A DNA stretch of 64,000 bases, from assembly GCA_036984305.1 (NCBI GenBank), contig BQWY01000001.1:2749501-2813500 (forward strand). Reading direction: 5' to 3'. Position 1 is the stretch's first letter; each line of letters opens with the position of its first letter. Positions 1 through 64,000 of this stretch are shown here, piece by piece. The translations under genes were made by a program, and so were the position numbers. The notes beneath the pieces were generated by a model. That model was not told the DNA's origin, did not search any database, and was given only the letters and a program-made list of their open reading frames with translations. The DNA comes from Nitrospira sp. (GTDB taxonomy: Bacteria; Nitrospirota; Nitrospiria; Nitrospirales; Nitrospiraceae).

Positions 1-932
1 CGACCGTCGAACAGACCTATTGGGAAGTCGTCTTTGCAATCGAAAACCTCAAGGTCGCGAAGGCCGCCCTGCGCGCCGCCGAAGAGCTGCTCGCCAGCAA
101 TCGGGCCAAAGCCAAGGCGGGCGTCATGTCGATTGTCGACGTGCTTCAGGCGGAGGCAGCCGTGGCCTCACGCGTCGAGCAAGTCTTGGTCGCCGACAAA
201 GCCATTGTGGATCAAAGCGATCAATTGCGCCGGCTTCTCAATCCCGGCGAAGCCCTCCTCCGCCAAGACGTGCGGCTCATTCCCACGGATCAACCCCAGA
301 CCACATTGGAACCACTGAGCTCTCAGGAAGCGATCGACGTGGCCCTTGAGCATCGACCGGAGATCCTTCAGGCGTCGAAGAACGTCGAGACCACCGAACT
401 GAATACCAAGTTCGCCAAGAACCAATTGCTACCGACACTCTCATTTCAGGGAACGACCGGCCTTGCGGGGCTTGGCCCGGACTATCGGGATTCAGCGAAG
501 ACGAACTTTAGTGGCGACTATTACAACTATGGCGCCGGGCTAATCCTCAGCTATCCGTTGGGCAACCGCTCGGCATGGAGCAACCTCAACAAGCGCCAAC
601 TTGAAGGACGCAATGCGGAGGCCACGCTTTTGAACGTGCGTCATCAAATCATCATCGACGTGCGCGAGGCGATCCGTCGCGTGCAGACCGACTTCAAGCG
701 CATCGAAACGACCCGATCCGCACGGATCATGGCCGAGAAGCAATTGCAGGCCGAGCAAGAACGCCTCAAGGTGGGATTAAGTACGACGCGATTCGTATTG
801 GATTTCCAGCGCGACTTGGCCACGGCACAGGGGAACGAACTGCGCGCCACCGTGGACTACAATAAATCGCTGTCGAACTTGGGTCGTCAAAAATCGACCT
901 CGCTCGACCGCTATCGGATCGAGCTCCAATAA
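1..932 (+). CDS. TolC-family outer membrane efflux protein, C-terminal part
   Basis: The reading frame is open from the window edge (codons begin at position 3) and ends at 932, so the N-terminus and signal peptide lie upstream. About 309 residues are visible. They are the usual mix of long amphipathic helices and beta segments of a TolC-type channel: a VEQTYW start of a helical repeat, coiled-coil helices with regular Leu/Ala spacing, a second repeat beginning near SSQEAIDVALEHRPE, and a strand region with YYNYGAGLILSYPLGN. Proteins of this family form the outer membrane exit duct of RND or ABC efflux or type I secretion systems. The partner pump genes would be upstream, outside the window. 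Family assignment is firm; the transported substrate cannot be told. Confidence 0.85.
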   Translation, partial: TVEQTYWEVVFAIENLKVAKAALRAAEELLASNRAKAKAGVMSIVDVLQAEAAVASRVEQVLVADKAIVDQSDQLRRLLNPGEALLRQDVRLIPTDQPQTTLEPLSSQEAIDVALEHRPEILQASKNVETTELNTKFAKNQLLPTLSFQGTTGLAGLGPDYRDSAKTNFSGDYYNYGAGLILSYPLGNRSAWSNLNKRQLEGRNAEATLLNVRHQIIIDVREAIRRVQTDFKRIETTRSARIMAEKQLQAEQERLKVGLSTTRFVLDFQRDLATAQGNELRATVDYNKSLSNLGRQKSTSLDRYRIELQ

Positions 933-949
933 GCGCGTGGTCGGCAGGG

Positions 950-1672
950 GTGATGGCACATCCTCGCGCAGGGCCATTCGGCGGCTCTGCAACCGCACCG
1001 GAAGATGAGCAGGTACCATGGCTTGCTTTACTTCCTATCCTGGCCACGGTCGCGGTCTATCTGCTGCCCCATCCGATCCATCACTACACGCTCGTCCAAT
1101 TTGCTCCACAACTCGTCGCCTACTTCGCGCTCACCTGCTGGGCCCAACTGAATCCGCACCCACTCACGCGCCTCGGCCTGGAGTGGCCGAAGCTCCGCGA
1201 AGGCTGGCGTACCGGACTGTGGGTTGGACTCCTGCTGGGGTTCGTGAATGTCATCGTCATTCTCTCGGTGGTTCCCAGTCTGGGCCGAGATATCACGTTT
1301 CTCCAAGAAACTCCGCATGCTCAGATACCTCGATGGATCATGCTCCCCTGGTTCATCGCGGTCATTGCGGCCTTCGTCGAAGTCAATTTTCGGGGTTTCC
1401 TCTTGGGCCGGTTGCTTTTTCTCGCTCGTGGCTGCAGCCCTCTCCGTGCACCGGAATTGGGCGGCTTCCTTGCGCTCCTCACATCGGCAATCCTGTTTGC
1501 CTTTGACCCCTTCCTGGTGGCAACCTTCAAACATCTGCACTGGATTGCCTTGTGGGATGGGCTGGTCTGGGGCGCGCTCTGGATCCGGCGAAGGAATTTG
1601 TACATCCCGATCGTGGCTCATGCGGTAGAAGTGGCGATCCTCTATTCGGTCGTCCGGGCGTGGCTCCCGTGA
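950..1672 (+). CDS. CPBP (Abi) family membrane protein, possible intramembrane protease
   Basis: A 240-residue polytopic membrane protein with roughly six to seven hydrophobic segments. The start is GTG at 950 or the adjacent ATG at 953, 17 bases after the efflux gene. It carries a degenerate CPBP signature: EVNFRG at residues 144-149 (the usual form is EExxFRG, so one of the paired glutamates is missing), FAFDPF near 183 and HAVEV at 224-228. Family members include CaaX-type proteases and bacteriocin-immunity proteins. With one glutamate lost, catalysis is uncertain. The stop overlaps the GTG that can start the next gene, which suggests translational coupling. The family call is moderately sure; the function is not known. 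Confidence 0.65.
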   Translation: MMAHPRAGPFGGSATAPEDEQVPWLALLPILATVAVYLLPHPIHHYTLVQFAPQLVAYFALTCWAQLNPHPLTRLGLEWPKLREGWRTGLWVGLLLGFVNVIVILSVVPSLGRDITFLQETPHAQIPRWIMLPWFIAVIAAFVEVNFRGFLLGRLLFLARGCSPLRAPELGGFLALLTSAILFAFDPFLVATFKHLHWIALWDGLVWGALWIRRRNLYIPIVAHAVEVAILYSVVRAWLP

Positions 1673-2724
1673 GTTCCTCAACCATGCAGCCGTCCTTTTC
1701 CAGCTATCTCGTGAACGATGTTTTCGGCGACCCCGGTCTCTACATTGAGATCAAATGGGCACGTCGCGCCCTGTTATTCGACCTTGGCCAGAACGCGGCT
1801 CTGGGCGCCACACGATTGCTGCGCGCGGAAGATATCTTCATCTCGCATACTCACATGGACCATTTCATTGGCTTCGATCAGCTGCTACGCGTGCACTTGG
1901 GACGAGGGAAAACGGTGCGGCTCTACGGCCCTCCCGGCTTAGCCGACAACGTCGAAGGGAAACTGCGCGGCTACACGTGGAACCTGGTCGACGGCTATCC
2001 ACTGACGATCGAGGTACGCGAGTTTCACGCCGGGCGCACCCTCGTCTCATCGTTTGCGGCCGCGGAGGGATTTGCGCGTCACGATATCCCGCCCGGCCCC
2101 GGACCACAGGATGGGATGGAGCGACCGTTTACCGTGTTAGAAGAGGCATCCTTTTGCGTACTCGCCGTGCCGCTCAATCACCGTATTTTTTCTTTTGCCT
2201 ATGCGCTTCAGGAACAGTTCCACGTGAATATCCTCAAGGAACGCTTGCACGAAGCCGGGCTGCCGGTCGGATCGTGGCTCAAGGACCTCAAGCACTACAT
2301 CTGGCAGAATAAACCGGACGACTTTCGCTTCACCGCGACGCTGTACTTCGAGCACAGACGCGAGGAGCGTGAATTCGTGCTGGGAGACTTGCGCAGACGG
2401 TTCGTCCACGTCTCACCAGGGCAGAAAATCGCCTATGTCGTGGACGCACGATACGACGAACAAAATGAAGCCAAGATCGTCGAACTCGCGCGCGGGGCCG
2501 ATGTCTTCTACTGTGAGTCCCCTTATTTGGATGCCGACTCCCAAAAGGCGGGCGACCGATATCACCTCACTGCCCGACAAGCCGGACTACTGGCAAGAAA
2601 GGCTGCGGTCCGAAGACTGGTCGTGTTTCACTTTTCGCCGCGATACACAGGCCTGGGCGAAACGATCGAACGGGAGGCACGTACCGCTTTTGAGAGCTCT
2701 GAAGGAGGCTGCAGGGATGAGTGA
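1669..2724 (+). CDS. RNase Z-like metallo-beta-lactamase-fold hydrolase
   Basis: Counted from ATG 1684 the protein has 346 residues. A GTG at 1669, overlapping the previous stop, is in frame and gives a 5-residue longer form; I chose the overlap start because of the coupling. The metal-binding HTHMDH motif lies at residues 55-60 of the 1684 form, followed by a YVVDARYDE segment and a C-terminal VVFHFSPRY that supply further ligands. This matches tRNase Z and related MBL-fold phosphodiesterases that act in the cytoplasm on tRNA 3' ends. The sequence departs enough from short-form bacterial RNase Z that another nuclease or phosphodiesterase activity is possible. It sits between two membrane protein genes in one operon. 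Confidence 0.75.
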   Translation: MSSSTMQPSFSSYLVNDVFGDPGLYIEIKWARRALLFDLGQNAALGATRLLRAEDIFISHTHMDHFIGFDQLLRVHLGRGKTVRLYGPPGLADNVEGKLRGYTWNLVDGYPLTIEVREFHAGRTLVSSFAAAEGFARHDIPPGPGPQDGMERPFTVLEEASFCVLAVPLNHRIFSFAYALQEQFHVNILKERLHEAGLPVGSWLKDLKHYIWQNKPDDFRFTATLYFEHRREEREFVLGDLRRRFVHVSPGQKIAYVVDARYDEQNEAKIVELARGADVFYCESPYLDADSQKAGDRYHLTARQAGLLARKAAVRRLVVFHFSPRYTGLGETIEREARTAFESSEGGCRDE

Positions 2725-3055
2725 TGGGATGAAATATTTCGTGTATTTCTTGCTTGGGGGCACGATCGTGAGCGTCTCGACCTTTTTGGGCACTCAGGGA
2801 CGCTCGTTTCTCGCAGCCTTCGCGAGTACATTTCCCGCGATCACTGGCGTCACGTTCGTCCTTCTGTACTTGAACGGAGGAAGCGAGTCGATAGTCGGTT
2901 ATGCCAAGAATCTGCTCTGGTTTGTCCCCCCTTGGATCATATACGTCACAGCAATGATCTTCGGGGTGCCGCGCATCGGTTTTTGGCCCGCCATGGGCCT
3001 GTCTCTGGTTCTGTATATGTCGGTCGTGGGACTCGTCCGTCTGGGATTACGGTAG
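2717..3055 (+). CDS. Small DUF3147-like membrane protein
   Basis: A 112-residue protein starting at ATG 2717, which overlaps the end of the upstream hydrolase gene by 8 bases. It has four hydrophobic segments (about residues 5-23, 27-49, 61-80, 86-108) and almost no soluble part. The size and layout resemble the DUF3147/GlpM-like group of small inner membrane proteins, whose role is not established. The overlap makes it the third gene of a coupled operon with the CPBP and RNase Z-like proteins. That it is a real gene is well supported; the family name is tentative. Confidence 0.6.
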   Translation: MSDGMKYFVYFLLGGTIVSVSTFLGTQGRSFLAAFASTFPAITGVTFVLLYLNGGSESIVGYAKNLLWFVPPWIIYVTAMIFGVPRIGFWPAMGLSLVLYMSVVGLVRLGLR

Positions 3056-3320
3056 CGTATCATCTCCTGCGCTCTCTGTCCCTAGAGGGGCGACTCTCGT
3101 CTTCATCATGACAATGTGCCTGGGAAAGTCCCGTCCAGTCCCTGTGTTCGGTCTGTTCCGCGAGAAAATGGAGGATACCCTTTTGATCGGAACCGCTCGA
3201 GCGATAACCTACATCGGGTCGTGTAGATGGACAACCGCGAACCGACATAGAAACAAGTCGCGCACACTCGGAACCCAAGATCGCCCAACAGCGGCCCTCG
3301 CATGACTTCTACCGGACACA
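3056..3320. other. Convergent intergenic region
   Basis: About 265 bases between the end of the plus-strand small membrane protein gene and the end of the minus-strand DUF2235 gene. I see no start with a ribosome site, no RNA gene and no clear terminator with a T-tract. Confidence 0.5.
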
Positions 3321-4151
3321 TTAGCCCTGCACGATTATGACGCCGGGCGGCGGGTCATTGTGAGTGCGTCCTCGGGGTGCTACCGATTCATGCACACAAT
3401 CGCCAGGATTGATACTCCTCTGTGGGTCTTTCACGGGGTCAAAGTTCTTGGAGATGAGCGCTTCAGGATCACACATGCCTGCATAATGTGTGAGCTTGGA
3501 TGCATCAACCGGCAAGCCCGTTTCCTTGGCCCGACGCAACATCCAACAGAGCGCGATACTGGACAGTCCCGGGCATTGTCCACCGCCGACATCCGAATGG
3601 ACTCCGCGGAACCACACTTCCTGCAAGCGATCTTTGATCGACAGCCCTCCAGGCCGAGCGATGACTCGAGTCAAAGGGAAGTTCCCTCGGCACTCATCGA
3701 GCGCCATCGCGTGGAAACATTTATTGACGTTGTCGGGAAGGGTGAGGTGCCATCGAATATTGAGATCGTTTCCGGGAATCCCGAACGAGGCAACCGTATC
3801 CCACAAACCAAGGAAGCGGATTTCAGCGCCTTGCTTCTCTTCTGCAACCTGATTGGCGAAATGCAGCGCAAGCGCAGCCCCGCGACTGAAACCAATAATG
3901 TCGACCGTCCGATCCCCTTCCGCGAAGTACCGGTTCAGACGCTCCATGGCGACGTTGATCCGGAACCGCCCTCCAATCCCAGTGAGACCACCGAGGAGCT
4001 TGCCGATAAATCCTAGCCGAGTTCCGACTCCCTCTAAGTAATACACATTCATATCGAGTGGGAGGCATTTGCAGAACTTCAGGACGTTGGTTTCTTTCGC
4101 TTCATCGACCTCGTCTTCGTTCCACGTACCATCAAATGCATAGAGCGCCAC
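3321..4151 (-). CDS. DUF2235 alpha/beta hydrolase (Tle1-like phospholipase family)
   Basis: A 276-residue protein starting with GTG at 4151, preceded by AAGGAGA seven bases upstream. The start YAFDGTWNE (residues 4-12) and the nucleophile elbow GFSRG (87-91, Ser89) are the hallmarks of DUF2235. Likely triad partners are Asp118 in LGLWDTVAS and His185 in FRGVHSDVGGG. Family members include the type VI secretion lipase effectors Tle1 and many stand-alone proteins of unknown role. No vgrG, PAAR, hcp or immunity gene lies nearby and there is no signal peptide, so it looks like a stand-alone cytoplasmic hydrolase. The substrate is unknown. Confidence 0.8.
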   Translation of the reverse strand: MALYAFDGTWNEDEVDEAKETNVLKFCKCLPLDMNVYYLEGVGTRLGFIGKLLGGLTGIGGRFRINVAMERLNRYFAEGDRTVDIIGFSRGAALALHFANQVAEEKQGAEIRFLGLWDTVASFGIPGNDLNIRWHLTLPDNVNKCFHAMALDECRGNFPLTRVIARPGGLSIKDRLQEVWFRGVHSDVGGGQCPGLSSIALCWMLRRAKETGLPVDASKLTHYAGMCDPEALISKNFDPVKDPQRSINPGDCVHESVAPRGRTHNDPPPGVIIVQG

Positions 4152-4202
4152 GGTGATGTCTCCTTCACGCTGAATTTGATCGTTGCTGAATGTTGTAGGA
4201 TC

Positions 4203-4231
4203 CCCGACGGTCGGATTCTACGCCGTCGGGC
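4203..4231. repeat. GC-rich inverted repeat between two minus-strand genes
   Basis: CCCCGACGG and CCGTCGGG flank a loop of about 12 bases. It lies about 140 bases downstream of the cytochrome gene and upstream of the DUF2235 start. There is no T-tract on either side, so it is a weak terminator candidate at best. Confidence 0.3.
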
Positions 4232-4371
4232 AACAAAGGCAAGACGGTTGGACGTGGCGGAAAAAACGTTCCCCACGACTCCTATTTGCGTCTAGATGCC
4301 ACATGAGAAACTCCCGACCTCAACAAAACGGCGCACGCCCCTAGTAGTCCACGGAGCTGGGCGTGCCGATC

Positions 4372-5505
4372 TTAGCGTAGCGAATTGAGGTACGCGATGA
4401 GGTCGGAGATCTCCCGATCGGACAGATGGCGCGTGCCGGTCATGGCAGAGCCACCAATCCCATTCTTGATGGCGCGGTAGAGTTCCAGATCGGTTCTAAT
4501 GCGGAGGGCAAACCAGTCCCGTAGATTCGGCGGGACGCGACGCGGCGACGGGCCGAACGGAGCGATGACCGGCGGAATATAGCCCGGCTCCATGCCCAGT
4601 AGCGGATCGCGGCGCACATCGGTGTACATGTCGGCATCGCGTCCATGGCAGGTATGACAGGCACCCTTTCCGTTGAAGAGCCGGCGTCCCTCCTCAATGG
4701 GATTTGGCGCCAACGGGACTGGCGTGAAACTCACGGACGGGTTAGCTGGCTCCGCTCCAAGTCGTTCACCTGAGGCTCGCGCGATTGCCTCTGTTGTGGG
4801 ACCTTCAAGTTGTGACGCCGGCTGTGAAGCATGCCCTACTTCGGGCGGTGAATCGGGTTGGCCCGCCAAAGTCCAACTTACGAGCGTTTCGTCTGGGCTA
4901 AAGGTGATGGTCAACCCTGATTGACCATATTCCCAGATTTCTTGGCCTCTTTGTCTTCTCACGTGCGAAGGCTCTCCAAACCGCTGGGCAAGATGCTCAC
5001 GGGTCATGCCGGGCCTTGGTGTCAAATCCTGGACAAGGCCTGCGTCGAGACTGGCGACCTCGCGATCGGAGTTCAGATCCGACGCGTCCGTCCCCGGCGG
5101 CGCTGGAGCCCCTGGCTTCAGTTCCCGTGGCGGTAGCGCCGCGATCGTCGCCTGATTGACTCGGAGCAACCGCCACACCGACGTCGTACTGCGGATGCAG
5201 TTTTCCGCATTCGGCTCTTCATAGATCATAGTGGTTTCGACCATGAGACGAGCTGTCTCGCGATCCCGAGCATAGGCACCGAGTTCCTTGAGGCCGGACT
5301 CGAAGGCGGCTTGCCGCCCATCTTCCGAAGATTTGGCGCAGGATGCGACGCCGACGAAGTAGAGATCGTCGCCGAATCGGAACATGGCCTGCTCGGTCCA
5401 AAACGGCCTGCTTTCAGCCGAGGCCAACAGGTCTTCCGCACCAAACACAGCCGACAGCAAGGCCGCCAGATGGAGGGCCATCATACTTAGCCTGCGCAAC
5501 TTCAT
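4372..5505 (-). CDS. Periplasmic chimeric protein: LPP20-like and SmpA/BamE-like region with C-terminal cytochrome c
   Basis: Taken from ATG 5505 (AAGGGG upstream) rather than the in-frame ATG at 5526, which has no ribosome site. The product is 377 residues with a hydrophobic leader at 9-30. Residues about 30-130 (FWTEQAMFRFGDDLYFVGVA onward) resemble the LPP20-type envelope domain. Residues about 175-220 (GMTREHLAQRFGEP, IWEYG) look like the short SmpA/BamE fold. The C-terminal 110 residues are a mono-heme cytochrome c with CHTCH at 283-287 and a likely Met ligand near 355. I do not know this combination as a named family. A role in envelope redox chemistry is inference. Confidence 0.7.
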   Translation of the reverse strand: MKLRRLSMMALHLAALLSAVFGAEDLLASAESRPFWTEQAMFRFGDDLYFVGVASCAKSSEDGRQAAFESGLKELGAYARDRETARLMVETTMIYEEPNAENCIRSTTSVWRLLRVNQATIAALPPRELKPGAPAPPGTDASDLNSDREVASLDAGLVQDLTPRPGMTREHLAQRFGEPSHVRRQRGQEIWEYGQSGLTITFSPDETLVSWTLAGQPDSPPEVGHASQPASQLEGPTTEAIARASGERLGAEPANPSVSFTPVPLAPNPIEEGRRLFNGKGACHTCHGRDADMYTDVRRDPLLGMEPGYIPPVIAPFGPSPRRVPPNLRDWFALRIRTDLELYRAIKNGIGGSAMTGTRHLSDREISDLIAYLNSLR

Positions 5506-5673
5506 CGCCGCATGTGCCCCTTGCATGATTATCGTCTGTCATTGTACTGCCCGATTCCCGGAGATGGTAGCCGAACAGGGCAGATGACGGATGCGGGCCC
5601 AATTGCTCTGCATCGACGCGCTTGCTACGATACTGCGTTTATCCATCAGAACTACGCTGAACCACGACCCCGC

Positions 5674-8523
5674 ATGCCTACCACTGGAGACCACCATGAG
5701 CCGGAGCCTACCCCAGGGCCCCGCGGGGATCTCGTCGTCCAGGGAGCTCGACAAAACAACCTTAAGAATATCTCGCTGACGATTCCGCACAATCAGGTCA
5801 CCGTCGTGACCGGGGTCTCCGGCTCGGGCAAATCGTCACTTGCATTCGACACGCTTTTTGCCGAAGGGCAATGGCGCTACGTCGAGTCGCTGTCCACGTA
5901 TGCGCGCATGTTTCTCGAAAAAGTGGACCGCCCCGATGTGGATCGGTTGATCAACATTCGCCCCGCGATTGCAATCGAACAGAAGAACCCCGTGCGCACG
6001 GCCCGCTCGACCGTGGGCACGGCGACGGAGTTGGCCGATCTACTACGCCTGTTGTTTGCCAAGGTCGGAAAACCCTTCTGCCCCGACTGTTGCACCCCGG
6101 CAAGAACGTTCGACCCCACGTCCGTTGCGGACGAGTTATACACCCGGTTCCCAGGCGGTCGGGCCATGATCGGTTTCCCGCTGAAAGACCGTGGCCATGT
6201 CCATGACGCAGCCTTGATTGCCTCACTCTTGACGCGTGGGTTCATACGGCTCAAATGCGGGGACGACATCCTCGACCTCCAGCCCGACACCAAATTGCCT
6301 AGGGCGAAACGCCCGTCGCTGTCGGTGATCCTCGATCGGCTGATCCTAGGAACCGAGAGTCGCCCTCGATTGGTTGAGGCGGTGGAGACGGCCTTTCGGG
6401 AAGGTGACGGGAGCTGTTGGGTGGAAGTCATCGGGCAAGGCGCACATACGTTCAGTACAACTTTTCGTTGTCAGACGTGCGGGCGAACCTTCGAGCCTAT
6501 CCGCCCGCTGCTGTTCTCCTTCAATCACCCGCTGGGCGCCTGCCCGGAGTGTAAAGGCTTCGGCAACGTGCTCAGCTATGATGAGGATCTCGTCGTCCCG
6601 GATCGACGACGTTCGCTGGCCGATGGCGCGGTGGAGCCCTGGTCCAAGCCGAGCGCCGCTTGGTGGCAGCAACAAATGCTGTTGCACATGAAGCGCCTCG
6701 GTATCGATTTGACGCTGCCGTATAAGCACCTCACGGCAGACGTGCGCCGTCTTCTTTGGGAAGGTGACGGAAAAAAGATGGAAGGAATCCGGGATTTTTT
6801 CGAGTATCTGGAAGGCAAACGCTACAAGCTGCACGTGCGTGTACTGCTCAGTCGCTATCGCAGCCCGATTCCCTGTCCCACGTGTCACACGACACGACTG
6901 CGACAGGAAGCCTGCTATGTGAAAATCGCCGGCGCGGACATCAGCCAAATCTCGAACTTCACGGTGCGACAGGCCTACGAATGGATCGGGACCGTTCCAT
7001 TGACCGACTTCGATGCACAGATCGCGAGAGACATCCTGAGTCAAATCGGCGCCAAGCTTGGTTTTCTCTTACGAGTCGGATTGGGCTACCTGACGTTGTC
7101 CCGACAAACCAGGACCTTGTCAGGCGGTGAGGCGCAACGCATCACGCTGGCAAATCAACTTGGAGCGACGTTGATCGGTACCCTGTACGTACTAGACGAG
7201 CCGACAATCGGGCTCCATGCGAGGGACACCGCCACTCTCGCCGCGATTCTCCAGGACTTGGCGCAGGCCGGCAATACGGTGGTTGTGGTGGAACACGACC
7301 CGCACATGATTCGGGCGGCCAACCACGTCGTCGAGATGGGGCCCTGGTCCGGCGAGAAGGGCGGCGAGATCGTCTGTTCCGCGCCATTCGAGAAGTTCCT
7401 CGCTGACCGACGGGCGCTGACCGCTCGGTACCTACGCGGTGAGGAATTCATCCCCGTTCCACGCACCCGCCGGAGCATTACGGGTAAGGCTCTGATCATC
7501 GCTGGCGCCTGCGCGCAGAACCTCAAAAACGTGACCGTCAGGATTCCGCTCCGCACCTTGACCTGCGTGACCGGCATATCCGGATCAGGCAAAAGCACTC
7601 TGGTTGAGGAGACGGTGTACCGCGCGCTGGCCCGCGCCTTTCGTATCGACTCACGGCCGATCGGACGATTTGCGGCCATCAAGGGACTCGAACTGTTGAA
7701 GGGCGTGCGCCTGATCGACCAGGAACCGATCGGCCGGACGCCCCGTTCGAATCCCGCGACGTACCTCAAACTCTTCGATGACATCCGGGCACTATTCGCC
7801 GATACGTACGACGCCAAGAAACAGGGCCTCAAACCAGGGCATTTTTCCTTCAACACGAACGGAGGGCGGTGCCCGCGTTGCGATGGGAACGGCTATGAGA
7901 AACTGGAGATGTATTTTTTTGAGGACATCTATGCCACCTGTGAAGAGTGCACCGGGCGGCGCTTCAAACCGACCGTGCTTCAAATCAAACTACACGGCAA
8001 GTCCATTCATGACGTCCTCGGCCTCACGGTCGACGAGGCACTCTCCTTTTTTTCCGGCTCGTCAAAACTTCAAGCGTCACTTCATACCTTGTCATCCATA
8101 GGATTGGGATACTTGAGGTTGGGCCAGCCAGCCACGACGCTATCAGGCGGAGAAGCTCAGCGACTCAAGATCGCCGCGGAACTGAAGGACACGGGGTCTC
8201 GGGACCTGTTGTATATTCTGGATGAGCCGACCACGGGCTTGCACATGGACGACGTCAAAAAATTAATTAGCGTGCTGCATAAACTGGTCGACGCGGGGAA
8301 TACAGTCCTCGTCGTGGAGCACAATCTGGACTTGATCAAGACGGCCGATTGGCTCATCGATCTTGGTCCTGAGGGCGGCAGTGGAGGCGGCGAGATCGTC
8401 GCGGAAGGGAGACCGGAACAGGTTGCGCAGGTTTCCTCGTCTCACACGGGTCGATTTCTTGCCCCGCTGCTCTCGGCATTACGAGACGATACGGTCCGGT
8501 GGGACGCTCGTGTGCCCGGTTGA
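5674..8523 (+). CDS. uvrA: UvrA-family excinuclease ABC subunit A
   Basis: A 949-residue tandem ABC ATPase; the open frame extends upstream to 5512 but homology begins just after ATG 5674. It has Walker A GVSGSGKSS (47-55), a second Walker A GISGSGKST, two LSGGEAQR signatures and two Walker B segments (YVLDEPTIGLH and YILDEPTTGLH). Zinc-binding cysteine pairs are visible (CQTC with CPEC, and CPRC with CEEC). UvrA scans DNA for bulky lesions and loads UvrB in nucleotide excision repair. The region around YARMFLEKVDRPDVDRL differs from textbook UvrA (usually YARQFLGQMxKPDVD), so this may be the second UvrA paralogue found in some genomes. No uvrB or uvrC is adjacent. Confidence 0.9.
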   Translation: MPTTGDHHEPEPTPGPRGDLVVQGARQNNLKNISLTIPHNQVTVVTGVSGSGKSSLAFDTLFAEGQWRYVESLSTYARMFLEKVDRPDVDRLINIRPAIAIEQKNPVRTARSTVGTATELADLLRLLFAKVGKPFCPDCCTPARTFDPTSVADELYTRFPGGRAMIGFPLKDRGHVHDAALIASLLTRGFIRLKCGDDILDLQPDTKLPRAKRPSLSVILDRLILGTESRPRLVEAVETAFREGDGSCWVEVIGQGAHTFSTTFRCQTCGRTFEPIRPLLFSFNHPLGACPECKGFGNVLSYDEDLVVPDRRRSLADGAVEPWSKPSAAWWQQQMLLHMKRLGIDLTLPYKHLTADVRRLLWEGDGKKMEGIRDFFEYLEGKRYKLHVRVLLSRYRSPIPCPTCHTTRLRQEACYVKIAGADISQISNFTVRQAYEWIGTVPLTDFDAQIARDILSQIGAKLGFLLRVGLGYLTLSRQTRTLSGGEAQRITLANQLGATLIGTLYVLDEPTIGLHARDTATLAAILQDLAQAGNTVVVVEHDPHMIRAANHVVEMGPWSGEKGGEIVCSAPFEKFLADRRALTARYLRGEEFIPVPRTRRSITGKALIIAGACAQNLKNVTVRIPLRTLTCVTGISGSGKSTLVEETVYRALARAFRIDSRPIGRFAAIKGLELLKGVRLIDQEPIGRTPRSNPATYLKLFDDIRALFADTYDAKKQGLKPGHFSFNTNGGRCPRCDGNGYEKLEMYFFEDIYATCEECTGRRFKPTVLQIKLHGKSIHDVLGLTVDEALSFFSGSSKLQASLHTLSSIGLGYLRLGQPATTLSGGEAQRLKIAAELKDTGSRDLLYILDEPTTGLHMDDVKKLISVLHKLVDAGNTVLVVEHNLDLIKTADWLIDLGPEGGSGGGEIVAEGRPEQVAQVSSSHTGRFLAPLLSALRDDTVRWDARVPG

Positions 8524-8579
8524 GTCTGGGATGAGGAACACGGCCGGCGGAGCCATGTTGGCCTGCAATTTTGGTAGGT

Positions 8580-9170
8580 TCAGTTGAGGTTTGGATCGGC
8601 AGGCATCTCAGCGTAGATGCGGAACGGCTCACCAAGGGAGCGAAGGATCTCGCCCCACAGAACGGCAGGATCCCGATCGAAGACGCTTTCTGAGTCGGCT
8701 GGGATTGTGATCCAGGAGCCGACCTGCATTTCAGTCTCCAACTGCCCTGGTCCCCATCCCGAATACCCCGCGAAAGCTCGGAATCGCTCGCTGCTGTCCG
8801 CATGCATCAGGATACGGTCAAGCGTTTCGACATCGCCACCCAAACAGACTCCGTCCAGAACGGAGTGGCTGCCCTCAGGCATGTCGCTCAAACGGTACAG
8901 CATCATGACCTGATTGGTCTGTACGGGCCCCCCGGCATAGAGGACATGCTTTTGCGCCTCCATAATCGGAACTTGCGGCAACACCTCGGATATACTCATA
9001 GCGGTCGGACGATTCACAACGAACCCCAGCGCTCCGTCGGCATTGTGCTCGCACAACAGCACGACCGTCTGTCGAAAGTTGGGATCGCGCAGCGCCGGCG
9101 AGGCCACCAGGAAAATCCCCTTGCCTAGAGGTACGCGCTGCATGAAATCCTTCATGGGTTGTTCGCTCAT
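8580..9170 (-). CDS. YqgE/AlgH family protein (UPF0301)
   Basis: A 196-residue cytoplasmic protein with the family's N-terminal pattern: GKGIFLVASP, then DPNFRQTVVLLCEHN and GALGFVVNRPT, and a later LYAGGPV segment. The length is typical. The biochemical role of YqgE/AlgH is not settled, although AlgH was linked to alginate regulation in Pseudomonas. It lies 30 bases downstream of the nitrilase-family gene on the same strand and converges with uvrA, so it probably shares a transcript with the nitrilase. Confidence 0.9.
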   Translation of the reverse strand: MSEQPMKDFMQRVPLGKGIFLVASPALRDPNFRQTVVLLCEHNADGALGFVVNRPTAMSISEVLPQVPIMEAQKHVLYAGGPVQTNQVMMLYRLSDMPEGSHSVLDGVCLGGDVETLDRILMHADSSERFRAFAGYSGWGPGQLETEMQVGSWITIPADSESVFDRDPAVLWGEILRSLGEPFRIYAEMPADPNLN

Positions 9171-9200
9171 CGGTGCCTTACCGCGCCTGTGCCGAGGGAG

Positions 9201-9995
9201 CTACTCGCTCTCATAGAGCTCAGGGCGACGGTCCGCGAGTAGATCATTGTACGGGTTGAGCCGCTTGTTCCGCGCTTCGGGCGGGTCTATCTCTACCACC
9301 CTAACCTCCTCCTGATCGCGAGCGGCACGACGAAGGATGTCTCCTCGTGGGCCCACGACTTCGCTCGACCCAATGAAGGTAAGCGGCGGTCTCCCTCCTC
9401 GCGCTTCGGTTCCGATACGATTGGCGGTAATGGCAAATACCCGATTCTCCAGGCAGCGTGTCGGCATGGAATCGGGACAATTCGGAAGCACCAAATTCGA
9501 CGGGTGACAGATGATGTCCGCTCCCTTGAGTGCCAGAGTACGGGCTGCTTCAGGGTAATACCAGTCAAAACAGATCATAAGACCGATCTTGATCCCGTCC
9601 ATATCCCAGACCTGGAAACCGGTGTCACCGGGACGAAACCAGAGCGTTTCTTCGAAAAACAGATGCGCCTTGCGATAGACACCGATCACCCCTTCGGGAC
9701 CTACGAGCACGGCCGAATTGTAGTGTCCACCGTCGCCCCGCTCAGGTAATCCTCCTACGATTAGCATCCGCTTCGCTCGCGCGACTTCAAGCAATCGCTG
9801 AGTGGTCGGTCCGTCCGGGACCGACTCCGCCAATTGATCGACCTCCTCCGTCGAAACGAATTGGTAGCCCGACGCAAATAATTCAGGCAGCACCATGAGA
9901 TCGCACTCAACCCGTTCGAGCCGTTGCGCCACAAGATCCAGGTTCCGTTTGACTTCACCGAAGACCGGAGCAAATTGAAGATATCCGACTTTCAT
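9201..9995 (-). CDS. Carbon-nitrogen hydrolase (nitrilase superfamily)
   Basis: Taken from ATG 9995 (MKVGYLQFAP), giving 264 residues; an upstream start at 10022 adds nine residues that do not fit the family. The Glu-Lys-Cys triad is visible: Glu38 in LPELFASGY, Lys109 in YRKAHLF and Cys142 in MICFDWYYPE. These cytoplasmic enzymes hydrolyse amides or nitriles such as omega-amides or N-carbamoyl compounds. The substrate cannot be read from the sequence. It lies directly upstream of yqgE. Confidence 0.88.
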   Translation of the reverse strand: MKVGYLQFAPVFGEVKRNLDLVAQRLERVECDLMVLPELFASGYQFVSTEEVDQLAESVPDGPTTQRLLEVARAKRMLIVGGLPERGDGGHYNSAVLVGPEGVIGVYRKAHLFFEETLWFRPGDTGFQVWDMDGIKIGLMICFDWYYPEAARTLALKGADIICHPSNLVLPNCPDSMPTRCLENRVFAITANRIGTEARGGRPPLTFIGSSEVVGPRGDILRRAARDQEEVRVVEIDPPEARNKRLNPYNDLLADRRPELYESE

Positions 9996-10044
9996 GGTCA
10001 TAGAATCGGTAGCGAAGATCATCCGTCACAGAGGAGAGGGACAA

Positions 10045-10074
10045 AAAAACGGGCAGGACGCCCTGCCCGTTTTC
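10045..10074 (-). terminator. Rho-independent terminator downstream of the SmbP-like gene
   Basis: A near-perfect stem AAAACGGGCAGG / CCTGCCCGTTTT with a 4-base loop. Read on the minus strand it is followed by a run of T. It sits about 20 bases beyond the stop of the histidine-rich protein and isolates that gene from the nitrilase gene. Confidence 0.85.
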
Positions 10075-10095
10075 GCAGCCCTATCGCTCTCACAG

Positions 10096-10440
10096 TTATT
10101 TTACTTCGGAAAGGTGAGTCACGGCTCCCTGTGCATGTTTGGTGGCAACATCTGCATGACCGGCCTTCCCATGCTCGATGGCTTCCTTCAAATGCTTGAT
10201 CCCCTCATCCAAGTGAGGATTCTTCATGTCTTTCTGAGCAGCCTGCGCGTGCTTGAGCGCGCCTTCCGCATGCTTCACAACTTCGCCGGCATGGCCTTCC
10301 TTTCCATGCATGACCGCCTCATTGGCGTGTTCAATGGCTTCCGCCACGTGAGGATTCGCGGCCGCCAGCGCCAGGTTGACCATCATGGGGCCGCCGATGA
10401 ACGCCAATGCCACAAGTACCCATATGACCTTCTTGCTCAT
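10096..10440 (-). CDS. smbP: SmbP-like small periplasmic histidine-rich metal-binding protein
   Basis: Taken from ATG 10440, preceded by GGAGGGAGACAG; 114 residues. Residues 1-28 form a signal peptide ending near ALA-AA. The mature part (about 87 residues, 12 histidines) is a helical repeat with histidines at regular spacing (AIEHANEAVMHGKEGH, then AIEHGKAGHADVATKH). This is the pattern of SmbP, the copper- and metal-binding protein first described in Nitrosomonas europaea. A role in periplasmic copper or other metal buffering is likely from the family. It has its own ribosome site and terminator, so it is probably a single-gene transcript that can be strongly expressed. Confidence 0.85.
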   Translation of the reverse strand: MSKKVIWVLVALAFIGGPMMVNLALAAANPHVAEAIEHANEAVMHGKEGHAGEVVKHAEGALKHAQAAQKDMKNPHLDEGIKHLKEAIEHGKAGHADVATKHAQGAVTHLSEVK

Positions 10441-10543
10441 CTGTCTCCCTCCTTGGTTGTGTGGCCGGATCGCTCCGATGACCCACATGCCATGGGAACT
10501 ACCTAGCCCCCTGGACTCACCTTAACGACCGTTCCACCCAGAG

Positions 10544-11452
10544 TCAAGACGGACGCGGGGCCTTCGCCGGCTTACCGACATGCTCGGCTTCGTCGACACC
10601 CAACAGTTCCTGAAGCATCTTGACATCCTTCTCCACAGGACACGCAAAATCCCTGCTCCATTCCCACCAGGATCCCGCGTAATTACGCACGCGCTCGAAA
10701 CCCACCACTTTCAGGACAAACCAGAGCCAGGCCGAGCGGACGCCACCGGTGCAGTAGCATACGGTGTCTTCATGGGGATGCATGTGTTGCTGCGCGAGGC
10801 GTTCAAGAATGGCCTCCCTCGATTTAAGCGTGCCGTTCGGGTTCAGAAATCCGTTCCAGGGAACCGGAATGGCGCCAGGAATATGTCCCGGACGAGGAAT
10901 TCCGGACACTTCCTTACCGAGAAACTCCTCGAAACTTCGGGCATCGAGAATGGCCACCTTCCGGGCATCCTGCCCTTTCACAATTTGTTTCAACTCATCC
11001 TTCAAGATGGATACACCAAGACGTGGCTGAACACAGAACATCCCCGCGGCGACTTTGGTGACCCCGTGCTCGAATGGACGCCGTTCCTCTACCCACTTGA
11101 CCCATCCGCCGTCGAGCACGCGCAGGTGATTGTGACCGAGGTAGTGCATCATCCAAAACATGCGGCCTTCATCGCCCCAGTTATCGAATGGGTTGGAATA
11201 AATCACCACGTCGCTGTCGTCGTTGATACCCAATGCGCGAATGCGCTTCTCTAGATTTGCGGCAGTCGGATCCAACACACCCTTGGCAATCGAATTCGGG
11301 TCGCTGTATTCGTGCCAGGTGGAATGGACGGCACCCGGGATGTGCCCGCCAAATTCGTAGGCCGCCCGGCCACGCACGTCCAGGATCACGAGGCCGGGAC
11401 GGCCGAGATTTTGCTGTAGCGTTTCGGTGTCGATGAGAAACGGATGTTCCAT
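10544..11452 (-). CDS. Two-domain rhodanese-type sulfurtransferase
   Basis: A 302-residue protein with two rhodanese domains. The N-terminal one (LVILDVRGRAAYEFGGHIPGA) lacks an active cysteine (SNPFDNWG at the loop position). The C-terminal one (VAILDARSFEEFLG...GHIPGA) carries the loop CYCTGGVR with Cys234 as persulfide-forming residue. This is the layout of thiosulfate or 3-mercaptopyruvate sulfurtransferases. There is no signal peptide, so it should be cytoplasmic. The loop CTGGVR resembles thiosulfate-type rather than the CGSGVTA loop of mercaptopyruvate enzymes. Sulfur donor and physiological role are not determined. Confidence 0.88.
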   Translation of the reverse strand: MEHPFLIDTETLQQNLGRPGLVILDVRGRAAYEFGGHIPGAVHSTWHEYSDPNSIAKGVLDPTAANLEKRIRALGINDDSDVVIYSNPFDNWGDEGRMFWMMHYLGHNHLRVLDGGWVKWVEERRPFEHGVTKVAAGMFCVQPRLGVSILKDELKQIVKGQDARKVAILDARSFEEFLGKEVSGIPRPGHIPGAIPVPWNGFLNPNGTLKSREAILERLAQQHMHPHEDTVCYCTGGVRSAWLWFVLKVVGFERVRNYAGSWWEWSRDFACPVEKDVKMLQELLGVDEAEHVGKPAKAPRPS

Positions 11453-11879
11453 GAGACTCCTCGATAGGTCAGATCGCAGGTTAGAGCACCGAATCAGTCC
11501 GGTCGTCGCCGCATACCCGTTCGGTGGAAACGCGCCCTCGGCTTAAAGATCGCCGCGTTTAGCCATTGCTGAATTCTCGCGCACTGCGCCGATCAGCATA
11601 TGGTACCGCACGCGGGTATGCAACGTCAGCCCCTCGGTTCGATCCGGCAGCTGATCCCAGAGACAACCGGCTCGCCCCCCTTGCCCAAGTATTACCGTCA
11701 ATGTGTCGGAATGTCGGTTCAGGAGCCGTTGCTGGACCTTCTCAAGATTCAGCCCTGCAGTGAATTAGGTTTCGAGCCTTCCGTCGGGAGCCCGAAGATC
11801 ACGACGGGCGCAGGTTCGATACCTTCGAGAGAAGCCGAACGATCAAGGCTGGCCCCGCATGTCCGTGCAATCCATCGGC
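11453..11879. other. Gap without a supported gene
   Basis: About 427 bases between two minus-strand genes. Plus-strand frames are open here but their translations are rich in Arg/Pro/Ser with no domain and no ribosome site, so I treat them as chance frames. Part of the stretch probably holds the rhodanese promoter; no confident -35/-10 pair was found. Confidence 0.45.
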
Positions 11880-12824
11880 TCATGCGTCGAGTAGTGCTCC
11901 AATATGAGCCTCAACCGAAGCCGCCAATGCAGATAAGTTGTAGCCGCCCTCCAGACAAGAGACAATGCGCCGGTGGCCGTAACGCGTGGCGATGTTGGCC
12001 ACAATGCGCGTGAGAGCTGTATAGCCTGCTTCAGTAAGTCCCATGCTGGCCAGCGGATCGTCGCGATGGGCGTCGAAGCCGGCCGAGATGATGACGGCCT
12101 CAGGTTCGAAGCGGTCCGCCGCTGGCACCAACACACGTTCGAACACGTCGATGTATTCTTCGTCTCCTTCCCCACCGGATAGAGGCACATTGATGGTATA
12201 GCCCGCACCCGCCCCCTTACCGGTTTCGGTGGCACGTCCGGTCCCCGGGTAGTGCGGATACTGATGGGTGCTAAAGAAGAGCACCGAGGCATCCTCGTCG
12301 AAACTATGCTGGGTGCCGTTCCCATGATGTACATCCCAATCGACGATTAGCACACGAGTGAGCCCATGCTTCTTCTGGAGGTACCGCGCTGCGATGGCGA
12401 CGTTGTTAAACAGACAGAATCCCATCGCGCGGCTCCGTTCCGCATGGTGGCCCGGAGGACGCACGGCGCAAAAGGCGTGCTCCACTTCACCGCCCATGAT
12501 GGCATCACAAGCTGCCAAGGCACCGCCGGCAGCCAGATACGCGGCGGGAAGCGAACCCGGCGACATGGCCGTGTCGGGATCGAGTTGCACATGGCCGGAG
12601 ACTGGTCGATGTTGCTTTAGCGTCTGAACGTACGATGCCCCGTGCACCTGGGTGATCCATTGGTCCTCCGCGGGCACCGGATCGATCCTCGCCAACCGAG
12701 CCATGAGCCCTCCGGACTCGAGTCGAGCCACAATAGCGCGCAGCCGCTCCGGCGATTCCGGATGCCCATGCCCCATGTCGTGCTCAAGGTAGCGCGGATC
12801 GTAGACGAAACCGGTCTTTCCCAT
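11880..12824 (-). CDS. Histone deacetylase-fold amidohydrolase (AcuC/APAH-like)
   Basis: A 314-residue zinc amidohydrolase of the arginase/HDAC fold. Visible catalytic elements are RPPGHHAE with His126-His127, the metal ligands Asp164 and His166 in VDWDVHHGNG, Asp251 in AGFDAHRDD, and Tyr295 in LEGGYNL. Bacterial members remove acetyl groups from acetoin-utilisation enzymes, polyamines or other small amides. No acetyl-CoA synthetase or polyamine gene is adjacent, so the substrate is open. Transcribed alone on the minus strand. Confidence 0.9.
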   Translation of the reverse strand: MGKTGFVYDPRYLEHDMGHGHPESPERLRAIVARLESGGLMARLARIDPVPAEDQWITQVHGASYVQTLKQHRPVSGHVQLDPDTAMSPGSLPAAYLAAGGALAACDAIMGGEVEHAFCAVRPPGHHAERSRAMGFCLFNNVAIAARYLQKKHGLTRVLIVDWDVHHGNGTQHSFDEDASVLFFSTHQYPHYPGTGRATETGKGAGAGYTINVPLSGGEGDEEYIDVFERVLVPAADRFEPEAVIISAGFDAHRDDPLASMGLTEAGYTALTRIVANIATRYGHRRIVSCLEGGYNLSALAASVEAHIGALLDA

Positions 12825-13019
12825 CGTTACACCAGAGGCGGGTCAGTTATTAGGAACTTTTGACCCCTGACTCCACACCAAAGTGACCCGCACCGACCGA
12901 GGGCCGGATTAGTCAGATTAGCATGCAGGAATCCGCATAGACAATGAAGCAGATGCGTGTTAGGGTGCGGCTCGGTTGGTTCCGATACATTGCCGGTTAC
13001 GCCGAATCAAGGAACTACC

Positions 13020-13337
13020 ATGCCAAACCCCCGCATTGAGCCACTCAAGAAGGTGTTGGCCCTGGAACCCAATGACGACGTGGCGTGGTTTGGGCTGGGC
13101 AAAGCGTACATGGACGACGGTGACTGGAAAGAAGCCGTGGCAGCGCTAGAGAGTTGCATCCGGGTGAAACCCGCGTATTCGGCCGCCTACTTGGCGCTGG
13201 CTCAATCGTTACAACAGCTGCACCAGTTCGAGCATTGTAAGGCTGTCTGCGAGACGGGAATCGAGGTATCCCGGAAGAATGGTGACGCGATGGTCACCAA
13301 GAATCTCGAGATGTTGATCACATCCCTTCCCGCCTGA
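13020..13337 (+). CDS. Small TPR protein
   Basis: A 105-residue cytoplasmic protein starting at ATG 13020, which has AAGGAACTACC before it; an in-frame start at 12957 has no such site. It consists of about two and a half tetratricopeptide repeats (residues about 10-38, 41-72, 75-103) with the usual Trp/Leu-Gly-Tyr-Ala spacing. Such short TPR proteins act as protein-binding adaptors. The partner is not indicated by the neighbours, and the gene converges on the hypothetical gene at 13358. Confidence 0.75.
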   Translation: MPNPRIEPLKKVLALEPNDDVAWFGLGKAYMDDGDWKEAVAALESCIRVKPAYSAAYLALAQSLQQLHQFEHCKAVCETGIEVSRKNGDAMVTKNLEMLITSLPA

Positions 13338-13357
13338 GCCGTTCTTTCCCGGTCCGC

Positions 13358-14203
13358 TCAGAGAATCGTCCGAATCACGTCTAGCTGCGGTTTCGTCAAC
13401 GGCGCCTTGGCGGCCGGATTACAGACGACGGCGCGCACTTGAGGATGATCACGCTGACGCATCGCGCGCTCGACCAAATAGACGTTTGCGAGGCGCACTG
13501 AGGACGAAGCAGGAAGCGGCAGGACGTCCCACAAGGAAAGCAGGACACCGCTGAGATGCTCGAGCTTCATCAGCGCGGACGTCACGGCTCCGGCCAATCG
13601 CCGCAAGTCCAGCGGGACCGCCAGCGACGCGAGCCCGCCGTGAGGCTCTTGCGGCGGGACGGAAACGGCCAGAACGACGGGCGCACAGTAGTCGGACAGC
13701 TGGCGCGCTTTTTGTGTGAGACGCGCCAGAATGCGATGGATGAGCACATCTCCTTCCGTAACTGGCCCATCGAGATCGTGAAGAAAGAATGCGCGATGCG
13801 CCGGAATGCCATGTGTCTGCCGAAAGGCGCCGATCATGGCCGTGACCTCGATAAACAGCCGATCCCCCTCCACGTAACACTCCAAGTCGGCGGTACGGGC
13901 TCGCGATTCGGCTAACCAATGCACTCGGCTTCCCGTCCGAACAATTTGGGCCGCAACTTCGAGCTCCGCGATGGCGGACTCGCGCACGCCACGGTGCGCA
14001 GTCGTCAATCGACTGTACAGATGATCGAGCCTTCGCCGGCTCTCGCCACCGCCGCACCGCCGCGTGACTTCCCGCCACTCCGACTCCAACTGCTTCCAGA
14101 AGCGTGGACTGCGCGGAACACGGGCCGACGCACGTCCTCTCGGCGTTCGGTCGAATAGGAATGAGGTGGTGTCTTGCATCAGCCAAGGTACGGACGGATT
14201 CAT
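13358..14203 (-). CDS. Hypothetical protein, possible degenerate nuclease-like fold
   Basis: A 281-residue soluble protein rich in Arg and Leu. I do not recognise a family. A segment near residue 105 (TADLECYVEGDRLFIEVTAM) has the strand-turn-strand look of PD-(D/E)xK proteins, but the expected lysine is absent, so any nuclease call would be a guess. It is the second gene of a two-gene unit with the 109-residue protein that ends 15 bases upstream of its start. Codon use and GC content match the surroundings. Confidence 0.6.
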   Translation of the reverse strand: MNPSVPWLMQDTTSFLFDRTPRGRASARVPRSPRFWKQLESEWREVTRRCGGGESRRRLDHLYSRLTTAHRGVRESAIAELEVAAQIVRTGSRVHWLAESRARTADLECYVEGDRLFIEVTAMIGAFRQTHGIPAHRAFFLHDLDGPVTEGDVLIHRILARLTQKARQLSDYCAPVVLAVSVPPQEPHGGLASLAVPLDLRRLAGAVTSALMKLEHLSGVLLSLWDVLPLPASSSVRLANVYLVERAMRQRDHPQVRAVVCNPAAKAPLTKPQLDVIRTIL

Positions 14204-14218
14204 CGTCCTGCTCCTGTA

Positions 14219-14548
14219 CTAGGCGGTGGTTAGGCCATTGTCATCGTCATCGGTTGGAGGCAGCACGTCGGAATGTTGCGCCGCCACTTCCGCATACATC
14301 TCATCCAGCCACCGTCCTGCACACCCTAGCACCTCCCGCACGAGCGGCTCGGTCTGCCCCGTTTGCTTGATCGTCCACTGACAGACATACTCCATCAACA
14401 TATCACGCGTATAAGGTCCATGGCCGCTCCCCGCTAACGAGGCCAATTCAGCCAGACACGTGCGCATCACCGCCGCAACGGTCTCACGGTCGTACGACGT
14501 GGCGGCGGTGACATATTGTATCGCCCGATTGATTTCTTGCTCTGTCAT
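14219..14548 (-). CDS. Small hypothetical helical protein
   Basis: A 109-residue soluble protein, mostly helical, with an acidic tail ending in DDDDNGLTTA. I do not recognise its family. It starts at ATG 14548 and lies 15 bases upstream of the 281-residue hypothetical, so the two are probably co-transcribed and may work together. It diverges from the peptidase gene that starts at 14678. Confidence 0.55.
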   Translation of the reverse strand: MTEQEINRAIQYVTAATSYDRETVAAVMRTCLAELASLAGSGHGPYTRDMLMEYVCQWTIKQTGQTEPLVREVLGCAGRWLDEMYAEVAAQHSDVLPPTDDDDNGLTTA

Positions 14549-14677
14549 TGCGTACTCACCCAGAAAAGCTCATGGGGGATTGTAACAGCGTCGCGTCGGG
14601 AGTCAACGCTGCGGGCTCCCTGGCACTTGTGATACAACTGATCAACTTCGTGTCCGCACCTGCAAGGAGGAGTTTCC

Positions 14678-16510
14678 ATGCCAGTTTTCAGCACAACCCG
14701 GGCATCACGCACCTCGATTCGACCACGGACCTTGCGCAGAAGCGCGACCGGCCGATATGCGGACACGTGGGACACCAGCCACTTATTGACGGATCGGAAG
14801 CGTGATTTCGAGCCCGCCATGAAAGCACTGGAGGCGAAAGTTGCTGGATTCGAATCGGTGCGAGAGACATTGACCGGTGACCTGTCAGCGGCCGCCATGT
14901 TCACCCTGCTGCAACAGCAGGAGGAGATCGCCGTCGATGCCGCAAGGCTCGGAGCGCACGCTTACCTCTGGTATTCAGAGAATACCGCCGATGGCGCGGC
15001 TCGGTCGCACAAGACTCTCGTGGAGGATCGGCTCACGGCTTTGCACAACCGCTTGCTCTTTTTCGACCTCTGGTGGCAGGGGGTGGATCCCGACCTTGCT
15101 CGTCGTCTCATGGAGGGTGCAATCCGCTACCGGTACCACCTCGAGACCATCCGCCGGTTCACGCCGCACACGCTAAGTGAACCAGAAGAAAAAATCCTCA
15201 ACATTAAGAACACGACCGGGCGAAGCGCCATTACAACCTTGTACGACATCGTCACCAACGGTCTCACATTCTCTCTCTCAGTAAAGGGTAAACGCCAAAC
15301 CGTGAGCCGCGAGGAGCTCTCGACCTATTTTCGGAGCGCACAGGCCGGCCAGCGCGAAGCAGCCTATCGGGAGTTTTACCGCGTCTTTCACCAGCACCAC
15401 GACGTCTTGGGTGAAATGTACCGGGCATTGGTGTCCGATTGGAAGGCGGAGCAGTTGGAACTCCGGCATTTTTCAGCCCCGATCCAGTCCAGAAACCTGA
15501 GCAACGACATTCCGGACGAGGCCGTCTCCACCCTACTGAAGGTGTGCATCAAGAACGCCGCCGTGTTCCAGCATTACTTTCGGATCAAAGGCAAGCTCTG
15601 TAAGTCGCCCAAGATGAGCCGGTACCATATCTATGCGCCTTTTCGGGGCAGCAAGGAGGCTTCATATTCGTACCAAGATGCCATTCGACTCGTCCTGGAA
15701 TCCTATCGGGGATTTTCGCCCAAAATGGCCGATCTCGCCGAACAGGTGTTTGCCGAGCGCCACGTCGATGCCCGTATCCATGCAGGCAAGATCGGAGGCG
15801 CGTACTGCTATAGTGTCATCCCGGGAAGCACTCCGTACGTGCTGCTCAACTACACCGGGAAAGCGCGAGACGTGGCGACCATGGCGCATGAGCTGGGCCA
15901 CGCCGTGCATGGGATGCTTGCCGCGCATCACTCGATTTTCACGTTTCACTCGACACTGCCGTTGGCAGAAACCGCGTCGGTCTTCGGCGAGCGCATTTTG
16001 TCCGACGCCCTTTTGCAACAAGAACACAATGCTAATGTTCGACAGGGTTTGCTCGTGGACCAGCTTGATGACGTGTATGCGACGGTCATGCGACAGGCCT
16101 ACTTTGTCCAATTTGAGCGTTCAGCACATGACATGGTCGCCAATGGGGCTACCGTGCAGGACTTGGCTGACGAGTATGCACACCTACTCCAGCAACAGTT
16201 TGGCAAGGCCGTGTCCGTACCAAAGGAGTTTCAGTGGGAATGGGTCACCATTCCCCACATTTATGCCTCGCCGTTTTATTGCTATGCCTACAGCTTCGGT
16301 AATCTCCTCGTGCTCGCGCTCTACGGCATGTACAAGCAGCAAGGCTCTGCGTTTATCCCCCGCTATCTCGAACTGCTGGCAATGGGAGGCTCCGAAAGCC
16401 CTGCTTCCATCCTGGGAAAGGTTGGGGTCGATATGTGCTCTCCAGACTTCTGGCAAGCGGGGTTCGAAATGATCAAAGAAATGGTCCAGGCGCTCGAGCG
16501 AACGATTTAG
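14678..16510 (+). CDS. pepF: M3-family oligoendopeptidase F
   Basis: A 610-residue zinc metallopeptidase. ATG 14678 is preceded by AAGGAGG at the right distance. The active-site HELGH lies at residues 404-408 (MAHELGHAVHGML), followed by the downstream glutamate ligand in LAETASVFGE. The long helical N-terminal region (KVAGFESVRETLTGDLS and following) is typical of PepF. The enzyme degrades oligopeptides in the cytoplasm. There is no signal peptide. The first 35 residues are basic and probably not part of the fold. It is followed by a separate Fur-controlled gene. Confidence 0.92.
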   Translation: MPVFSTTRASRTSIRPRTLRRSATGRYADTWDTSHLLTDRKRDFEPAMKALEAKVAGFESVRETLTGDLSAAAMFTLLQQQEEIAVDAARLGAHAYLWYSENTADGAARSHKTLVEDRLTALHNRLLFFDLWWQGVDPDLARRLMEGAIRYRYHLETIRRFTPHTLSEPEEKILNIKNTTGRSAITTLYDIVTNGLTFSLSVKGKRQTVSREELSTYFRSAQAGQREAAYREFYRVFHQHHDVLGEMYRALVSDWKAEQLELRHFSAPIQSRNLSNDIPDEAVSTLLKVCIKNAAVFQHYFRIKGKLCKSPKMSRYHIYAPFRGSKEASYSYQDAIRLVLESYRGFSPKMADLAEQVFAERHVDARIHAGKIGGAYCYSVIPGSTPYVLLNYTGKARDVATMAHELGHAVHGMLAAHHSIFTFHSTLPLAETASVFGERILSDALLQQEHNANVRQGLLVDQLDDVYATVMRQAYFVQFERSAHDMVANGATVQDLADEYAHLLQQQFGKAVSVPKEFQWEWVTIPHIYASPFYCYAYSFGNLLVLALYGMYKQQGSAFIPRYLELLAMGGSESPASILGKVGVDMCSPDFWQAGFEMIKEMVQALERTI

Positions 16511-16586
16511 GCATAGGAGCCCAAGGCACGAATATATAAGGGGGACCGCTGAAACCGACATTGAGCAACTTGCGCGATCTAGGCGC

Positions 16587-16615
16587 TTGACAGTTCGGTG
16601 GCCGAGGGGTAAAAT
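16587..16615 (+). promoter_or_regulatory. Sigma-70-type promoter for the Bfd-like gene
   Basis: TTGACA (16587-16592) and TAAAAT (16610-16615) with a 17-base spacer, close to the consensus. Transcription would begin near 16622, directly at the Fur-box-like sequence. Confidence 0.75.
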
Positions 16616-16625
16616 CGGAAGTGTT

Positions 16626-16644
16626 GATAACGGTTCTCATAATC
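16626..16644 (+). promoter_or_regulatory. Fur-box-like operator
   Basis: The 19-base stretch GATAACGGTTCTCATAATC matches 14 of 19 positions of the classical Fur box. It overlaps the expected transcription start of the promoter at 16587-16615, where bound Fur would block initiation. It points to iron-repressed expression of the [2Fe-2S] protein gene that follows. Confidence 0.7.
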
Positions 16645-16687
16645 GTTTCAAAACCTCGCGCCGCGAGATAACAGAAAGCAGGATCTC

Positions 16688-16873
16688 ATGTACATCTGCC
16701 TCTGTAAGGGACTCACTGAAAGCGATGTGCAGCAAGCCGGTCGGAGTGGCGTCATCAACGAGGCCGGATTGATTGCCACGTTCGGATTGAAAGACACTGG
16801 CTGTTGCGGGCGCTGTGCAAAGAACATTCACGAGCTAGTCGCTCTAGCTGCCAATCAGTTGGCGCAAACCTAG
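16688..16873 (+). CDS. bfd: Bacterioferritin-associated ferredoxin-like [2Fe-2S] protein
   Basis: A 61-residue protein with MYICLCKGLTE at the start and TGCCGRCAKNI near the end. Cys4, Cys6, Cys40 and Cys43 give the CxC...CxxC spacing of Bfd, which binds a [2Fe-2S] cluster and reduces bacterioferritin to release stored iron. The strong promoter with an overlapping Fur box fits expression under iron limitation. No bacterioferritin gene lies nearby, so the partner must be elsewhere. The family is clear; the exact electron-transfer partner is inferred. Confidence 0.88.
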   Translation: MYICLCKGLTESDVQQAGRSGVINEAGLIATFGLKDTGCCGRCAKNIHELVALAANQLAQT

Positions 16874-17027
16874 CCCGACACTCGCCTCCCTTGCAGCGGC
16901 AACCCCAAGCTTCCCTACAGCGCATCCCTAATCCTTATAATCCTTGCATGCCAGCCTTGGCTGGCCCAGCATCGGGCCGACAGCACAAAAACTGGTTACG
17001 CGCGTAACGGCAAAGCCCAAATGGTGG

Positions 17028-17624
17028 TTAGGGACCTGACGAGAGATGGAGACGTGCGGTGATTTCGGCGACACGCCGACCAAGGGCACGCGCATCTTCA
17101 AACTCTCGCTCGCTGATACCGGGGCTGTCTCCCTCAGTAGTCGCAGATGCTCCAAACGCGCCGCCCCCGCTAACCACTATCATCTGGTTGCCCAGCATAG
17201 CCGCAAGGATGCTCATCATGGTGAGTTCTTTGCCGCCCGATACTTGCCCGCCCGTGGTAAAGGCTGCCCCGACCTTGTTTTTGAGTTTCAAGTCCGGCCA
17301 CACTCCGAATTTGAATTGCCAATTATCGATGAACGTCTTCACCTCACCGGCCATGTTGGCCCAATATACCGGCGAGCCCAGTACAAGCGCGTCCGCAGTG
17401 AATAACTCGTCGGCCGTCACCTGTTCGACGCGCTTTAATACTGCCTTGGTGCCAGGGACACTGACAGCCCCTTCGATGACACCCCGAGCCATGTGTTCGG
17501 TCTGTCCGCTACCCGAGTGATACGCAACCAGCACGGTGATACCACCGGACGCAGGCTGCGCCCAAGCACAGCCGGACGGAACGACAACAAGGAGCATGAA
17601 ACTGAATAGGAAGCTGACCTTCAT
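17028..17624 (-). CDS. Exported flavodoxin / WrbA-like protein
   Basis: A 198-residue flavodoxin-fold protein with an N-terminal hydrophobic leader (residues 3-22, ending SGCAWA). The FMN phosphate loop is AYHSGSGQTEHMA, followed by GSPVYWANM and FTTGGQVSGGKE, the pattern of NAD(P)H:quinone oxidoreductases of the WrbA group. A flavodoxin behind a signal peptide is unusual, because FMN is made in the cytoplasm. No twin-arginine motif is seen, and the cysteine in the leader is only a poor lipobox (VPSGC). It may act in the periplasm or be anchored to the inner membrane. Single gene, no operon partner evident. Confidence 0.8.
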   Translation of the reverse strand: MKVSFLFSFMLLVVVPSGCAWAQPASGGITVLVAYHSGSGQTEHMARGVIEGAVSVPGTKAVLKRVEQVTADELFTADALVLGSPVYWANMAGEVKTFIDNWQFKFGVWPDLKLKNKVGAAFTTGGQVSGGKELTMMSILAAMLGNQMIVVSGGGAFGASATTEGDSPGISEREFEDARALGRRVAEITARLHLSSGP

Positions 17625-17687
17625 CTCGGCGAGGATACCGCGAAGCCACCGTAAAAAGCAGCTGCCTGCCCAAACCTACCGAGCATG

Positions 17688-17873
17688 TTAGTAACGGATC
17701 GTCTCCTCATCCACATGCTCTTCGACCGAAACCTCCGTCAGCGTGCCACGATAGTCGCATTTATGGCACCGAATCCGAAACTCCTCGATCCACTTTTCTT
17801 GAACGTAAGACTGTCGGCATTTTGGACAGACAAACACACCCTTTTTGTATAAAATCCGTCTTTTTTCTCGCAT
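17688..17873 (-). CDS. Small zinc-ribbon protein
   Basis: A 61-residue protein starting at ATG 17873 with GAGGAGGG ahead of it; a longer in-frame start at 17975 lacks support. Two cysteine pairs (CPKC at 16-19, CHKC at 36-39) form a rubredoxin- or ribbon-like zinc site between basic and acidic ends. Such proteins often bind nucleic acid or act as structural adaptors. I do not know a specific function. Confidence 0.7.
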   Translation of the reverse strand: MREKRRILYKKGVFVCPKCRQSYVQEKWIEEFRIRCHKCDYRGTLTEVSVEEHVDEETIRY

Positions 17874-17982
17874 GGAACCCTCCTCACTCGTTCGCAGGAG
17901 GATTACACACCGCCCTGCGACAATGCAAGCAAGGTCGGGCTTGACAATGTGGAGACCCCCACCTACGCTTACCACCTACCCG

Positions 17983-18450
17983 ATGCAGATGCGTCTTACT
18001 TGTCAAGGCTATGCTCTTCTCGGCCTGGCAGGAATTCTGACTACGCTCCTGTTCGCGCAGCCGTCACCCGCGAGCGACGAGGACCTCATCCCCATTCGCA
18101 CTCCGAGGGGCTACACAATCCACGCCGAACTCGCCGATACCCCCTTCAAGCGCGCACAAGGATTGATGTATCGAGAGTCGTTGCCTGACGACCGCGGCAT
18201 GCTATTCATATTTGGGGAATCTCAAACCTGGACCTTCTGGATGAAAGGTACCAAGCTTCCACTGGACATCATATGGCTGGACGAGCAGAAGAGGATCGTT
18301 CATATCGAAGCCAATTTGCCTACCTGTTCCCTTCCTGGTAATGACTGCCCGCAATACCAGTCTAACGAACCGGCTCTGTACGTGCTCGAACTCCGCGGGG
18401 GTCGCGCCGCAGCCCTGAAGCTGAAGCGCGGGACGAAGCTGCAATTCTGA
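17983..18450 (+). CDS. DUF192 family exported protein
   Basis: A 155-residue protein from ATG 17983, with a signal peptide (about residues 9-28, ending SPASD). The DUF192 core is clear: ELADTPFKRAQGLMYRESLP, then GMLFIFGESQTWTFWMKGT, PLDIIWLD and VLELRGG. The fold is a small beta barrel found in archaea and bacteria; function is not established. It diverges from the zinc-ribbon gene and converges with rel. Confidence 0.85.
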   Translation: MQMRLTCQGYALLGLAGILTTLLFAQPSPASDEDLIPIRTPRGYTIHAELADTPFKRAQGLMYRESLPDDRGMLFIFGESQTWTFWMKGTKLPLDIIWLDEQKRIVHIEANLPTCSLPGNDCPQYQSNEPALYVLELRGGRAAALKLKRGTKLQF

Positions 18451-18549
18451 GAGGAACGCCGTTCACCGGTCTGGCCGCACGGACGGGCGTGATGAGTAGG
18501 CTACGCGACCGTGTATTGAGGTGATCTGTGTGGCGAAGTACGCCGGCCC

Positions 18550-20727
18550 CTACCGCTCCTGCCACGTTCTGACCCGCCGCGCGGAAATAACCCCCTCGAT
18601 GCGCTCGACGGCTTGCAGCACGCGATGCAAATGTTCCGTGTCCGCCACCTCGATCACAAAATCGAGGACCGCCTTCCGGTCTTCTCGCGTGGTGATTTCG
18701 GCCCGACTGATGTTGGCGCTGCACCCGGCGATCGAGGACGAGACGTTGGCAAGCACACCCGGTCGGTCGACCGACATTACCGAAATCTTCGCGTCGTGAA
18801 TGCCGCTGTCGGAGCGATCCCATTCGACCTCAACGAGTCGGTCTCGATCATAGTCGAGAGCTTCGAGATTCGGACATCCGACGGCATGGATCGTGAGGCC
18901 ACGCCCCCGGGTGATATAGCCCAGAATGCGATCGCCGGGAACCGGGTTGCAGCACCGCGACAATTGCATCAGAAGATCGCGTGCCCCTCGAACCTTGACC
19001 CCCTTCTCATCCGACTTGGTCCCTGCAATCTTCCCTGGCCCAGCCTGCTCAGTCGCCGCCTTGGACGACTCCGTGGCCTGAGGGGCGAGCTTGGCCACCA
19101 CTTGCGCGCTGGCCATTTTCCCGTACCCCACCGCCGCGACCAGTTCGTCGATACTGTCGTATCCCGACCCATGGGCTAGCTCCAGCATCGCATCAGATTT
19201 CAATGTCTGCGCCGGAGGAAGATTGTGCTTACGGAATTCGACTTCGAGCAAACGACGGCCGATTTCGATGCTCCTTTTCTGTTCTTCAAGCTTGATCCAG
19301 TGCTTGATCTTGGTTTTCGCCCGAGAGGTGCGGACGAATTTCAGCCAATCCTTGTGCGGTGTTTGTGTCCCGGAAGTAAGAATCTCGACGGCATCGCCGC
19401 TCTGCAACGCATACTTGAGCGGGACGATTTTTCCATTCACTTTGGCGCCGACACAGTGATTGCCGATCTCGGTATGAATCGAAAAAGCAAAATCAACTGG
19501 AGTCGACCCCCGTGGCAACTCCTTCACCATCCCCTTGGGCGTAAACACGTAGACGACATCGTGAAAAAGGTCGAGCCGTACCGAGTCCATGAATTGGCGA
19601 TTGTCCGGAAGATCCTGATGCGATTCGACAAACTGGTGCAGCCAACTAAACACTTTTCCGTCTCGCTCATCGATCGCACCCTGCTCCTTATATTTCCAGT
19701 GTGCGGCGATCCCTTGTTCGGCGACGCGATGCATCTCTTCCGTACGGATTTGAAACTCGACATGCTCGGCCTTCGGTCCAAGCACGGTGGTATGTAGGGA
19801 TTGATACAGATTCGATTTGGGAATAGCGATATAGTCCTTAAACCGGCCGGGAACCGGACGCCAGAGCGAATGGATCAGCCCGAGGATGGCATAGCAGTTC
19901 ATTTTCGAATCAGTCAAAATGCGCAGTCCTGTCAGATCGTAGACTTCTTCGAATGAAATGCCCTGCTTTTGCATTTTCTGATAGATCCCGAACAAATGTT
20001 TGGGGCGTCCATGCACATCGCCGGGCAGTCCGACGTCGGCCAATTCTTTCCGGACAATGTCGGCCACCTCCTCAATGTATTGGCGGCGATCCTCTTCCCG
20101 CTTCGAGATCTTCTGGACGAGCATCTCGTAAATGTCTGTCTTCAGATATTTCAGGCAGAGGTCTTCCAACTCGTTCTTCATCCAGCCGATACCGAGCCGA
20201 TTCGCTAGCGGCGCGTAAATCTCCAGGGTCTCCTGGGCTACCTCTTGTTGCTTCTCCGAATGGTGATGTTGCAGCGTGCGCATGTTGTGCAGACGGTCGG
20301 CGAGCTTGACGAGGACGACGCGGATGTCGTCCGCCATCGACAACACCATCTTGCGAAAATTTTCGGCCTGCTTTTCTTCGTAGTTCTTGAATTGAATCTT
20401 CCCGATCTTGGTCACCCCGTCGACCAGACGCACGATTTCCTTCCCAAACTGACGCTCCAACTCTTGATGTGTCGCCAACGTGTCCTCAAGTGTGTCGTGC
20501 AGGAGACCGGCGACAATGGCGTTGACGTCACCTCTCAACAAGGTCAAGATGCTGGCCACCGCCAATGGGTGCTGCAGATAGGGTTCGCCAGACTTTCGAA
20601 CCTGGCCTTCGTGAGCCCGGGCCGAATATTCATAGGCGCGACGCACCAAGTCGACATCCGCCTCGGTTTGATAGCTTTGGAGCCGGGCGATCAGGCCGTC
20701 GATATCCGTCGCGGTACTATAGGGCAT
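18550..20727 (-). CDS. rel: Bifunctional (p)ppGpp synthetase/hydrolase (Rel/SpoT)
   Basis: A 725-residue protein from ATG 20727, whose start overlaps the 3' end of recJ. The HD hydrolase domain is intact (QHPLAVA with His53, LLHDTLEDT with His77-Asp78). It is followed by the synthetase domain (YQSLHTTVLGP), TGS (VYVFTPKGMVKELPRGSTPVDFAF), a helical/CC region with CCNPVPGD, and a C-terminal ACT domain. The intact HD suggests a bifunctional Rel that both makes and degrades (p)ppGpp in the stringent response. It is likely the only long RSH protein here, but that cannot be shown from one window. Confidence 0.93.
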   Translation of the reverse strand: MPYSTATDIDGLIARLQSYQTEADVDLVRRAYEYSARAHEGQVRKSGEPYLQHPLAVASILTLLRGDVNAIVAGLLHDTLEDTLATHQELERQFGKEIVRLVDGVTKIGKIQFKNYEEKQAENFRKMVLSMADDIRVVLVKLADRLHNMRTLQHHHSEKQQEVAQETLEIYAPLANRLGIGWMKNELEDLCLKYLKTDIYEMLVQKISKREEDRRQYIEEVADIVRKELADVGLPGDVHGRPKHLFGIYQKMQKQGISFEEVYDLTGLRILTDSKMNCYAILGLIHSLWRPVPGRFKDYIAIPKSNLYQSLHTTVLGPKAEHVEFQIRTEEMHRVAEQGIAAHWKYKEQGAIDERDGKVFSWLHQFVESHQDLPDNRQFMDSVRLDLFHDVVYVFTPKGMVKELPRGSTPVDFAFSIHTEIGNHCVGAKVNGKIVPLKYALQSGDAVEILTSGTQTPHKDWLKFVRTSRAKTKIKHWIKLEEQKRSIEIGRRLLEVEFRKHNLPPAQTLKSDAMLELAHGSGYDSIDELVAAVGYGKMASAQVVAKLAPQATESSKAATEQAGPGKIAGTKSDEKGVKVRGARDLLMQLSRCCNPVPGDRILGYITRGRGLTIHAVGCPNLEALDYDRDRLVEVEWDRSDSGIHDAKISVMSVDRPGVLANVSSSIAGCSANISRAEITTREDRKAVLDFVIEVADTEHLHRVLQAVERIEGVISARRVRTWQER

Positions 20728-22435
20728 CGTAAGCCTCAGGACGAACACTGGTGCGGACATCGCGAATGCGAAGCTGAATTTGCTCCATCCCGTTCCATCG
20801 GTTGATTTCCGGCACGAATGCAAGGTCTACGGGTCGGTCCCGTAAAACCCCCTGCTCCGTCAGAGCCCCCATCCGAAACCCGATGCTTGAGAAGGGAAAC
20901 GAATTGCCTTGCCGCACCGTCAGTTTGAGGTGCCCGACACCGACAACGCGGGCGTCCAACACTTTCAAGTTTCGCACGGCCAACGTCGGCTCAGGGTTAC
21001 CCGCCCCAAACGGATGGAGGCGGTCGAGTTCGCGGATCAATCCCAAGTCTACTTGTGATAATTGTACCTCAGCATCCACGTGAAGTGTGGGATCGGACCG
21101 GACGGCCTCATGTTTCGACGCCACCGCCTGAAAGCGGTCACGGAATGCTAAAAGCCGGTCCTCTCGTATTGTCAATCCCGCTGCGCCAGGATGGCCCCCA
21201 AACGCCTCAAGCAAATCGCGGCATTCTGCCAATGCGGCATAGGCGTCGAAACCAGGAATACTGCGGACCGACCCCTTGCCAATTCCTCGCTCGTCCACGG
21301 ACAACACGACCGCCGGTCGATGGTAGCGGTCCACCATACGCGCGGCGACGATCCCGACGACACCAAGGTGCCATCCACGCGACCACGCCACAACGGCCGA
21401 GTCGGTCCCGGAGGAAGGGAGACCCGCTTCCAACTCGCGCAGCACGGCGTCCTCGATCCGCTGTCGCGCACGGTTGAGCGCGTCGAGCCGCTCGGCTAAT
21501 GCCTGTGCCGGGCCATCCTGCTCGCTGGTCAGCAACTCCACCCCGAGCATGGCATGATCGAGACGCCCGGCCGCGTTCAACCTTGGCACGAGCTTGAACG
21601 AAAGCGTTCCCGTCGTGCAGGGACGGTCGATGCTCGCAACGCGCTTGAGCGCACGCAACCCCGGCCGATCGCCCGCCGTGATGCGCGCCAAGCCCTCCCG
21701 GACAAAGACGCGATTTTCGTCGATCAGCGGCACGACATCCGCCACCGTCGCCAATGCCACGAGGTCAAGCTGGCCGTCGAGCAGGGCCCGACTCCCACCG
21801 TATCGCATCTGATACGCTTCGGAAACCTTGTAGGCCAATGCAGCGGAACACAGTGCCGGGAACGGATAGACCGCGTCACGTCGGTGCGGATTCATCACGG
21901 CTCGCGCCGGTGGGATCGCCTCATCCGTTTGATGGTGGTCCGTCACCAGCACGTCCATGCCCAAGGATGCCGCAAGGGCGATCTCTCTGTGCGACGTGGT
22001 CCCGCAGTCGGATGTGACCAGGAGCGAGACCCCTTGCGCACGGAGATGAGTAATGGCCGCTGCATTGAGCCCATACCCCTCCTGCGTGCGATGAGGAATG
22101 TAGGCGAAGGCGCGGAGCCCAATCGATCGGAAGAATGTCAAGTAGAGACTGGTTGCCGACATCCCGTCGACATCGTAGTCTCCGTAGAAACAGACGAGTT
22201 CGTGAGTAGCGCAGGCACGACGAAGGCGCTCGATCCCGGTTTCGATATCGGGCAGCAAAAAGGGATCATGAAGGGAACCGGCCTCACGCTGGAGCCACTG
22301 ATTGGCCACGCGTGAACTGGACACTCCTCGAGCCAAGAGAATGGAGGCGGTGACGTGAGAAATCGACAGGGCGCGCACGAGACCCTGCCGATCGTCGATG
22401 CTGATATCAGGAAAAATCCATAGGCGCGGCCGCAT
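20717..22435 (-). CDS. recJ: Single-stranded-DNA exonuclease RecJ
   Basis: A 572-residue DHH-family exonuclease. Motif I is GDYDVDGMSA and motif III is VTDHHQTDE. The DHHA1 region shows GGHPGAAGLTI, followed by the OB-like C-terminus. RecJ degrades 5' single-strand ends during recombination and mismatch repair. The stop overlaps the start of rel by about 10 bases, so the two are translated from one transcript. Length is typical. Confidence 0.93.
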   Translation of the reverse strand: MRPRLWIFPDISIDDRQGLVRALSISHVTASILLARGVSSSRVANQWLQREAGSLHDPFLLPDIETGIERLRRACATHELVCFYGDYDVDGMSATSLYLTFFRSIGLRAFAYIPHRTQEGYGLNAAAITHLRAQGVSLLVTSDCGTTSHREIALAASLGMDVLVTDHHQTDEAIPPARAVMNPHRRDAVYPFPALCSAALAYKVSEAYQMRYGGSRALLDGQLDLVALATVADVVPLIDENRVFVREGLARITAGDRPGLRALKRVASIDRPCTTGTLSFKLVPRLNAAGRLDHAMLGVELLTSEQDGPAQALAERLDALNRARQRIEDAVLRELEAGLPSSGTDSAVVAWSRGWHLGVVGIVAARMVDRYHRPAVVLSVDERGIGKGSVRSIPGFDAYAALAECRDLLEAFGGHPGAAGLTIREDRLLAFRDRFQAVASKHEAVRSDPTLHVDAEVQLSQVDLGLIRELDRLHPFGAGNPEPTLAVRNLKVLDARVVGVGHLKLTVRQGNSFPFSSIGFRMGALTEQGVLRDRPVDLAFVPEINRWNGMEQIQLRIRDVRTSVRPEAYDAL

Positions 22436-22633
22436 CGTCCAGTCCGGATCGAGACCGTGGGCGACGGTCCTCGCGTGTTGCGCAATGCGAGGCGGAGTCT
22501 AGCGACCCCTTGGTGCATTGTCAAACCAGGCACGTGAGAGTACGGCTGGGGGGAACGGCCCCAGGGGCGAGCCATTTTTAGAACAGAGGACGAGTGGGTG
22601 AAAAGAGGGAAATAGGCTCAGCACGGGAGGCGA

Positions 22634-22831
22634 TTACTCGCCCCCCTTTTGGACGTAGTTCTTAACGAATTCTTCAGCATTCTTTTCGAGGACGTCATCG
22701 ATCTCGTCGACGAGCTTGTCAATGTCTTCCTTCAGTTTCTTACCAGTTTCCACCACCTTGGGATTGGCTTTGACATCTTCCTTCCCCTGTGGTTCCTTTT
22801 TGGATTCCGGCCTCCGTTCCTGTTTTTCCAT
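22634..22831 (-). CDS. ubact: UBact / Pup-like ubiquitin-like protein ending in GGE
   Basis: A 65-residue, highly charged protein starting at ATG 22831 with a strong GGAGGTG site six bases upstream. The first 30 residues are disordered and rich in Lys/Glu/Pro. Residues 31-60 form an amphipathic helix (KKLKEDIDKLVDEIDDVLEK). The tail is YVQKGGE, with a terminal Glu65 after Gly-Gly. This is the pattern of UBact, the Pup relative reported in Nitrospirae and other Gram-negative phyla, which is conjugated through its C-terminal Glu to lysines for proteasomal turnover. A GGE end needs no deamidation. No pafA, dop, ARC/Mpa or proteasome gene is in the window, which is unusual. Confidence 0.85.
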   Translation of the reverse strand: MEKQERRPESKKEPQGKEDVKANPKVVETGKKLKEDIDKLVDEIDDVLEKNAEEFVKNYVQKGGE

Positions 22832-22943
22832 AGAGACACCTCCGTGTGACGCGCGGCGTCGGCCAGTCCCGAGCCACGGGGGGGAATCATCTATGGCCAG
22901 CTTACTCCCGCATTTCTGGGAACGTCAAGCCGGAGTTCCAAAC

Positions 22944-24995
22944 TCACACGATCAACGACACGATCAACAACGCAACAATGTTGATAACTTTAATCATCGG
23001 ATTGATCGCAGGACCGGCTGTATCTTTGTACGGATCACCGACAGTATCACCGGTCACCGCGGCCTTGTGCGTGTCACTCCCCTTCAGGCCCTGCTCTTCA
23101 ATGAACTTTTTCGCGTTGTCCCATGCACCTCCACCACTCGTCATGGAAATCGCCACGAAGAGTCCCGTCACAATGCTCCCCACGAGGACGCCACCCAGCG
23201 CTTGGGGCCCTAAAATCACGCCGACCAGGACCGGGGACAATACGGGAATCAGTCCTGGTATCATCATCTTCTGAATGGCCGCTTGCGTCACAATGTCCAC
23301 ACAAGTTCCATATTCCGGCTTGCCGGTTCCTTCCATGATGCCCTTAATCGTCCTGAATTGCCGGCGAACTTCTTCGACTACCAGCCCGGCCGCTTGTCCG
23401 ACCGCTTTCATGCAGAGTGCTCCAAAAATGAAGGGGAGCATTCCGCCGAGAAACAGACCGACCAGCACCTTTGGATCCGAGAGATCGAACGCAGCGGTCG
23501 AGCTATGCGCGGCCACCTCGCGAGAAAACTCCGCAAAGAGGACCACTGCCGCAAGCCCGGCGGAGCCGATCGCATATCCCTTTGTCACCGCTTTGGTCGT
23601 ATTGCCGACCGCATCGAGAGGATCAGTAATATCGCGCACGGCCGGACCGAGGTGGGACATTTCAGCGATCCCGCCGGCATTGTCGGTAATCGGACCGAAG
23701 GCGTCGATCGCCACGACGATCCCAGCCATCGACAGCATGGACACAGCCGCAATGGCGACACCATAGAGTCCCCCGGACTCCGCGCCACCGCACACCCAAA
23801 AGCTGGTCAGGATCGCGCCCCCGATGACGACGACTGGCCAGGCGGTGGACTGCATCCCCACGGCGAGACCAGCAATGATGTTCGTGGCGTGTCCGGTTTC
23901 GCTGGCCTTCGCAATGGCCTTTACGGGCTCATAGCTTTTCGACGTGTAGTAATCGGTGATGAACACCATGGCGAGTGTCACAACCAATCCCAGCAGAGCC
24001 GCAATATAATAGCTGAGGCCGCTGACTCCACCGACCCCATCCATGATCGAATTTGTAAGCGGGAAAAATGCCACGGCCGCCAGGCCGCCGGCGACGAACA
24101 AGCCCTTGTACAAGGCAGGCATGATCTCGCCGCCCGGGCTGACCTTAACGAAAAGAATGCCGATAATCGTCGCGAAGATGGTCACGGCACCCAAGGCCAG
24201 AGGATATAGAATCGGCGCCGTGGCCCCCTTGAACAGAGTAAATGCCAACACCATTGCGGCCACAGTGGTGACGGCATAGGTTTCGAACAGGTCGGCCGCC
24301 ATTCCGGCGCAGTCTCCGACATTGTCGCCAACATTGTCGGCAATGACGGCAGGATTTCGCGGATCGTCTTCCGGTATGCCTGCTTCGACCTTCCCTACCA
24401 GATCGGCCCCGACATCGGCAGCCTTAGTGTAGATACCGCCGCCGACACGGGCGAACACTGAGATCAAACTGCCCCCGAATCCGAGGCTCAGGAGGGCATG
24501 GATCGCCTTTTCCTGGCCGGCAATACCCTGCGCCAAGGTGTAAAATGCTGTAATCGCCAAGAGACCAAGTCCAATCAACAGCAACCCGGTCACCGCCCCG
24601 CCACGAAAGGCCACCGTGAGAGCCGCATTCATGCCGTCATGCGCCGCCTGGGCCGTTCTCACGTTCGCCCGCACGGCAATGATCATCCCGACATAACCTG
24701 CGATCGCCGACGCGCCAGCGCCGACCAAAAACCCGATCGCCGTGAGCAGCCCAAATTTGTCGGACACGGCGCCTGCACTCCACAGAACCACGAATAGGGC
24801 AACCGCCACGATCGCCACGGTCCGGTATTGCCGATTCATGTAGGCCCCGGCTCCCTCCTGAATGGCCTTGGCGATATCCTGCATTTTTTGATTGCCGGAG
24901 TTCAGTTTGAACACCCACATGGCCAAGTAGAGGCCGTAGGCAATCCCGGCCGCCGCCGCGATCAAGGCAAAGATGACGATTGCTGAGTCGCTCAC
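22944..24995 (-). CDS. hppA: K+-insensitive H+-translocating membrane pyrophosphatase
   Basis: A 683-residue integral membrane protein with about 16 hydrophobic segments. It starts with GTG at 24995, preceded by GGAGGAG. The pyrophosphate-binding loop [29 protein letters not shown] (residues about 191-219) is fully conserved, as is the later [15 protein letters not shown]. The residue that separates K+-dependent from K+-independent types is Lys468 ([10 protein letters not shown]), which indicates the K+-insensitive, proton-pumping class. It couples hydrolysis of PPi to proton export and so adds to the proton motive force. Confidence 0.95.
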
Positions 24996-25870
24996 AGTGG
25001 TCTCCTCCTAAGTAATTACGGGAGCACGTATTTCACACCCTTCCCTAAGGCGGCAACCCGTCGAAAGTACATTCGCACGACGCTGCGAAGGTGAAAACCG
25101 CAGGGTGGATTCGGCTTGTCGATCGAGGCTAACTACCTGAAAATCCGGGTCATTTTATATGAAGACCGAATGGCAATCAAGCTCGAAGCTGCCCATTCGA
25201 CCCAGGATGGATTTCGGAATGGAAGGAGATCCAAGCTTACTGTCTACGCTTTCGCTGTGTGACTCGCTCGCACTCTCCCGCCTGATACAAGCAATCGCGG
25301 CAGGGATTGGCCCTGCTATTGATCATGGCCTCGCCTCCATGCGCCTGCAACCCCATCCTTGAGCAAACCCTCGAGCGTGGCCTCGCTGGAGAGCTCTCCA
25401 CATCGTTCTGCTCCACTCTGACTTTGGCAGTCAAGGCACCAGGATACTCACGTCGAACGCGGGGCCATGATGACATGCTTGGCACCTTATCGGTGATGAA
25501 AGCGGTTAACATGGCTTCATCGCTCTCCTTCATGTTGCTTACGGCCCGCCTGCGGATTTCGGAATGGGGCAGGAACCCGACACCAATCTCCAAACGGTAC
25601 CGCAGTGACCTCCTGTGGGATCGATCTGTGGAGGCTCGACGCAGTGGTGAAATTCTCTCTTGTCTCAACCGGAAACCCAAGAGGGAAGATCAGCAGGGGA
25701 TACGCCTGGCGAATACGGATGCGTATGATCGGCATTCTGCATTGCGCTCGGCAGAAAGAGCTCGACGACGCAGACCACGACCAGATTCGCTCTCACCGAC
25801 AACAACCGCGGCGAGATTGCAGGCCGGTTCGGTGCTTTGCTATAGTCGCACGAGCCTCGGTAAAACCGAT
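24996..25870. other. Long weakly coding gap
   Basis: About 875 bases with no gene I can support firmly. Both strands have open frames, but their translations look like shadow sequence (Arg/Ser-rich, no domain, no ribosome sites). The promoter of hppA should lie near 25000-25160. One very short minus-strand frame with a good ribosome site is listed separately. The stretch could hold a degraded gene. Confidence 0.45.
25237..25326 (-). CDS. Possible 29-residue CxxC miniprotein
   Basis: ATG 25326 has GGAGGCGAGGCC directly before it, a good ribosome site in a stretch otherwise without genes. The product would begin MINSRANPCRDCLYQAGEC and end in basic residues, with three cysteines that could bind a metal. 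It has no known family that I recognise and the call rests only on the start context, so it may be chance. Confidence 0.25.
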   Translation of the reverse strand: MINSRANPCRDCLYQAGECERVTQRKRRQ

Positions 25871-26125
25871 ATGGGAATGGCGCCTGAGTACATCGTGATC
25901 GATGGGCAATCGTTCAGCCAAACGAAGCTGTCATTGGACAATCACGTCTACAAGAACTGCGTGATCGACGATTGCGATGTGCACTATAGTGGGGGCCCTT
26001 TCGAGCTGTTGGATACCCGCGTTACAAATTCACGTCTCGTATTGAATCAGCCCGCCAGGCACGTCTACTCGGCGATTCAGATCTTCAAGATGAAATCGCC
26101 TGGGTCCGTCATCCTCTCAGACTAA
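25871..26125 (+). CDS. Small hypothetical protein
   Basis: An 84-residue protein from ATG 25871 (or ATG 25877). The open frame runs further upstream, but only this part looks coding: alternating hydrophobic strands (EYIVIDGQSF, NHVYKNCVIDDCDVHYSGGP) of the kind seen in right-handed beta-helix or pentapeptide-like folds. I do not recognise a family. It converges with the cytochrome gene at 26169. Confidence 0.5.
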   Translation: MGMAPEYIVIDGQSFSQTKLSLDNHVYKNCVIDDCDVHYSGGPFELLDTRVTNSRLVLNQPARHVYSAIQIFKMKSPGSVILSD

Positions 26126-26168
26126 CACGCCATTGTCGGCGCAGGCGGCGGCCTTACGCTTGCATCGG

Positions 26169-27410
26169 CTATTTGGGAATAGGAATGTTTTCGCTGAATT
26201 TTGCGATCGGGATCGGCTGAAATACAGGATCCTGTGCTCCCTTGGGCGACTCGGCCTCGATCCGCTGGAGAAAATTCGGTGGGCCGCTCACCGGTGCATA
26301 GTTAAGCGTCACGATGACGTCGAACGTCTTCGTATCCTTGGGTGTCGGGAAGGTGAATGTTTCAACGCGAGTTTCCTCCGGTTTGAGCACGGTGTCATCC
26401 GTAACTTTGACCGCTTTGAAGTCGAAGACCGTTTCTTGCCCCTTCCCATCCTGATACCGCCGGCCGTACAACCGCTTTTCATTGAACACTGTTCTGAGAT
26501 TCTTCCCCTGAATACTCAGGTCCAACACGACGCTCGCCCAGCCTGGGTGTGTGGTAGGAAGGTTGTGCGGAACCAAGCTCTTCACGTCAACCGTCACGGT
26601 GGTCTTGTCCCCCTGCACCGTAGTCGTCACCGCCAATATCGCCGCTTCCTGCCGGAGCTTACCAATCCGGCCTGGAAACGAGTGATTGGCGACCTTCCGC
26701 TTGTTTTCCCCGTTAGCCGATTCACCCGTTTGCTCGGGCATGTGGCACGTCTGGCACTCCTTCCCCGCTTTGATAGCCTTGCTTGTCTCCCATGATCCCA
26801 GTAGGTCATTGCTCTGTCCGAGATTCGCGGCAGCCGGAACTGTCAGGTGACAGTTGAGACAGAGGGCCGACTTTCTGAACAACTCCAACTCTACGGATTG
26901 GTGCGCGAGGTTCGCGGCCGCATCCTTGTAAGGGCCATACAGAGTCTTGTTGCCAATATCGTACTTGGGAACCGGGGGGTGACCACTACGATCCACCTCT
27001 CTGATCAAGTGGCACTGCGAACAAGCCACCCCATCAATGGAGGGTTCGGCCGACTGCACTTGCTTAACGAAATAGTCGGTTTGCTCGGTGAATTCGTTGA
27101 TATGCGGTGCATGGCACCGAAGGCACAGGGCCTTATCTTTGCCGGCCGAGAACGTGAGATATTCATCCAATGCGGCACGGAACGCAGGTGAATGAATGGA
27201 TCGCGAGAGTGGAGACGTTTCCCATTCCTCGAACACTCGTTCGTGACAACGCTTGCACTTGGCAGCCGCCGGAAATGCCTTGTCGAGTGTGAGCTTGGTC
27301 TTGCTTGTCTCGTCTGCCCGCCCGGACCCGATGACCAAGCCCAGTAGGCAGCATGCGGCGATGGCCGCGCTCATCATAACTCTGCCAACCACTTTTGACG
27401 ACAATTTCAC
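26169..27410 (-). CDS. Periplasmic pentaheme cytochrome c (c554-like)
   Basis: GTG at 27410 is chosen because GGGAGGTG lies just ahead of it; the product has 413 residues. A signal peptide covers about residues 1-32. Five CxxCH sites are at 52-56, 96-100, 130-134, 184-188 and 219-223. After them comes a beta-rich C-terminal domain (about 240-400) without hemes. The heme region resembles the cytochrome c554 group, but with five hemes. It is a tandem paralogue of the next gene upstream (shared motifs SQCHLI..VD.SG.PP and KTLYGPY). A role as periplasmic electron carrier or storage is inferred. Confidence 0.85.
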   Translation of the reverse strand: MKLSSKVVGRVMMSAAIAACCLLGLVIGSGRADETSKTKLTLDKAFPAAAKCKRCHERVFEEWETSPLSRSIHSPAFRAALDEYLTFSAGKDKALCLRCHAPHINEFTEQTDYFVKQVQSAEPSIDGVACSQCHLIREVDRSGHPPVPKYDIGNKTLYGPYKDAAANLAHQSVELELFRKSALCLNCHLTVPAAANLGQSNDLLGSWETSKAIKAGKECQTCHMPEQTGESANGENKRKVANHSFPGRIGKLRQEAAILAVTTTVQGDKTTVTVDVKSLVPHNLPTTHPGWASVVLDLSIQGKNLRTVFNEKRLYGRRYQDGKGQETVFDFKAVKVTDDTVLKPEETRVETFTFPTPKDTKTFDVIVTLNYAPVSGPPNFLQRIEAESPKGAQDPVFQPIPIAKFSENIPIPK

Positions 27411-27458
27411 AAACACCTCCCTAGAGCGCTCATGGATCCAGCCCTGCGCCGACGTCAC

Positions 27459-28775
27459 CTACAGGGTCTTCACCCGATAGGTCAGCACCCGCTGCTGGGC
27501 ATAGTCCTTGAGAATCGCCGCGGCTTCCTGGCGTGCTCGATCGCTGGAAAGCGTGGCCAGATACTGGTCGCGCAACGACGGCGGGGGGTCTGGAATCAAC
27601 TGATACTTGAGGATCGCCTCCACACGGGCTGATTCTCCCGACTGAATCGCAACCTTGAAGGGCACCTTGCGCGTGGTCCCTCCCTTGATAAACGGATCCG
27701 GAATGGGACCACGAAGCACGTTCTCGAACGATTCGCCGTATCGATGCTCCTCCCTGGCCAGCACGTGCCCCTCGGCATTCTTAACCAGAATCTCAACAGT
27801 AAACTGTTTGAGGACGGGGTCACCGTCGGGAAAACTGTGAGGAAGACTCCCCACTCGCACGAGCGCCGTTCCCTCGACGGACCCTGCCGATTTGACGGCT
27901 TCGATGTCGATGCGCGGCATCCATTCTGCCTGGAGGTTACGATTCTTGAGGAGCGTCCCAGGAATGACAACTCCCCGAAACCAATGCCGGCCGATGGACC
28001 GGGTGAGCGACCCTCGCTTGGATGTGGAACTTCCGGTCGACGGCTCCATATGGCAATCCTGACACACCGTCCCTTGCAGAATTTCGCCTGGCAAATCCGG
28101 CCTCGCAACGTCCTTCACTTTGTCGAAATGGCACGACGCACAATAATTGGCCCCCCGGTACAGGTCGGATTGCATGGCAGGATGCACGAGGTTTTCTTCT
28201 GGGTCGCTATAAGGCCCATAGAGCGTCTTACCCGGCTTGAGTTTGAAGGTAGGCGGCGGGCCCCCACTCTGATCAACCGACTGGATGAGATGGCACGAGG
28301 TACACCCGATTCCCTCGACGTCCACTCTCCCAGCCATCACCTGATTCATGATCTTGTCCGTGTGCTGCGGGTAGACAGTCGTCACCGGTGCATGACAGGA
28401 CAGACATCGGGCTTTCTCCTCCGCGGTCGGTTTGGTCTGCAGCCAGACCCCAAGAACGGTCTTGAATACGGGCGACTCGAGCGACGTTCCGTGTAGAAGT
28501 GCAGCATCAACACGACCGAATGTTTTGAGATCCGGCGTCTGCTCGCGAATACCCTTCCACTCCTCATAATGACGATCATGGCATTGCTTGCAATCTTCCG
28601 ATCGAATGAAGACTTTTTCGATCTCAGCCACCCAGTCCCGATTCGAATCAGCAGACTGACCATCCACCTTCTGTGCAACTGCCGGCTCTTGGAGTATCAC
28701 GGTGGTCACCACTCCAAGGCACAGCACGAACCCGCCCGCAAGTACCGCCCACCAGGTTCTACCTCTCGTCGCCAC
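27459..28775 (-). CDS. Periplasmic pentaheme cytochrome c, paralogue of the downstream gene
   Basis: Start taken as GTG 28775, 14 bases after the PDZ gene's stop, with GCGGAGA before it. The frame stays open to 28913, but that extension would overlap the PDZ gene. The product is 438 residues with a hydrophobic leader at 8-34. CxxCH sites are at 62-66, 124-128, 158-162, 212-216 and 238-242. As in its partner, the hemes are followed by a C-terminal beta-rich part with no hemes. The two genes share heme spacing and the KTLYGPY and SCHLI motifs, so they arose by duplication. It may be membrane-tethered. Confidence 0.83.
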   Translation of the reverse strand: MATRGRTWWAVLAGGFVLCLGVVTTVILQEPAVAQKVDGQSADSNRDWVAEIEKVFIRSEDCKQCHDRHYEEWKGIREQTPDLKTFGRVDAALLHGTSLESPVFKTVLGVWLQTKPTAEEKARCLSCHAPVTTVYPQHTDKIMNQVMAGRVDVEGIGCTSCHLIQSVDQSGGPPPTFKLKPGKTLYGPYSDPEENLVHPAMQSDLYRGANYCASCHFDKVKDVARPDLPGEILQGTVCQDCHMEPSTGSSTSKRGSLTRSIGRHWFRGVVIPGTLLKNRNLQAEWMPRIDIEAVKSAGSVEGTALVRVGSLPHSFPDGDPVLKQFTVEILVKNAEGHVLAREEHRYGESFENVLRGPIPDPFIKGGTTRKVPFKVAIQSGESARVEAILKYQLIPDPPPSLRDQYLATLSSDRARQEAAAILKDYAQQRVLTYRVKTL

Positions 28776-28789
28776 GGCCGTCTCCGCGC

Positions 28790-29278
28790 TCAGTCTTTCA
28801 AAATTCTGACAAAATGAAAGTTGACGCCCCATCCGACCGGATCGCCAGGATCCGCCGGCTCGTACGTGCCGACGGTGAAATTCTCCGTCTGCATAGCGCG
28901 CTTGAGTGCACATCCGAAGTCACGCAAGGTTCTTACGTCGATCTTGTCGATCTCCTTGACCACTGCCCCAACCTTGATTCCGGCCAGTTCCGCTGGTGTT
29001 CCGCCAATCACTTCGAACACGACCACACCAACAGCTCTCTGGAGCCCCAACTCTTTTCGAATGTCTTCGTCTACCGCGCCGACAGCAATACCAAACTCCT
29101 CGCCTAGCTTGATGGCGTCCTCATCGCTGATCTCACAGTTCTTGATCGAAGCCTGCGCCATCGCGGAGGGAGGGGCCGGCATCCCGGTCATGACTAACAG
29201 GAGACCGGCTATAAAAAAAGCCCAACCTGGCGGCAGGGCTTCGTGTGACAGACGCGCAGACACTGGACCGTTCACCAT
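28790..29278 (-). CDS. Exported PDZ-domain protein
   Basis: A 162-residue protein with a long leader (hydrophobic stretch about residues 19-32, cleavage near AMAQA). The mature part ends in a PDZ fold: GVVVFEVIGGTPAELAGIKVGAVVKEIDKIDVRTLRDF. PDZ domains bind C-terminal peptides or act as scaffolds in proteases; no protease domain is attached here. It lies upstream of and close to the two pentaheme cytochromes, so a role as scaffold or maturation factor for them is possible but inferred. Confidence 0.75.
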   Translation of the reverse strand: MVNGPVSARLSHEALPPGWAFFIAGLLLVMTGMPAPPSAMAQASIKNCEISDEDAIKLGEEFGIAVGAVDEDIRKELGLQRAVGVVVFEVIGGTPAELAGIKVGAVVKEIDKIDVRTLRDFGCALKRAMQTENFTVGTYEPADPGDPVGWGVNFHFVRILKD

Positions 29279-29356
29279 CTCCCGATCGTCTCGGCCGCCC
29301 TCGGTCTCGTCCGGTGGGTCGGCCGGATGGTCATCAATTCGAGTTTGGGCCCCTTG

Positions 29357-30178
29357 CTATGATTGGCCCGCGACATCAATGGCGAGTTGAAACCATGGAG
29401 CGACGGCCTTCTGACCATTCCGCTCCTTATTCTCGCCGTTCCAGACAGCGAACGAAATGGTCTGGGCTCGCCCCGGGACCAGTTTCGCTTCGTTTTCCGG
29501 ATCAGCCGACTGCAAAGGACGGCGCATCACCACATGCCATACGCCGTCCTTCCAGGTTGCCTTGCCTTGAATGCGCCCTTGGCTTTGCTTGCTCGTCAGA
29601 GTGCTAAATCCACCCCCGATGAGATCCTCAACCGAGGAGGCCCGCCGGGGAATGACTTCAAACCGGCGAACCTCGCCTTTCTTGGATTGCGCTTGCTTGG
29701 CGGCTCGCCGATCCACGTCGCTTTGCCAATCGGCTTTCCAATGCCAGATATTGATGTAGTGATCGAGCTGCCCCATACAGAAAAATGCCGGCGCATCGCC
29801 TAATGGAAGCCCGATGGCCACACCATCTCGGAACGTCCCTGGAGTCAGCCGATCGTTCTTGGTGTTGTCCTGCCATTCCAGCAGGAACGCGATGTCAGTC
29901 CCATTGTGCACAGACCGGACCGTCAATGCGTGGGCCGTGGGATCTGGCCAGACGGGCCGCGTTATGATCTGTCCGCTGAGAGGGAGCGTCATGGGTGGCA
30001 CCGCGTCCCACGCCGCGTCCTCCGGTGCCGTGGGGATTTCACCGGTTACGAGTTGTGAGCGGATAACCACCCCTTCAGATCCGACCAATGGAACACCAAG
30101 CCAACCCAGCACGATGGCGCCCAGAAGTCCGCAGCTGAGAAACAGAGCAGTCAAGCGGTGGAAAAGGAATGGAGTCAT
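29357..30178 (-). CDS. Short NxrC-like heme b protein (EB_dh domain)
   Basis: A 273-residue protein with an N-terminal leader (about 8-30). It shares with the longer NxrC at 36117 the series WQDNTKNDR, FFCMGQLDHYINIWHWKADW, ASSVEDLIGGGFSTLT and NKERNGQKAVAPW. This is the ethylbenzene-dehydrogenase-gamma (EB_dh) fold, which binds one heme b with Met and Lys ligands. The Met in CMGQ and the Lys in NGQKA are the likely pair. In Nitrospira such proteins are the proposed gamma subunits that take electrons from nitrite oxidoreductase. It lies in the same cluster as pentaheme cytochromes. Whether it pairs with NXR or another molybdoenzyme is open. Confidence 0.82.
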   Translation of the reverse strand: MTPFLFHRLTALFLSCGLLGAIVLGWLGVPLVGSEGVVIRSQLVTGEIPTAPEDAAWDAVPPMTLPLSGQIITRPVWPDPTAHALTVRSVHNGTDIAFLLEWQDNTKNDRLTPGTFRDGVAIGLPLGDAPAFFCMGQLDHYINIWHWKADWQSDVDRRAAKQAQSKKGEVRRFEVIPRRASSVEDLIGGGFSTLTSKQSQGRIQGKATWKDGVWHVVMRRPLQSADPENEAKLVPGRAQTISFAVWNGENKERNGQKAVAPWFQLAIDVAGQS

Positions 30179-30279
30179 TCGGCCCTTACGCTGCCATCAC
30201 GATCTACCGAGCGACCATTCGTTCCCTTCACCACTTGGAGAGGGGGTTGCCACATTCCTCATCGTCCCACCGACTCACC

Positions 30280-31533
30280 TTACCATAAACGGACGCGACG
30301 AATACGGTTTTCTCCTCGCTCGCACACGTACAGGTGCCCTTGACGATCTAAGGCAAGGCCGACCGGTGAGTTGAGTACCGCGTCCGTTGCGACCAGGGCA
30401 TCACCTGCTTTGACCTGAAGCACATCATCCTTGGCGACAAAACGGGCCGCACCGCACCCCCCCATGTGTTTGTCTTCATAACCGCTGTCGCCGTTACCCG
30501 CCACAGTCGAAATGGTGCCGGTTTCCACAGCAACCTTACGAACCCGATGATTCATCGTATCGGAGAGATAGATATGACCGGTCGTGTCAACCACAACCGC
30601 TTCGGGAGCATGGAGCATGGCCTTCGTGGCCGGCTTCTGGTCTCCATCATACCCGTAGAAACAAACTCCGGCCGCCGTGGAGATGGTCCCCGAATGCTGA
30701 TCAATGCGCCGCACTCGATTACTGCCCTTATCCACGACAAGCACGTGGCCGTGCGGGTCGATCGCGATCCCGACGAGATCGTACAGCCTGGCCTGCATCG
30801 CAGGACGACCATCGTCCATATAGAGGGATAAGTCCAGCCCGCTTTCACACGTGGGCTTCAACCACTCGTCGTCGCCTGTAAAGTCGATACCGATGGCGTC
30901 CCCAGACAAGACAACTAAATTACGCGCAACAAGCGGCTGTTCACGCGCATCATCATCCGACGTCCAATGCCCGGCAATCGTTTCCACGAGGCCGGTCCGA
31001 GGGTCAAACCGACGAACCCGATGCGCCTGGGTATCGGCGATGTACAGCACGTCGTCTGGTCCGAACGCGATCGCGGCCGGATAGGTGAGATTCACCTCAA
31101 GTGCGGGCCCATCACCATTGAAACCAAAGTCCCCTGTGCCGACAACCGTAGAAATCACTCCCGTCTCGCGATCCACTTTCCGAATGCGGTTACTACCGGA
31201 GTCGCAAATGTACAGATTGTTCTGAGAGTCGAAGGCCACGTCGAGAGGAAGGTACAACCCGGCTTCGCTACACGGCCCATCATCTCCGCTGTAACAGGTC
31301 TCGCCGATGCCGGCAAAATTATGGATGGTCCCATCCTGCAAATTGACTCGGCGAATTCGATCCGAGCCAGACTCAGCGATGTACAGCCATTGCTCCTCCT
31401 GATCGAGTGCCACATGGTGCGGCAAGGGAATGCCGGACTTGACCGCCAGTTTGCCATCCCCCGTGCTCCGTGCTTTCCCGTTTCCTGCGAACCGTTCGAT
31501 ACACCCGACCGGCAACTGGAGTTGTGTCGTCAT
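30280..31533 (-). CDS. NHL-repeat beta-propeller protein
   Basis: A 417-residue protein built of about six NHL repeats with the pattern PxxVAxDxxGxLYIxDxxxNRIRxVD (for example LPHHVALDQEEQWLYIAESGSDRIRRV and the repeat ending DSGSNRIRKVD). There is no obvious signal peptide, so it is either cytoplasmic or exported by another route. NHL propellers usually mediate protein-protein contacts. It lies between the short NxrC paralogue and tatA and may help assemble the complex, but the sequence does not show a partner. Confidence 0.82.
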   Translation of the reverse strand: MTTQLQLPVGCIERFAGNGKARSTGDGKLAVKSGIPLPHHVALDQEEQWLYIAESGSDRIRRVNLQDGTIHNFAGIGETCYSGDDGPCSEAGLYLPLDVAFDSQNNLYICDSGSNRIRKVDRETGVISTVVGTGDFGFNGDGPALEVNLTYPAAIAFGPDDVLYIADTQAHRVRRFDPRTGLVETIAGHWTSDDDAREQPLVARNLVVLSGDAIGIDFTGDDEWLKPTCESGLDLSLYMDDGRPAMQARLYDLVGIAIDPHGHVLVVDKGSNRVRRIDQHSGTISTAAGVCFYGYDGDQKPATKAMLHAPEAVVVDTTGHIYLSDTMNHRVRKVAVETGTISTVAGNGDSGYEDKHMGGCGAARFVAKDDVLQVKAGDALVATDAVLNSPVGLALDRQGHLYVCERGENRIRRVRLW

Positions 31534-31599
31534 GCCCTATCCCCTCTCAGATCTCACTTCGCAAACCCCACTCGGAATAACCGCTCCGACTGGAGAAAA

Positions 31600-31896
31600 C
31601 TATGCACGCGGCGCCGACGGAGCCGGGGCCGACTGCACCTCACCGACCGGCGCTGACATTGAAGTGGACGGCTGCGCTGGAATCGCTCCCTGAGGCGTGG
31701 CGGATGCCTGCTGCTGTGCCTGCGCCTGAGCTTGTGCCTCGGCCTCGATGGCCTCGGCTTCGTGGACGGATTTCTTGAATCCCTTGATAGCCTTGCCCAA
31801 CCCCTCTCCGAGTTGCGGTAATTTGCCCGCGCCGAAAATAATGAGCACAATGACGAGGATCAGAATCAGCTCGGTGAATCCCATACTTCCAAACAT
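31600..31896 (-). CDS. tatA: Twin-arginine translocase subunit TatA/E
   Basis: A 98-residue protein with AAAAGGAG ahead of ATG 31896. It has a transmembrane helix (residues about 5-22, [15 protein letters not shown]), the Phe-Gly hinge [14 protein letters not shown] and an amphipathic helix (AIKGFKKS). A low-complexity Ala/Gln/Pro tail follows. TatA forms the pore that exports folded, cofactor-bearing proteins such as molybdoenzymes and ferredoxins. Its position inside a cluster of exported redox proteins fits. tatB and tatC are not adjacent. Confidence 0.93.
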
Positions 31897-31929
31897 GGTG
31901 GGGGTACTCCTTTTGTCGAAGGTGATCCG

Positions 31930-32748
31930 TTAGCTGGCGCTTCCCTCGCGTGCCCGCTTCGAAAATCGCTCTTTCAATCGCTTGCGCGCTTCCTCGGCCT
32001 GATCAAACATTTTACACTTATCATACACATTGATCAGATTGTAGTGGGCAAGCGGCTCGTCGGGATTTTGCTCGACCGCGCTTTCCATCACCTTGATGGC
32101 CAAATCGGTCTTGTTGTGCGCGAGGGCGACCTCCATTAACTTGAAGCTCGATTCCAGATGTTTTGGATCCAGTTCTAACGTGCGTAGGTAGCATTGCATC
32201 GCCATATCGATCGTGTTGTAGTCGGACACTTGCGGATTATCCAACTCCACATAGACGCCTGCCAAGTTGTACCAGGCGATGGGATCCTCGGGCGTCGTTT
32301 CCACCAATTTTTCAAAGTGATTCTTCGCCTCGAGATACTGGCGGCGATCGCTATAGAGACGACCAAGGTTGAAGAGCGCGAGCACGTCCTCCGAGAAGAC
32401 TTGCAGAGCCGACTTGAATTGTGCCTCTGCCTCGTCCATCATCCCCTTCGTGGCATAAATCGTACCGAGATTCGAATAGTACATTGCCAACGAACGGTTC
32501 ATCTCAGTCCTCAGCACCTCCGCCATTTCAATCGACTTCTTGACCTCGGCCAGGGCATCATCCAAGCGCCCCTTACTGAAGTACAACTCGCCGAGGCGAC
32601 AACGTGCCTGGAAATCATCTGCCTCATCAGCAAGATGCTTTTCCAGTTCGGCAATCTCTTCATCCGGCGAGAATGGGTGCTCCCCCTGATCGGCAACGGC
32701 GCCGGCACCGGTTTGTTCAGATGTCTGCGGTGTGGTGTGTGATTCCAT
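31930..32748 (-). CDS. TPR-repeat protein
   Basis: A 272-residue protein made of about six tetratricopeptide repeats, beginning near residue 30 (EEIAELEKHLADEADDFQAR). The first 28 residues are a disordered, acidic linker. There is no leader. It lies directly upstream of tatA. Likely a scaffold or assembly factor in the cytoplasm; the partner is not indicated. Confidence 0.8.
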   Translation of the reverse strand: MESHTTPQTSEQTGAGAVADQGEHPFSPDEEIAELEKHLADEADDFQARCRLGELYFSKGRLDDALAEVKKSIEMAEVLRTEMNRSLAMYYSNLGTIYATKGMMDEAEAQFKSALQVFSEDVLALFNLGRLYSDRRQYLEAKNHFEKLVETTPEDPIAWYNLAGVYVELDNPQVSDYNTIDMAMQCYLRTLELDPKHLESSFKLMEVALAHNKTDLAIKVMESAVEQNPDEPLAHYNLINVYDKCKMFDQAEEARKRLKERFSKRAREGSAS

Positions 32749-32936
32749 GGTGTCGTCCTACTCGTAATAGATGAACCAGAAGCCTATTAGAAAGCCGTCA
32801 GGTTTATCGTCGCAGACACACCGTCGAGCGTGGACTTCTTTCACGTCCTGCTCGCCGCATCTGCGCCCAACGGCGCGACCAACCTCCTAGGATCCTATCG
32901 TTTGCGCGGTTCCACATTGCCTCGTTCTCAAATCCG

Positions 32937-34061
32937 CTAGACGCGCTCACCCAACAAGTGCTCCCCGGAGCCCACCAACGGAGCATTGGAGGATTCGGTG
33001 GCGCTCATCGGCAGGCGCAACTTGTCGAGACCCAATAACAGCATCCCCAGCACCACCATGAGGGTCAGATGTGACAACTGGAGCGCATAGCCGGCCGCAA
33101 ACATCAACCCAATTCCATAGCCTGCTAACCGCCCCATATTGACTAATCTGATAACGGTATATGACCAACAGAGCAGTCCAGTCATGTACAAGACAAACGG
33201 CAAATAGAACGTGTACCCCATGCCCATCTGGAAGATCCAACTGATGCCCTCGCCACCCTTGCGTACCCGATAGGCTACTTCGGAGTCGTACAGCCCTAAG
33301 AAATAATCCACGAACAGCAAGGCCGTAAAAATCGCCGCGCCGACTGCGATGAACCAGACCACTCGACGGCGTTGTCGGCGGTTACGGCTAAAAAATGCTT
33401 CGGTTCCGAACGCCACAAACGTGAGCAAGCTTGCCAACACCATCAAGGCCTCTCCAATACGATTGGCCTCATGCACGAACAGGGGAGCCGCTGGAATTCC
33501 CATCGCCCCATAGATGGTCGATAGGCTTTGGTAATATATCCAGCATCCGAGACCCAAATAGAAGGACAGCGCAAACATCCGTTGGAGCCAGCTTGCATGA
33601 GACACGACATAGTGCACGACAAGGCACGTCAGGACGATAAAAGCGACCAAATTGTAGGCTACCGCGCTCATCATGCCCAAATCCACTTGCATGATGACCA
33701 ACACCACAAATGCGACGGTCAGCACCAGCAGTAAGGCGATCATGGGCCACAGCACTCGTTCGGTCCAGCTGGCCACATGGCCTCGCAGCGCACGAAACAC
33801 CAGCAGTCCCAGCGCCAGAAACACCAGCAGGGCCACCACGTTCAGCAACATGAAACCAATCGACGAAAGCCCATAAAAGAACAGCCGAACCCACTCGTGC
33901 TCTTGAGCGACCTTACTGAAGTGCATGCCCAGCCGGGAGGTGAGCCGGTAGAGAATCAACTCCAGCAACGCCGCAATCAAGGTCAGCTTGATCGTGTATT
34001 CAAACAGCAAGCCCTGACCATCTACACGCCCAGCTGTCTTCTCGCTAATCTCGACGGTCAT
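32937..34061 (-). CDS. Polytopic membrane protein of unknown function
   Basis: A 374-residue integral membrane protein with about nine or ten hydrophobic helices. Both ends are soluble: an N-terminal MTVEISEKTAGRVDG and a C-terminal tail after LLLGLDKLRLP. I do not recognise the family. It starts 12 bases after the radical SAM gene's stop, so the two are co-transcribed. A few scattered histidines (for example HFSKVAQEHEW, VVHYVVSH, QLSHLTL) in or near membrane helices could bind heme, but no known heme-binding signature is seen. Confidence 0.65.
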   Translation of the reverse strand: MTVEISEKTAGRVDGQGLLFEYTIKLTLIAALLELILYRLTSRLGMHFSKVAQEHEWVRLFFYGLSSIGFMLLNVVALLVFLALGLLVFRALRGHVASWTERVLWPMIALLLVLTVAFVVLVIMQVDLGMMSAVAYNLVAFIVLTCLVVHYVVSHASWLQRMFALSFYLGLGCWIYYQSLSTIYGAMGIPAAPLFVHEANRIGEALMVLASLLTFVAFGTEAFFSRNRRQRRRVVWFIAVGAAIFTALLFVDYFLGLYDSEVAYRVRKGGEGISWIFQMGMGYTFYLPFVLYMTGLLCWSYTVIRLVNMGRLAGYGIGLMFAAGYALQLSHLTLMVVLGMLLLGLDKLRLPMSATESSNAPLVGSGEHLLGERV

Positions 34062-34073
34062 AGCACTCCGCGG

Positions 34074-35852
34074 TCACGTTGCGACAGGCTGCGCTGCCGC
34101 TGCTTTGTCCCGCTCCCGGACGATATAGAGGAGGCCGTCCGCCATGGAGTAGTTGTACGGGAGCTCGCAGACCACTTCGCTGATCTTCTCATACACGTGC
34201 TGATACAGACGCTCCGCCTCTTCGGGCGTCATCCCTTCCTGGACCTCATAAAAGTACCCCAAACTGAGGTCTTCTGAGGAAGGTCGCATAATGCGGCGAA
34301 TACCATAACTCCCCGGATCGTTCATGATCGGGGCCTCCTTCTCCAAATCGAACAGGCACGGCTGACAGGAGAATCCCGGCGATTGATTCAGCTTCTCGTT
34401 GTGAACGATGAAATTCATCGTCTCGAGGGCTTCTTCCTCCTTCTCAGTCGGGAAGCCGACGATAACGTAACAGTGCACCGCAATTCCCAAATCGACGCAA
34501 TCGCCGGAAATCCTCCTCACGTTCTCCTGCTTGATGCCCTTTTTCATGAAATCCATCATGCGTTGATTGAACGTTTCGAGCCCGAAGACAATCTTACGGC
34601 ATCCGGCATCTCGCATGAGTTCCAGCAATTCACGCCCTAGGTTTTTCTCGAATCGCATTTCCGCGGTCCACTGCAGGTTCAAATTGCGCTCCAGCATTCC
34701 TTGACACAGCCGCTTGGTCGGCGACAGCGCCAGGCATTCATCGGTGAAAAAGAAGAACGGCGTCTGATACTTATCGCGCAAGGTTTCCAACTCGTCGAGC
34801 GTCTTGGCGGGATCCTTTTGACGAAAGTTCTGATGATCGAGTGTCAGCGCGCAAAATGCACAGTCCTTATAGTAGCAGCCACGTGAAAACTGCACCGGGA
34901 GCACAGGCTTCGGCGACAAATAGAGATCCAGCGGGAAGCCGTCGTAATCAGGCGCAGGTAATTGAGCGATATTTTCCGAATAAAACGGCTGATTGACGAT
35001 GATCTTGCCATTTTGCCGATAGATCAGGTTCGGAACCTTCGTAAAGTCCCGCTTCCCACTCAATTGATTGACCAATTCCAGAAGGGCCGTTTCTCCTTCA
35101 AACACGATGAAATCGTCCGTGAGCTCGAAGAGGCTATGGCAGCGGCGCAAGTTATCGACCAAACGCGTAAAAATGCTCCCGCCGATCGTAAGATGAATAT
35201 CCGGCCGAGCTTCCTTGATCAGCCTGCATAATGTTAGTCCTGGTACGACTTGCGATGTCGCAGTAATGGACACCCCGATCAAATCCGGGCTGTCACCCAC
35301 AATCGACGGAAGGAATCGATCTCGAAAGAGCTCGATATAGGGGTTCTGCGACTCGTCTCGAATGAGCCGCATCAGGTCTTTGGAGTTGTAGATTGAGACG
35401 GTATTGAACTGATTGTCCACGACGCTCAAGCGAGTCGGGAAATAAACACTGGAGATCAACTCGAGCCACTTGTCGATCAGGAACAGGGAATCTCGATATT
35501 GCTCCAATTCATAGAAGTCATCCCCGCGAAGGAGGTCTTTCGCCAATTCGACCTTGTCGATCATATATGGGAAGCGTTCCAAAGATTCTACAACCTGTGC
35601 GTAATGCTCCTCGCTCCCTGGGCCGGTATCCCCCTGACGCGCTCGCTCGAGCTGACGTTGCTTGTCATGGAGCTTTTGGTAGATATGGCGGCCGTAATCC
35701 TCAGTCAAAAGTCCATCGAGCAATTCAATCCCAATATCACGTTGACGTACATTCTCTACCCCATGGGCCCGCAAAAACCCACTGAGGGATGGGATGCTCA
35801 GATAGGGTTGGGAAGGGTGCCAAGTTGGAGGAAAAAGCAGTGATATTTTCAT
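34074..35852 (-). CDS. B12-binding radical SAM protein
   Basis: A 592-residue protein from ATG 35852 (a TTG at 35861 would add three residues). The N-terminal region (about 1-240) resembles a cobalamin-binding domain (LIGVSITATSQV, HLTIGGSIFTRL). The radical SAM core follows, with Cys326, Cys331 and Cys334 in GCYYKDCAFC (a Cx4Cx2C spacing instead of the common Cx3Cx2C). Such enzymes use SAM and often cobalamin for methylations or ring chemistry on natural products, lipids or cofactors. The substrate is unknown. The next gene encodes a membrane protein, so the product may be a lipid or membrane cofactor. Confidence 0.8.
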   Translation of the reverse strand: MKISLLFPPTWHPSQPYLSIPSLSGFLRAHGVENVRQRDIGIELLDGLLTEDYGRHIYQKLHDKQRQLERARQGDTGPGSEEHYAQVVESLERFPYMIDKVELAKDLLRGDDFYELEQYRDSLFLIDKWLELISSVYFPTRLSVVDNQFNTVSIYNSKDLMRLIRDESQNPYIELFRDRFLPSIVGDSPDLIGVSITATSQVVPGLTLCRLIKEARPDIHLTIGGSIFTRLVDNLRRCHSLFELTDDFIVFEGETALLELVNQLSGKRDFTKVPNLIYRQNGKIIVNQPFYSENIAQLPAPDYDGFPLDLYLSPKPVLPVQFSRGCYYKDCAFCALTLDHQNFRQKDPAKTLDELETLRDKYQTPFFFFTDECLALSPTKRLCQGMLERNLNLQWTAEMRFEKNLGRELLELMRDAGCRKIVFGLETFNQRMMDFMKKGIKQENVRRISGDCVDLGIAVHCYVIVGFPTEKEEEALETMNFIVHNEKLNQSPGFSCQPCLFDLEKEAPIMNDPGSYGIRRIMRPSSEDLSLGYFYEVQEGMTPEEAERLYQHVYEKISEVVCELPYNYSMADGLLYIVRERDKAAAAQPVAT

Positions 35853-36019
35853 AGGCAACAATATCTTCCGGGCCTCCTCGAGATGGCGTAGGCCCTATAA
35901 ATTTCAAGGAAATTACAAATTTTTATACACCCTGGCCAGAACTAAAAGCAACCCTTCGCCCCTCTGTGCCTCCCCTCAATAGAATGCCAATTTGTGCGAA
36001 CCTGCGACCACAAAAAATA

Positions 36020-36054
36020 AAGAGCCCCGAAGGTCATTGACCCCCGGGGCTCTT
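36020..36054 (-). terminator. Terminator downstream of nxrC
   Basis: AAGAGCCCCG and CGGGGCTCTT form a 10-base-pair stem over a loop of about 15 bases. On the minus strand the stem is followed by TATTTTTTG. It sits about 60 bases beyond the stop of the NxrC gene and separates that unit from the radical SAM gene. Confidence 0.8.
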
Positions 36055-36116
36055 CCACTTCGACGCAGCGACTGGATCGAATTATGAGCCGATCCGTTAA
36101 GCCTGCGTTTCCTACC

Positions 36117-37070
36117 TTACGGCATCTTGATGGAGTACCAGGTAGAAATCCCCTTCATACCGTTACGCTCGACGTTGGTTCCGTCCCAGGCCGCAAATGC
36201 GATTGGGACCGTGGCCCCCGCCTTGAACTGCACATCGTTAGGATCCTGAGTCTCCAGAGAACGCTTTACTACCACGCGCCAGGTTGGGCCGCTAAAGCCT
36301 CCACCCTTGGTAGCACCGGACGGTTCCCAGACCCCGTTACCGATCACGTCCTGATGGGCTTGCGTGGTCAATGTGCTAAATCCGTTCGCATTCAAGTCCT
36401 CAACCGAGCTTACGCGAAGCGTCGGGTCGGACATAATGTTCCCGGACCAAATCCCGGGATTGAAGGGGCCAAGGCTCCGACCGATCCGATCAGGATAGGT
36501 CACGCCGCCAGCCGGCTCTTCAAAGTAGTAATCCCAGAAAATGCCCGGATACTGATCGTCCACGTCCCAGAGACCAGCGCTATCCTTGCCGAGATCCTTT
36601 TGCCATTCGGCGTTCCAGCGCCAGATGTTGACCGTCCCACCAGACTGCCCCATACACTGGAACGGGGGCGCGCCCGATGTATTCACTGGGAACTGAAGAG
36701 CGGCCTGATCACGAAAGTCCTGAGGACCGATTGTGGTGTCGTTCTTGGTCTGGTCATTCCACTCAACGCGGAATCCGATATCTTTCCCGTTGGTCATCGC
36801 CTTTACGAAGACCACCTTAACGGAGAAATTCGGATGCATCGGCGTCGTAATGGTCTGCCCGCTCAAGGGAACCACCACGCCCGGGACACCTTCCCAAACT
36901 GGATTTGCTCCATCCATTGGGATCGGGCCCTTAACGGCCTTCACTGGAATCGTGACTGGCTGACTGACAGCCAGAGGGATCTGCCCAATCGTCAGCATCA
37001 CGCCAACGAGCAGCGCAGAGACCAAAATGCCAAACACTAAGCGCTTGCTACGTGTCTGCACGAGCCTCAT
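36117..37070 (-). CDS. nxrC: Nitrite oxidoreductase gamma-subunit-like heme b protein (NxrC)
   Basis: A 317-residue protein from ATG 37070, which has GAGGAGGGC ahead of it. Residues about 10-35 are a signal peptide (ILVSALLVGVMLTIGQIPLAVSQ). The EB_dh fold shows RVEWNDQTKND, FQCMGQSGGTVNIWRWNAEW, SSVEDLNANGFSTLT and ERNGMKGISTWYSIKMP. Met in CMGQ and Lys in NGMKG are the probable heme b ligands. In Nitrospira NxrC would link the periplasmic NxrAB to the electron transport chain. A TorD-type chaperone gene lies immediately upstream, with its own promoter. The nxrA/B genes are not in the window, so the pairing is from family knowledge. Confidence 0.85.
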   Translation of the reverse strand: MRLVQTRSKRLVFGILVSALLVGVMLTIGQIPLAVSQPVTIPVKAVKGPIPMDGANPVWEGVPGVVVPLSGQTITTPMHPNFSVKVVFVKAMTNGKDIGFRVEWNDQTKNDTTIGPQDFRDQAALQFPVNTSGAPPFQCMGQSGGTVNIWRWNAEWQKDLGKDSAGLWDVDDQYPGIFWDYYFEEPAGGVTYPDRIGRSLGPFNPGIWSGNIMSDPTLRVSSVEDLNANGFSTLTTQAHQDVIGNGVWEPSGATKGGGFSGPTWRVVVKRSLETQDPNDVQFKAGATVPIAFAAWDGTNVERNGMKGISTWYSIKMP

Positions 37071-37180
37071 GAATATGCCCTCCTCTCGATGATAAAAATT
37101 GAATACCCCCAAGCCTCGAAACTCCGCAAAAAACCACACTGGAAATAAGTGCTGGCGTTTACCCCTGCTGGGCGGCGCGC

Positions 37181-38140
37181 CTACGCCGTACCGAACGGCC
37201 CTTTCTCCTCCTTTTCCCCCTGCTTTTCCTTATCGAGGAACGATGACGCTCCCACTTCATTGAGGAGCACGCTGAGCTCATTGCCCTGATCTTGTGCACC
37301 ACACTCATACGCCTGCCCCTCAGGCGCATTGAAGGTAGCTGGACGATAGTCGGTTTCCGAATAGGGCTGCGGATTCACATTCAGATAGGCAGTCTCAAAA
37401 TCAATCCAAGACGCACAGAGATCGGCAACATAACGGAACAGTCCGGAATCGGCCTTCTTAGCGAGCATTTTCGAGAACAAGGGAACCCATCGACCAATGT
37501 GATTTTTAACGAATTTTGATTGGGCATCGATTACAATTTGGGTCTTTTCAGGCCCATCATGACAGAGGGCATACGATTCCTTGTAGGCTAGAAAATGCAT
37601 GAACTCGAGCTCGACACTCAGATGATCGAGCCGTTCGTGAATGTCTTTGGAGAGTTCGACACCGAACGCCTTGTAGAATCCCGCAATGTCACCCATCGTA
37701 TGCGACTGCGCGAAAACGTGATCGTTACCAAACAAGGTCTCGTAAGGAGGGCAATCCAGCGTAATGACATTGCTAAATACCCGACGATGTTCGGCTTGCA
37801 GATCCTCAAGCTTCCAGTTCGTACACTCTGCGGAAATCCATCGCTCTATATCGGCGAGAACCGCTTCAATAGCTTGAAGCTTCTGTTTGGCCCGATCCCC
37901 ACCCTTCCCTTGGAGCGCCACCTCTAATCCATGAAGTGCAGCACGTCCATCTTCGACAAACTCACCGCATTGGAGATAGTCCAAAAATTCGTCGTCTTCC
38001 GGGTACAGCAGACTCCATGAAGCTAGTAGATAAAGCTTACTGCGATTCAATGCCCGTTCGACGGCGGGTGAGTCCTTCACGGTGACAGGGGCGGGAACTA
38101 CGGTTGGAGAGGTTGAGGTAATCGCTTGTTTTGCTGCCAT
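37181..38140 (-). CDS. TorD/NarJ-type molybdoenzyme assembly chaperone
   Basis: A 319-residue cytoplasmic protein from ATG 38140, preceded by AAGGGGGGAAGTAAGT. The core (about residues 33-250) is all-helical with the family's LYLLASWSLLYPED start, DLQAEHRRVFSN, CPPYETLFG and RLDHLSVELEFMHFLAYKE. These chaperones hold the catalytic subunit of DMSO-reductase-type enzymes until the molybdenum cofactor is inserted and before export. Given the adjacent nxrC, the client is likely NxrA. N- and C-terminal extensions (about 30 and 60 residues) are low-complexity. Confidence 0.88.
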   Translation of the reverse strand: MAAKQAITSTSPTVVPAPVTVKDSPAVERALNRSKLYLLASWSLLYPEDDEFLDYLQCGEFVEDGRAALHGLEVALQGKGGDRAKQKLQAIEAVLADIERWISAECTNWKLEDLQAEHRRVFSNVITLDCPPYETLFGNDHVFAQSHTMGDIAGFYKAFGVELSKDIHERLDHLSVELEFMHFLAYKESYALCHDGPEKTQIVIDAQSKFVKNHIGRWVPLFSKMLAKKADSGLFRYVADLCASWIDFETAYLNVNPQPYSETDYRPATFNAPEGQAYECGAQDQGNELSVLLNEVGASSFLDKEKQGEKEEKGPFGTA

Positions 38141-38233
38141 ACTTACTTCCCCCCTTGGGTTTCACACTCGAGTGACGAAATATTCATTTTACTCGTAGCG
38201 ATCGAGCGCACAAACCTTCGGCAAGGCTTGCGT

Positions 38234-38262
38234 ATAATAGGTAAAGGTGAAAACCAAGTCAA
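38234..38262 (-). promoter_or_regulatory. Sigma-70-type promoter for the TorD-like/nxrC unit
   Basis: On the minus strand TTGACT and TATTAT are spaced by 17 bases (-35 at 38262-38257, -10 at 38239-38234). It lies about 95 bases upstream of the chaperone start. The match to consensus is strong, so this probably drives the chaperone and nxrC up to the terminator at 36020-36054. Confidence 0.7.
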
Positions 38263-38414
38263 GCACGATACGTTTCAACTCCCCTTTTTCCTTTGTTGAG
38301 GGCTTGTCGACTAGAATCCACTTGACTTTTTTAGACAATTTCACCTGAATTCTGCTCTATCCGAGCCCACGCCGGACACCTGTCCTTAATGAGAACCTGA
38401 GACGAAGACCTTGC

Positions 38415-39014
38415 CTAGCCGTCCCTTCGCACTCGGATAGCCACTCGATCATTCACTGATCCGCAGACATGCTCGCAAACCCCACACCCGACACATCGCT
38501 GAACGTCCACACGCAACCGCATGTCAGAAAATTCCATAGAGAGCGCCTCCATCGGGCACTTTGATACGCAAGCGTGGCAGCCTTGCGAGGCGGTGCAATA
38601 TCGATCAGACACCACGGCTGTTCCCATTCTGACCGAATCGACACCTTCCGGCAAGACCAGTGCCTGCGTCGCGCAGGACGAGGCACATGGGAGATCGTGA
38701 CAAAGATAGCAGGGCACTTGGTCCGCAAAAATAACCGGGGACCCGTCCAACTGGGATAGAGAAATAGCTCCATACGGGCAGGCCTTGACGCAATCCTGAC
38801 AGCGAGTGCATCGCTCCAGAAACATGTGATCGTCAACTGCCCCTGGTGGCCGCAGGAAATCCTTCCTGACAACGGTAGGGACCGACCCTTCGCTCGAAGG
38901 AGTAGGTTCGATCTGGCGGTGAAATTCATACGCAGCCCGCGCGACGGACGTCACCGAATCGCGGAAAAACTGGCGACGACCATAGGCTTTCTCGTCAGGC
39001 ATGAATGGTTCCAC
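38415..39014 (-). CDS. TAT-exported ferredoxin-type 4Fe-4S protein (NapG/NapF-like)
   Basis: About 199 residues from GTG 39014 (AGGAG just ahead); ATG 39002 is a possible alternative. GRRQFFRDSV near residue 12 is a twin-arginine motif. Cysteine clusters CTRCQDCVKACP, CYLCHDLPCASSC, CHACVSKCP and CVGCGVCEHVC give four cluster-binding sites. Such polyferredoxins of the NapG/NapF/MauN type relay electrons at the membrane or help mature molybdoenzymes. It lies directly downstream of the HExxH gene and just upstream of the TorD-like chaperone. Confidence 0.85.
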   Translation of the reverse strand: MEPFMPDEKAYGRRQFFRDSVTSVARAAYEFHRQIEPTPSSEGSVPTVVRKDFLRPPGAVDDHMFLERCTRCQDCVKACPYGAISLSQLDGSPVIFADQVPCYLCHDLPCASSCATQALVLPEGVDSVRMGTAVVSDRYCTASQGCHACVSKCPMEALSMEFSDMRLRVDVQRCVGCGVCEHVCGSVNDRVAIRVRRDG

Positions 39015-39020
39015 CAACTC

Positions 39021-40019
39021 CTAGACCACTCCATCCGCACGTAACTTATACACCTCGACACATCGATCGCAGGCACCGTATTCAACATCCCATCCAGGAT
39101 GATTTTCACGAATAAAATCCAAGACATACCCCTCGACCTTCTGCTGAATGTCTTCCACCCATGAATAGGTTGGAAATCGGCACAACGGACAAGGAAAGCC
39201 CGGCATCAGCATGACTTTGGTCTGAACTTCTGGGATTTCGCCCCCCTCGACATCGACCGCACGGTCCAGCACACGCAGAGTGTCCGAAGCTATTTCCACG
39301 AGCTCGGAGTGCGAGAAATTTTCCGTCAACCACAATCCCTCAAATGCCGACTTCAATTGCTGGGGAGGAATCTTGCGGTACCAGGACCGAAACTCCTTGA
39401 ACCGATCCTCCTTGCTGAGCATGGGTTCCTTGCCAGCACGAGTGAGGCGACTATCGACGGAGAGGGACCAGAGCACCCGATAGCGATGCAAGATCAAGGT
39501 TTCCTCGCCCGGGTTTTGGCCAACTTTCGTATCAGGGTCATACCCAAAGCTCGGATCAAGCATGTCCGAAATATGCATCAGCTCGTGACGGCAATAGCGT
39601 GATAATGCGGGGTCGTAGAATCTTCGAGGGATCAGTTTGATGCCCATTCCCTTTAGTCCCTGCTCTTCGAATTGTCTGGCCAGATCCTGCTCGACCGCCC
39701 CCCATTTCCGCAGAATATCAACCCCCTCCTGGTCCTCCTTGAGCACACCTTTGACCAAGACAATCCCGACCTTTTTCTTGAGTTCTGGGTACTCGTCGAA
39801 TGCCCCCCTGATGATGTCGGCGAACCCCCAGATCCCAAACAGGTACTGATAGAGCTTCTTGAACTCCGGTTCACGATCATCCAGGGTGAATTTCTCATAT
39901 ATTGGATCGGCCAGCTCGTGGAACTCCTTATAATACGTCGGATCCCCTTCGCGCTCGGTCTTTTCGATGAAGGAATCGATGACTTCCTGAAGCAGGGCCG
40001 GTTGAAATCGAATGTCCAT
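39021..40019 (-). CDS. Conserved hypothetical protein with HExxH and paired CxxC motifs
   Basis: A 332-residue soluble protein that starts at ATG 40019. It contains RHELMHISDMLD, a HExxH-type zinc site, near residue 146, and two CxxC pairs near the end (CPLC and CDRC, about residues 280-315). I do not recognise a named family. It could be a metallopeptidase-like protein or, because of the cysteine pairs, a zinc-structured maturation factor. The ferredoxin gene begins less than 10 bases after its stop, so the two are almost certainly co-translated. Confidence 0.65.
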   Translation of the reverse strand: MDIRFQPALLQEVIDSFIEKTEREGDPTYYKEFHELADPIYEKFTLDDREPEFKKLYQYLFGIWGFADIIRGAFDEYPELKKKVGIVLVKGVLKEDQEGVDILRKWGAVEQDLARQFEEQGLKGMGIKLIPRRFYDPALSRYCRHELMHISDMLDPSFGYDPDTKVGQNPGEETLILHRYRVLWSLSVDSRLTRAGKEPMLSKEDRFKEFRSWYRKIPPQQLKSAFEGLWLTENFSHSELVEIASDTLRVLDRAVDVEGGEIPEVQTKVMLMPGFPCPLCRFPTYSWVEDIQQKVEGYVLDFIRENHPGWDVEYGACDRCVEVYKLRADGVV

Positions 40020-40102
40020 AATAACGTAACCTCAGAAAAAGCGGGGTAAGACTGTCCGACCGGGATATCCGACGGCCTACTCAATGGCTTTCACAGGTCA
40101 CC

Positions 40103-40132
40103 TTGACTTGCTTTCGACCCGCTGCCTATGAT
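40103..40132 (+). promoter_or_regulatory. Possible promoter for the WD40 gene
   Basis: TTGACT (40103-40108) and TATGAT (40127-40132) with an 18-base spacer lie about 125 bases upstream of ATG 40257, in the divergent region between the HExxH gene and the WD40 gene. Good hexamers, spacer slightly long. Confidence 0.5.
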
Positions 40133-40256
40133 CAGACCGAGTTCAATGAACAAATGAACAGTGGATTATAGCGATCGTTTTTCAGAGATTGCAAACACAG
40201 ACTGTCACATCTGGCCGTCTCACCACATCTCGTAGGAAGGAAAGAAGGTTCCGGTC

Positions 40257-41360
40257 ATGAATGAGCGAATCACAAGCATACCGCCGACGCCGTCATCGAC
40301 TGGCGCCACCGCGGCACCCGGTCAGTCGGCCGAGCCCGTTAATTTTCTCGACTATTGGAAAGCCGGAGTCCGGGAAAACCGCACCTTTCGCGGACATACC
40401 CATGGGATCTGGACGGTCGCATTTGCACCAGACGGCCAAACCATCGCCAGTGCGGGGGTAGATCGGCTGGTTCGAATTTGGGATATCGAAACCGGGCGAT
40501 TACTCCGTTCCCTGCGCGGGCATACCCAAGACATTCGCGTGGCGGTGTACACGCCAGACGGCGAGTCCCTGGCGACCGGCAGCGATGATCGGACGATCCG
40601 ACTGTGGAATCCGAAAACCGGTGAGCCGCGGAAGCTGCTGTTCACACGCTACGATCATAACGTGGTCAGTCTCTCCATGTCTCCAGACGGCCTGATGATG
40701 GCTCGGGGCGCCTACAACAAGGACATCAAGATCTGGGAAGTGACTACGGGCACGGAACTCATGACACTGCTCGGTAAGGACCAATACGACCATCACTGGT
40801 CGGTCTGCGTGGCTTTTTCCCCCAACGGTATCCACTTGGCCAGCGGGAACGATATCGGCAAGATTAAACTATGGGAAGTACTGCCCAACGGTGAAGAACG
40901 GCTTCAAATCAATGGGCACTGGCAGGAAGACCAAGAGGATTCAACCGATACCCGTGGGTATTTTATCGACGACGACGGTGGGTTCCAGCAGGCCATGGAC
41001 TTCTGGATCGGCGCCATGCTGTTCACACCGGATGGACGCTATCTCATCACGGGGAGCCGCGATACAACCATCAAATTCTTCGAGATGCCGACTCTTACTG
41101 AGGTACGGACGCTCAAAGGCCATTCCGCTTGGATACGCGCGATGGCCATTTCTCCAGATGGGCGCGTGCTAGTGAGTTCGGGCGACGACAATACCATTAA
41201 GCTTTGGGACGTTGAGGCCGGACGGCACTTTAAAACCATCAAGGGACACACGGGGCCCGTTCGTGCTGTTTCTTTTTCGCCGGATGGAAAGTTTCTTGTT
41301 AGCGCTGGTTGGGACCGGCTCGTGAAGCTATGGGAGGGGGGGCCTGTGCAAGAACCGTAA
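40257..41360 (+). CDS. WD40-repeat beta-propeller protein
   Basis: A 367-residue protein of seven WD40 repeats (for example TFRGHTHGIWTVAFAPDGQT, then IRLWNPKTG and IKLWDVEAG), enough for a full seven-blade propeller. The first 40 residues are a low-complexity linker. There is no leader, so it should be cytoplasmic. The fourth blade has an acidic insert (QEDQEDSTDTRGYFIDDDGG). WD40 propellers bind partner proteins. The partner is unknown. Confidence 0.88.
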   Translation: MNERITSIPPTPSSTGATAAPGQSAEPVNFLDYWKAGVRENRTFRGHTHGIWTVAFAPDGQTIASAGVDRLVRIWDIETGRLLRSLRGHTQDIRVAVYTPDGESLATGSDDRTIRLWNPKTGEPRKLLFTRYDHNVVSLSMSPDGLMMARGAYNKDIKIWEVTTGTELMTLLGKDQYDHHWSVCVAFSPNGIHLASGNDIGKIKLWEVLPNGEERLQINGHWQEDQEDSTDTRGYFIDDDGGFQQAMDFWIGAMLFTPDGRYLITGSRDTTIKFFEMPTLTEVRTLKGHSAWIRAMAISPDGRVLVSSGDDNTIKLWDVEAGRHFKTIKGHTGPVRAVSFSPDGKFLVSAGWDRLVKLWEGGPVQEP

Positions 41361-41412
41361 GGAGAGAGCCGGGCCGATGAGACTCCGGTTGGCTGATCGG
41401 CAATAGCCGTAT

Positions 41413-41441
41413 ACCTCCCATACTGCCTTGCTTTGGGAGGA
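41413..41441. repeat. Inverted repeat in a convergent region
   Basis: CCTCCCA and TGGGAGG flank a 13-base loop between the ends of the plus-strand WD40 gene and the minus-strand regulator gene. No T-tract follows on either strand, so it is a weak bidirectional terminator candidate. Confidence 0.35.
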
Positions 41442-41456
41442 GATTGTCCGGGCTAT

Positions 41457-42896
41457 TCACTCTTCTTCCACCTCAGTGGACTCGGCACTGAGCCCATACC
41501 GCTTACACTTTTCCCACAAGCCTTTGCGTGAGAGGCCGAGGATCTTTGCGGCCATGGATTTGCTCCCGCCCGCGCGCTCCAGAACGGAGGCGATGTAATC
41601 TCGCTCGAAGCGTTCCCTGGCCATAGCGAGGGAATCGCTGGCCTCTTTCCGATCGATCCTCCCTGCCAAGCCTTCGCTGCAGAATCCGCAGGCCTCCTGT
41701 GTCGCTCCTCCGAGGAACGGACACGTCGAATATCCACATAGATCCCACGGCTGGAGTTCTTCATGTTCTCGCCCGAGCGTCACGGCACGCTCGACCATAT
41801 TCTCCAATTCACGGACGTTTCCGGGAAACGAGTACCGAAGGAGCAATTCGCGCGCAGGCCCGGAAAACCCCTTCACAGATTTCTTGGATCGCAGCGATCT
41901 CGTCTCGAGCACATGTTCGGAGATGACGAGGATATCTTCGCGGCGATCCCGTAGCGGTGGCAATAGAACCTGGACGACGTTGAGTCGATAATACAGGTCT
42001 TCCCGAAACCGCCCGTGAGCCACCTCTTTCTTCAGATCCTTCTGAGTCGCGCAGATGACCCGTACGTCGGTTTCGATTGTCTCGTTTCCTCCGACACGTT
42101 CGAATTGGCGTTCCTGCAACACACGCAGGAGTTTCACCTGCACGACCGGGGAGATTTCGCCGATCTCATCGAGAAACAGCGTTCCCCGATGAGCCATCTC
42201 GAACCGCCCCTTGCGTTGCTTCAAGGCGCCTGTAAACGCGCCTTTTTCATGCCCGAAGAGCTCGGCCTCCAGCAGTGTTTCGGGAAGGGCCGCACAACTG
42301 ACCTTGATGAATGCCTGATCTCGTCGCGGACTATGATGATGGATAGCGTTCGCCACCAGTTCCTTGCCTGTTCCGCTTTCCCCTACCACCAACACGGTAG
42401 ACTCTGAAGCGGCTACGAGCTTGACCTTTTCCAAGACGGCCCGCATACCCTCATTTCGCCCAAGTATGCCCTTGAAATTGAATTTGCCTTCGAGCTCTTG
42501 ACGAAGGTGCTGATTCTCCCGTTTCAACGCCTGAACCTTGGTCAGGCGCTCCACCGTCAATAACAACTCCTCCATCTGAAATGGTTTGGTGACGTAGTCG
42601 TAGGCCCCCAGCTTCATCGCGCTCACGGCTGTCTCAACCGATCCATGCGCAGTAATCAGAATCACCTCCGTCCGAGGCGCCTGTTCCTTACAAACCTGCA
42701 ATAGCCCGAGACCATCAAGTCCGGGCATCTGCAGATCCGTAATCAGAATATCGAAGGAGTCTTTCAGCAGCAGGGCCTTCCCTTCCAATCCCGTTGCGGC
42801 TGTTTGCACCTCATAACCTGTGGCCTTCAGCGCATCAAGCATCGACAACCGCATCAACGGTTCATCGTCAACGAGCAAGATGGTCGGCACATTCAT
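41457..42896 (-). CDS. Sigma-54-dependent response regulator (NtrC family)
   Basis: A 479-residue regulator. The receiver domain (about 1-120) has the phospho-acceptor Asp54 in ILITDLQMPG. The AAA+ domain follows with Walker A VGESGTGKE, the sigma-54 contact loop GAFTGA, Walker B and GNVRELENM. The C-terminal Fis-type helix-turn-helix is AAKILGLSRKGLWEKCKRYG. Between AAA+ and HTH lies a cysteine-rich linker (CGYSTC and CGFC), an unusual feature that may bind a metal or sense redox state. The start overlaps the stop of the sensor kinase gene. It activates sigma-54 promoters on signal from that kinase. Confidence 0.93.
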   Translation of the reverse strand: MNVPTILLVDDEPLMRLSMLDALKATGYEVQTAATGLEGKALLLKDSFDILITDLQMPGLDGLGLLQVCKEQAPRTEVILITAHGSVETAVSAMKLGAYDYVTKPFQMEELLLTVERLTKVQALKRENQHLRQELEGKFNFKGILGRNEGMRAVLEKVKLVAASESTVLVVGESGTGKELVANAIHHHSPRRDQAFIKVSCAALPETLLEAELFGHEKGAFTGALKQRKGRFEMAHRGTLFLDEIGEISPVVQVKLLRVLQERQFERVGGNETIETDVRVICATQKDLKKEVAHGRFREDLYYRLNVVQVLLPPLRDRREDILVISEHVLETRSLRSKKSVKGFSGPARELLLRYSFPGNVRELENMVERAVTLGREHEELQPWDLCGYSTCPFLGGATQEACGFCSEGLAGRIDRKEASDSLAMARERFERDYIASVLERAGGSKSMAAKILGLSRKGLWEKCKRYGLSAESTEVEEE

Positions 42897-45800
42897 GAAG
42901 CGTGCCCGATTGGATACGTGTCTTGGGCGAGTGGAAGGCAGAGCGTGAAGGTGGAACCCTTCCCCACATCGCTTTCGACGAGAATCCGGCCGCCATGGCG
43001 TTCGACGATGCCAAGGCTGACGGACAACCCAAGCCCCGTCCCCTCACCCGTGCCTTTGGTCGTGAAGAATGGATCAAATATTTTCGGCAGCACGCTTGGA
43101 GGAATACCGCAGCCGGTGTCACGAACCTCGACGAGGCAGACACCTTCTGCAACTCGTGTGGTGATGATCACCTTACCACCGGTTCGGCTTGCCTGGACCG
43201 CGTTCAGCACCAGATTCATGAGCACCTGCTCGATCATGTGCCGATCGATCATCACCGGCGGGAGATCGTGTCCATACCCGATCTCCAGCGCAATGTGATT
43301 GCCCACAAAGATATGATTGGTCAACACCAGAACACGCTCCACCACGGTATTAATCTCCGTAGGCGCCAGCTCCGGTTGATGCTGCTGGGAGAAGTCCAGT
43401 AACTGCCTCACAATCTTCTGGACCCTGAGCAAGCCATCTTCGATCGCCGAGAGATATTCTTCCTGACGTGCCGGCGGCAGCAGTCCTTTGCGGATGTTAT
43501 ACAAGCAGTTCAGAATTCCACCGAGCGGGTTGTTGATCTCGTGGGCCACGCCGGCGGCCAACTTCCCGACGGACGCCAGTTTTTCCGAGCTGCGGAGGTA
43601 CTGCTCGAAACGCTTCATGTCGGTCATATCCCGCGCGATTCCGAGCACTCCCGTAATCCGCCCGTCGGAATCGCACAGCGGCGACACACTGACCATCACT
43701 GAACGAGGTTCGCCGGACTTGCTGACCACCTCTACTTCATACACTTGTTTCGTCCCTATATCGAGCGTGCTCTTCAAACGGCGACCTCTATGACGCTTCG
43801 ACAATAACGCCAGGTAGGGCCGGCCAAGCAAGTCCTCTTTGCGGTAGCCCCAGGCTTCGACTTTTCCATTCACATACGTAAAGCACTGTTCCACGTCGAG
43901 GGTGTAGATCACGTCATTGGCGTTTTCGAGCAGGTTTTCGAGGTATTGTTTCGTGTCCTCGATTTCCCGAGTCCGTTCACGCACCTTACCTTCCAACTGA
44001 TCTCGATGCGTTTGCAACTCCCGCTCCAAACGTTTGCGATCGGTGATGTCGCGGACTTGCACCAAGACCGACGGCCGCTCCCCCTCTTCCACCCGAATGA
44101 GATCAATCTCCGCTTGGACCTCCTGCCCATTGTGCGACAAAACGACCATCTCTTGCGTTGGAACGCGTCGCTCTCCCTGGACAATTTTTCCAATTCGATA
44201 GACCAACTCTTCATGATGAGTCGCGGGCACAAAATCTAGAATCCGCCGGCCCAATACGTCCGCCTCAGGATAACCAAGGACTTGCTCCTCTCGCTTATTG
44301 ACGGCAATAACCATCCCGGCGTGATCGACCATGAAGACTGCATCAGCCACCAAGTCGAAAAGGGCTTTGTAACGCGCCTGCGACGTCGACAACTCGCGCG
44401 TACGCGTCGCCACCTCTTGCTCCAATTGTGACGTGTATCGCTGTACCTTTTGCTCTAACAGGCGTCGCTCAGTTATGTCCCGGACGAATGAACGGGAATA
44501 CACCAAGCCTCCCCCCTCCGTGTCGAAGAGAGCGGTCGTATGAACTTCGACATCGATCGGTTGCCCCGACTTCGCGACAAAGACGGTTTCGATTGTGCTT
44601 CGCCCCTTGGACATCAGTTGTTCGAGATACGCGAGAATGTCCCGCTCGCGCCCCTTCGGGACAATTTCCCAGACGTGCATGGCCAGCATCTCTTCCAGAG
44701 AGTAGCCGAGCTTGTCCAACCCCGTTTTGTTCATATGGACGAATCGTCCGGCTTTGTCCAACTGGTGTATTATTTCGGGAGAGTTCTCGATGAGATCCCG
44801 ATATCGCTCTTCCAAACGCCGGATCTCACCCATTCGCCCTTCCAATTCATTGAACAACTCCCGAAGATTCTCAGCCATCGTATTGAATGCATCGGCAAGG
44901 TCTTCGATCTCGTCCCCGGTCCTGACTTCCAAGCGGTGGTCCAAATGGCCCCCGCCGATCCTCTGTGCCCCCTCATGCAAGCTTCGAATCGGTCGTGCGA
45001 TCTTGCGCGCTACTAAGGCACCGGTGACCAGCAACACCCCGAGCACGACAACTCCGTAGAGGGCGACTTGCCAGACGAGCTTGTTCAAGGGAGCATAGGT
45101 CTCCTCTGGGTCTTGACGCACAAACGCGACCCACCGGTGACCGCCGAGGCTGCCCGGCACGAGGTCCATCCCTAAACGGACAGGGGCAAAACCGACCAAG
45201 CCGTTCCGTCCCCCATGCGAATCGTTTTTCGCTTCGGTCCAACCAGCCGTCCCGCCACTAATAGCACGGGCAAGGTCCGCGCTAATCACGTGTTCCTCCA
45301 GCGCGAGCACAGGACACAACAACGGCGTGCCATCGTCCGCCATTAGCATGGCGTGACCCGTATTGCCCACCATGATCTCCGAGATGGCATGGAAGAGGCT
45401 GTCACGACGTAACAGCACCGTGACTGCCCCGATAAAGCTTTTTCGATTGTCGTCGAGGATCGGCACCGAGACATTCAAGACGTGCGTGCCGTACGACGGA
45501 TCAAAATACAAGTCGCCGACATAGACGTGAGCACCGCCGTCCTTCTTGATGGCCTGCCACCAACCCGCTCCACTATAGTCGTACTCGACTTGAGGAATTG
45601 AGCTGACGACCAGCGCGCCTCGATCGTCGGTGATCAGAATGCCGACATAATCGGCCCGACGGATATCGTGCCAACGAATGAGGTAGTTGGTAACGATCCT
45701 GTTAATGAATAGAGGGAACTCGCTGCCCTTGGCGCGATTTTTCCATCGCTGCTGCCAATCTTTGATCATACCTTGAACTTGCTCGTCAGTCTTTCCCTCA

Positions 45801-46072
45801 TAGCTTCGATTGGCCTCCGTGACCGAGGTTCGGACGAATGGGACCGTGGCCAATTGTTGGGCTTCATTGACTCCCCGGCTCACGTGCATCTCCACGCGTC
45901 GGGCCACCTCAAGGGACATTTCCTTAAAGTTGACCCCCAAGACTTCCCGGAGTGCGCGACGTTCTTCGATGTAGGTCAAAATAAGGGAGAGGCAGACCGG
46001 TAGCAGACCAACCAGCACAATGGCGGCGATAATCTTTCGTTGAAGGCTATGGGACCGGCTCCAGACTCGCAT
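42893..46072 (-). CDS. Multi-PAS membrane sensor histidine kinase
   Basis: From ATG 46072 (AAAAGGAA ahead) the protein has about 1059 residues. Order: N-terminal membrane helix (about 13-34), a periplasmic double-Cache-type sensor (about 40-330), a second helix (about 335-357), HAMP, three PAS domains separated by coiled coils, a HisKA domain with VAHEINNPLGG, and an HATPase_c domain with DTGCGIPP and GTGLGLSVS. It should sense a small extracytoplasmic ligand and phosphorylate the adjacent NtrC-type regulator, with which it overlaps by 4 bases. The ligand is not known. Confidence 0.92.
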   Translation of the reverse strand: MRVWSRSHSLQRKIIAAIVLVGLLPVCLSLILTYIEERRALREVLGVNFKEMSLEVARRVEMHVSRGVNEAQQLATVPFVRTSVTEANRSYEGKTDEQVQGMIKDWQQRWKNRAKGSEFPLFINRIVTNYLIRWHDIRRADYVGILITDDRGALVVSSIPQVEYDYSGAGWWQAIKKDGGAHVYVGDLYFDPSYGTHVLNVSVPILDDNRKSFIGAVTVLLRRDSLFHAISEIMVGNTGHAMLMADDGTPLLCPVLALEEHVISADLARAISGGTAGWTEAKNDSHGGRNGLVGFAPVRLGMDLVPGSLGGHRWVAFVRQDPEETYAPLNKLVWQVALYGVVVLGVLLVTGALVARKIARPIRSLHEGAQRIGGGHLDHRLEVRTGDEIEDLADAFNTMAENLRELFNELEGRMGEIRRLEERYRDLIENSPEIIHQLDKAGRFVHMNKTGLDKLGYSLEEMLAMHVWEIVPKGRERDILAYLEQLMSKGRSTIETVFVAKSGQPIDVEVHTTALFDTEGGGLVYSRSFVRDITERRLLEQKVQRYTSQLEQEVATRTRELSTSQARYKALFDLVADAVFMVDHAGMVIAVNKREEQVLGYPEADVLGRRILDFVPATHHEELVYRIGKIVQGERRVPTQEMVVLSHNGQEVQAEIDLIRVEEGERPSVLVQVRDITDRKRLERELQTHRDQLEGKVRERTREIEDTKQYLENLLENANDVIYTLDVEQCFTYVNGKVEAWGYRKEDLLGRPYLALLSKRHRGRRLKSTLDIGTKQVYEVEVVSKSGEPRSVMVSVSPLCDSDGRITGVLGIARDMTDMKRFEQYLRSSEKLASVGKLAAGVAHEINNPLGGILNCLYNIRKGLLPPARQEEYLSAIEDGLLRVQKIVRQLLDFSQQHQPELAPTEINTVVERVLVLTNHIFVGNHIALEIGYGHDLPPVMIDRHMIEQVLMNLVLNAVQASRTGGKVIITTRVAEGVCLVEVRDTGCGIPPSVLPKIFDPFFTTKGTGEGTGLGLSVSLGIVERHGGRILVESDVGKGSTFTLCLPLAQDTYPIGHAS

Positions 46073-46139
46073 GGTGTTCCTTTTGCTGGACCACCGGCTC
46101 ACCCACACAGGAGGATTGAGAGGTCCCCCTGGACACCCA

Positions 46140-47057
46140 TTATCCTCGCTTGACCAACTGATTCGCTCCGCCCGGCCAAATTACGAGCAGCGAGCTGGCC
46201 ACGAACACCGACGAATAGGTCCCGAAGATCACGCCCCACAGGAGCGCAAGTGAAAAGTCGTGCAGGACTTCCCCTCCTGCAAGGGTCAGTGGGATCAGCA
46301 CCAAAATGACCGTCAGGCTGGTCACAATCGTGCGGCTCAGCACTTGATTGATGGCACCGTTGATGACCTGCTCCATGGGTTCGCGCCGGCGGCTTCGGAG
46401 ATTCTCGCGGATCCGATCGAATACGACGACGGTATCGGTAAGAGAATAGCCGGCCAACGTCAACAACGCCGTCACTACCAACAGCGTAATTTCCTTGTTC
46501 AGCAAATAAAACGCGCCTAGCACCGCTAGCACGTCATGAAAGGTGGCAATAGCGGCGGCGACACCAAACACGAAGCGAAACCTGACGGCAATATAGAGGA
46601 TAATACCCGCGAAGGAGATGAGTACAGCGATCATGGCATCTTGCTGTAGCTTTTTCCCGATGGTAGGGCCGATTTCGGTCGTCGAATCCACCACGAAGGG
46701 ATTGCCGGCCATGCCTTTCGTGAATACCGCAACGACACGCTCAGCCACTTTTTCTTCGATCGTGGTCGAGGCTTTGACCCGAATCAGCAGCTTGTTCTCC
46801 GTTTCGAACTCCTGCAGCTCGGCGTGACCCAGGCCATTGGCTTCGAGCATCTTCCGAACTGACTCAATGGCAAACGGCTTTTCGAACTTGAGCTGGACCG
46901 CCGTGCCTCCAGCAAAGTCGATGCCGAGGTTGGCCTGCCCCCTGGCAATTTGCACCAACGCGATAATGCCGATGAGAACCAACACCCCTGAGAAGACAAA
47001 GGCCAGCAAGCGCTTGCCCATGAAATCAACATCCGTTTTACCTAGAATCTCAAACAT
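46140..47057 (-). CDS. secF: Protein translocase subunit SecF
   Basis: A 305-residue membrane protein with the family's N-terminal helix, the periplasmic domain (LGIDFAGGTAVQLKF), and five further helices including AGYSLTDTVVVFDRIREN. SecF works with SecD to use the proton motive force during late steps of Sec export. The gene starts 28 bases after secD. Confidence 0.95.
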   Translation of the reverse strand: MFEILGKTDVDFMGKRLLAFVFSGVLVLIGIIALVQIARGQANLGIDFAGGTAVQLKFEKPFAIESVRKMLEANGLGHAELQEFETENKLLIRVKASTTIEEKVAERVVAVFTKGMAGNPFVVDSTTEIGPTIGKKLQQDAMIAVLISFAGIILYIAVRFRFVFGVAAAIATFHDVLAVLGAFYLLNKEITLLVVTALLTLAGYSLTDTVVVFDRIRENLRSRRREPMEQVINGAINQVLSRTIVTSLTVILVLIPLTLAGGEVLHDFSLALLWGVIFGTYSSVFVASSLLVIWPGGANQLVKRG

Positions 47058-47085
47058 GCGGCTCCTTGTCTGCGTTCATCGGCCT

Positions 47086-48726
47086 TTAGATGCTCAGGTG
47101 TTCGATTTTCGTCCGCCGATTCATTAGATCGAAGACCACTTTTGTTCCTACGAGGGCGGTGAACAGATTGATGATGATCCCGATGCACAGTGTCACGGCG
47201 AAGCCTTTGATGGGCCCGGTTCCGAAGAGAAAAAGAGCAAACCCGGTAATAAGCGTGGTCACGTGGGAGTCAACGATGGTGAGGAGAGCTTTGTCATATC
47301 CCCCATCCACCGCAAGCCGAACCGGCTTCTTCAAACGAAGTTCCTCACGGATCCGCTCAAAAATGAGGACGTTGGAGTCGACACCCATCCCAATCGTCAA
47401 AATGATACCGGCAATTCCCGGCAGGGTCAGCGTGGCATTGAGCGCCGACAGTGCCCCAACCATCCCGATGAGATTCAATGCTAGGGCGAAGTCGGCAATA
47501 ACGCCTGAAAGCCGATAGTAGAGGGCCATGAAGACCACGACCATGATCCCGGCGATGATGGTAGACTTGATTCCCTTCTCAATGGAGTCGCGCCCCAAGG
47601 ACGGTCCCACCGTCAAATCTTGAATGATTTTCAGCGGAGCTGGTAACGCCCCCGCACGCAGCACGATGGCCAAATCATTGGCTTCCTGCGTTGTAAACGT
47701 ACCGGTGATTTGCGCTCTCCCTCCACTGATCCGCTCTTGAATGACCGGCGCAGAGTACACCGTATTATCGAGAACGACCGCCATGCGCTTCTTCACATGA
47801 TCGGTGGTGATTTTTTCGAATTCACGCGCGCCTTTCGAGTCGAAGGTAATAGACACGTACGGCTCATTGAACTGGCCGATTGAGACGCGGGCATCGCTGA
47901 GGACATCGCCGGTCAACATCACCCTCTTCTTCACTAAAAATGGGATTCGATACTCCCGGGCCAAATCTTTGTCGACGACGCGCTCGAACAAAATTTCGTC
48001 ACCGTCCGGAATCTTGTCCCTTACCTTGGCGAGCACCTCTGCTTCCTTGCCCTTCTCGACGCGACTAGGCAGATCCAGACCTAACGCGTTGTCCTCGTCG
48101 AGCATCTTGAACTCGAGAATAGCCGTTTCTTTGATCAAGTCTTTGGCACGTTTGGGATCTTTGATCCCCGGGAGCTGCACGACAATCTGCTTCAACCCTT
48201 GCCGTTGGATAATGGGCTCAGCCACACCGAATTGATCGACACGGTTTCGGATGGTTTCCAGAGCCTGATTGATTGCGGTATCCTTAATGCGCTTGATTTC
48301 CGCATCGCGCAACTCCCAGACCACTTTCGTGGTCTCATTGCCTCCGGCTTCAACGAATGACGGAAACTCATCGATCAATTTCTGCGCGTCGTCTTTCGCC
48401 TCCGCATTGGTCAATGTCATCGAAATTTGCGCGGGGCCGGTGCGGTTGACGGACTCCACCGCCACCTTCTTATCGGCTGCCAAATCCTGCAGCGCGGTTA
48501 CGGATCGGTCGACTGCAATCTCTACGGCACGATCCTCTTCAACTTCTAGAACCAAGTGAATCCCGCCCTGCAGGTCGAGGCCTAGCGTAATGCCTTTGCT
48601 GGGCAAAATTTTCTTTGTCCACTCAGGGAGGGTCCCATACAACGACGAGTACGAGGGTAGAACACAGACTCCCGAAGCAAGGACTACCGCCGCCAACAAT
48701 ACCAGCCGACCGCCAACTTTCTTCAT
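47086..48726 (-). CDS. secD: Protein translocase subunit SecD
   Basis: A 546-residue protein: membrane helix, periplasmic P1 domain starting GITLGLDLQGGIHLVLEV, and a C-terminal membrane part with MGVDSNVLIFERIREE. Together with SecF it forms the RND-type unit that pulls substrates from SecYEG. The order yajC-secD-secF is standard. Typical length, no oddity. Confidence 0.95.
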   Translation of the reverse strand: MKKVGGRLVLLAAVVLASGVCVLPSYSSLYGTLPEWTKKILPSKGITLGLDLQGGIHLVLEVEEDRAVEIAVDRSVTALQDLAADKKVAVESVNRTGPAQISMTLTNAEAKDDAQKLIDEFPSFVEAGGNETTKVVWELRDAEIKRIKDTAINQALETIRNRVDQFGVAEPIIQRQGLKQIVVQLPGIKDPKRAKDLIKETAILEFKMLDEDNALGLDLPSRVEKGKEAEVLAKVRDKIPDGDEILFERVVDKDLAREYRIPFLVKKRVMLTGDVLSDARVSIGQFNEPYVSITFDSKGAREFEKITTDHVKKRMAVVLDNTVYSAPVIQERISGGRAQITGTFTTQEANDLAIVLRAGALPAPLKIIQDLTVGPSLGRDSIEKGIKSTIIAGIMVVVFMALYYRLSGVIADFALALNLIGMVGALSALNATLTLPGIAGIILTIGMGVDSNVLIFERIREELRLKKPVRLAVDGGYDKALLTIVDSHVTTLITGFALFLFGTGPIKGFAVTLCIGIIINLFTALVGTKVVFDLMNRRTKIEHLSI

Positions 48727-48768
48727 GCGGCCCTCTTCGCGCTCGCAATAACGTCACACCGATCCGTG

Positions 48769-49095
48769 CTACTCATCGTCCTCCGTTCTGATTCGTGCAA
48801 TATGCTCCCGCTGAATCTTGATCTTGGCAGTGTCAGAAATTTGAAGCGTCACCGTTTGCTTCCCCATGTTGGTCACGGTCCCCCAAATACCCGAGGCGGT
48901 CACGATCTTATCGCCCTTTTTTAGTCCCTCAAGCATCTGGCGCAGCTCTTTTTGTTTCTTCTGCTGCGGCAGAATCAAGAGAAAATAGAAAATGGCAAAA
49001 ATAAGGAGAAACGGCACGAGGGACAAAACTAGATTGGGTGACGACTGTCCACTGCCCCCCGCTTGTGCCCATGCGAGCGATGTCAGGAGCGTCAT
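48769..49095 (-). CDS. yajC: Preprotein translocase subunit YajC
   Basis: A 108-residue protein with a single helix (LVPFLLIFAIFYFLLILPQQKKQKE), then the conserved soluble part with LKKGDKIVTASGIWGTV. Its ATG overlaps the tgt stop by 4 bases. Part of the SecDF-YajC holo-translocon. Confidence 0.93.
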   Translation of the reverse strand: MTLLTSLAWAQAGGSGQSSPNLVLSLVPFLLIFAIFYFLLILPQQKKQKELRQMLEGLKKGDKIVTASGIWGTVTNMGKQTVTLQISDTAKIKIQREHIARIRTEDDE

Positions 49096-50276
49096 ACCCT
49101 CATCTCCTTCTGTGTGGCTATGGTCGTCGACAGAGGGTTACTCTCGTCATCTCCGTCGTTTGAAGTCGCGCCCCGCTGCTGATAGAAGTCACGGCGGAAC
49201 ACGTCGAATCGTCCCTCTGCAATCGCTTCCCGCATCGCGCGCATAAGCGATGCAAAGTACGCGAGATTATGTAACGTGTTCAGTCGGAGGCCCAACATCT
49301 CCTTAGCATGGAACAGGTGATGAAGGTACGCACGGGAATAGGTTCTGCATACCGAACAAGAGCAATCGGAATCAATCGGCCGCGGATCACGGGCGTATTG
49401 GGCTTGCTTGATCATGACCCTACCGCTACGCGTAAAAAGCCAACCGGTCCGACCGTGCCGAGTCGGCACGACACAGTCGAAGAGATCGACACCGCGTGCG
49501 ACCCCTTCCACAAGATCTTCAGGCATGCCAACCCCCATCAGATAGCGTGGTTTATCCAAAGGGAGCTCTGGCACGGTGACGTCGAGCATTCCATACATTG
49601 ACGATTTATCCTCCCCAACTGACAATCCGCCTATTGCATATCCGTCAAAGTGCAACCCGACCAAATCTCGTGCCGCTTGCTTCCGCAGGTCGGCCTCAAG
49701 CCCCCCTTGGACAATTCCGAATAACGCCTGGTCCTCACGCCGATGAGACGCTTGGCAGCGTCGAGCCCAGACCGCTGTCCTTTCCACGGCAGCCTCCACG
49801 TCCGCACGCCCTGCTGGCAAACCTACGCATTCATCGAACGTCATGATGATGTCCGCCCCGAGGCCGGCTTGGATCTCGATGGCCTGCTCCGGGGTAATGT
49901 GATGCAGCATCCCATCGAGATGAGACTGAAAGGTCACGCCCTCGTCAGACACCTTTCTGATCTTGGCAAGACTGAAGACTTGAAACCCCCCGCTGTCGGT
50001 CAGAATTGCGCTGGGCCAGGATGCAAACGCATGTACACCACCCAGTTCGCGCACCACCGACACACCTGGTCGCAGATAGAGATGGTAGGCATTGTTCAGG
50101 ATAAGTCCAAATCCGAGCGACTGCAGTTCGAATGGCGCAATACCCTTTACCGCGCCAAGCGTGCCAACCGGCATGAAGGCGGGCGTCTCAATGACTCCCC
50201 GCGCGGTCTGCAATCGACCACATCGTGAGGCACGTCCAGGAATCGCACGCGTGACTTCGAAATGCATGGAGGCCAT
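49092..50276 (-). CDS. tgt: tRNA-guanine transglycosylase (queuine tRNA-ribosyltransferase)
   Basis: A 394-residue enzyme with TDSGGFQVFSL, the nucleophile Asp in FDCVVPTRHGRTG, and the zinc site CSCSVCRTYSRAYLHHLFHAKE. It exchanges guanine for the queuosine precursor at the wobble base of tRNA with GUN anticodons. Start is ATG 50276 or ATG 50267. It lies between argS and yajC, a usual neighbourhood. Confidence 0.95.
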   Translation of the reverse strand: MASMHFEVTRAIPGRASRCGRLQTARGVIETPAFMPVGTLGAVKGIAPFELQSLGFGLILNNAYHLYLRPGVSVVRELGGVHAFASWPSAILTDSGGFQVFSLAKIRKVSDEGVTFQSHLDGMLHHITPEQAIEIQAGLGADIIMTFDECVGLPAGRADVEAAVERTAVWARRCQASHRREDQALFGIVQGGLEADLRKQAARDLVGLHFDGYAIGGLSVGEDKSSMYGMLDVTVPELPLDKPRYLMGVGMPEDLVEGVARGVDLFDCVVPTRHGRTGWLFTRSGRVMIKQAQYARDPRPIDSDCSCSVCRTYSRAYLHHLFHAKEMLGLRLNTLHNLAYFASLMRAMREAIAEGRFDVFRRDFYQQRGATSNDGDDESNPLSTTIATQKEMRV

Positions 50277-50282
50277 CGCGTC

Positions 50283-52058
50283 CTACATCCGCTCTGGGGC
50301 TGTAATTCCCAGCAACGTCAAACCGTTCCGAATCACCTGTTGTATTTGACGCATTAAGACCAACCGAGCACCCGTCAGTCCAGGGGTGAGCACGTCACGA
50401 TGGCAGGCGGAGGAGCACGGCTCGGAGCTCCCCCCTTGATCACCCATCGATATCAATTCCTGTTCGAGTTCAGTCTCGGCTGCGGGCGGAAGAATCCGAT
50501 GTCGAAAGTAGAACCCATGGAGCAAGCCGGCTAATTCCTGGAGGTAAAAGGTGATACGGTGAGGCTCCAAGTGCTCAACCGCACCGTCCGCGACGGCGGG
50601 AAACACGGAGAGCTTACGGATAAGAGCAAGCTCATCCGCATCCTCCAATAAATCCAGATCTGCCTGCCCAGTCGTGGGCACCGGAATCTGCCGAGAGTCG
50701 GCCACCCGGCAAATGCTGGAGACTCTGGCATGGGCATACTGCACGTAGTAGACCGGATTCGCCGCTGATCGCTGCTTCGCCAATTCCAGATCGAAGTCGA
50801 CGTGAGAGTCGCTTCGCCGCATGAGGAAGTAAAACTTGGCTGCATCCGCTCCCACCTCATCCAGCACTTCGCGAAGCGTCACAAAGGTCCCCGCTCGCTT
50901 CGACATTTCAATTTTTTGGCCGCCGCGCAGCAGATTGACCATTTGAACCAGCACGACACGCAGGCGATCTTTTGGGTATCCAAACGCCTCCACGACCCCC
51001 TGCATGCGAGGAATGTAGCCGTGGTGGTCCGCCCCCCAAACATTGATCAGTCGATCGTAGCCACGGAGCAATTTGTCACGGTGGTAGGCGATATCCGAAG
51101 CAAGATAGGTAAAGTCACCATCCTGCTTCCGTACGACCCGATCTTTTTCATCTCCATAGGCAGACGATCGAAACCATAGTGCACCGTCCTGCTCAACGAT
51201 CAATCCACGCGCCTTAAGTTCTTGAATAACGCGCAGCACGGCGCCAGACTGTACGAGCGACGTTTCACTGAACCAGGATTGGAACTCGATGCCAAACCGC
51301 CCCAAGTCCCCCCGGATGGCCCCCAACATACGATCGTAGGCCAGCCCCTGGCATCGCCTTTCAGCCTCCTCGATCGTCAGTCCGGTCAACGCGCCTTCCT
51401 GAGACGCTTTCAATTCGGCGGCCACATCTTCGACATACGCACCGTGGTACCCATCCTCCGGCAATGGCACGGACGCCCCTTGCAACTGACGGAACCGTGC
51501 ATACACCGAGGCTCCTAACAGCTTCATTTGCCGGCCCGAATCATTGATGTAGTATTCTCGAACAACTTCATAACCGGCCGACTCCAAAAGATTCGCCAAA
51601 GCCTGGCCAACCGCCGCACCACGCCCGTGCCCCACGTGCAGCGGCCCGGTCGGATTAGCACTCACGAACTCGATTAAGACCCGTTGTCCGAGACCCGTCC
51701 GACTGGCGCCATATTGGGCCCCCTGCAACTCGATTTCTCGGAGTACTTCGAGCCACAAGGACTTCTTGACCGTCATATTGAGGAAGCCAGGTTTGACGAT
51801 GTCCACACGGTCGAGAATGGCATCTCGTTGCGCCATATTATCGACAATGATCTGAGCGATATCATGAGGGGCACGTTGTTCTGACGAGGCCAGAGACATG
51901 GCAACTGTCGAAGCCAGATCCCCCCACTCCGGTCGTTTCGGGGCATCAAGGGCGATCACAGGAAGTGAACGGAGTTTGAGCTGGCCTCTCTCCTGAGCTA
52001 GACGCATGGCCTGATTCAGGAGATGCTCAATCCTATTCTGAATGATTCCTTTGGACAC
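50283..52058 (-). CDS. argS: Arginyl-tRNA synthetase
   Basis: A 591-residue class I synthetase starting with GTG at 52058 (TAGGAGCG ahead). The HIGH-type motif is PTGPLHVGHGRGA, and the KMSKS-type segment is KIEMSKRAGTF. The C-terminal DALR anticodon-binding domain is present. Seven bases separate it from tgt. Confidence 0.95.
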   Translation of the reverse strand: MSKGIIQNRIEHLLNQAMRLAQERGQLKLRSLPVIALDAPKRPEWGDLASTVAMSLASSEQRAPHDIAQIIVDNMAQRDAILDRVDIVKPGFLNMTVKKSLWLEVLREIELQGAQYGASRTGLGQRVLIEFVSANPTGPLHVGHGRGAAVGQALANLLESAGYEVVREYYINDSGRQMKLLGASVYARFRQLQGASVPLPEDGYHGAYVEDVAAELKASQEGALTGLTIEEAERRCQGLAYDRMLGAIRGDLGRFGIEFQSWFSETSLVQSGAVLRVIQELKARGLIVEQDGALWFRSSAYGDEKDRVVRKQDGDFTYLASDIAYHRDKLLRGYDRLINVWGADHHGYIPRMQGVVEAFGYPKDRLRVVLVQMVNLLRGGQKIEMSKRAGTFVTLREVLDEVGADAAKFYFLMRRSDSHVDFDLELAKQRSAANPVYYVQYAHARVSSICRVADSRQIPVPTTGQADLDLLEDADELALIRKLSVFPAVADGAVEHLEPHRITFYLQELAGLLHGFYFRHRILPPAAETELEQELISMGDQGGSSEPCSSACHRDVLTPGLTGARLVLMRQIQQVIRNGLTLLGITAPERM

Positions 52059-52270
52059 CCACCGCTCCTAAGTCAGCTTATTCACGAGAAAAAATCAATT
52101 TTTGAATGTACCATATCCGTCGATCTCCTCACAAGCTGCCCGGCCAAAACAAAAATGTAATCACTGGTGAATCTACGTGCACTTGATTCACTTCAATCCA
52201 AGCTTGCGAGGATCTTCGACCTTAGTCATGATTTGATTGTGAGACAGCGTCAAATTATTGGTCGATCCTC
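52059..52270. other. Intergenic region upstream of argS
   Basis: About 210 bases. It probably holds the argS promoter. No convincing hexamer pair, T-box or terminator was seen. Confidence 0.4.
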
Positions 52271-52921
52271 CTAGCCCTGTCTTCGCTTTTCATCTGGGGG
52301 ACACCCCCGTTGATCAATCAGCTTGCGAATGAATTGCAAGTCGGCAGGCGTGTTGATATTCATGAAGGAAAGAAGGTGTGGATCAACGCAAGTGATCTCT
52401 TTTTCAGTAATCAGACACCCCTTGAGAGAAGGCTCCTCAAGCAGCCCCACAATCCGAAAATCACGGCCTCTAATCCGTCGTTCCAATGCCGCCAAGCACG
52501 TCCGCCGGTAGCACGCATGCAGGGGTTGCGGGCCGTTTGGCAACACGGGCATTACATAGTCGAACTCGTTCCGTCGCTCAACAAGCAGACGAATCAGACT
52601 CTCGTTCAGAAGGGGCATATCGCAAGCCACTGCAAACATCCACTCGGTTTCAACCGATCCAAGGCCGGTGTACAAGCCCCCTAGCGTGGCGCATCCCGGG
52701 ATAAGATCTTCGATCACGCGATGCCTCTGAACGTGCAAATCCGGGATCGGCTCGGCATCGGCAACCGAGATCATCACGGCGTTGAATACCTTCTCCAGCA
52801 CGTCGAGAGCACGTCCAAACAAACTCCGACCACCCACCTCTAGGAAGCGCTTATCCTGTCCCATGCGGCGGCTTTGCCCGCCAGCTACCAAGAGCGCGGT
52901 AATATCGGTATACCGAGTCAT
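52271..52921 (-). CDS. mobA: Molybdenum cofactor guanylyltransferase
   Basis: A 216-residue protein from ATG 52921. It opens with the nucleotide-binding motif LLVAGGQSRRMGQDK and shows VACDMPLL later. MobA attaches GMP to molybdopterin to make the MGD cofactor of DMSO-reductase-type enzymes such as nitrite oxidoreductase. It follows the respiratory operon but is separated from it by a strong terminator. Confidence 0.9.
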   Translation of the reverse strand: MTRYTDITALLVAGGQSRRMGQDKRFLEVGGRSLFGRALDVLEKVFNAVMISVADAEPIPDLHVQRHRVIEDLIPGCATLGGLYTGLGSVETEWMFAVACDMPLLNESLIRLLVERRNEFDYVMPVLPNGPQPLHACYRRTCLAALERRIRGRDFRIVGLLEEPSLKGCLITEKEITCVDPHLLSFMNINTPADLQFIRKLIDQRGCPPDEKRRQG

Positions 52922-52950
52922 GGAAAAGATTCGCGCGCGACTCTGAGCCC

Positions 52951-52983
52951 TAAAAAAAAGGGGGTGGGCCGAAACCCACCCCC
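52951..52983 (-). terminator. Terminator of the bd-like oxidase / cytochrome operon
   Basis: GGGGGTGGG and CCCACCCCC form a 9-base-pair stem with a 6-base loop. On the minus strand it is followed by eight T. It lies 26 bases beyond the end of the cytochrome/EB_dh gene. Confidence 0.9.
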
Positions 52984-53008
52984 ACGGGTACAACCTGACA
53001 GATCAGGT

Positions 53009-54781
53009 TTAGAGAGTCTTGCCCTTGCGCTTGTTGGCCCTTCGTGCCAACAACCAACCCTCCAGGAAGACCACCCCTGCACCGATCACGAACGGATAGA
53101 TATACGTTTCTTTCGGAATGGGTGGCTCAAGGACGCTGTAGTAAAAGGCTGACACGGCCATTTTGCGGCCTGCGTCGCCGTTGTGCCCGTCCCATGCAAA
53201 GAAGACCGTCGGGATGTACTTGCCCGCCTCAAAGTAGGCGTACTCCTCATAGTCGTCCTTGCGAGGACGCTGGACCATCACAGTCCATTGTCCATTCTTC
53301 CACTCAGACTTCAGCACCTTCATTTTTTCCTCAAAATCGTCACGCTCGTCGAAGTCCTGATCCCAACCTGAACCCTTGAAGGAGTGGATTTTACCTGTGG
53401 CATCCCATTTCACAATATCCACCGGATACTTGTCGTCCCCCCACAGATAGCGGGGCTTCGCCGGAGGAGGCAATTCCTGCCATTTGATCGGGAATTGGAA
53501 GGCAATCCCATCGTTGTAGACAGCATAGTGGTTCTGATGTGCGGCAATCGAACCCTCTTCACCTGTTTTTGGCGGTTGTTCCTTTACCCCGTAGGCATCA
53601 AGATTCACCTCAGTGGGATCCCAATCCAAATCTCCCTCTGCGACGCTTTTCGTACGGTCATTCCACTGGAACATATAGACAATATTCTCGTCGTTATAAA
53701 GAGACTTCACCCAAATATCATCAATACGATTGACGAAGTTTCGTGGCTTGTGCGTAATCTGACCACCCATGGCTACAATGCGCCGCTCCCGCTTCGTCCA
53801 CATCTCATCGGCCGGGTCCCCGGAAATCTCGCCATTGACAAATCCAGACCGCACCACGAAATTGATCTTCGGCTTGTCCGTCAACGGATCTATTGGAAGT
53901 GGATTTCCTTCCATGTCTCGCTCACACAGGGAGTTGACGAAATTGGCGATATCCCACCGCTCATCGACGCTAGTCGTGTCCGCAAACGAGGGCATCGGAG
54001 TACCGCTGACACCGGTCGAGAACGTACGGAAAATGTTCTTGACATTGTACGGATCTTGACGGCTGCCTCGGAAATTCCAGCATTTGTGCCAATCAGCTGG
54101 CTGAATGGAGAAGCCCCAGTCATCCTTGAGGTTGAAGGCGTTCCCATCGCCTCGGCCCTCGACGCCGTGGCACTCAATGCATTTCTTCTCGACAACTAGC
54201 TCCGATCCTCTCTTTATACTTTCCTCAGTCGCCGCCTTCTGTTTCAGCTCCGCCAGTTGAAGCACTGTCAGGGTCTCAAGTTCTTTATCGTCAAATTGCC
54301 GATCCTTGACGAGTTGTGTGGTGACGAAAGACAGCACTTGCAGGCGCTGTTCCTCAGTCAAGATTCCCTCCCATGGGGGCATGGCCGAGCCCGGTAAGCC
54401 ATGAGTGACCGTTTCGAATAGGTCATTTTTCCCAGGGGTCTGTTCTTTGTAGTTGAACAGGGGAAGCTCACCGCTCGCAGTATGCCGAATTTTGAAGGTC
54501 CCTTGATTGAAGTTTCTCGGTCTTGGCCAGAGGCGGTCTGCACCCGGTCCATCGCCGGCGCCGTCGACCCCGTGACACCAGACGCACTTCGTAAAGTAGA
54601 CGCGCTTACCTGCTTCGATCATCTCCGCAGGCGGATTTGGGGGCAAGTCTTGGCGCTTAAACCCTTCGGGCGTGGCTTCCTGAGCGGACACGCTCACCAC
54701 CATTGGATTAGACATAAGCAAAGCACTGGCAGCGAGCAGCCCGCTCGCTAGCTTCAACTTCTTTCTCGTAATCGTTTTCAT
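53009..54781 (-). CDS. Membrane-anchored di-heme cytochrome c fused to an EB_dh (NxrC-like) heme b domain
   Basis: From ATG 54781 (GAGGGACAC ahead) the product has 590 residues. A signal peptide (about 10-33) is followed by two cytochrome c domains with CVWCH at 66-70 and CIECH at 201-205. An EB_dh-like beta domain (about 310-565) contains FQWNDRTKSV and GKYIPTVFFAWDGHNG. A C-terminal transmembrane helix (about 568-590) follows. It thus combines c- and b-type hemes in one periplasmic protein tethered to the membrane. It is the last gene of the bd-like oxidase operon and is a likely electron donor to the oxidase or a link from NXR to it. Confidence 0.85.
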   Translation of the reverse strand: MKTITRKKLKLASGLLAASALLMSNPMVVSVSAQEATPEGFKRQDLPPNPPAEMIEAGKRVYFTKCVWCHGVDGAGDGPGADRLWPRPRNFNQGTFKIRHTASGELPLFNYKEQTPGKNDLFETVTHGLPGSAMPPWEGILTEEQRLQVLSFVTTQLVKDRQFDDKELETLTVLQLAELKQKAATEESIKRGSELVVEKKCIECHGVEGRGDGNAFNLKDDWGFSIQPADWHKCWNFRGSRQDPYNVKNIFRTFSTGVSGTPMPSFADTTSVDERWDIANFVNSLCERDMEGNPLPIDPLTDKPKINFVVRSGFVNGEISGDPADEMWTKRERRIVAMGGQITHKPRNFVNRIDDIWVKSLYNDENIVYMFQWNDRTKSVAEGDLDWDPTEVNLDAYGVKEQPPKTGEEGSIAAHQNHYAVYNDGIAFQFPIKWQELPPPAKPRYLWGDDKYPVDIVKWDATGKIHSFKGSGWDQDFDERDDFEEKMKVLKSEWKNGQWTVMVQRPRKDDYEEYAYFEAGKYIPTVFFAWDGHNGDAGRKMAVSAFYYSVLEPPIPKETYIYPFVIGAGVVFLEGWLLARRANKRKGKTL

Positions 54782-54812
54782 CGTTGTGTCCCTCATTGAC
54801 CTTGCCACGTGA

Positions 54813-55772
54813 TTAGTCCCATGTACGGGGATAGAAACCCGTATGCCAATACTCGAAGAGGATGACTTTCCAGATTTCATCCGTCGTCAAGTGTTGTTCC
54901 CATGGAGGCATCACTGACGCCCAGGGGAAGCCCTCTGGCGGAAGGCCGATTCCACCCTTAGCAACGCGCCAAAACACAAAGGTTTCCTGCAACTGGGCCA
55001 GTGTTCCGGCGTCCGTGAAGTTGGCAGGAATGGGATTGAACGCAAACGCGTGGAGACCACGGCCATTCAGATTGTCGCCGTGACAGAAGTGGCAATTCTG
55101 GAAGAAAATTTCCCCTCCCTCTCGGACGTACTTGATATAGCCCTTGGCATCCGGATCCCAAGGATTAGCCTCAGGCTTGGTCTGCATCAAGCGTCCCATA
55201 CTTTGTTCGGTGATAAGTTCTCGAGCGAAATTCTCATCGAACTTGCCATCCGTGTTAACGCGGTACGGATTATAGGCAGTTTGCAGGGTCACGGTCTTGC
55301 CGTGCACCTTCGTGTTCTGAGGTGGGGCCGGGTGGACGGTGCGCAACTCAATAGGCTCCTCCAAATTCGGAAGGAAGGACTGGTACGAACTCCAGCCGAC
55401 CAATACGGGTACAAGCAGCAAGAACAGAGACCGCAATGCTTTGTGAAAGCCGCTCACACCATCAAGGACGTTCAGGATGGGTTGCTTGAACTTGTTCCAG
55501 TCCTCCTGGTTACTGGACATCCACATGAAGACCGCCACCATTGAGGCAGTTCCATACATCGCCCGCACACTGAAGGGAATCGGCGGATAGATGCGATACT
55601 TCAGATACATTTGGATAAACACCCAAAAGAGGATGCCTTGCCAAAACCTGGGAATCGCAAGCCCGCTCTTGCTGAGAAGGTAACTGATGAGAGTAAATGC
55701 CAATACGCAGAGGGCGAGCTCGCCGACCATCTGCATTGGCATATACCCTTCGACCAATTTTAACCACGTCAT
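54813..55772 (-). CDS. Membrane-anchored mono-heme cytochrome c of the bd-like oxidase operon
   Basis: A 319-residue protein with about four hydrophobic helices in the first 135 residues, then a soluble domain with one heme site, CHFCH at 227-231, and a likely Met ligand in ASVMPPWEQHL. It lies between two other cytochrome genes with about 30-base gaps. Probably an electron-transfer subunit for the oxidase. Confidence 0.83.
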   Translation of the reverse strand: MTWLKLVEGYMPMQMVGELALCVLAFTLISYLLSKSGLAIPRFWQGILFWVFIQMYLKYRIYPPIPFSVRAMYGTASMVAVFMWMSSNQEDWNKFKQPILNVLDGVSGFHKALRSLFLLLVPVLVGWSSYQSFLPNLEEPIELRTVHPAPPQNTKVHGKTVTLQTAYNPYRVNTDGKFDENFARELITEQSMGRLMQTKPEANPWDPDAKGYIKYVREGGEIFFQNCHFCHGDNLNGRGLHAFAFNPIPANFTDAGTLAQLQETFVFWRVAKGGIGLPPEGFPWASVMPPWEQHLTTDEIWKVILFEYWHTGFYPRTWD

Positions 55773-55805
55773 GACTGCATTCTCCTTCTTGGGCTCAATC
55801 AGGTC

Positions 55806-57122
55806 TTAGTTGATTTTTGGTGGCTCCTTGCCTTCTTGAACCTGCGAGAGATAATCAATGATCTTGTTCAGTGCGCCTGCGGTCAGCTTTTGCCCGAAAA
55901 TCTTGGGCATGATCCCATCCGGGAACGGCTTCACGACATAGGCACTGGGATCGACCACCGATTCCATGATGTACTCACGGGTAGACTTCGCCTTACCCTT
56001 ATAATCGCCGGACTTGATTCGTTTGGGAGCGTTGCTACCCTCTTCCAATTTCGGACCAACGGCACCCGTCGCGCCTGGAATGCCAGGTATGGTATGGCAG
56101 ACAATGCACTGTGCCTTGGCGAAAATCTGATCGACAGGTTCAGTGCCATCGGCGAGCACGCCTCCGCCACCACCCTCTTTCTTATCGTCACCTTTGCTTT
56201 CAGCAGGGCGATCGGCCTCAGGAATAAACTTTTCGTATGAAGCCACGATCTCTTCATACGAAGGAGCTTCTTTTCCTTCCCGCACGTACATCCAGGTGTC
56301 CACCGCGGCCAACTCACCTAGAGATAGCGAAATTGGCGGCTTATGGATTCTAGGCATCGGGCTTTCTTTGTCGTTCGTGCCCTTCACCCCGAAGCCCGCG
56401 ACTACATAGCAATTAGGACAGGCATGGGACTCAGCAATATATTCTTGCCCAATTTCCGCGGTCCCTGCACCAGGGAACGATTCCTTATCAACCGTATCCC
56501 GCGCGGCGGGGTCACCCTTGTGGTAGCGAGGATCGTTGAGTCGTTCATCAAGACGCCCAGGCAACCCCCAAAGGTTCGGAGCGCGCTCACTCAAGAATCC
56601 CTGATTGAACCCGTGACATAGGGGGCACTGTCCTTTCCCGATGGCTCCTTGAGTCTTACTTTGCCCGACGCCTCCAAAAATAATCTTCTCCCCCTCATCG
56701 GCCAACTGCTCTGGACTCATCGAGGCAAAGTCTAATTCGACAACGGGTGGGGGAAAACCTCCCTCAACTTGGGGCAGCCAGTTCCCATATCCCGACAAAA
56801 ATGCCGCAACGAAAAACATCATGCCGCCGATCTTGAACAGTGCGCTGAGATTGGCAAAGTAGAGCCCCATCATCAGCATCATCGCCGTGATCATCGCCAA
56901 GGAAACCGGCAGGAGCCGGCTTTCTGCGAAGAAGTTGATCTTGTAGTTGGCAATTGCGATGAAAAGCATGATCGTCGCGACCATGCCGATGAGCGTTTTG
57001 AACGAAGCCCGCCTCTTTTTTTGCGGATCTGAAATGCCGACCTGAAAGTAGACCAATAGGCCGGTGAGGAGGGCCAAAACCGGCCACCCCATGTCCAGCG
57101 AAGTCGAAATCAGATTACCCAC
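55806..57122 (-). CDS. Membrane-anchored di-heme cytochrome c
   Basis: A 438-residue protein starting with GTG at 57122, with GGAGGAAAGAG ahead. About four hydrophobic segments (10-30, 42-60, 70-92, 94-112) are followed by a periplasmic part with CPLCH at 166-170 and CIVCH at 339-343. Between them lies CPNCY at 235-239, a heme-site look-alike in which the His is replaced by Tyr, so either a lost third heme site or a metal or disulfide site. It probably passes electrons within the same complex as the upstream oxidase. Confidence 0.83.
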   Translation of the reverse strand: MGNLISTSLDMGWPVLALLTGLLVYFQVGISDPQKKRRASFKTLIGMVATIMLFIAIANYKINFFAESRLLPVSLAMITAMMLMMGLYFANLSALFKIGGMMFFVAAFLSGYGNWLPQVEGGFPPPVVELDFASMSPEQLADEGEKIIFGGVGQSKTQGAIGKGQCPLCHGFNQGFLSERAPNLWGLPGRLDERLNDPRYHKGDPAARDTVDKESFPGAGTAEIGQEYIAESHACPNCYVVAGFGVKGTNDKESPMPRIHKPPISLSLGELAAVDTWMYVREGKEAPSYEEIVASYEKFIPEADRPAESKGDDKKEGGGGGVLADGTEPVDQIFAKAQCIVCHTIPGIPGATGAVGPKLEEGSNAPKRIKSGDYKGKAKSTREYIMESVVDPSAYVVKPFPDGIMPKIFGQKLTAGALNKIIDYLSQVQEGKEPPKIN

Positions 57123-57152
57123 AGCTCTTTCCTCCTAAGGATTCGGCGCCGA

Positions 57153-57180
57153 GACCGCCGGTCATCTCATACCGGCGGTC
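57153..57180. repeat. Stem-loop between the oxidase and cytochrome genes
   Basis: GACCGCCGGT and ACCGGCGGTC form a perfect 10-base-pair stem with an 8-base loop. It lies in the 84-base gap between the oxidase stop and the next cytochrome start and has no T-tract. Such stems inside operons often set mRNA stability or partial readthrough. Confidence 0.6.
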
Positions 57181-57206
57181 TGACGACCTGACAGGTCAAG
57201 CTATTT

Positions 57207-59156
57207 TCAGTGGCCACCAACAGGCTGTGGGGCCCCTCCTGGAACCGGCACTTTTGCTTCAACAGGTGCGGCCTTCTTTGTCAAAGAACCGACCCAGAAG
57301 ACGAACAAGATGCTGATCCAGAAGAACAATACGTTAAACGAGATCATGTTGGCTGCGAATCCAACCGTGTGCGTATAAGCCCACGGCGAATTGTCCCGCA
57401 TAATTTCGTTCACATGCCAAAAGAGCCGGACAGAGGATCGGATATATCCCATCAACCCCATCATCCACGTGAACGCAGTGGCCAACATGATCAAGGCATA
57501 CTGAGAACGTGCTGAGATCTTGCCCCATTCAATGGGTCCCAATTGCTTGGCCCCCTTCATCATGACGCTATTGAGTCCCAACAACATGAAGAAGAGGCAG
57601 GACAACGTCGTTGCTACCTGGGGTACGGACAATCCTACTCGAACGTTGGCGGGAATGTAGTAACCGTAAATCGCGAGCCAGACAATGTTGATGTAGGCAA
57701 GGGCAAAGAACACGCCCATGAAGATGTTGCCAAACTTGGCCCATGAAACAGTCGAAACCTTGTTACCCCGCATGTACCACACAAAACTAAGGACCGTGGT
57801 AGTGATAACAACGTTGATTCCACCGTTTTTGGCCGACATCACGCCATAGTTCCCAAGGACCGGATGCTGCTGTCCGCCCATGGCCTTTAGCTCTGCTGGG
57901 GTCATCACCATCGTGTGCGGAGTAATAAAGATTAGGAAACCCACGATCAGAATAAAGACCAGGTACTTGATATAACGGAAGTACTTTTCTGCACCACGCA
58001 TCCGGCCTAAGGCTTGCCAGAGGTAGTAATTGGTGCTCAAGAAGAGGATCCCGATCATGGTCGCCTGGATAATGAACAACCAGGCAAGCAGCCCACCCAT
58101 TAGCGTGATGCCCATTTGCTGGCGATAAGCATAGACCTCTCGCATCAACCAGTACCCAGCGAAGGGCAAGGGAATCAGGAACGCGACGCCGATAGCCATC
58201 GCGATGTAACCCATCCAATCGTAATGGGCCCGATCTTCATCCGTCTTTGAGGAGAGGAACCGGTAGGCTGCATATGCCGCCACGACGCCGCCCCCAAAGG
58301 CCATGTTGCCGAGGATTCTGTGCACGTTCAGTGGATTCCACAAGGCGGTATGAATCACGTGCCAGATATTGCCGAGGAATTGCCCTTTCTCATCGACTCC
58401 GGCAGGAGACATCATGAAGGCAATCCAAGAATTGGCTAGGAACATCAACACTGTCCCGATGACGTTTAAAATAACCGACATGCTCAAGTGCATCCACTTG
58501 AGGAAACCGGTTTTCATCTTGTCCCAGCCATAATAGTAGATATAAAGCGTACCGCTCTCAGCAACGAACATGAGCGCATAGATATGCATGACCGGACGGA
58601 AGATGCTGGAAAGATAACCAAAGAACGCAGGGTAGAGAGTCAGGAAGGTAAAGATCAGAATTCCGCCTAGAATCGCCGTCAACGAGTACGCCGTCAAACT
58701 GATCTTTACGAAATCGTAGGCAAGCTGGTCATATTTTTTGCCCAGCGCCTTATCCTTGGCAACGACGCCCATAAACTCAATGATCATGCAGAAGATCGGA
58801 ACGGCGAGAACGAAGCTACCGTAATACAGGTGCTGCTGGTTGGCAAACCAGAGGAGCACGCGACTTTCGAAGTTGTATCGTGGATAGTCCTTTTCGCCGT
58901 CGGTCGTCACCGGGGCCGGAGCTCCGCTGACGATGCCCTCGGTCTTATAATAGACGTCGCGCCCCTTTTGAACCTTGGCTTCCTCCTTCTCACCTTCCTT
59001 CTTTGCTGCTGCCACCTCAGGGGGAGGACCTCCGGCTGCTGGGCCACCACCACCGGCCAGCGCGGGTAGCGAAGAGAGAATAGGGAGTAGGAGGAGGCCC
59101 ACCATAGCGCCGAGCGCCATGATCGACAGAACCTTTTTACGTGTGACACTGCCCAT
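57207..59156 (-). CDS. Cytochrome bd-like oxidase homologue (putative terminal oxidase of Nitrospira type)
   Basis: A 649-residue polytopic membrane protein with a signal-like first helix (about 12-34), an acidic linker and about 13-14 transmembrane segments, clearly longer than a CydA subunit. Motifs include RVLLWFANQQHLYYGSF, HIYALMFVAESGTLYIYYYG, HTALWNPLNVHRILGN, FAGYWLMREVYAYRQ and HTMVMTPAELKAMGGQQH, which hold many conserved His/Met residues that may bind hemes or copper. It resembles the cytochrome bd-like proteins proposed to be the terminal oxidase in Nitrospira. No quinol-binding Q-loop is evident, and the operon is rich in cytochromes c, so the donor may be cytochrome c. No cydB is adjacent. 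Confidence 0.82.
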   Translation of the reverse strand: MGSVTRKKVLSIMALGAMVGLLLLPILSSLPALAGGGGPAAGGPPPEVAAAKKEGEKEEAKVQKGRDVYYKTEGIVSGAPAPVTTDGEKDYPRYNFESRVLLWFANQQHLYYGSFVLAVPIFCMIIEFMGVVAKDKALGKKYDQLAYDFVKISLTAYSLTAILGGILIFTFLTLYPAFFGYLSSIFRPVMHIYALMFVAESGTLYIYYYGWDKMKTGFLKWMHLSMSVILNVIGTVLMFLANSWIAFMMSPAGVDEKGQFLGNIWHVIHTALWNPLNVHRILGNMAFGGGVVAAYAAYRFLSSKTDEDRAHYDWMGYIAMAIGVAFLIPLPFAGYWLMREVYAYRQQMGITLMGGLLAWLFIIQATMIGILFLSTNYYLWQALGRMRGAEKYFRYIKYLVFILIVGFLIFITPHTMVMTPAELKAMGGQQHPVLGNYGVMSAKNGGINVVITTTVLSFVWYMRGNKVSTVSWAKFGNIFMGVFFALAYINIVWLAIYGYYIPANVRVGLSVPQVATTLSCLFFMLLGLNSVMMKGAKQLGPIEWGKISARSQYALIMLATAFTWMMGLMGYIRSSVRLFWHVNEIMRDNSPWAYTHTVGFAANMISFNVLFFWISILFVFWVGSLTKKAAPVEAKVPVPGGAPQPVGGH

Positions 59157-59211
59157 GGCTTACCTCCTTAGACAAATCGAAAAAGACCAAAGCATATCGT
59201 GAATCATCAAG

Positions 59212-59415
59212 CTAATTCCTAAACAGATACCAGTAGTCCAACCCCTGCATATCCATTAAGTAGTGATCCACAAGCGTAAAGTAGGACAAGGCAATCATCA
59301 GAGAAACCACGACGGCGAAGACGGTATTGTTTAACAGCGTCTTAGACTTCGCCCCAACGAATAACAGCACGATACCGGCGATCATGGTCGCCAACCAGAA
59401 ATATGGACTGGTCAT
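59212..59415 (-). CDS. Small membrane protein of the oxidase operon
   Basis: A 67-residue protein with two hydrophobic helices (about 7-24 and 30-50) and a short tail ending GLDYWYLFRN. It lies just upstream of the oxidase gene (55-base gap). Its size and position fit a small oxidase subunit or assembly factor. No family recognised. Confidence 0.7.
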   Translation of the reverse strand: MTSPYFWLATMIAGIVLLFVGAKSKTLLNNTVFAVVVSLMIALSYFTLVDHYLMDMQGLDYWYLFRN

Positions 59416-59492
59416 TGTCCGCTCCTCCTAGACTCCATTAGCGAATTGTGAGCTGCGATCATGATGTCTCAGCTCATGGCTTCCTGGTTCAT

Positions 59493-59615
59493 TCAGCAAG
59501 GACATTGAATTCCAGCAAACCAATAGAAGAACCAAAAGCTGATGGCGACCGTGATGTAGAAAATCATTTTGCCGAGTTTCAGCTTCCATTCCGGTTCGAC
59601 AACCTCGGGGGCCAT
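59493..59615 (-). CDS. 40-residue single-helix membrane protein, first gene of the oxidase operon
   Basis: ATG 59615 is preceded by AAGGAGATTTGAGCT. The product begins MAPEVVEPEWKLKLGKM, then has one transmembrane helix (about 17-35, IFYITVAISFWFFYWF) and ends GIQCPC. Its position in front of the 67-residue and the bd-like genes, with the same strand and short spacing, resembles the small single-helix subunits of bd and cbb3 oxidases (CydX, CcoQ), though sequence identity to these is not claimed. The pair of C-terminal cysteines is notable. Confidence 0.7.
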   Translation of the reverse strand: MAPEVVEPEWKLKLGKMIFYITVAISFWFFYWFAGIQCPC

Positions 59616-59672
59616 AGCTCAAATCTCCTTCTGGTTTACAACCACAAGTACTTAGTTTTTAAGGGATTAATC

Positions 59673-59701
59673 TTGACACACTGGTAGGCAAGTGTTAAAA
59701 A
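59673..59701 (+). promoter_or_regulatory. Plus-strand promoter facing away from the oxidase operon
   Basis: TTGACA (59673-59678) and TAAAAA (59696-59701) with a 17-base spacer. It points towards the short, apparently frameshifted reading frame at 59734, where a GAGGA site precedes the ATG. Confidence 0.5.
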
Positions 59702-59733
59702 AATCACGCGGTTTTCACCACGACGAGGACTTC

Positions 59734-59842
59734 AATGAAGCAGAAAAACTCAAAATTGTTTGACATTATAGTTTTGGCCGGAATGGTTGTCAATATCATT
59801 TTGGCCGTGTTTCTAATCCTCTACTACTTTGATTTCTTATAG
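59734..59842 (+). pseudogene. Possible small membrane protein gene broken by a one-base frameshift
   Basis: GAGGA at 59724-59728 and ATG 59734 begin a frame MKQKNSKLF that stops after nine codons. If one T were removed from the run of four T at 59758-59761, translation would continue through DIIVLAGMVVNIILAVF to a stop at 59840-59842, giving about 35 residues with one membrane helix. The continuation is strongly hydrophobic and has a promoter upstream, which suggests a real gene with a recent frameshift or an assembly error in a homopolymer. It overlaps the 3' end of the opposite SUMF1 gene. Confidence 0.4.
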
Positions 59843-60752
59843 ATTTTCCCTCGTCAGAGACCTCCGTCCCAGTCACATTCTCATCTGACTTAGCACACCG
59901 GAATCCAATAGTCTCATCACGAAAATCAGGGACGATTTTGTTCCGGCTGCTGAGTCGAAAATCCCCGCCTGTCGTGGTGTATCCACCGCCGCGCAATACA
60001 CGATAGGTTCCCGCCTCCGGACCCACGGGATTCGGTCCTGGGAATTCGCGATATGCGGTTTCCGAGTACCAATCCCGCACCCATTCCATCACGTTTCCAG
60101 CACCATCCATGACACCATAGGGACTTCGATCCTCGGCAAATCGACCGACTGTAGCGGCCACTTCATACCCATCCGAAATCCGAGCCCAATTGGCGAATCC
60201 GGGCCGATCGTCGTTTCCCCATGGCCACAACCGACCCGCTGTTCCACGCATGGCCTTTTCCCATTCTGCCTCCGTAGGCAGCCGCTTGCCTTTCCACCGG
60301 CAATAGGTCTCGGCATCGTCATAGGAGACATACACCACGGGTTGGTTAGGACCGTGCATACGCGCCATGTTTTTTGCGTAGCGAGAGGGCGGTCCGGCCT
60401 TGCGATGGCCGGTCGCAGCAACAAACTCCTGATAATGATAATTCGTCACCTCGTAACGATCGATATGGTACGAATCGAGGTAGACAGCTGATTGCGGAGC
60501 CTCATCAAACCCCCCGTGATCGTAACCACGCAAAAAGTCTCCTGCCGGAATTAAAGCCATGGCATCAGCCAAGGGCGGCTCTTCTTGCACAGGCACGCCG
60601 TCTCCGTGTTCCGAATCCACGGCAGATGAAGGTCCGGAATCCTGCGTTTCAAATGGCGTGAGTGATGTACCACGAAGAATCCCCATGATGGGAAAACTCG
60701 CAAAGAGTGCCACCACAACCAACAGCGCAATTTTGAATCGGGTTTCTAGCAT
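59796..60752 (-). CDS. SUMF1-fold protein without the catalytic cysteines
   Basis: A 318-residue protein with an N-terminal membrane helix (about 7-26) and a proline/acidic linker, then a formylglycine-generating-enzyme (SUMF1) fold: ALIPAGDFLRGYD, EVTNYHYQEFV, CRWKGKRLPTEAEWEKAMRG, GAGNVMEWVRDWY, RVLRGGGYTT and GFRCAK. The copper-binding cysteine pair of true FGE is absent (the matching segment reads FRLSSRNK). It is therefore unlikely to make formylglycine and more likely a binding or assembly protein. A paralogue lies 25 bases upstream. Confidence 0.85.
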   Translation of the reverse strand: MLETRFKIALLVVVALFASFPIMGILRGTSLTPFETQDSGPSSAVDSEHGDGVPVQEEPPLADAMALIPAGDFLRGYDHGGFDEAPQSAVYLDSYHIDRYEVTNYHYQEFVAATGHRKAGPPSRYAKNMARMHGPNQPVVYVSYDDAETYCRWKGKRLPTEAEWEKAMRGTAGRLWPWGNDDRPGFANWARISDGYEVAATVGRFAEDRSPYGVMDGAGNVMEWVRDWYSETAYREFPGPNPVGPEAGTYRVLRGGGYTTTGGDFRLSSRNKIVPDFRDETIGFRCAKSDENVTGTEVSDEGKSIRNQSSRGLETRPK

Positions 60753-60777
60753 GTTGCGTATCGACGGGCGTCACAGG

Positions 60778-61701
60778 CTAGCTCTGGGACGACGGTTTGA
60801 TTTGTCGGTCTCCATCCTTGGCACAACGAAACCCGATGGTGCTATCCGTGCGAAGAAGCTTTGCTTGAAAACGTTTGGCCAGTCGCGCGCCGTGAGCCGT
60901 CTCCCGCCAGGAGCCTCCCCTAATAACTTTGACCTCAGCCTCGACCGGTCCCGTAGGGTTTCGATAGGGTGATTTGGAGTAATAGTGCTCGTCATAGGTG
61001 TCCGCCACCCATTCGGCTACATTTCCCGTCATGTCAAAGACACCATAGACACTACGCCCCTGTTCGAATGAGCCTGGAGGTGCCAAATACTTATAGCCGT
61101 CTTCCGCACCATCTGTGTTGGCCCGCCCAACGCCAAACTCGTTTCCCCAGGGATAGCGCCGCCTCGATTCACCGCGAGCGGCCTTCTCCCACTCCGCCTC
61201 GGTTGGGAGTCGCTTCCCTGTCCACTTGCAGAACTCCACGGCATCGCGCCAAGCCATCCCGACAGCCGGCAGCTCGTCTCCGGTGATCTTGGAAATATCG
61301 TCCTCAAACACCGGAATAAACGTCTTGCCCCGTTTCGTCATCTGTACATACTGTTTGTACTCGCCTTGCGTAACCTCTTTCATGTCAATGTAATAGGCAT
61401 CCAGATAGACAGGATGCTCGGGCGCCTCATCGGGATCTCCCTCGGTGCCTCCCATGCGAAATTGTCCAGCCGGAATCTCGACCATTTCGCGTCCGTCATC
61501 GCCCACGACCGTTTTGTAGATTGAGAAATCCCGCTGTGGCACCGCCTCGACCGTCTTGGATCCCGCTTGGTTAAGCTTGGCCAGTGCTTCCTCCCGCGCC
61601 TTCTTATTGTCATACGACTGACTCATCAGTCCAAAGATCATTAAAAAGAACGATCCGAACACAAAAATGATCGAACCGATGAGGACCTTATCGTTATCCA
61701 T
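60778..61701 (-). CDS. SUMF1-fold protein, paralogue of the downstream gene
   Basis: From ATG 61701 (AAAGGGA ahead) 307 residues. One membrane helix (about 8-27), then the SUMF1 fold: VEIPAGQFRMGG, EVTQGEYKQYVQ, CKWTGKRLPTEAEWEKAARG, GNVAEWVADTYD, VIRGGSWRETAHGARLAKRFQ and GFRCAKDG. The FGE active-site cysteines are missing here too. Anchored on the outer face of the inner membrane, it is a candidate scaffold or maturation factor for the respiratory proteins in this region. Confidence 0.85.
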   Translation of the reverse strand: MDNDKVLIGSIIFVFGSFFLMIFGLMSQSYDNKKAREEALAKLNQAGSKTVEAVPQRDFSIYKTVVGDDGREMVEIPAGQFRMGGTEGDPDEAPEHPVYLDAYYIDMKEVTQGEYKQYVQMTKRGKTFIPVFEDDISKITGDELPAVGMAWRDAVEFCKWTGKRLPTEAEWEKAARGESRRRYPWGNEFGVGRANTDGAEDGYKYLAPPGSFEQGRSVYGVFDMTGNVAEWVADTYDEHYYSKSPYRNPTGPVEAEVKVIRGGSWRETAHGARLAKRFQAKLLRTDSTIGFRCAKDGDRQIKPSSQS

Positions 61702-61730
61702 GAACACGTCCCTTTATTCTTACACCAGGG

Positions 61731-62096
61731 TCATGCCCTCGGGGCGGGAGGTTCGGCCTGAGAGGTATTACGCTTTCGCTCAGACCACGTATCCAGTAAC
61801 GCAGAAATCTGAACCCCTAAGAACCCTCCCATGGCAGCTCCAGCCCCAGCCCCGACCGAAATACGATCTGCACCCGCAAGCACCCAGGCCAGCGCCCCAC
61901 CCAACACTGTCCCCACCAGAATACTGATCAAGAACCGCCGTCCCCCTAGAAGTCCGACCACCACACCAAGGGCCACCCCAATCCCGGAAGCTCCTGGTAT
62001 CGACCCCGCCCCCATGGTCTCACCGATCAACGCACCCACAGTACCCATTACCAGCGCACCGAGCAACACATCGATGGCTCTACCGCTCACTGCCAT
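61731..62096 (-). CDS. Glycine-rich hypothetical membrane protein
   Basis: A 121-residue protein with four hydrophobic, glycine-rich segments (GALVMGTVGALIGETMG, GVALGVVVGLLGG, LVGTVLGGALAWVLAG and GAGAGAAMGGFLG) and a polar tail. The glycine-zipper look suggests tightly packed helices. No family recognised. It lies between the SUMF1 and DUF3047 genes and is surely co-transcribed with them. Confidence 0.6.
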   Translation of the reverse strand: MAVSGRAIDVLLGALVMGTVGALIGETMGAGSIPGASGIGVALGVVVGLLGGRRFLISILVGTVLGGALAWVLAGADRISVGAGAGAAMGGFLGVQISALLDTWSERKRNTSQAEPPAPRA

Positions 62097-62114
62097 TCCT
62101 CCAAACTTCGCCAG

Positions 62115-62780
62115 CTATTCGGTCAGCGCAATAATGGGCCCCACGTCCAACTCCACACCCGGTGGGCAATAAATAGAAATGCCCCAGGCCTTAGGTGCAG
62201 GCTCGTGGTTGTGGATGCGTTTGAAATCACTGTACACATCGACCCGCTCCTCTACCCACTCGCCAAGAGGCTTGGGCCCGCTTTGCACGACGATTTCGGC
62301 GCCACTGAATATCCCACCCTCGTCCACCATTCCTTCCGCCTTGGCAACACTCCATACGTACTTGGTGAATACCGGAATGAAATAAAAGTCGGTATCCAGG
62401 GACACGTAGATGATTGCCAGCGGATCTCCCGCCGCGGGGACCTTGTGCAACCGCCAGCGCCACGTGAGGACCGGATACGCTTTCGGATCCCAATCAATTT
62501 TCTTCTTTTTGATCCGCTGATCCGCATCGCGTACCTCGAGGTACGCGCCGGCTTCATCGCTATGGATCTTGTAGGAACTCCGTGCCTTCGTCGCGCTCCG
62601 TTGGCTCTCATTTTCCCAGTTCACGGGAAACCCATCGACATCTTTCGACTGAAAATCCTCGAGTACGAGACGGCCACCCGAGTCGGCCTGTGCGGGCATG
62701 GCCGCACCCACACCTACCAGCAGGATGACAACGGCTGCAGCGCAAGCCGCTCTTTGATCAATGACCGTCAAACACTTCAC
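62115..62780 (-). CDS. DUF3047 exported protein
   Basis: A 221-residue protein starting with GTG at 62780, with CGGAGGAAG ahead. A signal peptide covers about 1-32 (cleavage near AQADS). The DUF3047 core is seen in VLEDFQSKDVDGFPVNW, YPVLTWRWRLHKVPAAGD, VYVSLDTDF-like segments and WGISIYCPPG. The function of the family is unknown. Second gene of the operon that starts with the second bd-like homologue. Confidence 0.82.
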   Translation of the reverse strand: MKCLTVIDQRAACAAAVVILLVGVGAAMPAQADSGGRLVLEDFQSKDVDGFPVNWENESQRSATKARSSYKIHSDEAGAYLEVRDADQRIKKKKIDWDPKAYPVLTWRWRLHKVPAAGDPLAIIYVSLDTDFYFIPVFTKYVWSVAKAEGMVDEGGIFSGAEIVVQSGPKPLGEWVEERVDVYSDFKRIHNHEPAPKAWGISIYCPPGVELDVGPIIALTE

Positions 62781-62845
62781 AAGGACTTCCTCCGTTTCAC
62801 GATGTCACGTTTGACATGCGACAGGTACTTGACGAGACCATGAGG

Positions 62846-64000
62846 CTAGACTTCCTGGGACGGCTGGAGCCAGCCCGGCGCCTTGGCTGGAGTCCGAATT
62901 TCCCTTTCCATCGATGGATAGCTCCGCTCGCTTAACCAGAACACGACGAGCACGGCCGCCCAGAAGACCACCATATTCAGCGTGACCATTTTGGCGGCAA
63001 AGCCCAATGTCGGCGTGAAGGACCACGGCGATACATCCTGCATCACCTCGCTCACGTGCCAGGCTAATCGGCCAGACGAACGAATGTATCCCATGAGTCC
63101 CATCACCCAGGTGAATGACGCAGCAATGGCGAATAGGCCGACCATTCCGCGATCGGTCATGCGCCCCCAGTGGACGGGTCCATGAACTTCGGCACCTCTC
63201 AACATCATCCGATTCACCAGCAGCCCGCCCATCACCACCGTTAGCGTCGTCCATGCCTGGGGCCCCGAGAGTCCAACACGGACGCTGGCGGGCACATAGA
63301 ATCCATACACCGATAGCCACAGAATGTGAGCCATTCCGGCTAGGAATAACACTCCAAGCACAATGTTCCCTTCACGCTGCCATGGGATGCGAAGCGTTCG
63401 ATTCGCACGCCGGTAAAAGATAAAGCTCAGTGCCGTCATACAGATCATCAGATTGACGGCGCCATTCTTGGCAGACATGACCCCATAATTTCCAACGACC
63501 GGATGCTGTGCACCGCCCATGGCCTTGACTTCACTGCCTGACATCAGCACGGTGTGCGGCGTCAACCAGACCATGACCGCCAACATCAACCCCCAGACGA
63601 GATACTGGGTGTACGGTACATATCGCTCTCCGCCTTGCAACCGCGCCAGGCTTTGCCACAAATAATAGTTGATGCCAAGAAAGAGAGATCCAATAAGGAG
63701 CGCCTGAACGACAAACAGCCAGGTCAGGAGACCACCCATCATCGTCACGCCCATGCTTTGACGCCAGGCATAGACGGATCGCATCAACCAATATCCGGCA
63801 AACGGCATCGGCAACAGCGCGCAGACCGTCACGAACAAGAAGATGTAGCCCACCCAGTCGTAGTACGCTCGCTCCTCCAGCGATTTGGAGGACAGAAATC
63901 GAAAAGAAGCGTAAGCAAGCACGACCGCGCCGCCGGACATGATATCCGCCAGGAACCGATGGACATTGAGGGGATTCCACAAGGCGGAATGGAGCAAGTG
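62846..64000 (-). CDS. Second cytochrome bd-like oxidase homologue, N-terminus outside the window
   Basis: The open frame reaches the window end, so about 384 C-terminal residues are seen. They match the C-terminal half of the protein at 57207-59156 segment by segment (HSALWNPLNVHRFLADI, FAGYWLMRSVYAWRQSMG, HTVLMSGSEVKAMGGAQH, WVMGLMGYIRSSGRLAWH), without gaps of note. All conserved His residues in the shared motifs are kept, so it is likely functional. It heads an operon with DUF3047, a glycine-rich membrane protein and two SUMF1 proteins, unlike the first copy, which sits with cytochromes c. Confidence 0.82.
   Translation of the reverse strand, partial: HLLHSALWNPLNVHRFLADIMSGGAVVLAYASFRFLSSKSLEERAYYDWVGYIFLFVTVCALLPMPFAGYWLMRSVYAWRQSMGVTMMGGLLTWLFVVQALLIGSLFLGINYYLWQSLARLQGGERYVPYTQYLVWGLMLAVMVWLTPHTVLMSGSEVKAMGGAQHPVVGNYGVMSAKNGAVNLMICMTALSFIFYRRANRTLRIPWQREGNIVLGVLFLAGMAHILWLSVYGFYVPASVRVGLSGPQAWTTLTVVMGGLLVNRMMLRGAEVHGPVHWGRMTDRGMVGLFAIAASFTWVMGLMGYIRSSGRLAWHVSEVMQDVSPWSFTPTLGFAAKMVTLNMVVFWAAVLVVFWLSERSYPSMEREIRTPAKAPGWLQPSQEV

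Follow-up and report, generated by a model that had tools for sequence, protein, structure and literature searches.

A solitary pup gene between hppA and recJ in Nitrospira, distant from its Pup-proteasome cluster and accompanied by a separate UBact system

THE LOCUS

The stretch of DNA analysed here, referred to below as the window, spans 64 kb of a 4.35-Mb Nitrospira genome (contig C1, positions 2749501-2813500). It contains a 198-base open reading frame on the minus strand, which starts at 22831 and stops at 22634, and encodes a protein of 65 amino acids, MEKQERRPESKKEPQGKEDVKANPKVVETGKKLKEDIDKLVDEIDDVLEKNAEEFVKNYVQKGGE, with the C-terminus QKGGE. The original prediction had the coordinates right; the strand is minus, and the opposite (plus) strand of the same interval encodes only an unrelated hydrophobic frame. 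The gene lies between hppA and recJ, as had been predicted; both are on the same strand, and Pfam confirms both: upstream hppA (22944-24995; membrane pyrophosphatase, PF03030, 884 bits), and downstream recJ (20717-22435; RecJ_OB, DHH and DHHA1). The gene after recJ is a relA/spoT homologue (18550-20823, minus strand; HD_4, RelA_SpoT, TGS and ACT). Upstream of hppA are two adjoining genes for multihaem cytochromes c (26169-28913), an arrangement conserved in several Nitrospira loci.

FAMILY IDENTITY

The small gene is pup, for prokaryotic ubiquitin-like protein, a bacterial tag that earmarks other proteins for degradation. Its product matches the Pup family of Pfam (PF05639) with 76.2 bits (E 3.7e-21; cut-off 27) and the NCBIfam model TIGR03687 (pupylate_cterm) with 61.6 bits (cut-off 41.45), and the closest solved structures are mycobacterial Pup chains (Mycobacterium tuberculosis Pup in the PDB, E 4e-11). 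Over the last 32 codons, it differs from 19 Nitrospira homologues by 12-22 synonymous and 0-4 nonsynonymous changes. Together with the Pup score, this bias upholds the frame as a genuine gene.

The original prediction had ascribed to the product the ‘full UBact design’. In favour of that reading, the window protein is similar in size to UBact, has a disordered, charged N-terminus and a tail that ends in E, and a genuine UBact does occur in this genome. That protein is encoded elsewhere, however, and ends in RYRQRTGQ (PF20513, 79.7 bits), whereas the window gene has no match to UBact (PF20513 or NF033388) at E values up to 1 in Pfam and NCBIfam, both of which return Pup. The original prediction had itself named the lack of a UBact match as refuting. 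UBact identity is unsupported, therefore, and we see practically no chance that the gene belongs to UBact, whether as the modifier itself or as a paralogue; these models refute it. Judged by sequence, the gene is Pup, not UBact.

Members of the Pup family are expected to end in GGE or GGQ, as the window protein does (KGGE), and to have cognate PafA, Dop and Mpa proteins encoded in the genome; these too are present (TIGR03686, TIGR03688 and TIGR03689, all above cut-off, at C1:2723-2730 kb). They are not adjacent: the cluster that contains the PafA-family gene is 42.5 kb away. Adjacency is a reported feature of gene order, and not a criterion for membership of the protein family. The GGE tail had been predicted to be conserved, and it is, as KGGE, in every Nitrospiraceae locus checked except one divergent locus (L040), where it is GGQ. 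GGQ also ends a Nitrospirales-type pup, followed by relA, on a contig labelled Nitrospinota (L041), which possibly belongs to a misassigned bin. One further gene, between hppA and recJ (G240:C1:2460094-2460300; L125), has an unusually weak Pup score of 43 bits, and may be diverging.

THE PUP-PROTEASOME CLUSTER

No ligase or proteasome gene was found within the 64-kb window, as originally noted, but the genome as a whole is well provided: it has four matches to Pup_ligase and five to Proteasome, and two full sets of partners. The first, cluster A (C1:2723343-2729635, minus strand; L012), comprises mpa, dop, prcB, prcA and pafA, with thiE upstream of mpa. Between pup and the near end of this cluster are 42.5 kb, of which 19.9 kb lie outside the window, and the partners appeared to be absent because the complete set starts some 20 kb past the window's edge. 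PafA, Dop, Mpa/ARC, PrcA and PrcB of cluster A each score above the NCBIfam equivalog cut-off. Alignments with solved PafA, Dop, PrcB and Mpa span most of their length, and both the stretch with Asp ahead of HPEY and the GTT at which the proteasome subunit starts are retained. The Mpa protein has the C-terminus GHYL. About 25 bases separate the stop of dop from the start of prcB, and the slot that pup usually occupies is thus closed; searches with tblastn found no pup remnant in this gap, or elsewhere in the two loci L012 and L013. The window gene is the sole Pup in the genome. The fifth Proteasome match, at C1:183 kb, reads from its sequence as HslV, beside HslU.

A SECOND TAG IN THE SAME GENOME

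Cluster B (C1:934053-941098; L014), 1.8 Mb from pup, encodes an ATPase, a Dop-like ligase homologue, UBact, PrcB, PrcA and a PafA-like ligase homologue. Its UBact (C1:937 kb) has 63 amino acids, and also matches NF033388 (80.4 bits). The genome-wide search proposed in the original prediction thus located pafA, dop, mpa, prcA and prcB in cluster A, and UBact in cluster B. The second modifier that had been suspected does exist, but is not a paralogue of pup; it is a genuine UBact in a cluster of its own. In a midpoint-rooted tree of 44 PafA and Dop homologues, enzymes of Pup systems and of UBact systems split with support of 97/94, and those of cluster A fall among other Nitrospirota Pup-system enzymes. 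We infer that cluster A, and not the UBact cluster, pairs with Pup.

The combination is widespread. Among 127 Nitrospiraceae genomes, Pup occurs in 121 and UBact in 103; 98 have both, 23 have Pup alone, five have UBact alone, and one has neither. The six that lack Pup (five of them with UBact) may represent assembly gaps or losses. A mixed assembly could in principle bring two tag systems together, and the estimated contamination of the present genome is 2.3%, but every locus lies on one 4.2-Mb contig and both modifiers recur in 98 of the 127 genomes. The single contig and the family-wide pattern rule contamination out, and we put its likelihood close to nil. Two near-identical pup loci (L015 and L021) occur in one bin (MAG LS_FP_2_bin.31), probably from mixed strains.

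The number of ligase homologues rises and falls with the number of modifiers. By hand tally, 91 of the 98 genomes with both modifiers have four or five; the 23 genomes with Pup alone have two (15 genomes), three (seven) or five (one). Each modifier thus tracks its own ligase pair. This bears on whether Pup might act as a tag independent of the proteasome, or one common to both ligase systems: unlinking ends co-transcription with the proteasome genes, and the genome has two ligase pairs on which a shared tag could draw. The covariation of ligases and modifiers argues against such a role, as does the Pup-type proteasome cluster, which is intact and scores above the equivalog cut-offs, and we consider it quite improbable.

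RELOCATION OF PUP

The separation of pup from its partner cluster is a stable feature of these bacteria. The arrangement hppA-pup-recJ-relA is conserved in Nitrospiraceae; 27 named Nitrospira-type loci have hppA, recJ or both next to pup; and the order pup-recJ is kept across the family and in most other members of the order examined. The synteny comparison that had been suggested thus finds pup at a conserved site in Nitrospira, apart from the partner cluster. In all 41 Nitrospiraceae genomes with pup and dop on one contig, 40.7-864 kb separate the two (median 49.6 kb). Elsewhere in the order, pup is unlinked in each of six cases examined (by 84 kb, 114 kb or 1.4 Mb, or on different contigs), and sits beside recJ or hppA in five; in the sixth (G250), it is followed by relA. 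Class- and phylum-level outgroups that have Pup differ: all of them keep pup next to a ligase gene or within the ligase cluster, and closer inspection of five (L127-L130 and L047) gave the order mpa-dop-pup-prcB-prcA-pafA.

A single move of pup at the base of the order is the simplest account of this distribution, and the relocation is old. The earlier proposal of an unlinked, relocated single copy thus holds, for Pup: it is the only one in the genome, it is unlinked across the order, and the dop-prcB slot is closed. The same arrangement would arise if the resident gene had not moved at all, but an extra Pup had been acquired from elsewhere and the cluster's original pup lost later. A protein as short as Pup does not yield a reliable tree, and identities to other members of the order and to outgroups overlap, at ~61-84% over the matched parts, and are compatible with either origin of the order's Pup. 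Outside the order, however, the nearest Pups come mostly from Nitrospirota and neighbouring groups, and a single basal event accounts for the distribution; we think acquisition unlikely.

A different kind of solitary gene occurs in an NC10 genome (G269), where a clear pup (L046, 10001-10186) has no partner within 10 kb and the genome has no Pup_ligase match. The same MAG contains a second short pup-like match (L068). The L046 gene is either an orphan Pup or a product of incomplete assembly.

EXPRESSION SIGNALS

The gene has its own ribosome-binding site, as had been predicted: the sequence GGAGGTG (22837-22843, minus strand), read from the DNA, with sites of the GGAGG type before pup in nearly all Nitrospiraceae loci. 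Further upstream is a promoter-like element (22899-22928, minus strand) made up of TTGACG (22928-22923), an 18-base spacer and TAAGCT (22904-22899). The pattern CTTGAC[GT]-N14-15-[AG][AG]GTA[AT] occurs 40-76 bases before the start of pup in 29 of 32 loci, which are related, so that this is not an independent count. A relaxed form of the pattern has one match in the window, the pup element itself, with 0.55 expected. Read as TTGACG, 17-18 bases and TAWNNT, the motif resembles a sigma-70 promoter, and may act as one. It was not found in other members of the order, which limits the regulatory claim to Nitrospiraceae.

A second promoter-like element (TTGACA-17-TAGACT, 10 of 12 consensus positions) lies between pup and recJ (22496-22524, minus strand), with similar sites before recJ in 18 of 20 loci. 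This suggests that recJ is independent of the pup promoter. No terminator-like sites were found around pup. From the conservation of these promoter-like elements, pup is probably transcribed as a separate unit in Nitrospiraceae, in keeping with the separate regulation proposed originally.

PROPOSED FUNCTION AND RELATION TO KNOWN SYSTEMS

We propose, with a probability of about 88%, that this sole, relocated pup serves the intact but distant Pup-proteasome cluster, probably from its own promoter, with a separate UBact system alongside. The protein and its mechanism look, from sequence, like those of ordinary Pup. By analogy with actinobacterial Pup, PafA would link the C-terminal glutamate, through its side chain, to lysines of substrates; Mpa would bind the helical part of Pup and feed the disordered N-terminal end to the PrcAB proteasome; and Dop would take the tag off. 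Deamidation would not be needed, since the tail is encoded as GGE. On this reading, pup gave up its place between dop and prcB in the order's ancestor and took up one upstream of recJ-relA, which in Nitrospiraceae is between hppA and recJ. Probable possession of its own promoter would uncouple expression of the tag from that of its enzymes, and the separate UBact system is equipped with a ligase pair, an ATPase and a proteasome of its own. More tentatively, it is possible, if rather doubtful, that in Nitrospirales the tag, and not the enzymes, is separately controlled, with tagging set independently from a promoter beside recJ and the stringent-response gene relA, and in parallel with the UBact-proteasome pathway.

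The system shares with that of Actinomycetota the modifier family, the GGE/GGQ tail and the full set of mpa, dop, prcB, prcA and pafA. It differs in that pup is with hppA, recJ and relA, 42.5 kb away, instead of beside dop and prcB, and, from mycobacteria, in that the encoded tail is GGE and not GGQ. Other Nitrospirota (L127-L130 and L047) have an orthologous cluster, in several of which thiE also adjoins mpa, but their pup is between dop and prcB. Pupylation in Nitrospirota was already known (PMC7947786). pup has been said always to adjoin a PafA-family gene (PMC2588565), and Barandun et al. 2012 (PMC3511204) described a rigid gene order shared by all pupylation-competent organisms; both statements fail for the order of the Nitrospira nitrifiers.

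UBact (PF20513, NF033388), described by Lehmann et al. 2017 (doi 10.1016/j.bbrc.2017.01.037, as cited in PMC12751074), is a comparable tag, encoded in the same genome together with a ligase pair and a proteasome of its own; its cluster is compact and its tail RTGQ, and the window gene lacks a match to it. A Nitrospirota genome with two proteasome-tag systems is on record, that of Leptospirillum ferrooxidans, whose systems are L1 and L2, the second without a terminal GGE (Barandun et al. 2012, PMC3511204). The two are said to have the same genetic context, so that the Pup of L. ferrooxidans is in its cluster, unlike here. Our literature search, which did not extend to the original UBact paper, turned up no account of an unlinked pup, or of Pup together with UBact, in Nitrospira, and novelty is not claimed for the dual system. 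Of interest are the conserved distance between pup and its machinery, and the presence of a UBact system in parallel. Most Nitrospiraceae genomes encode two protein tags and two proteasomes, and those with both are a natural system in which to ask how a bacterium separates two ubiquitin-like pathways. One genome with a normal UBact (G051) also has a second UBact-like match (C1:1039919-1040017), which at 26.1 bits is below cut-off.
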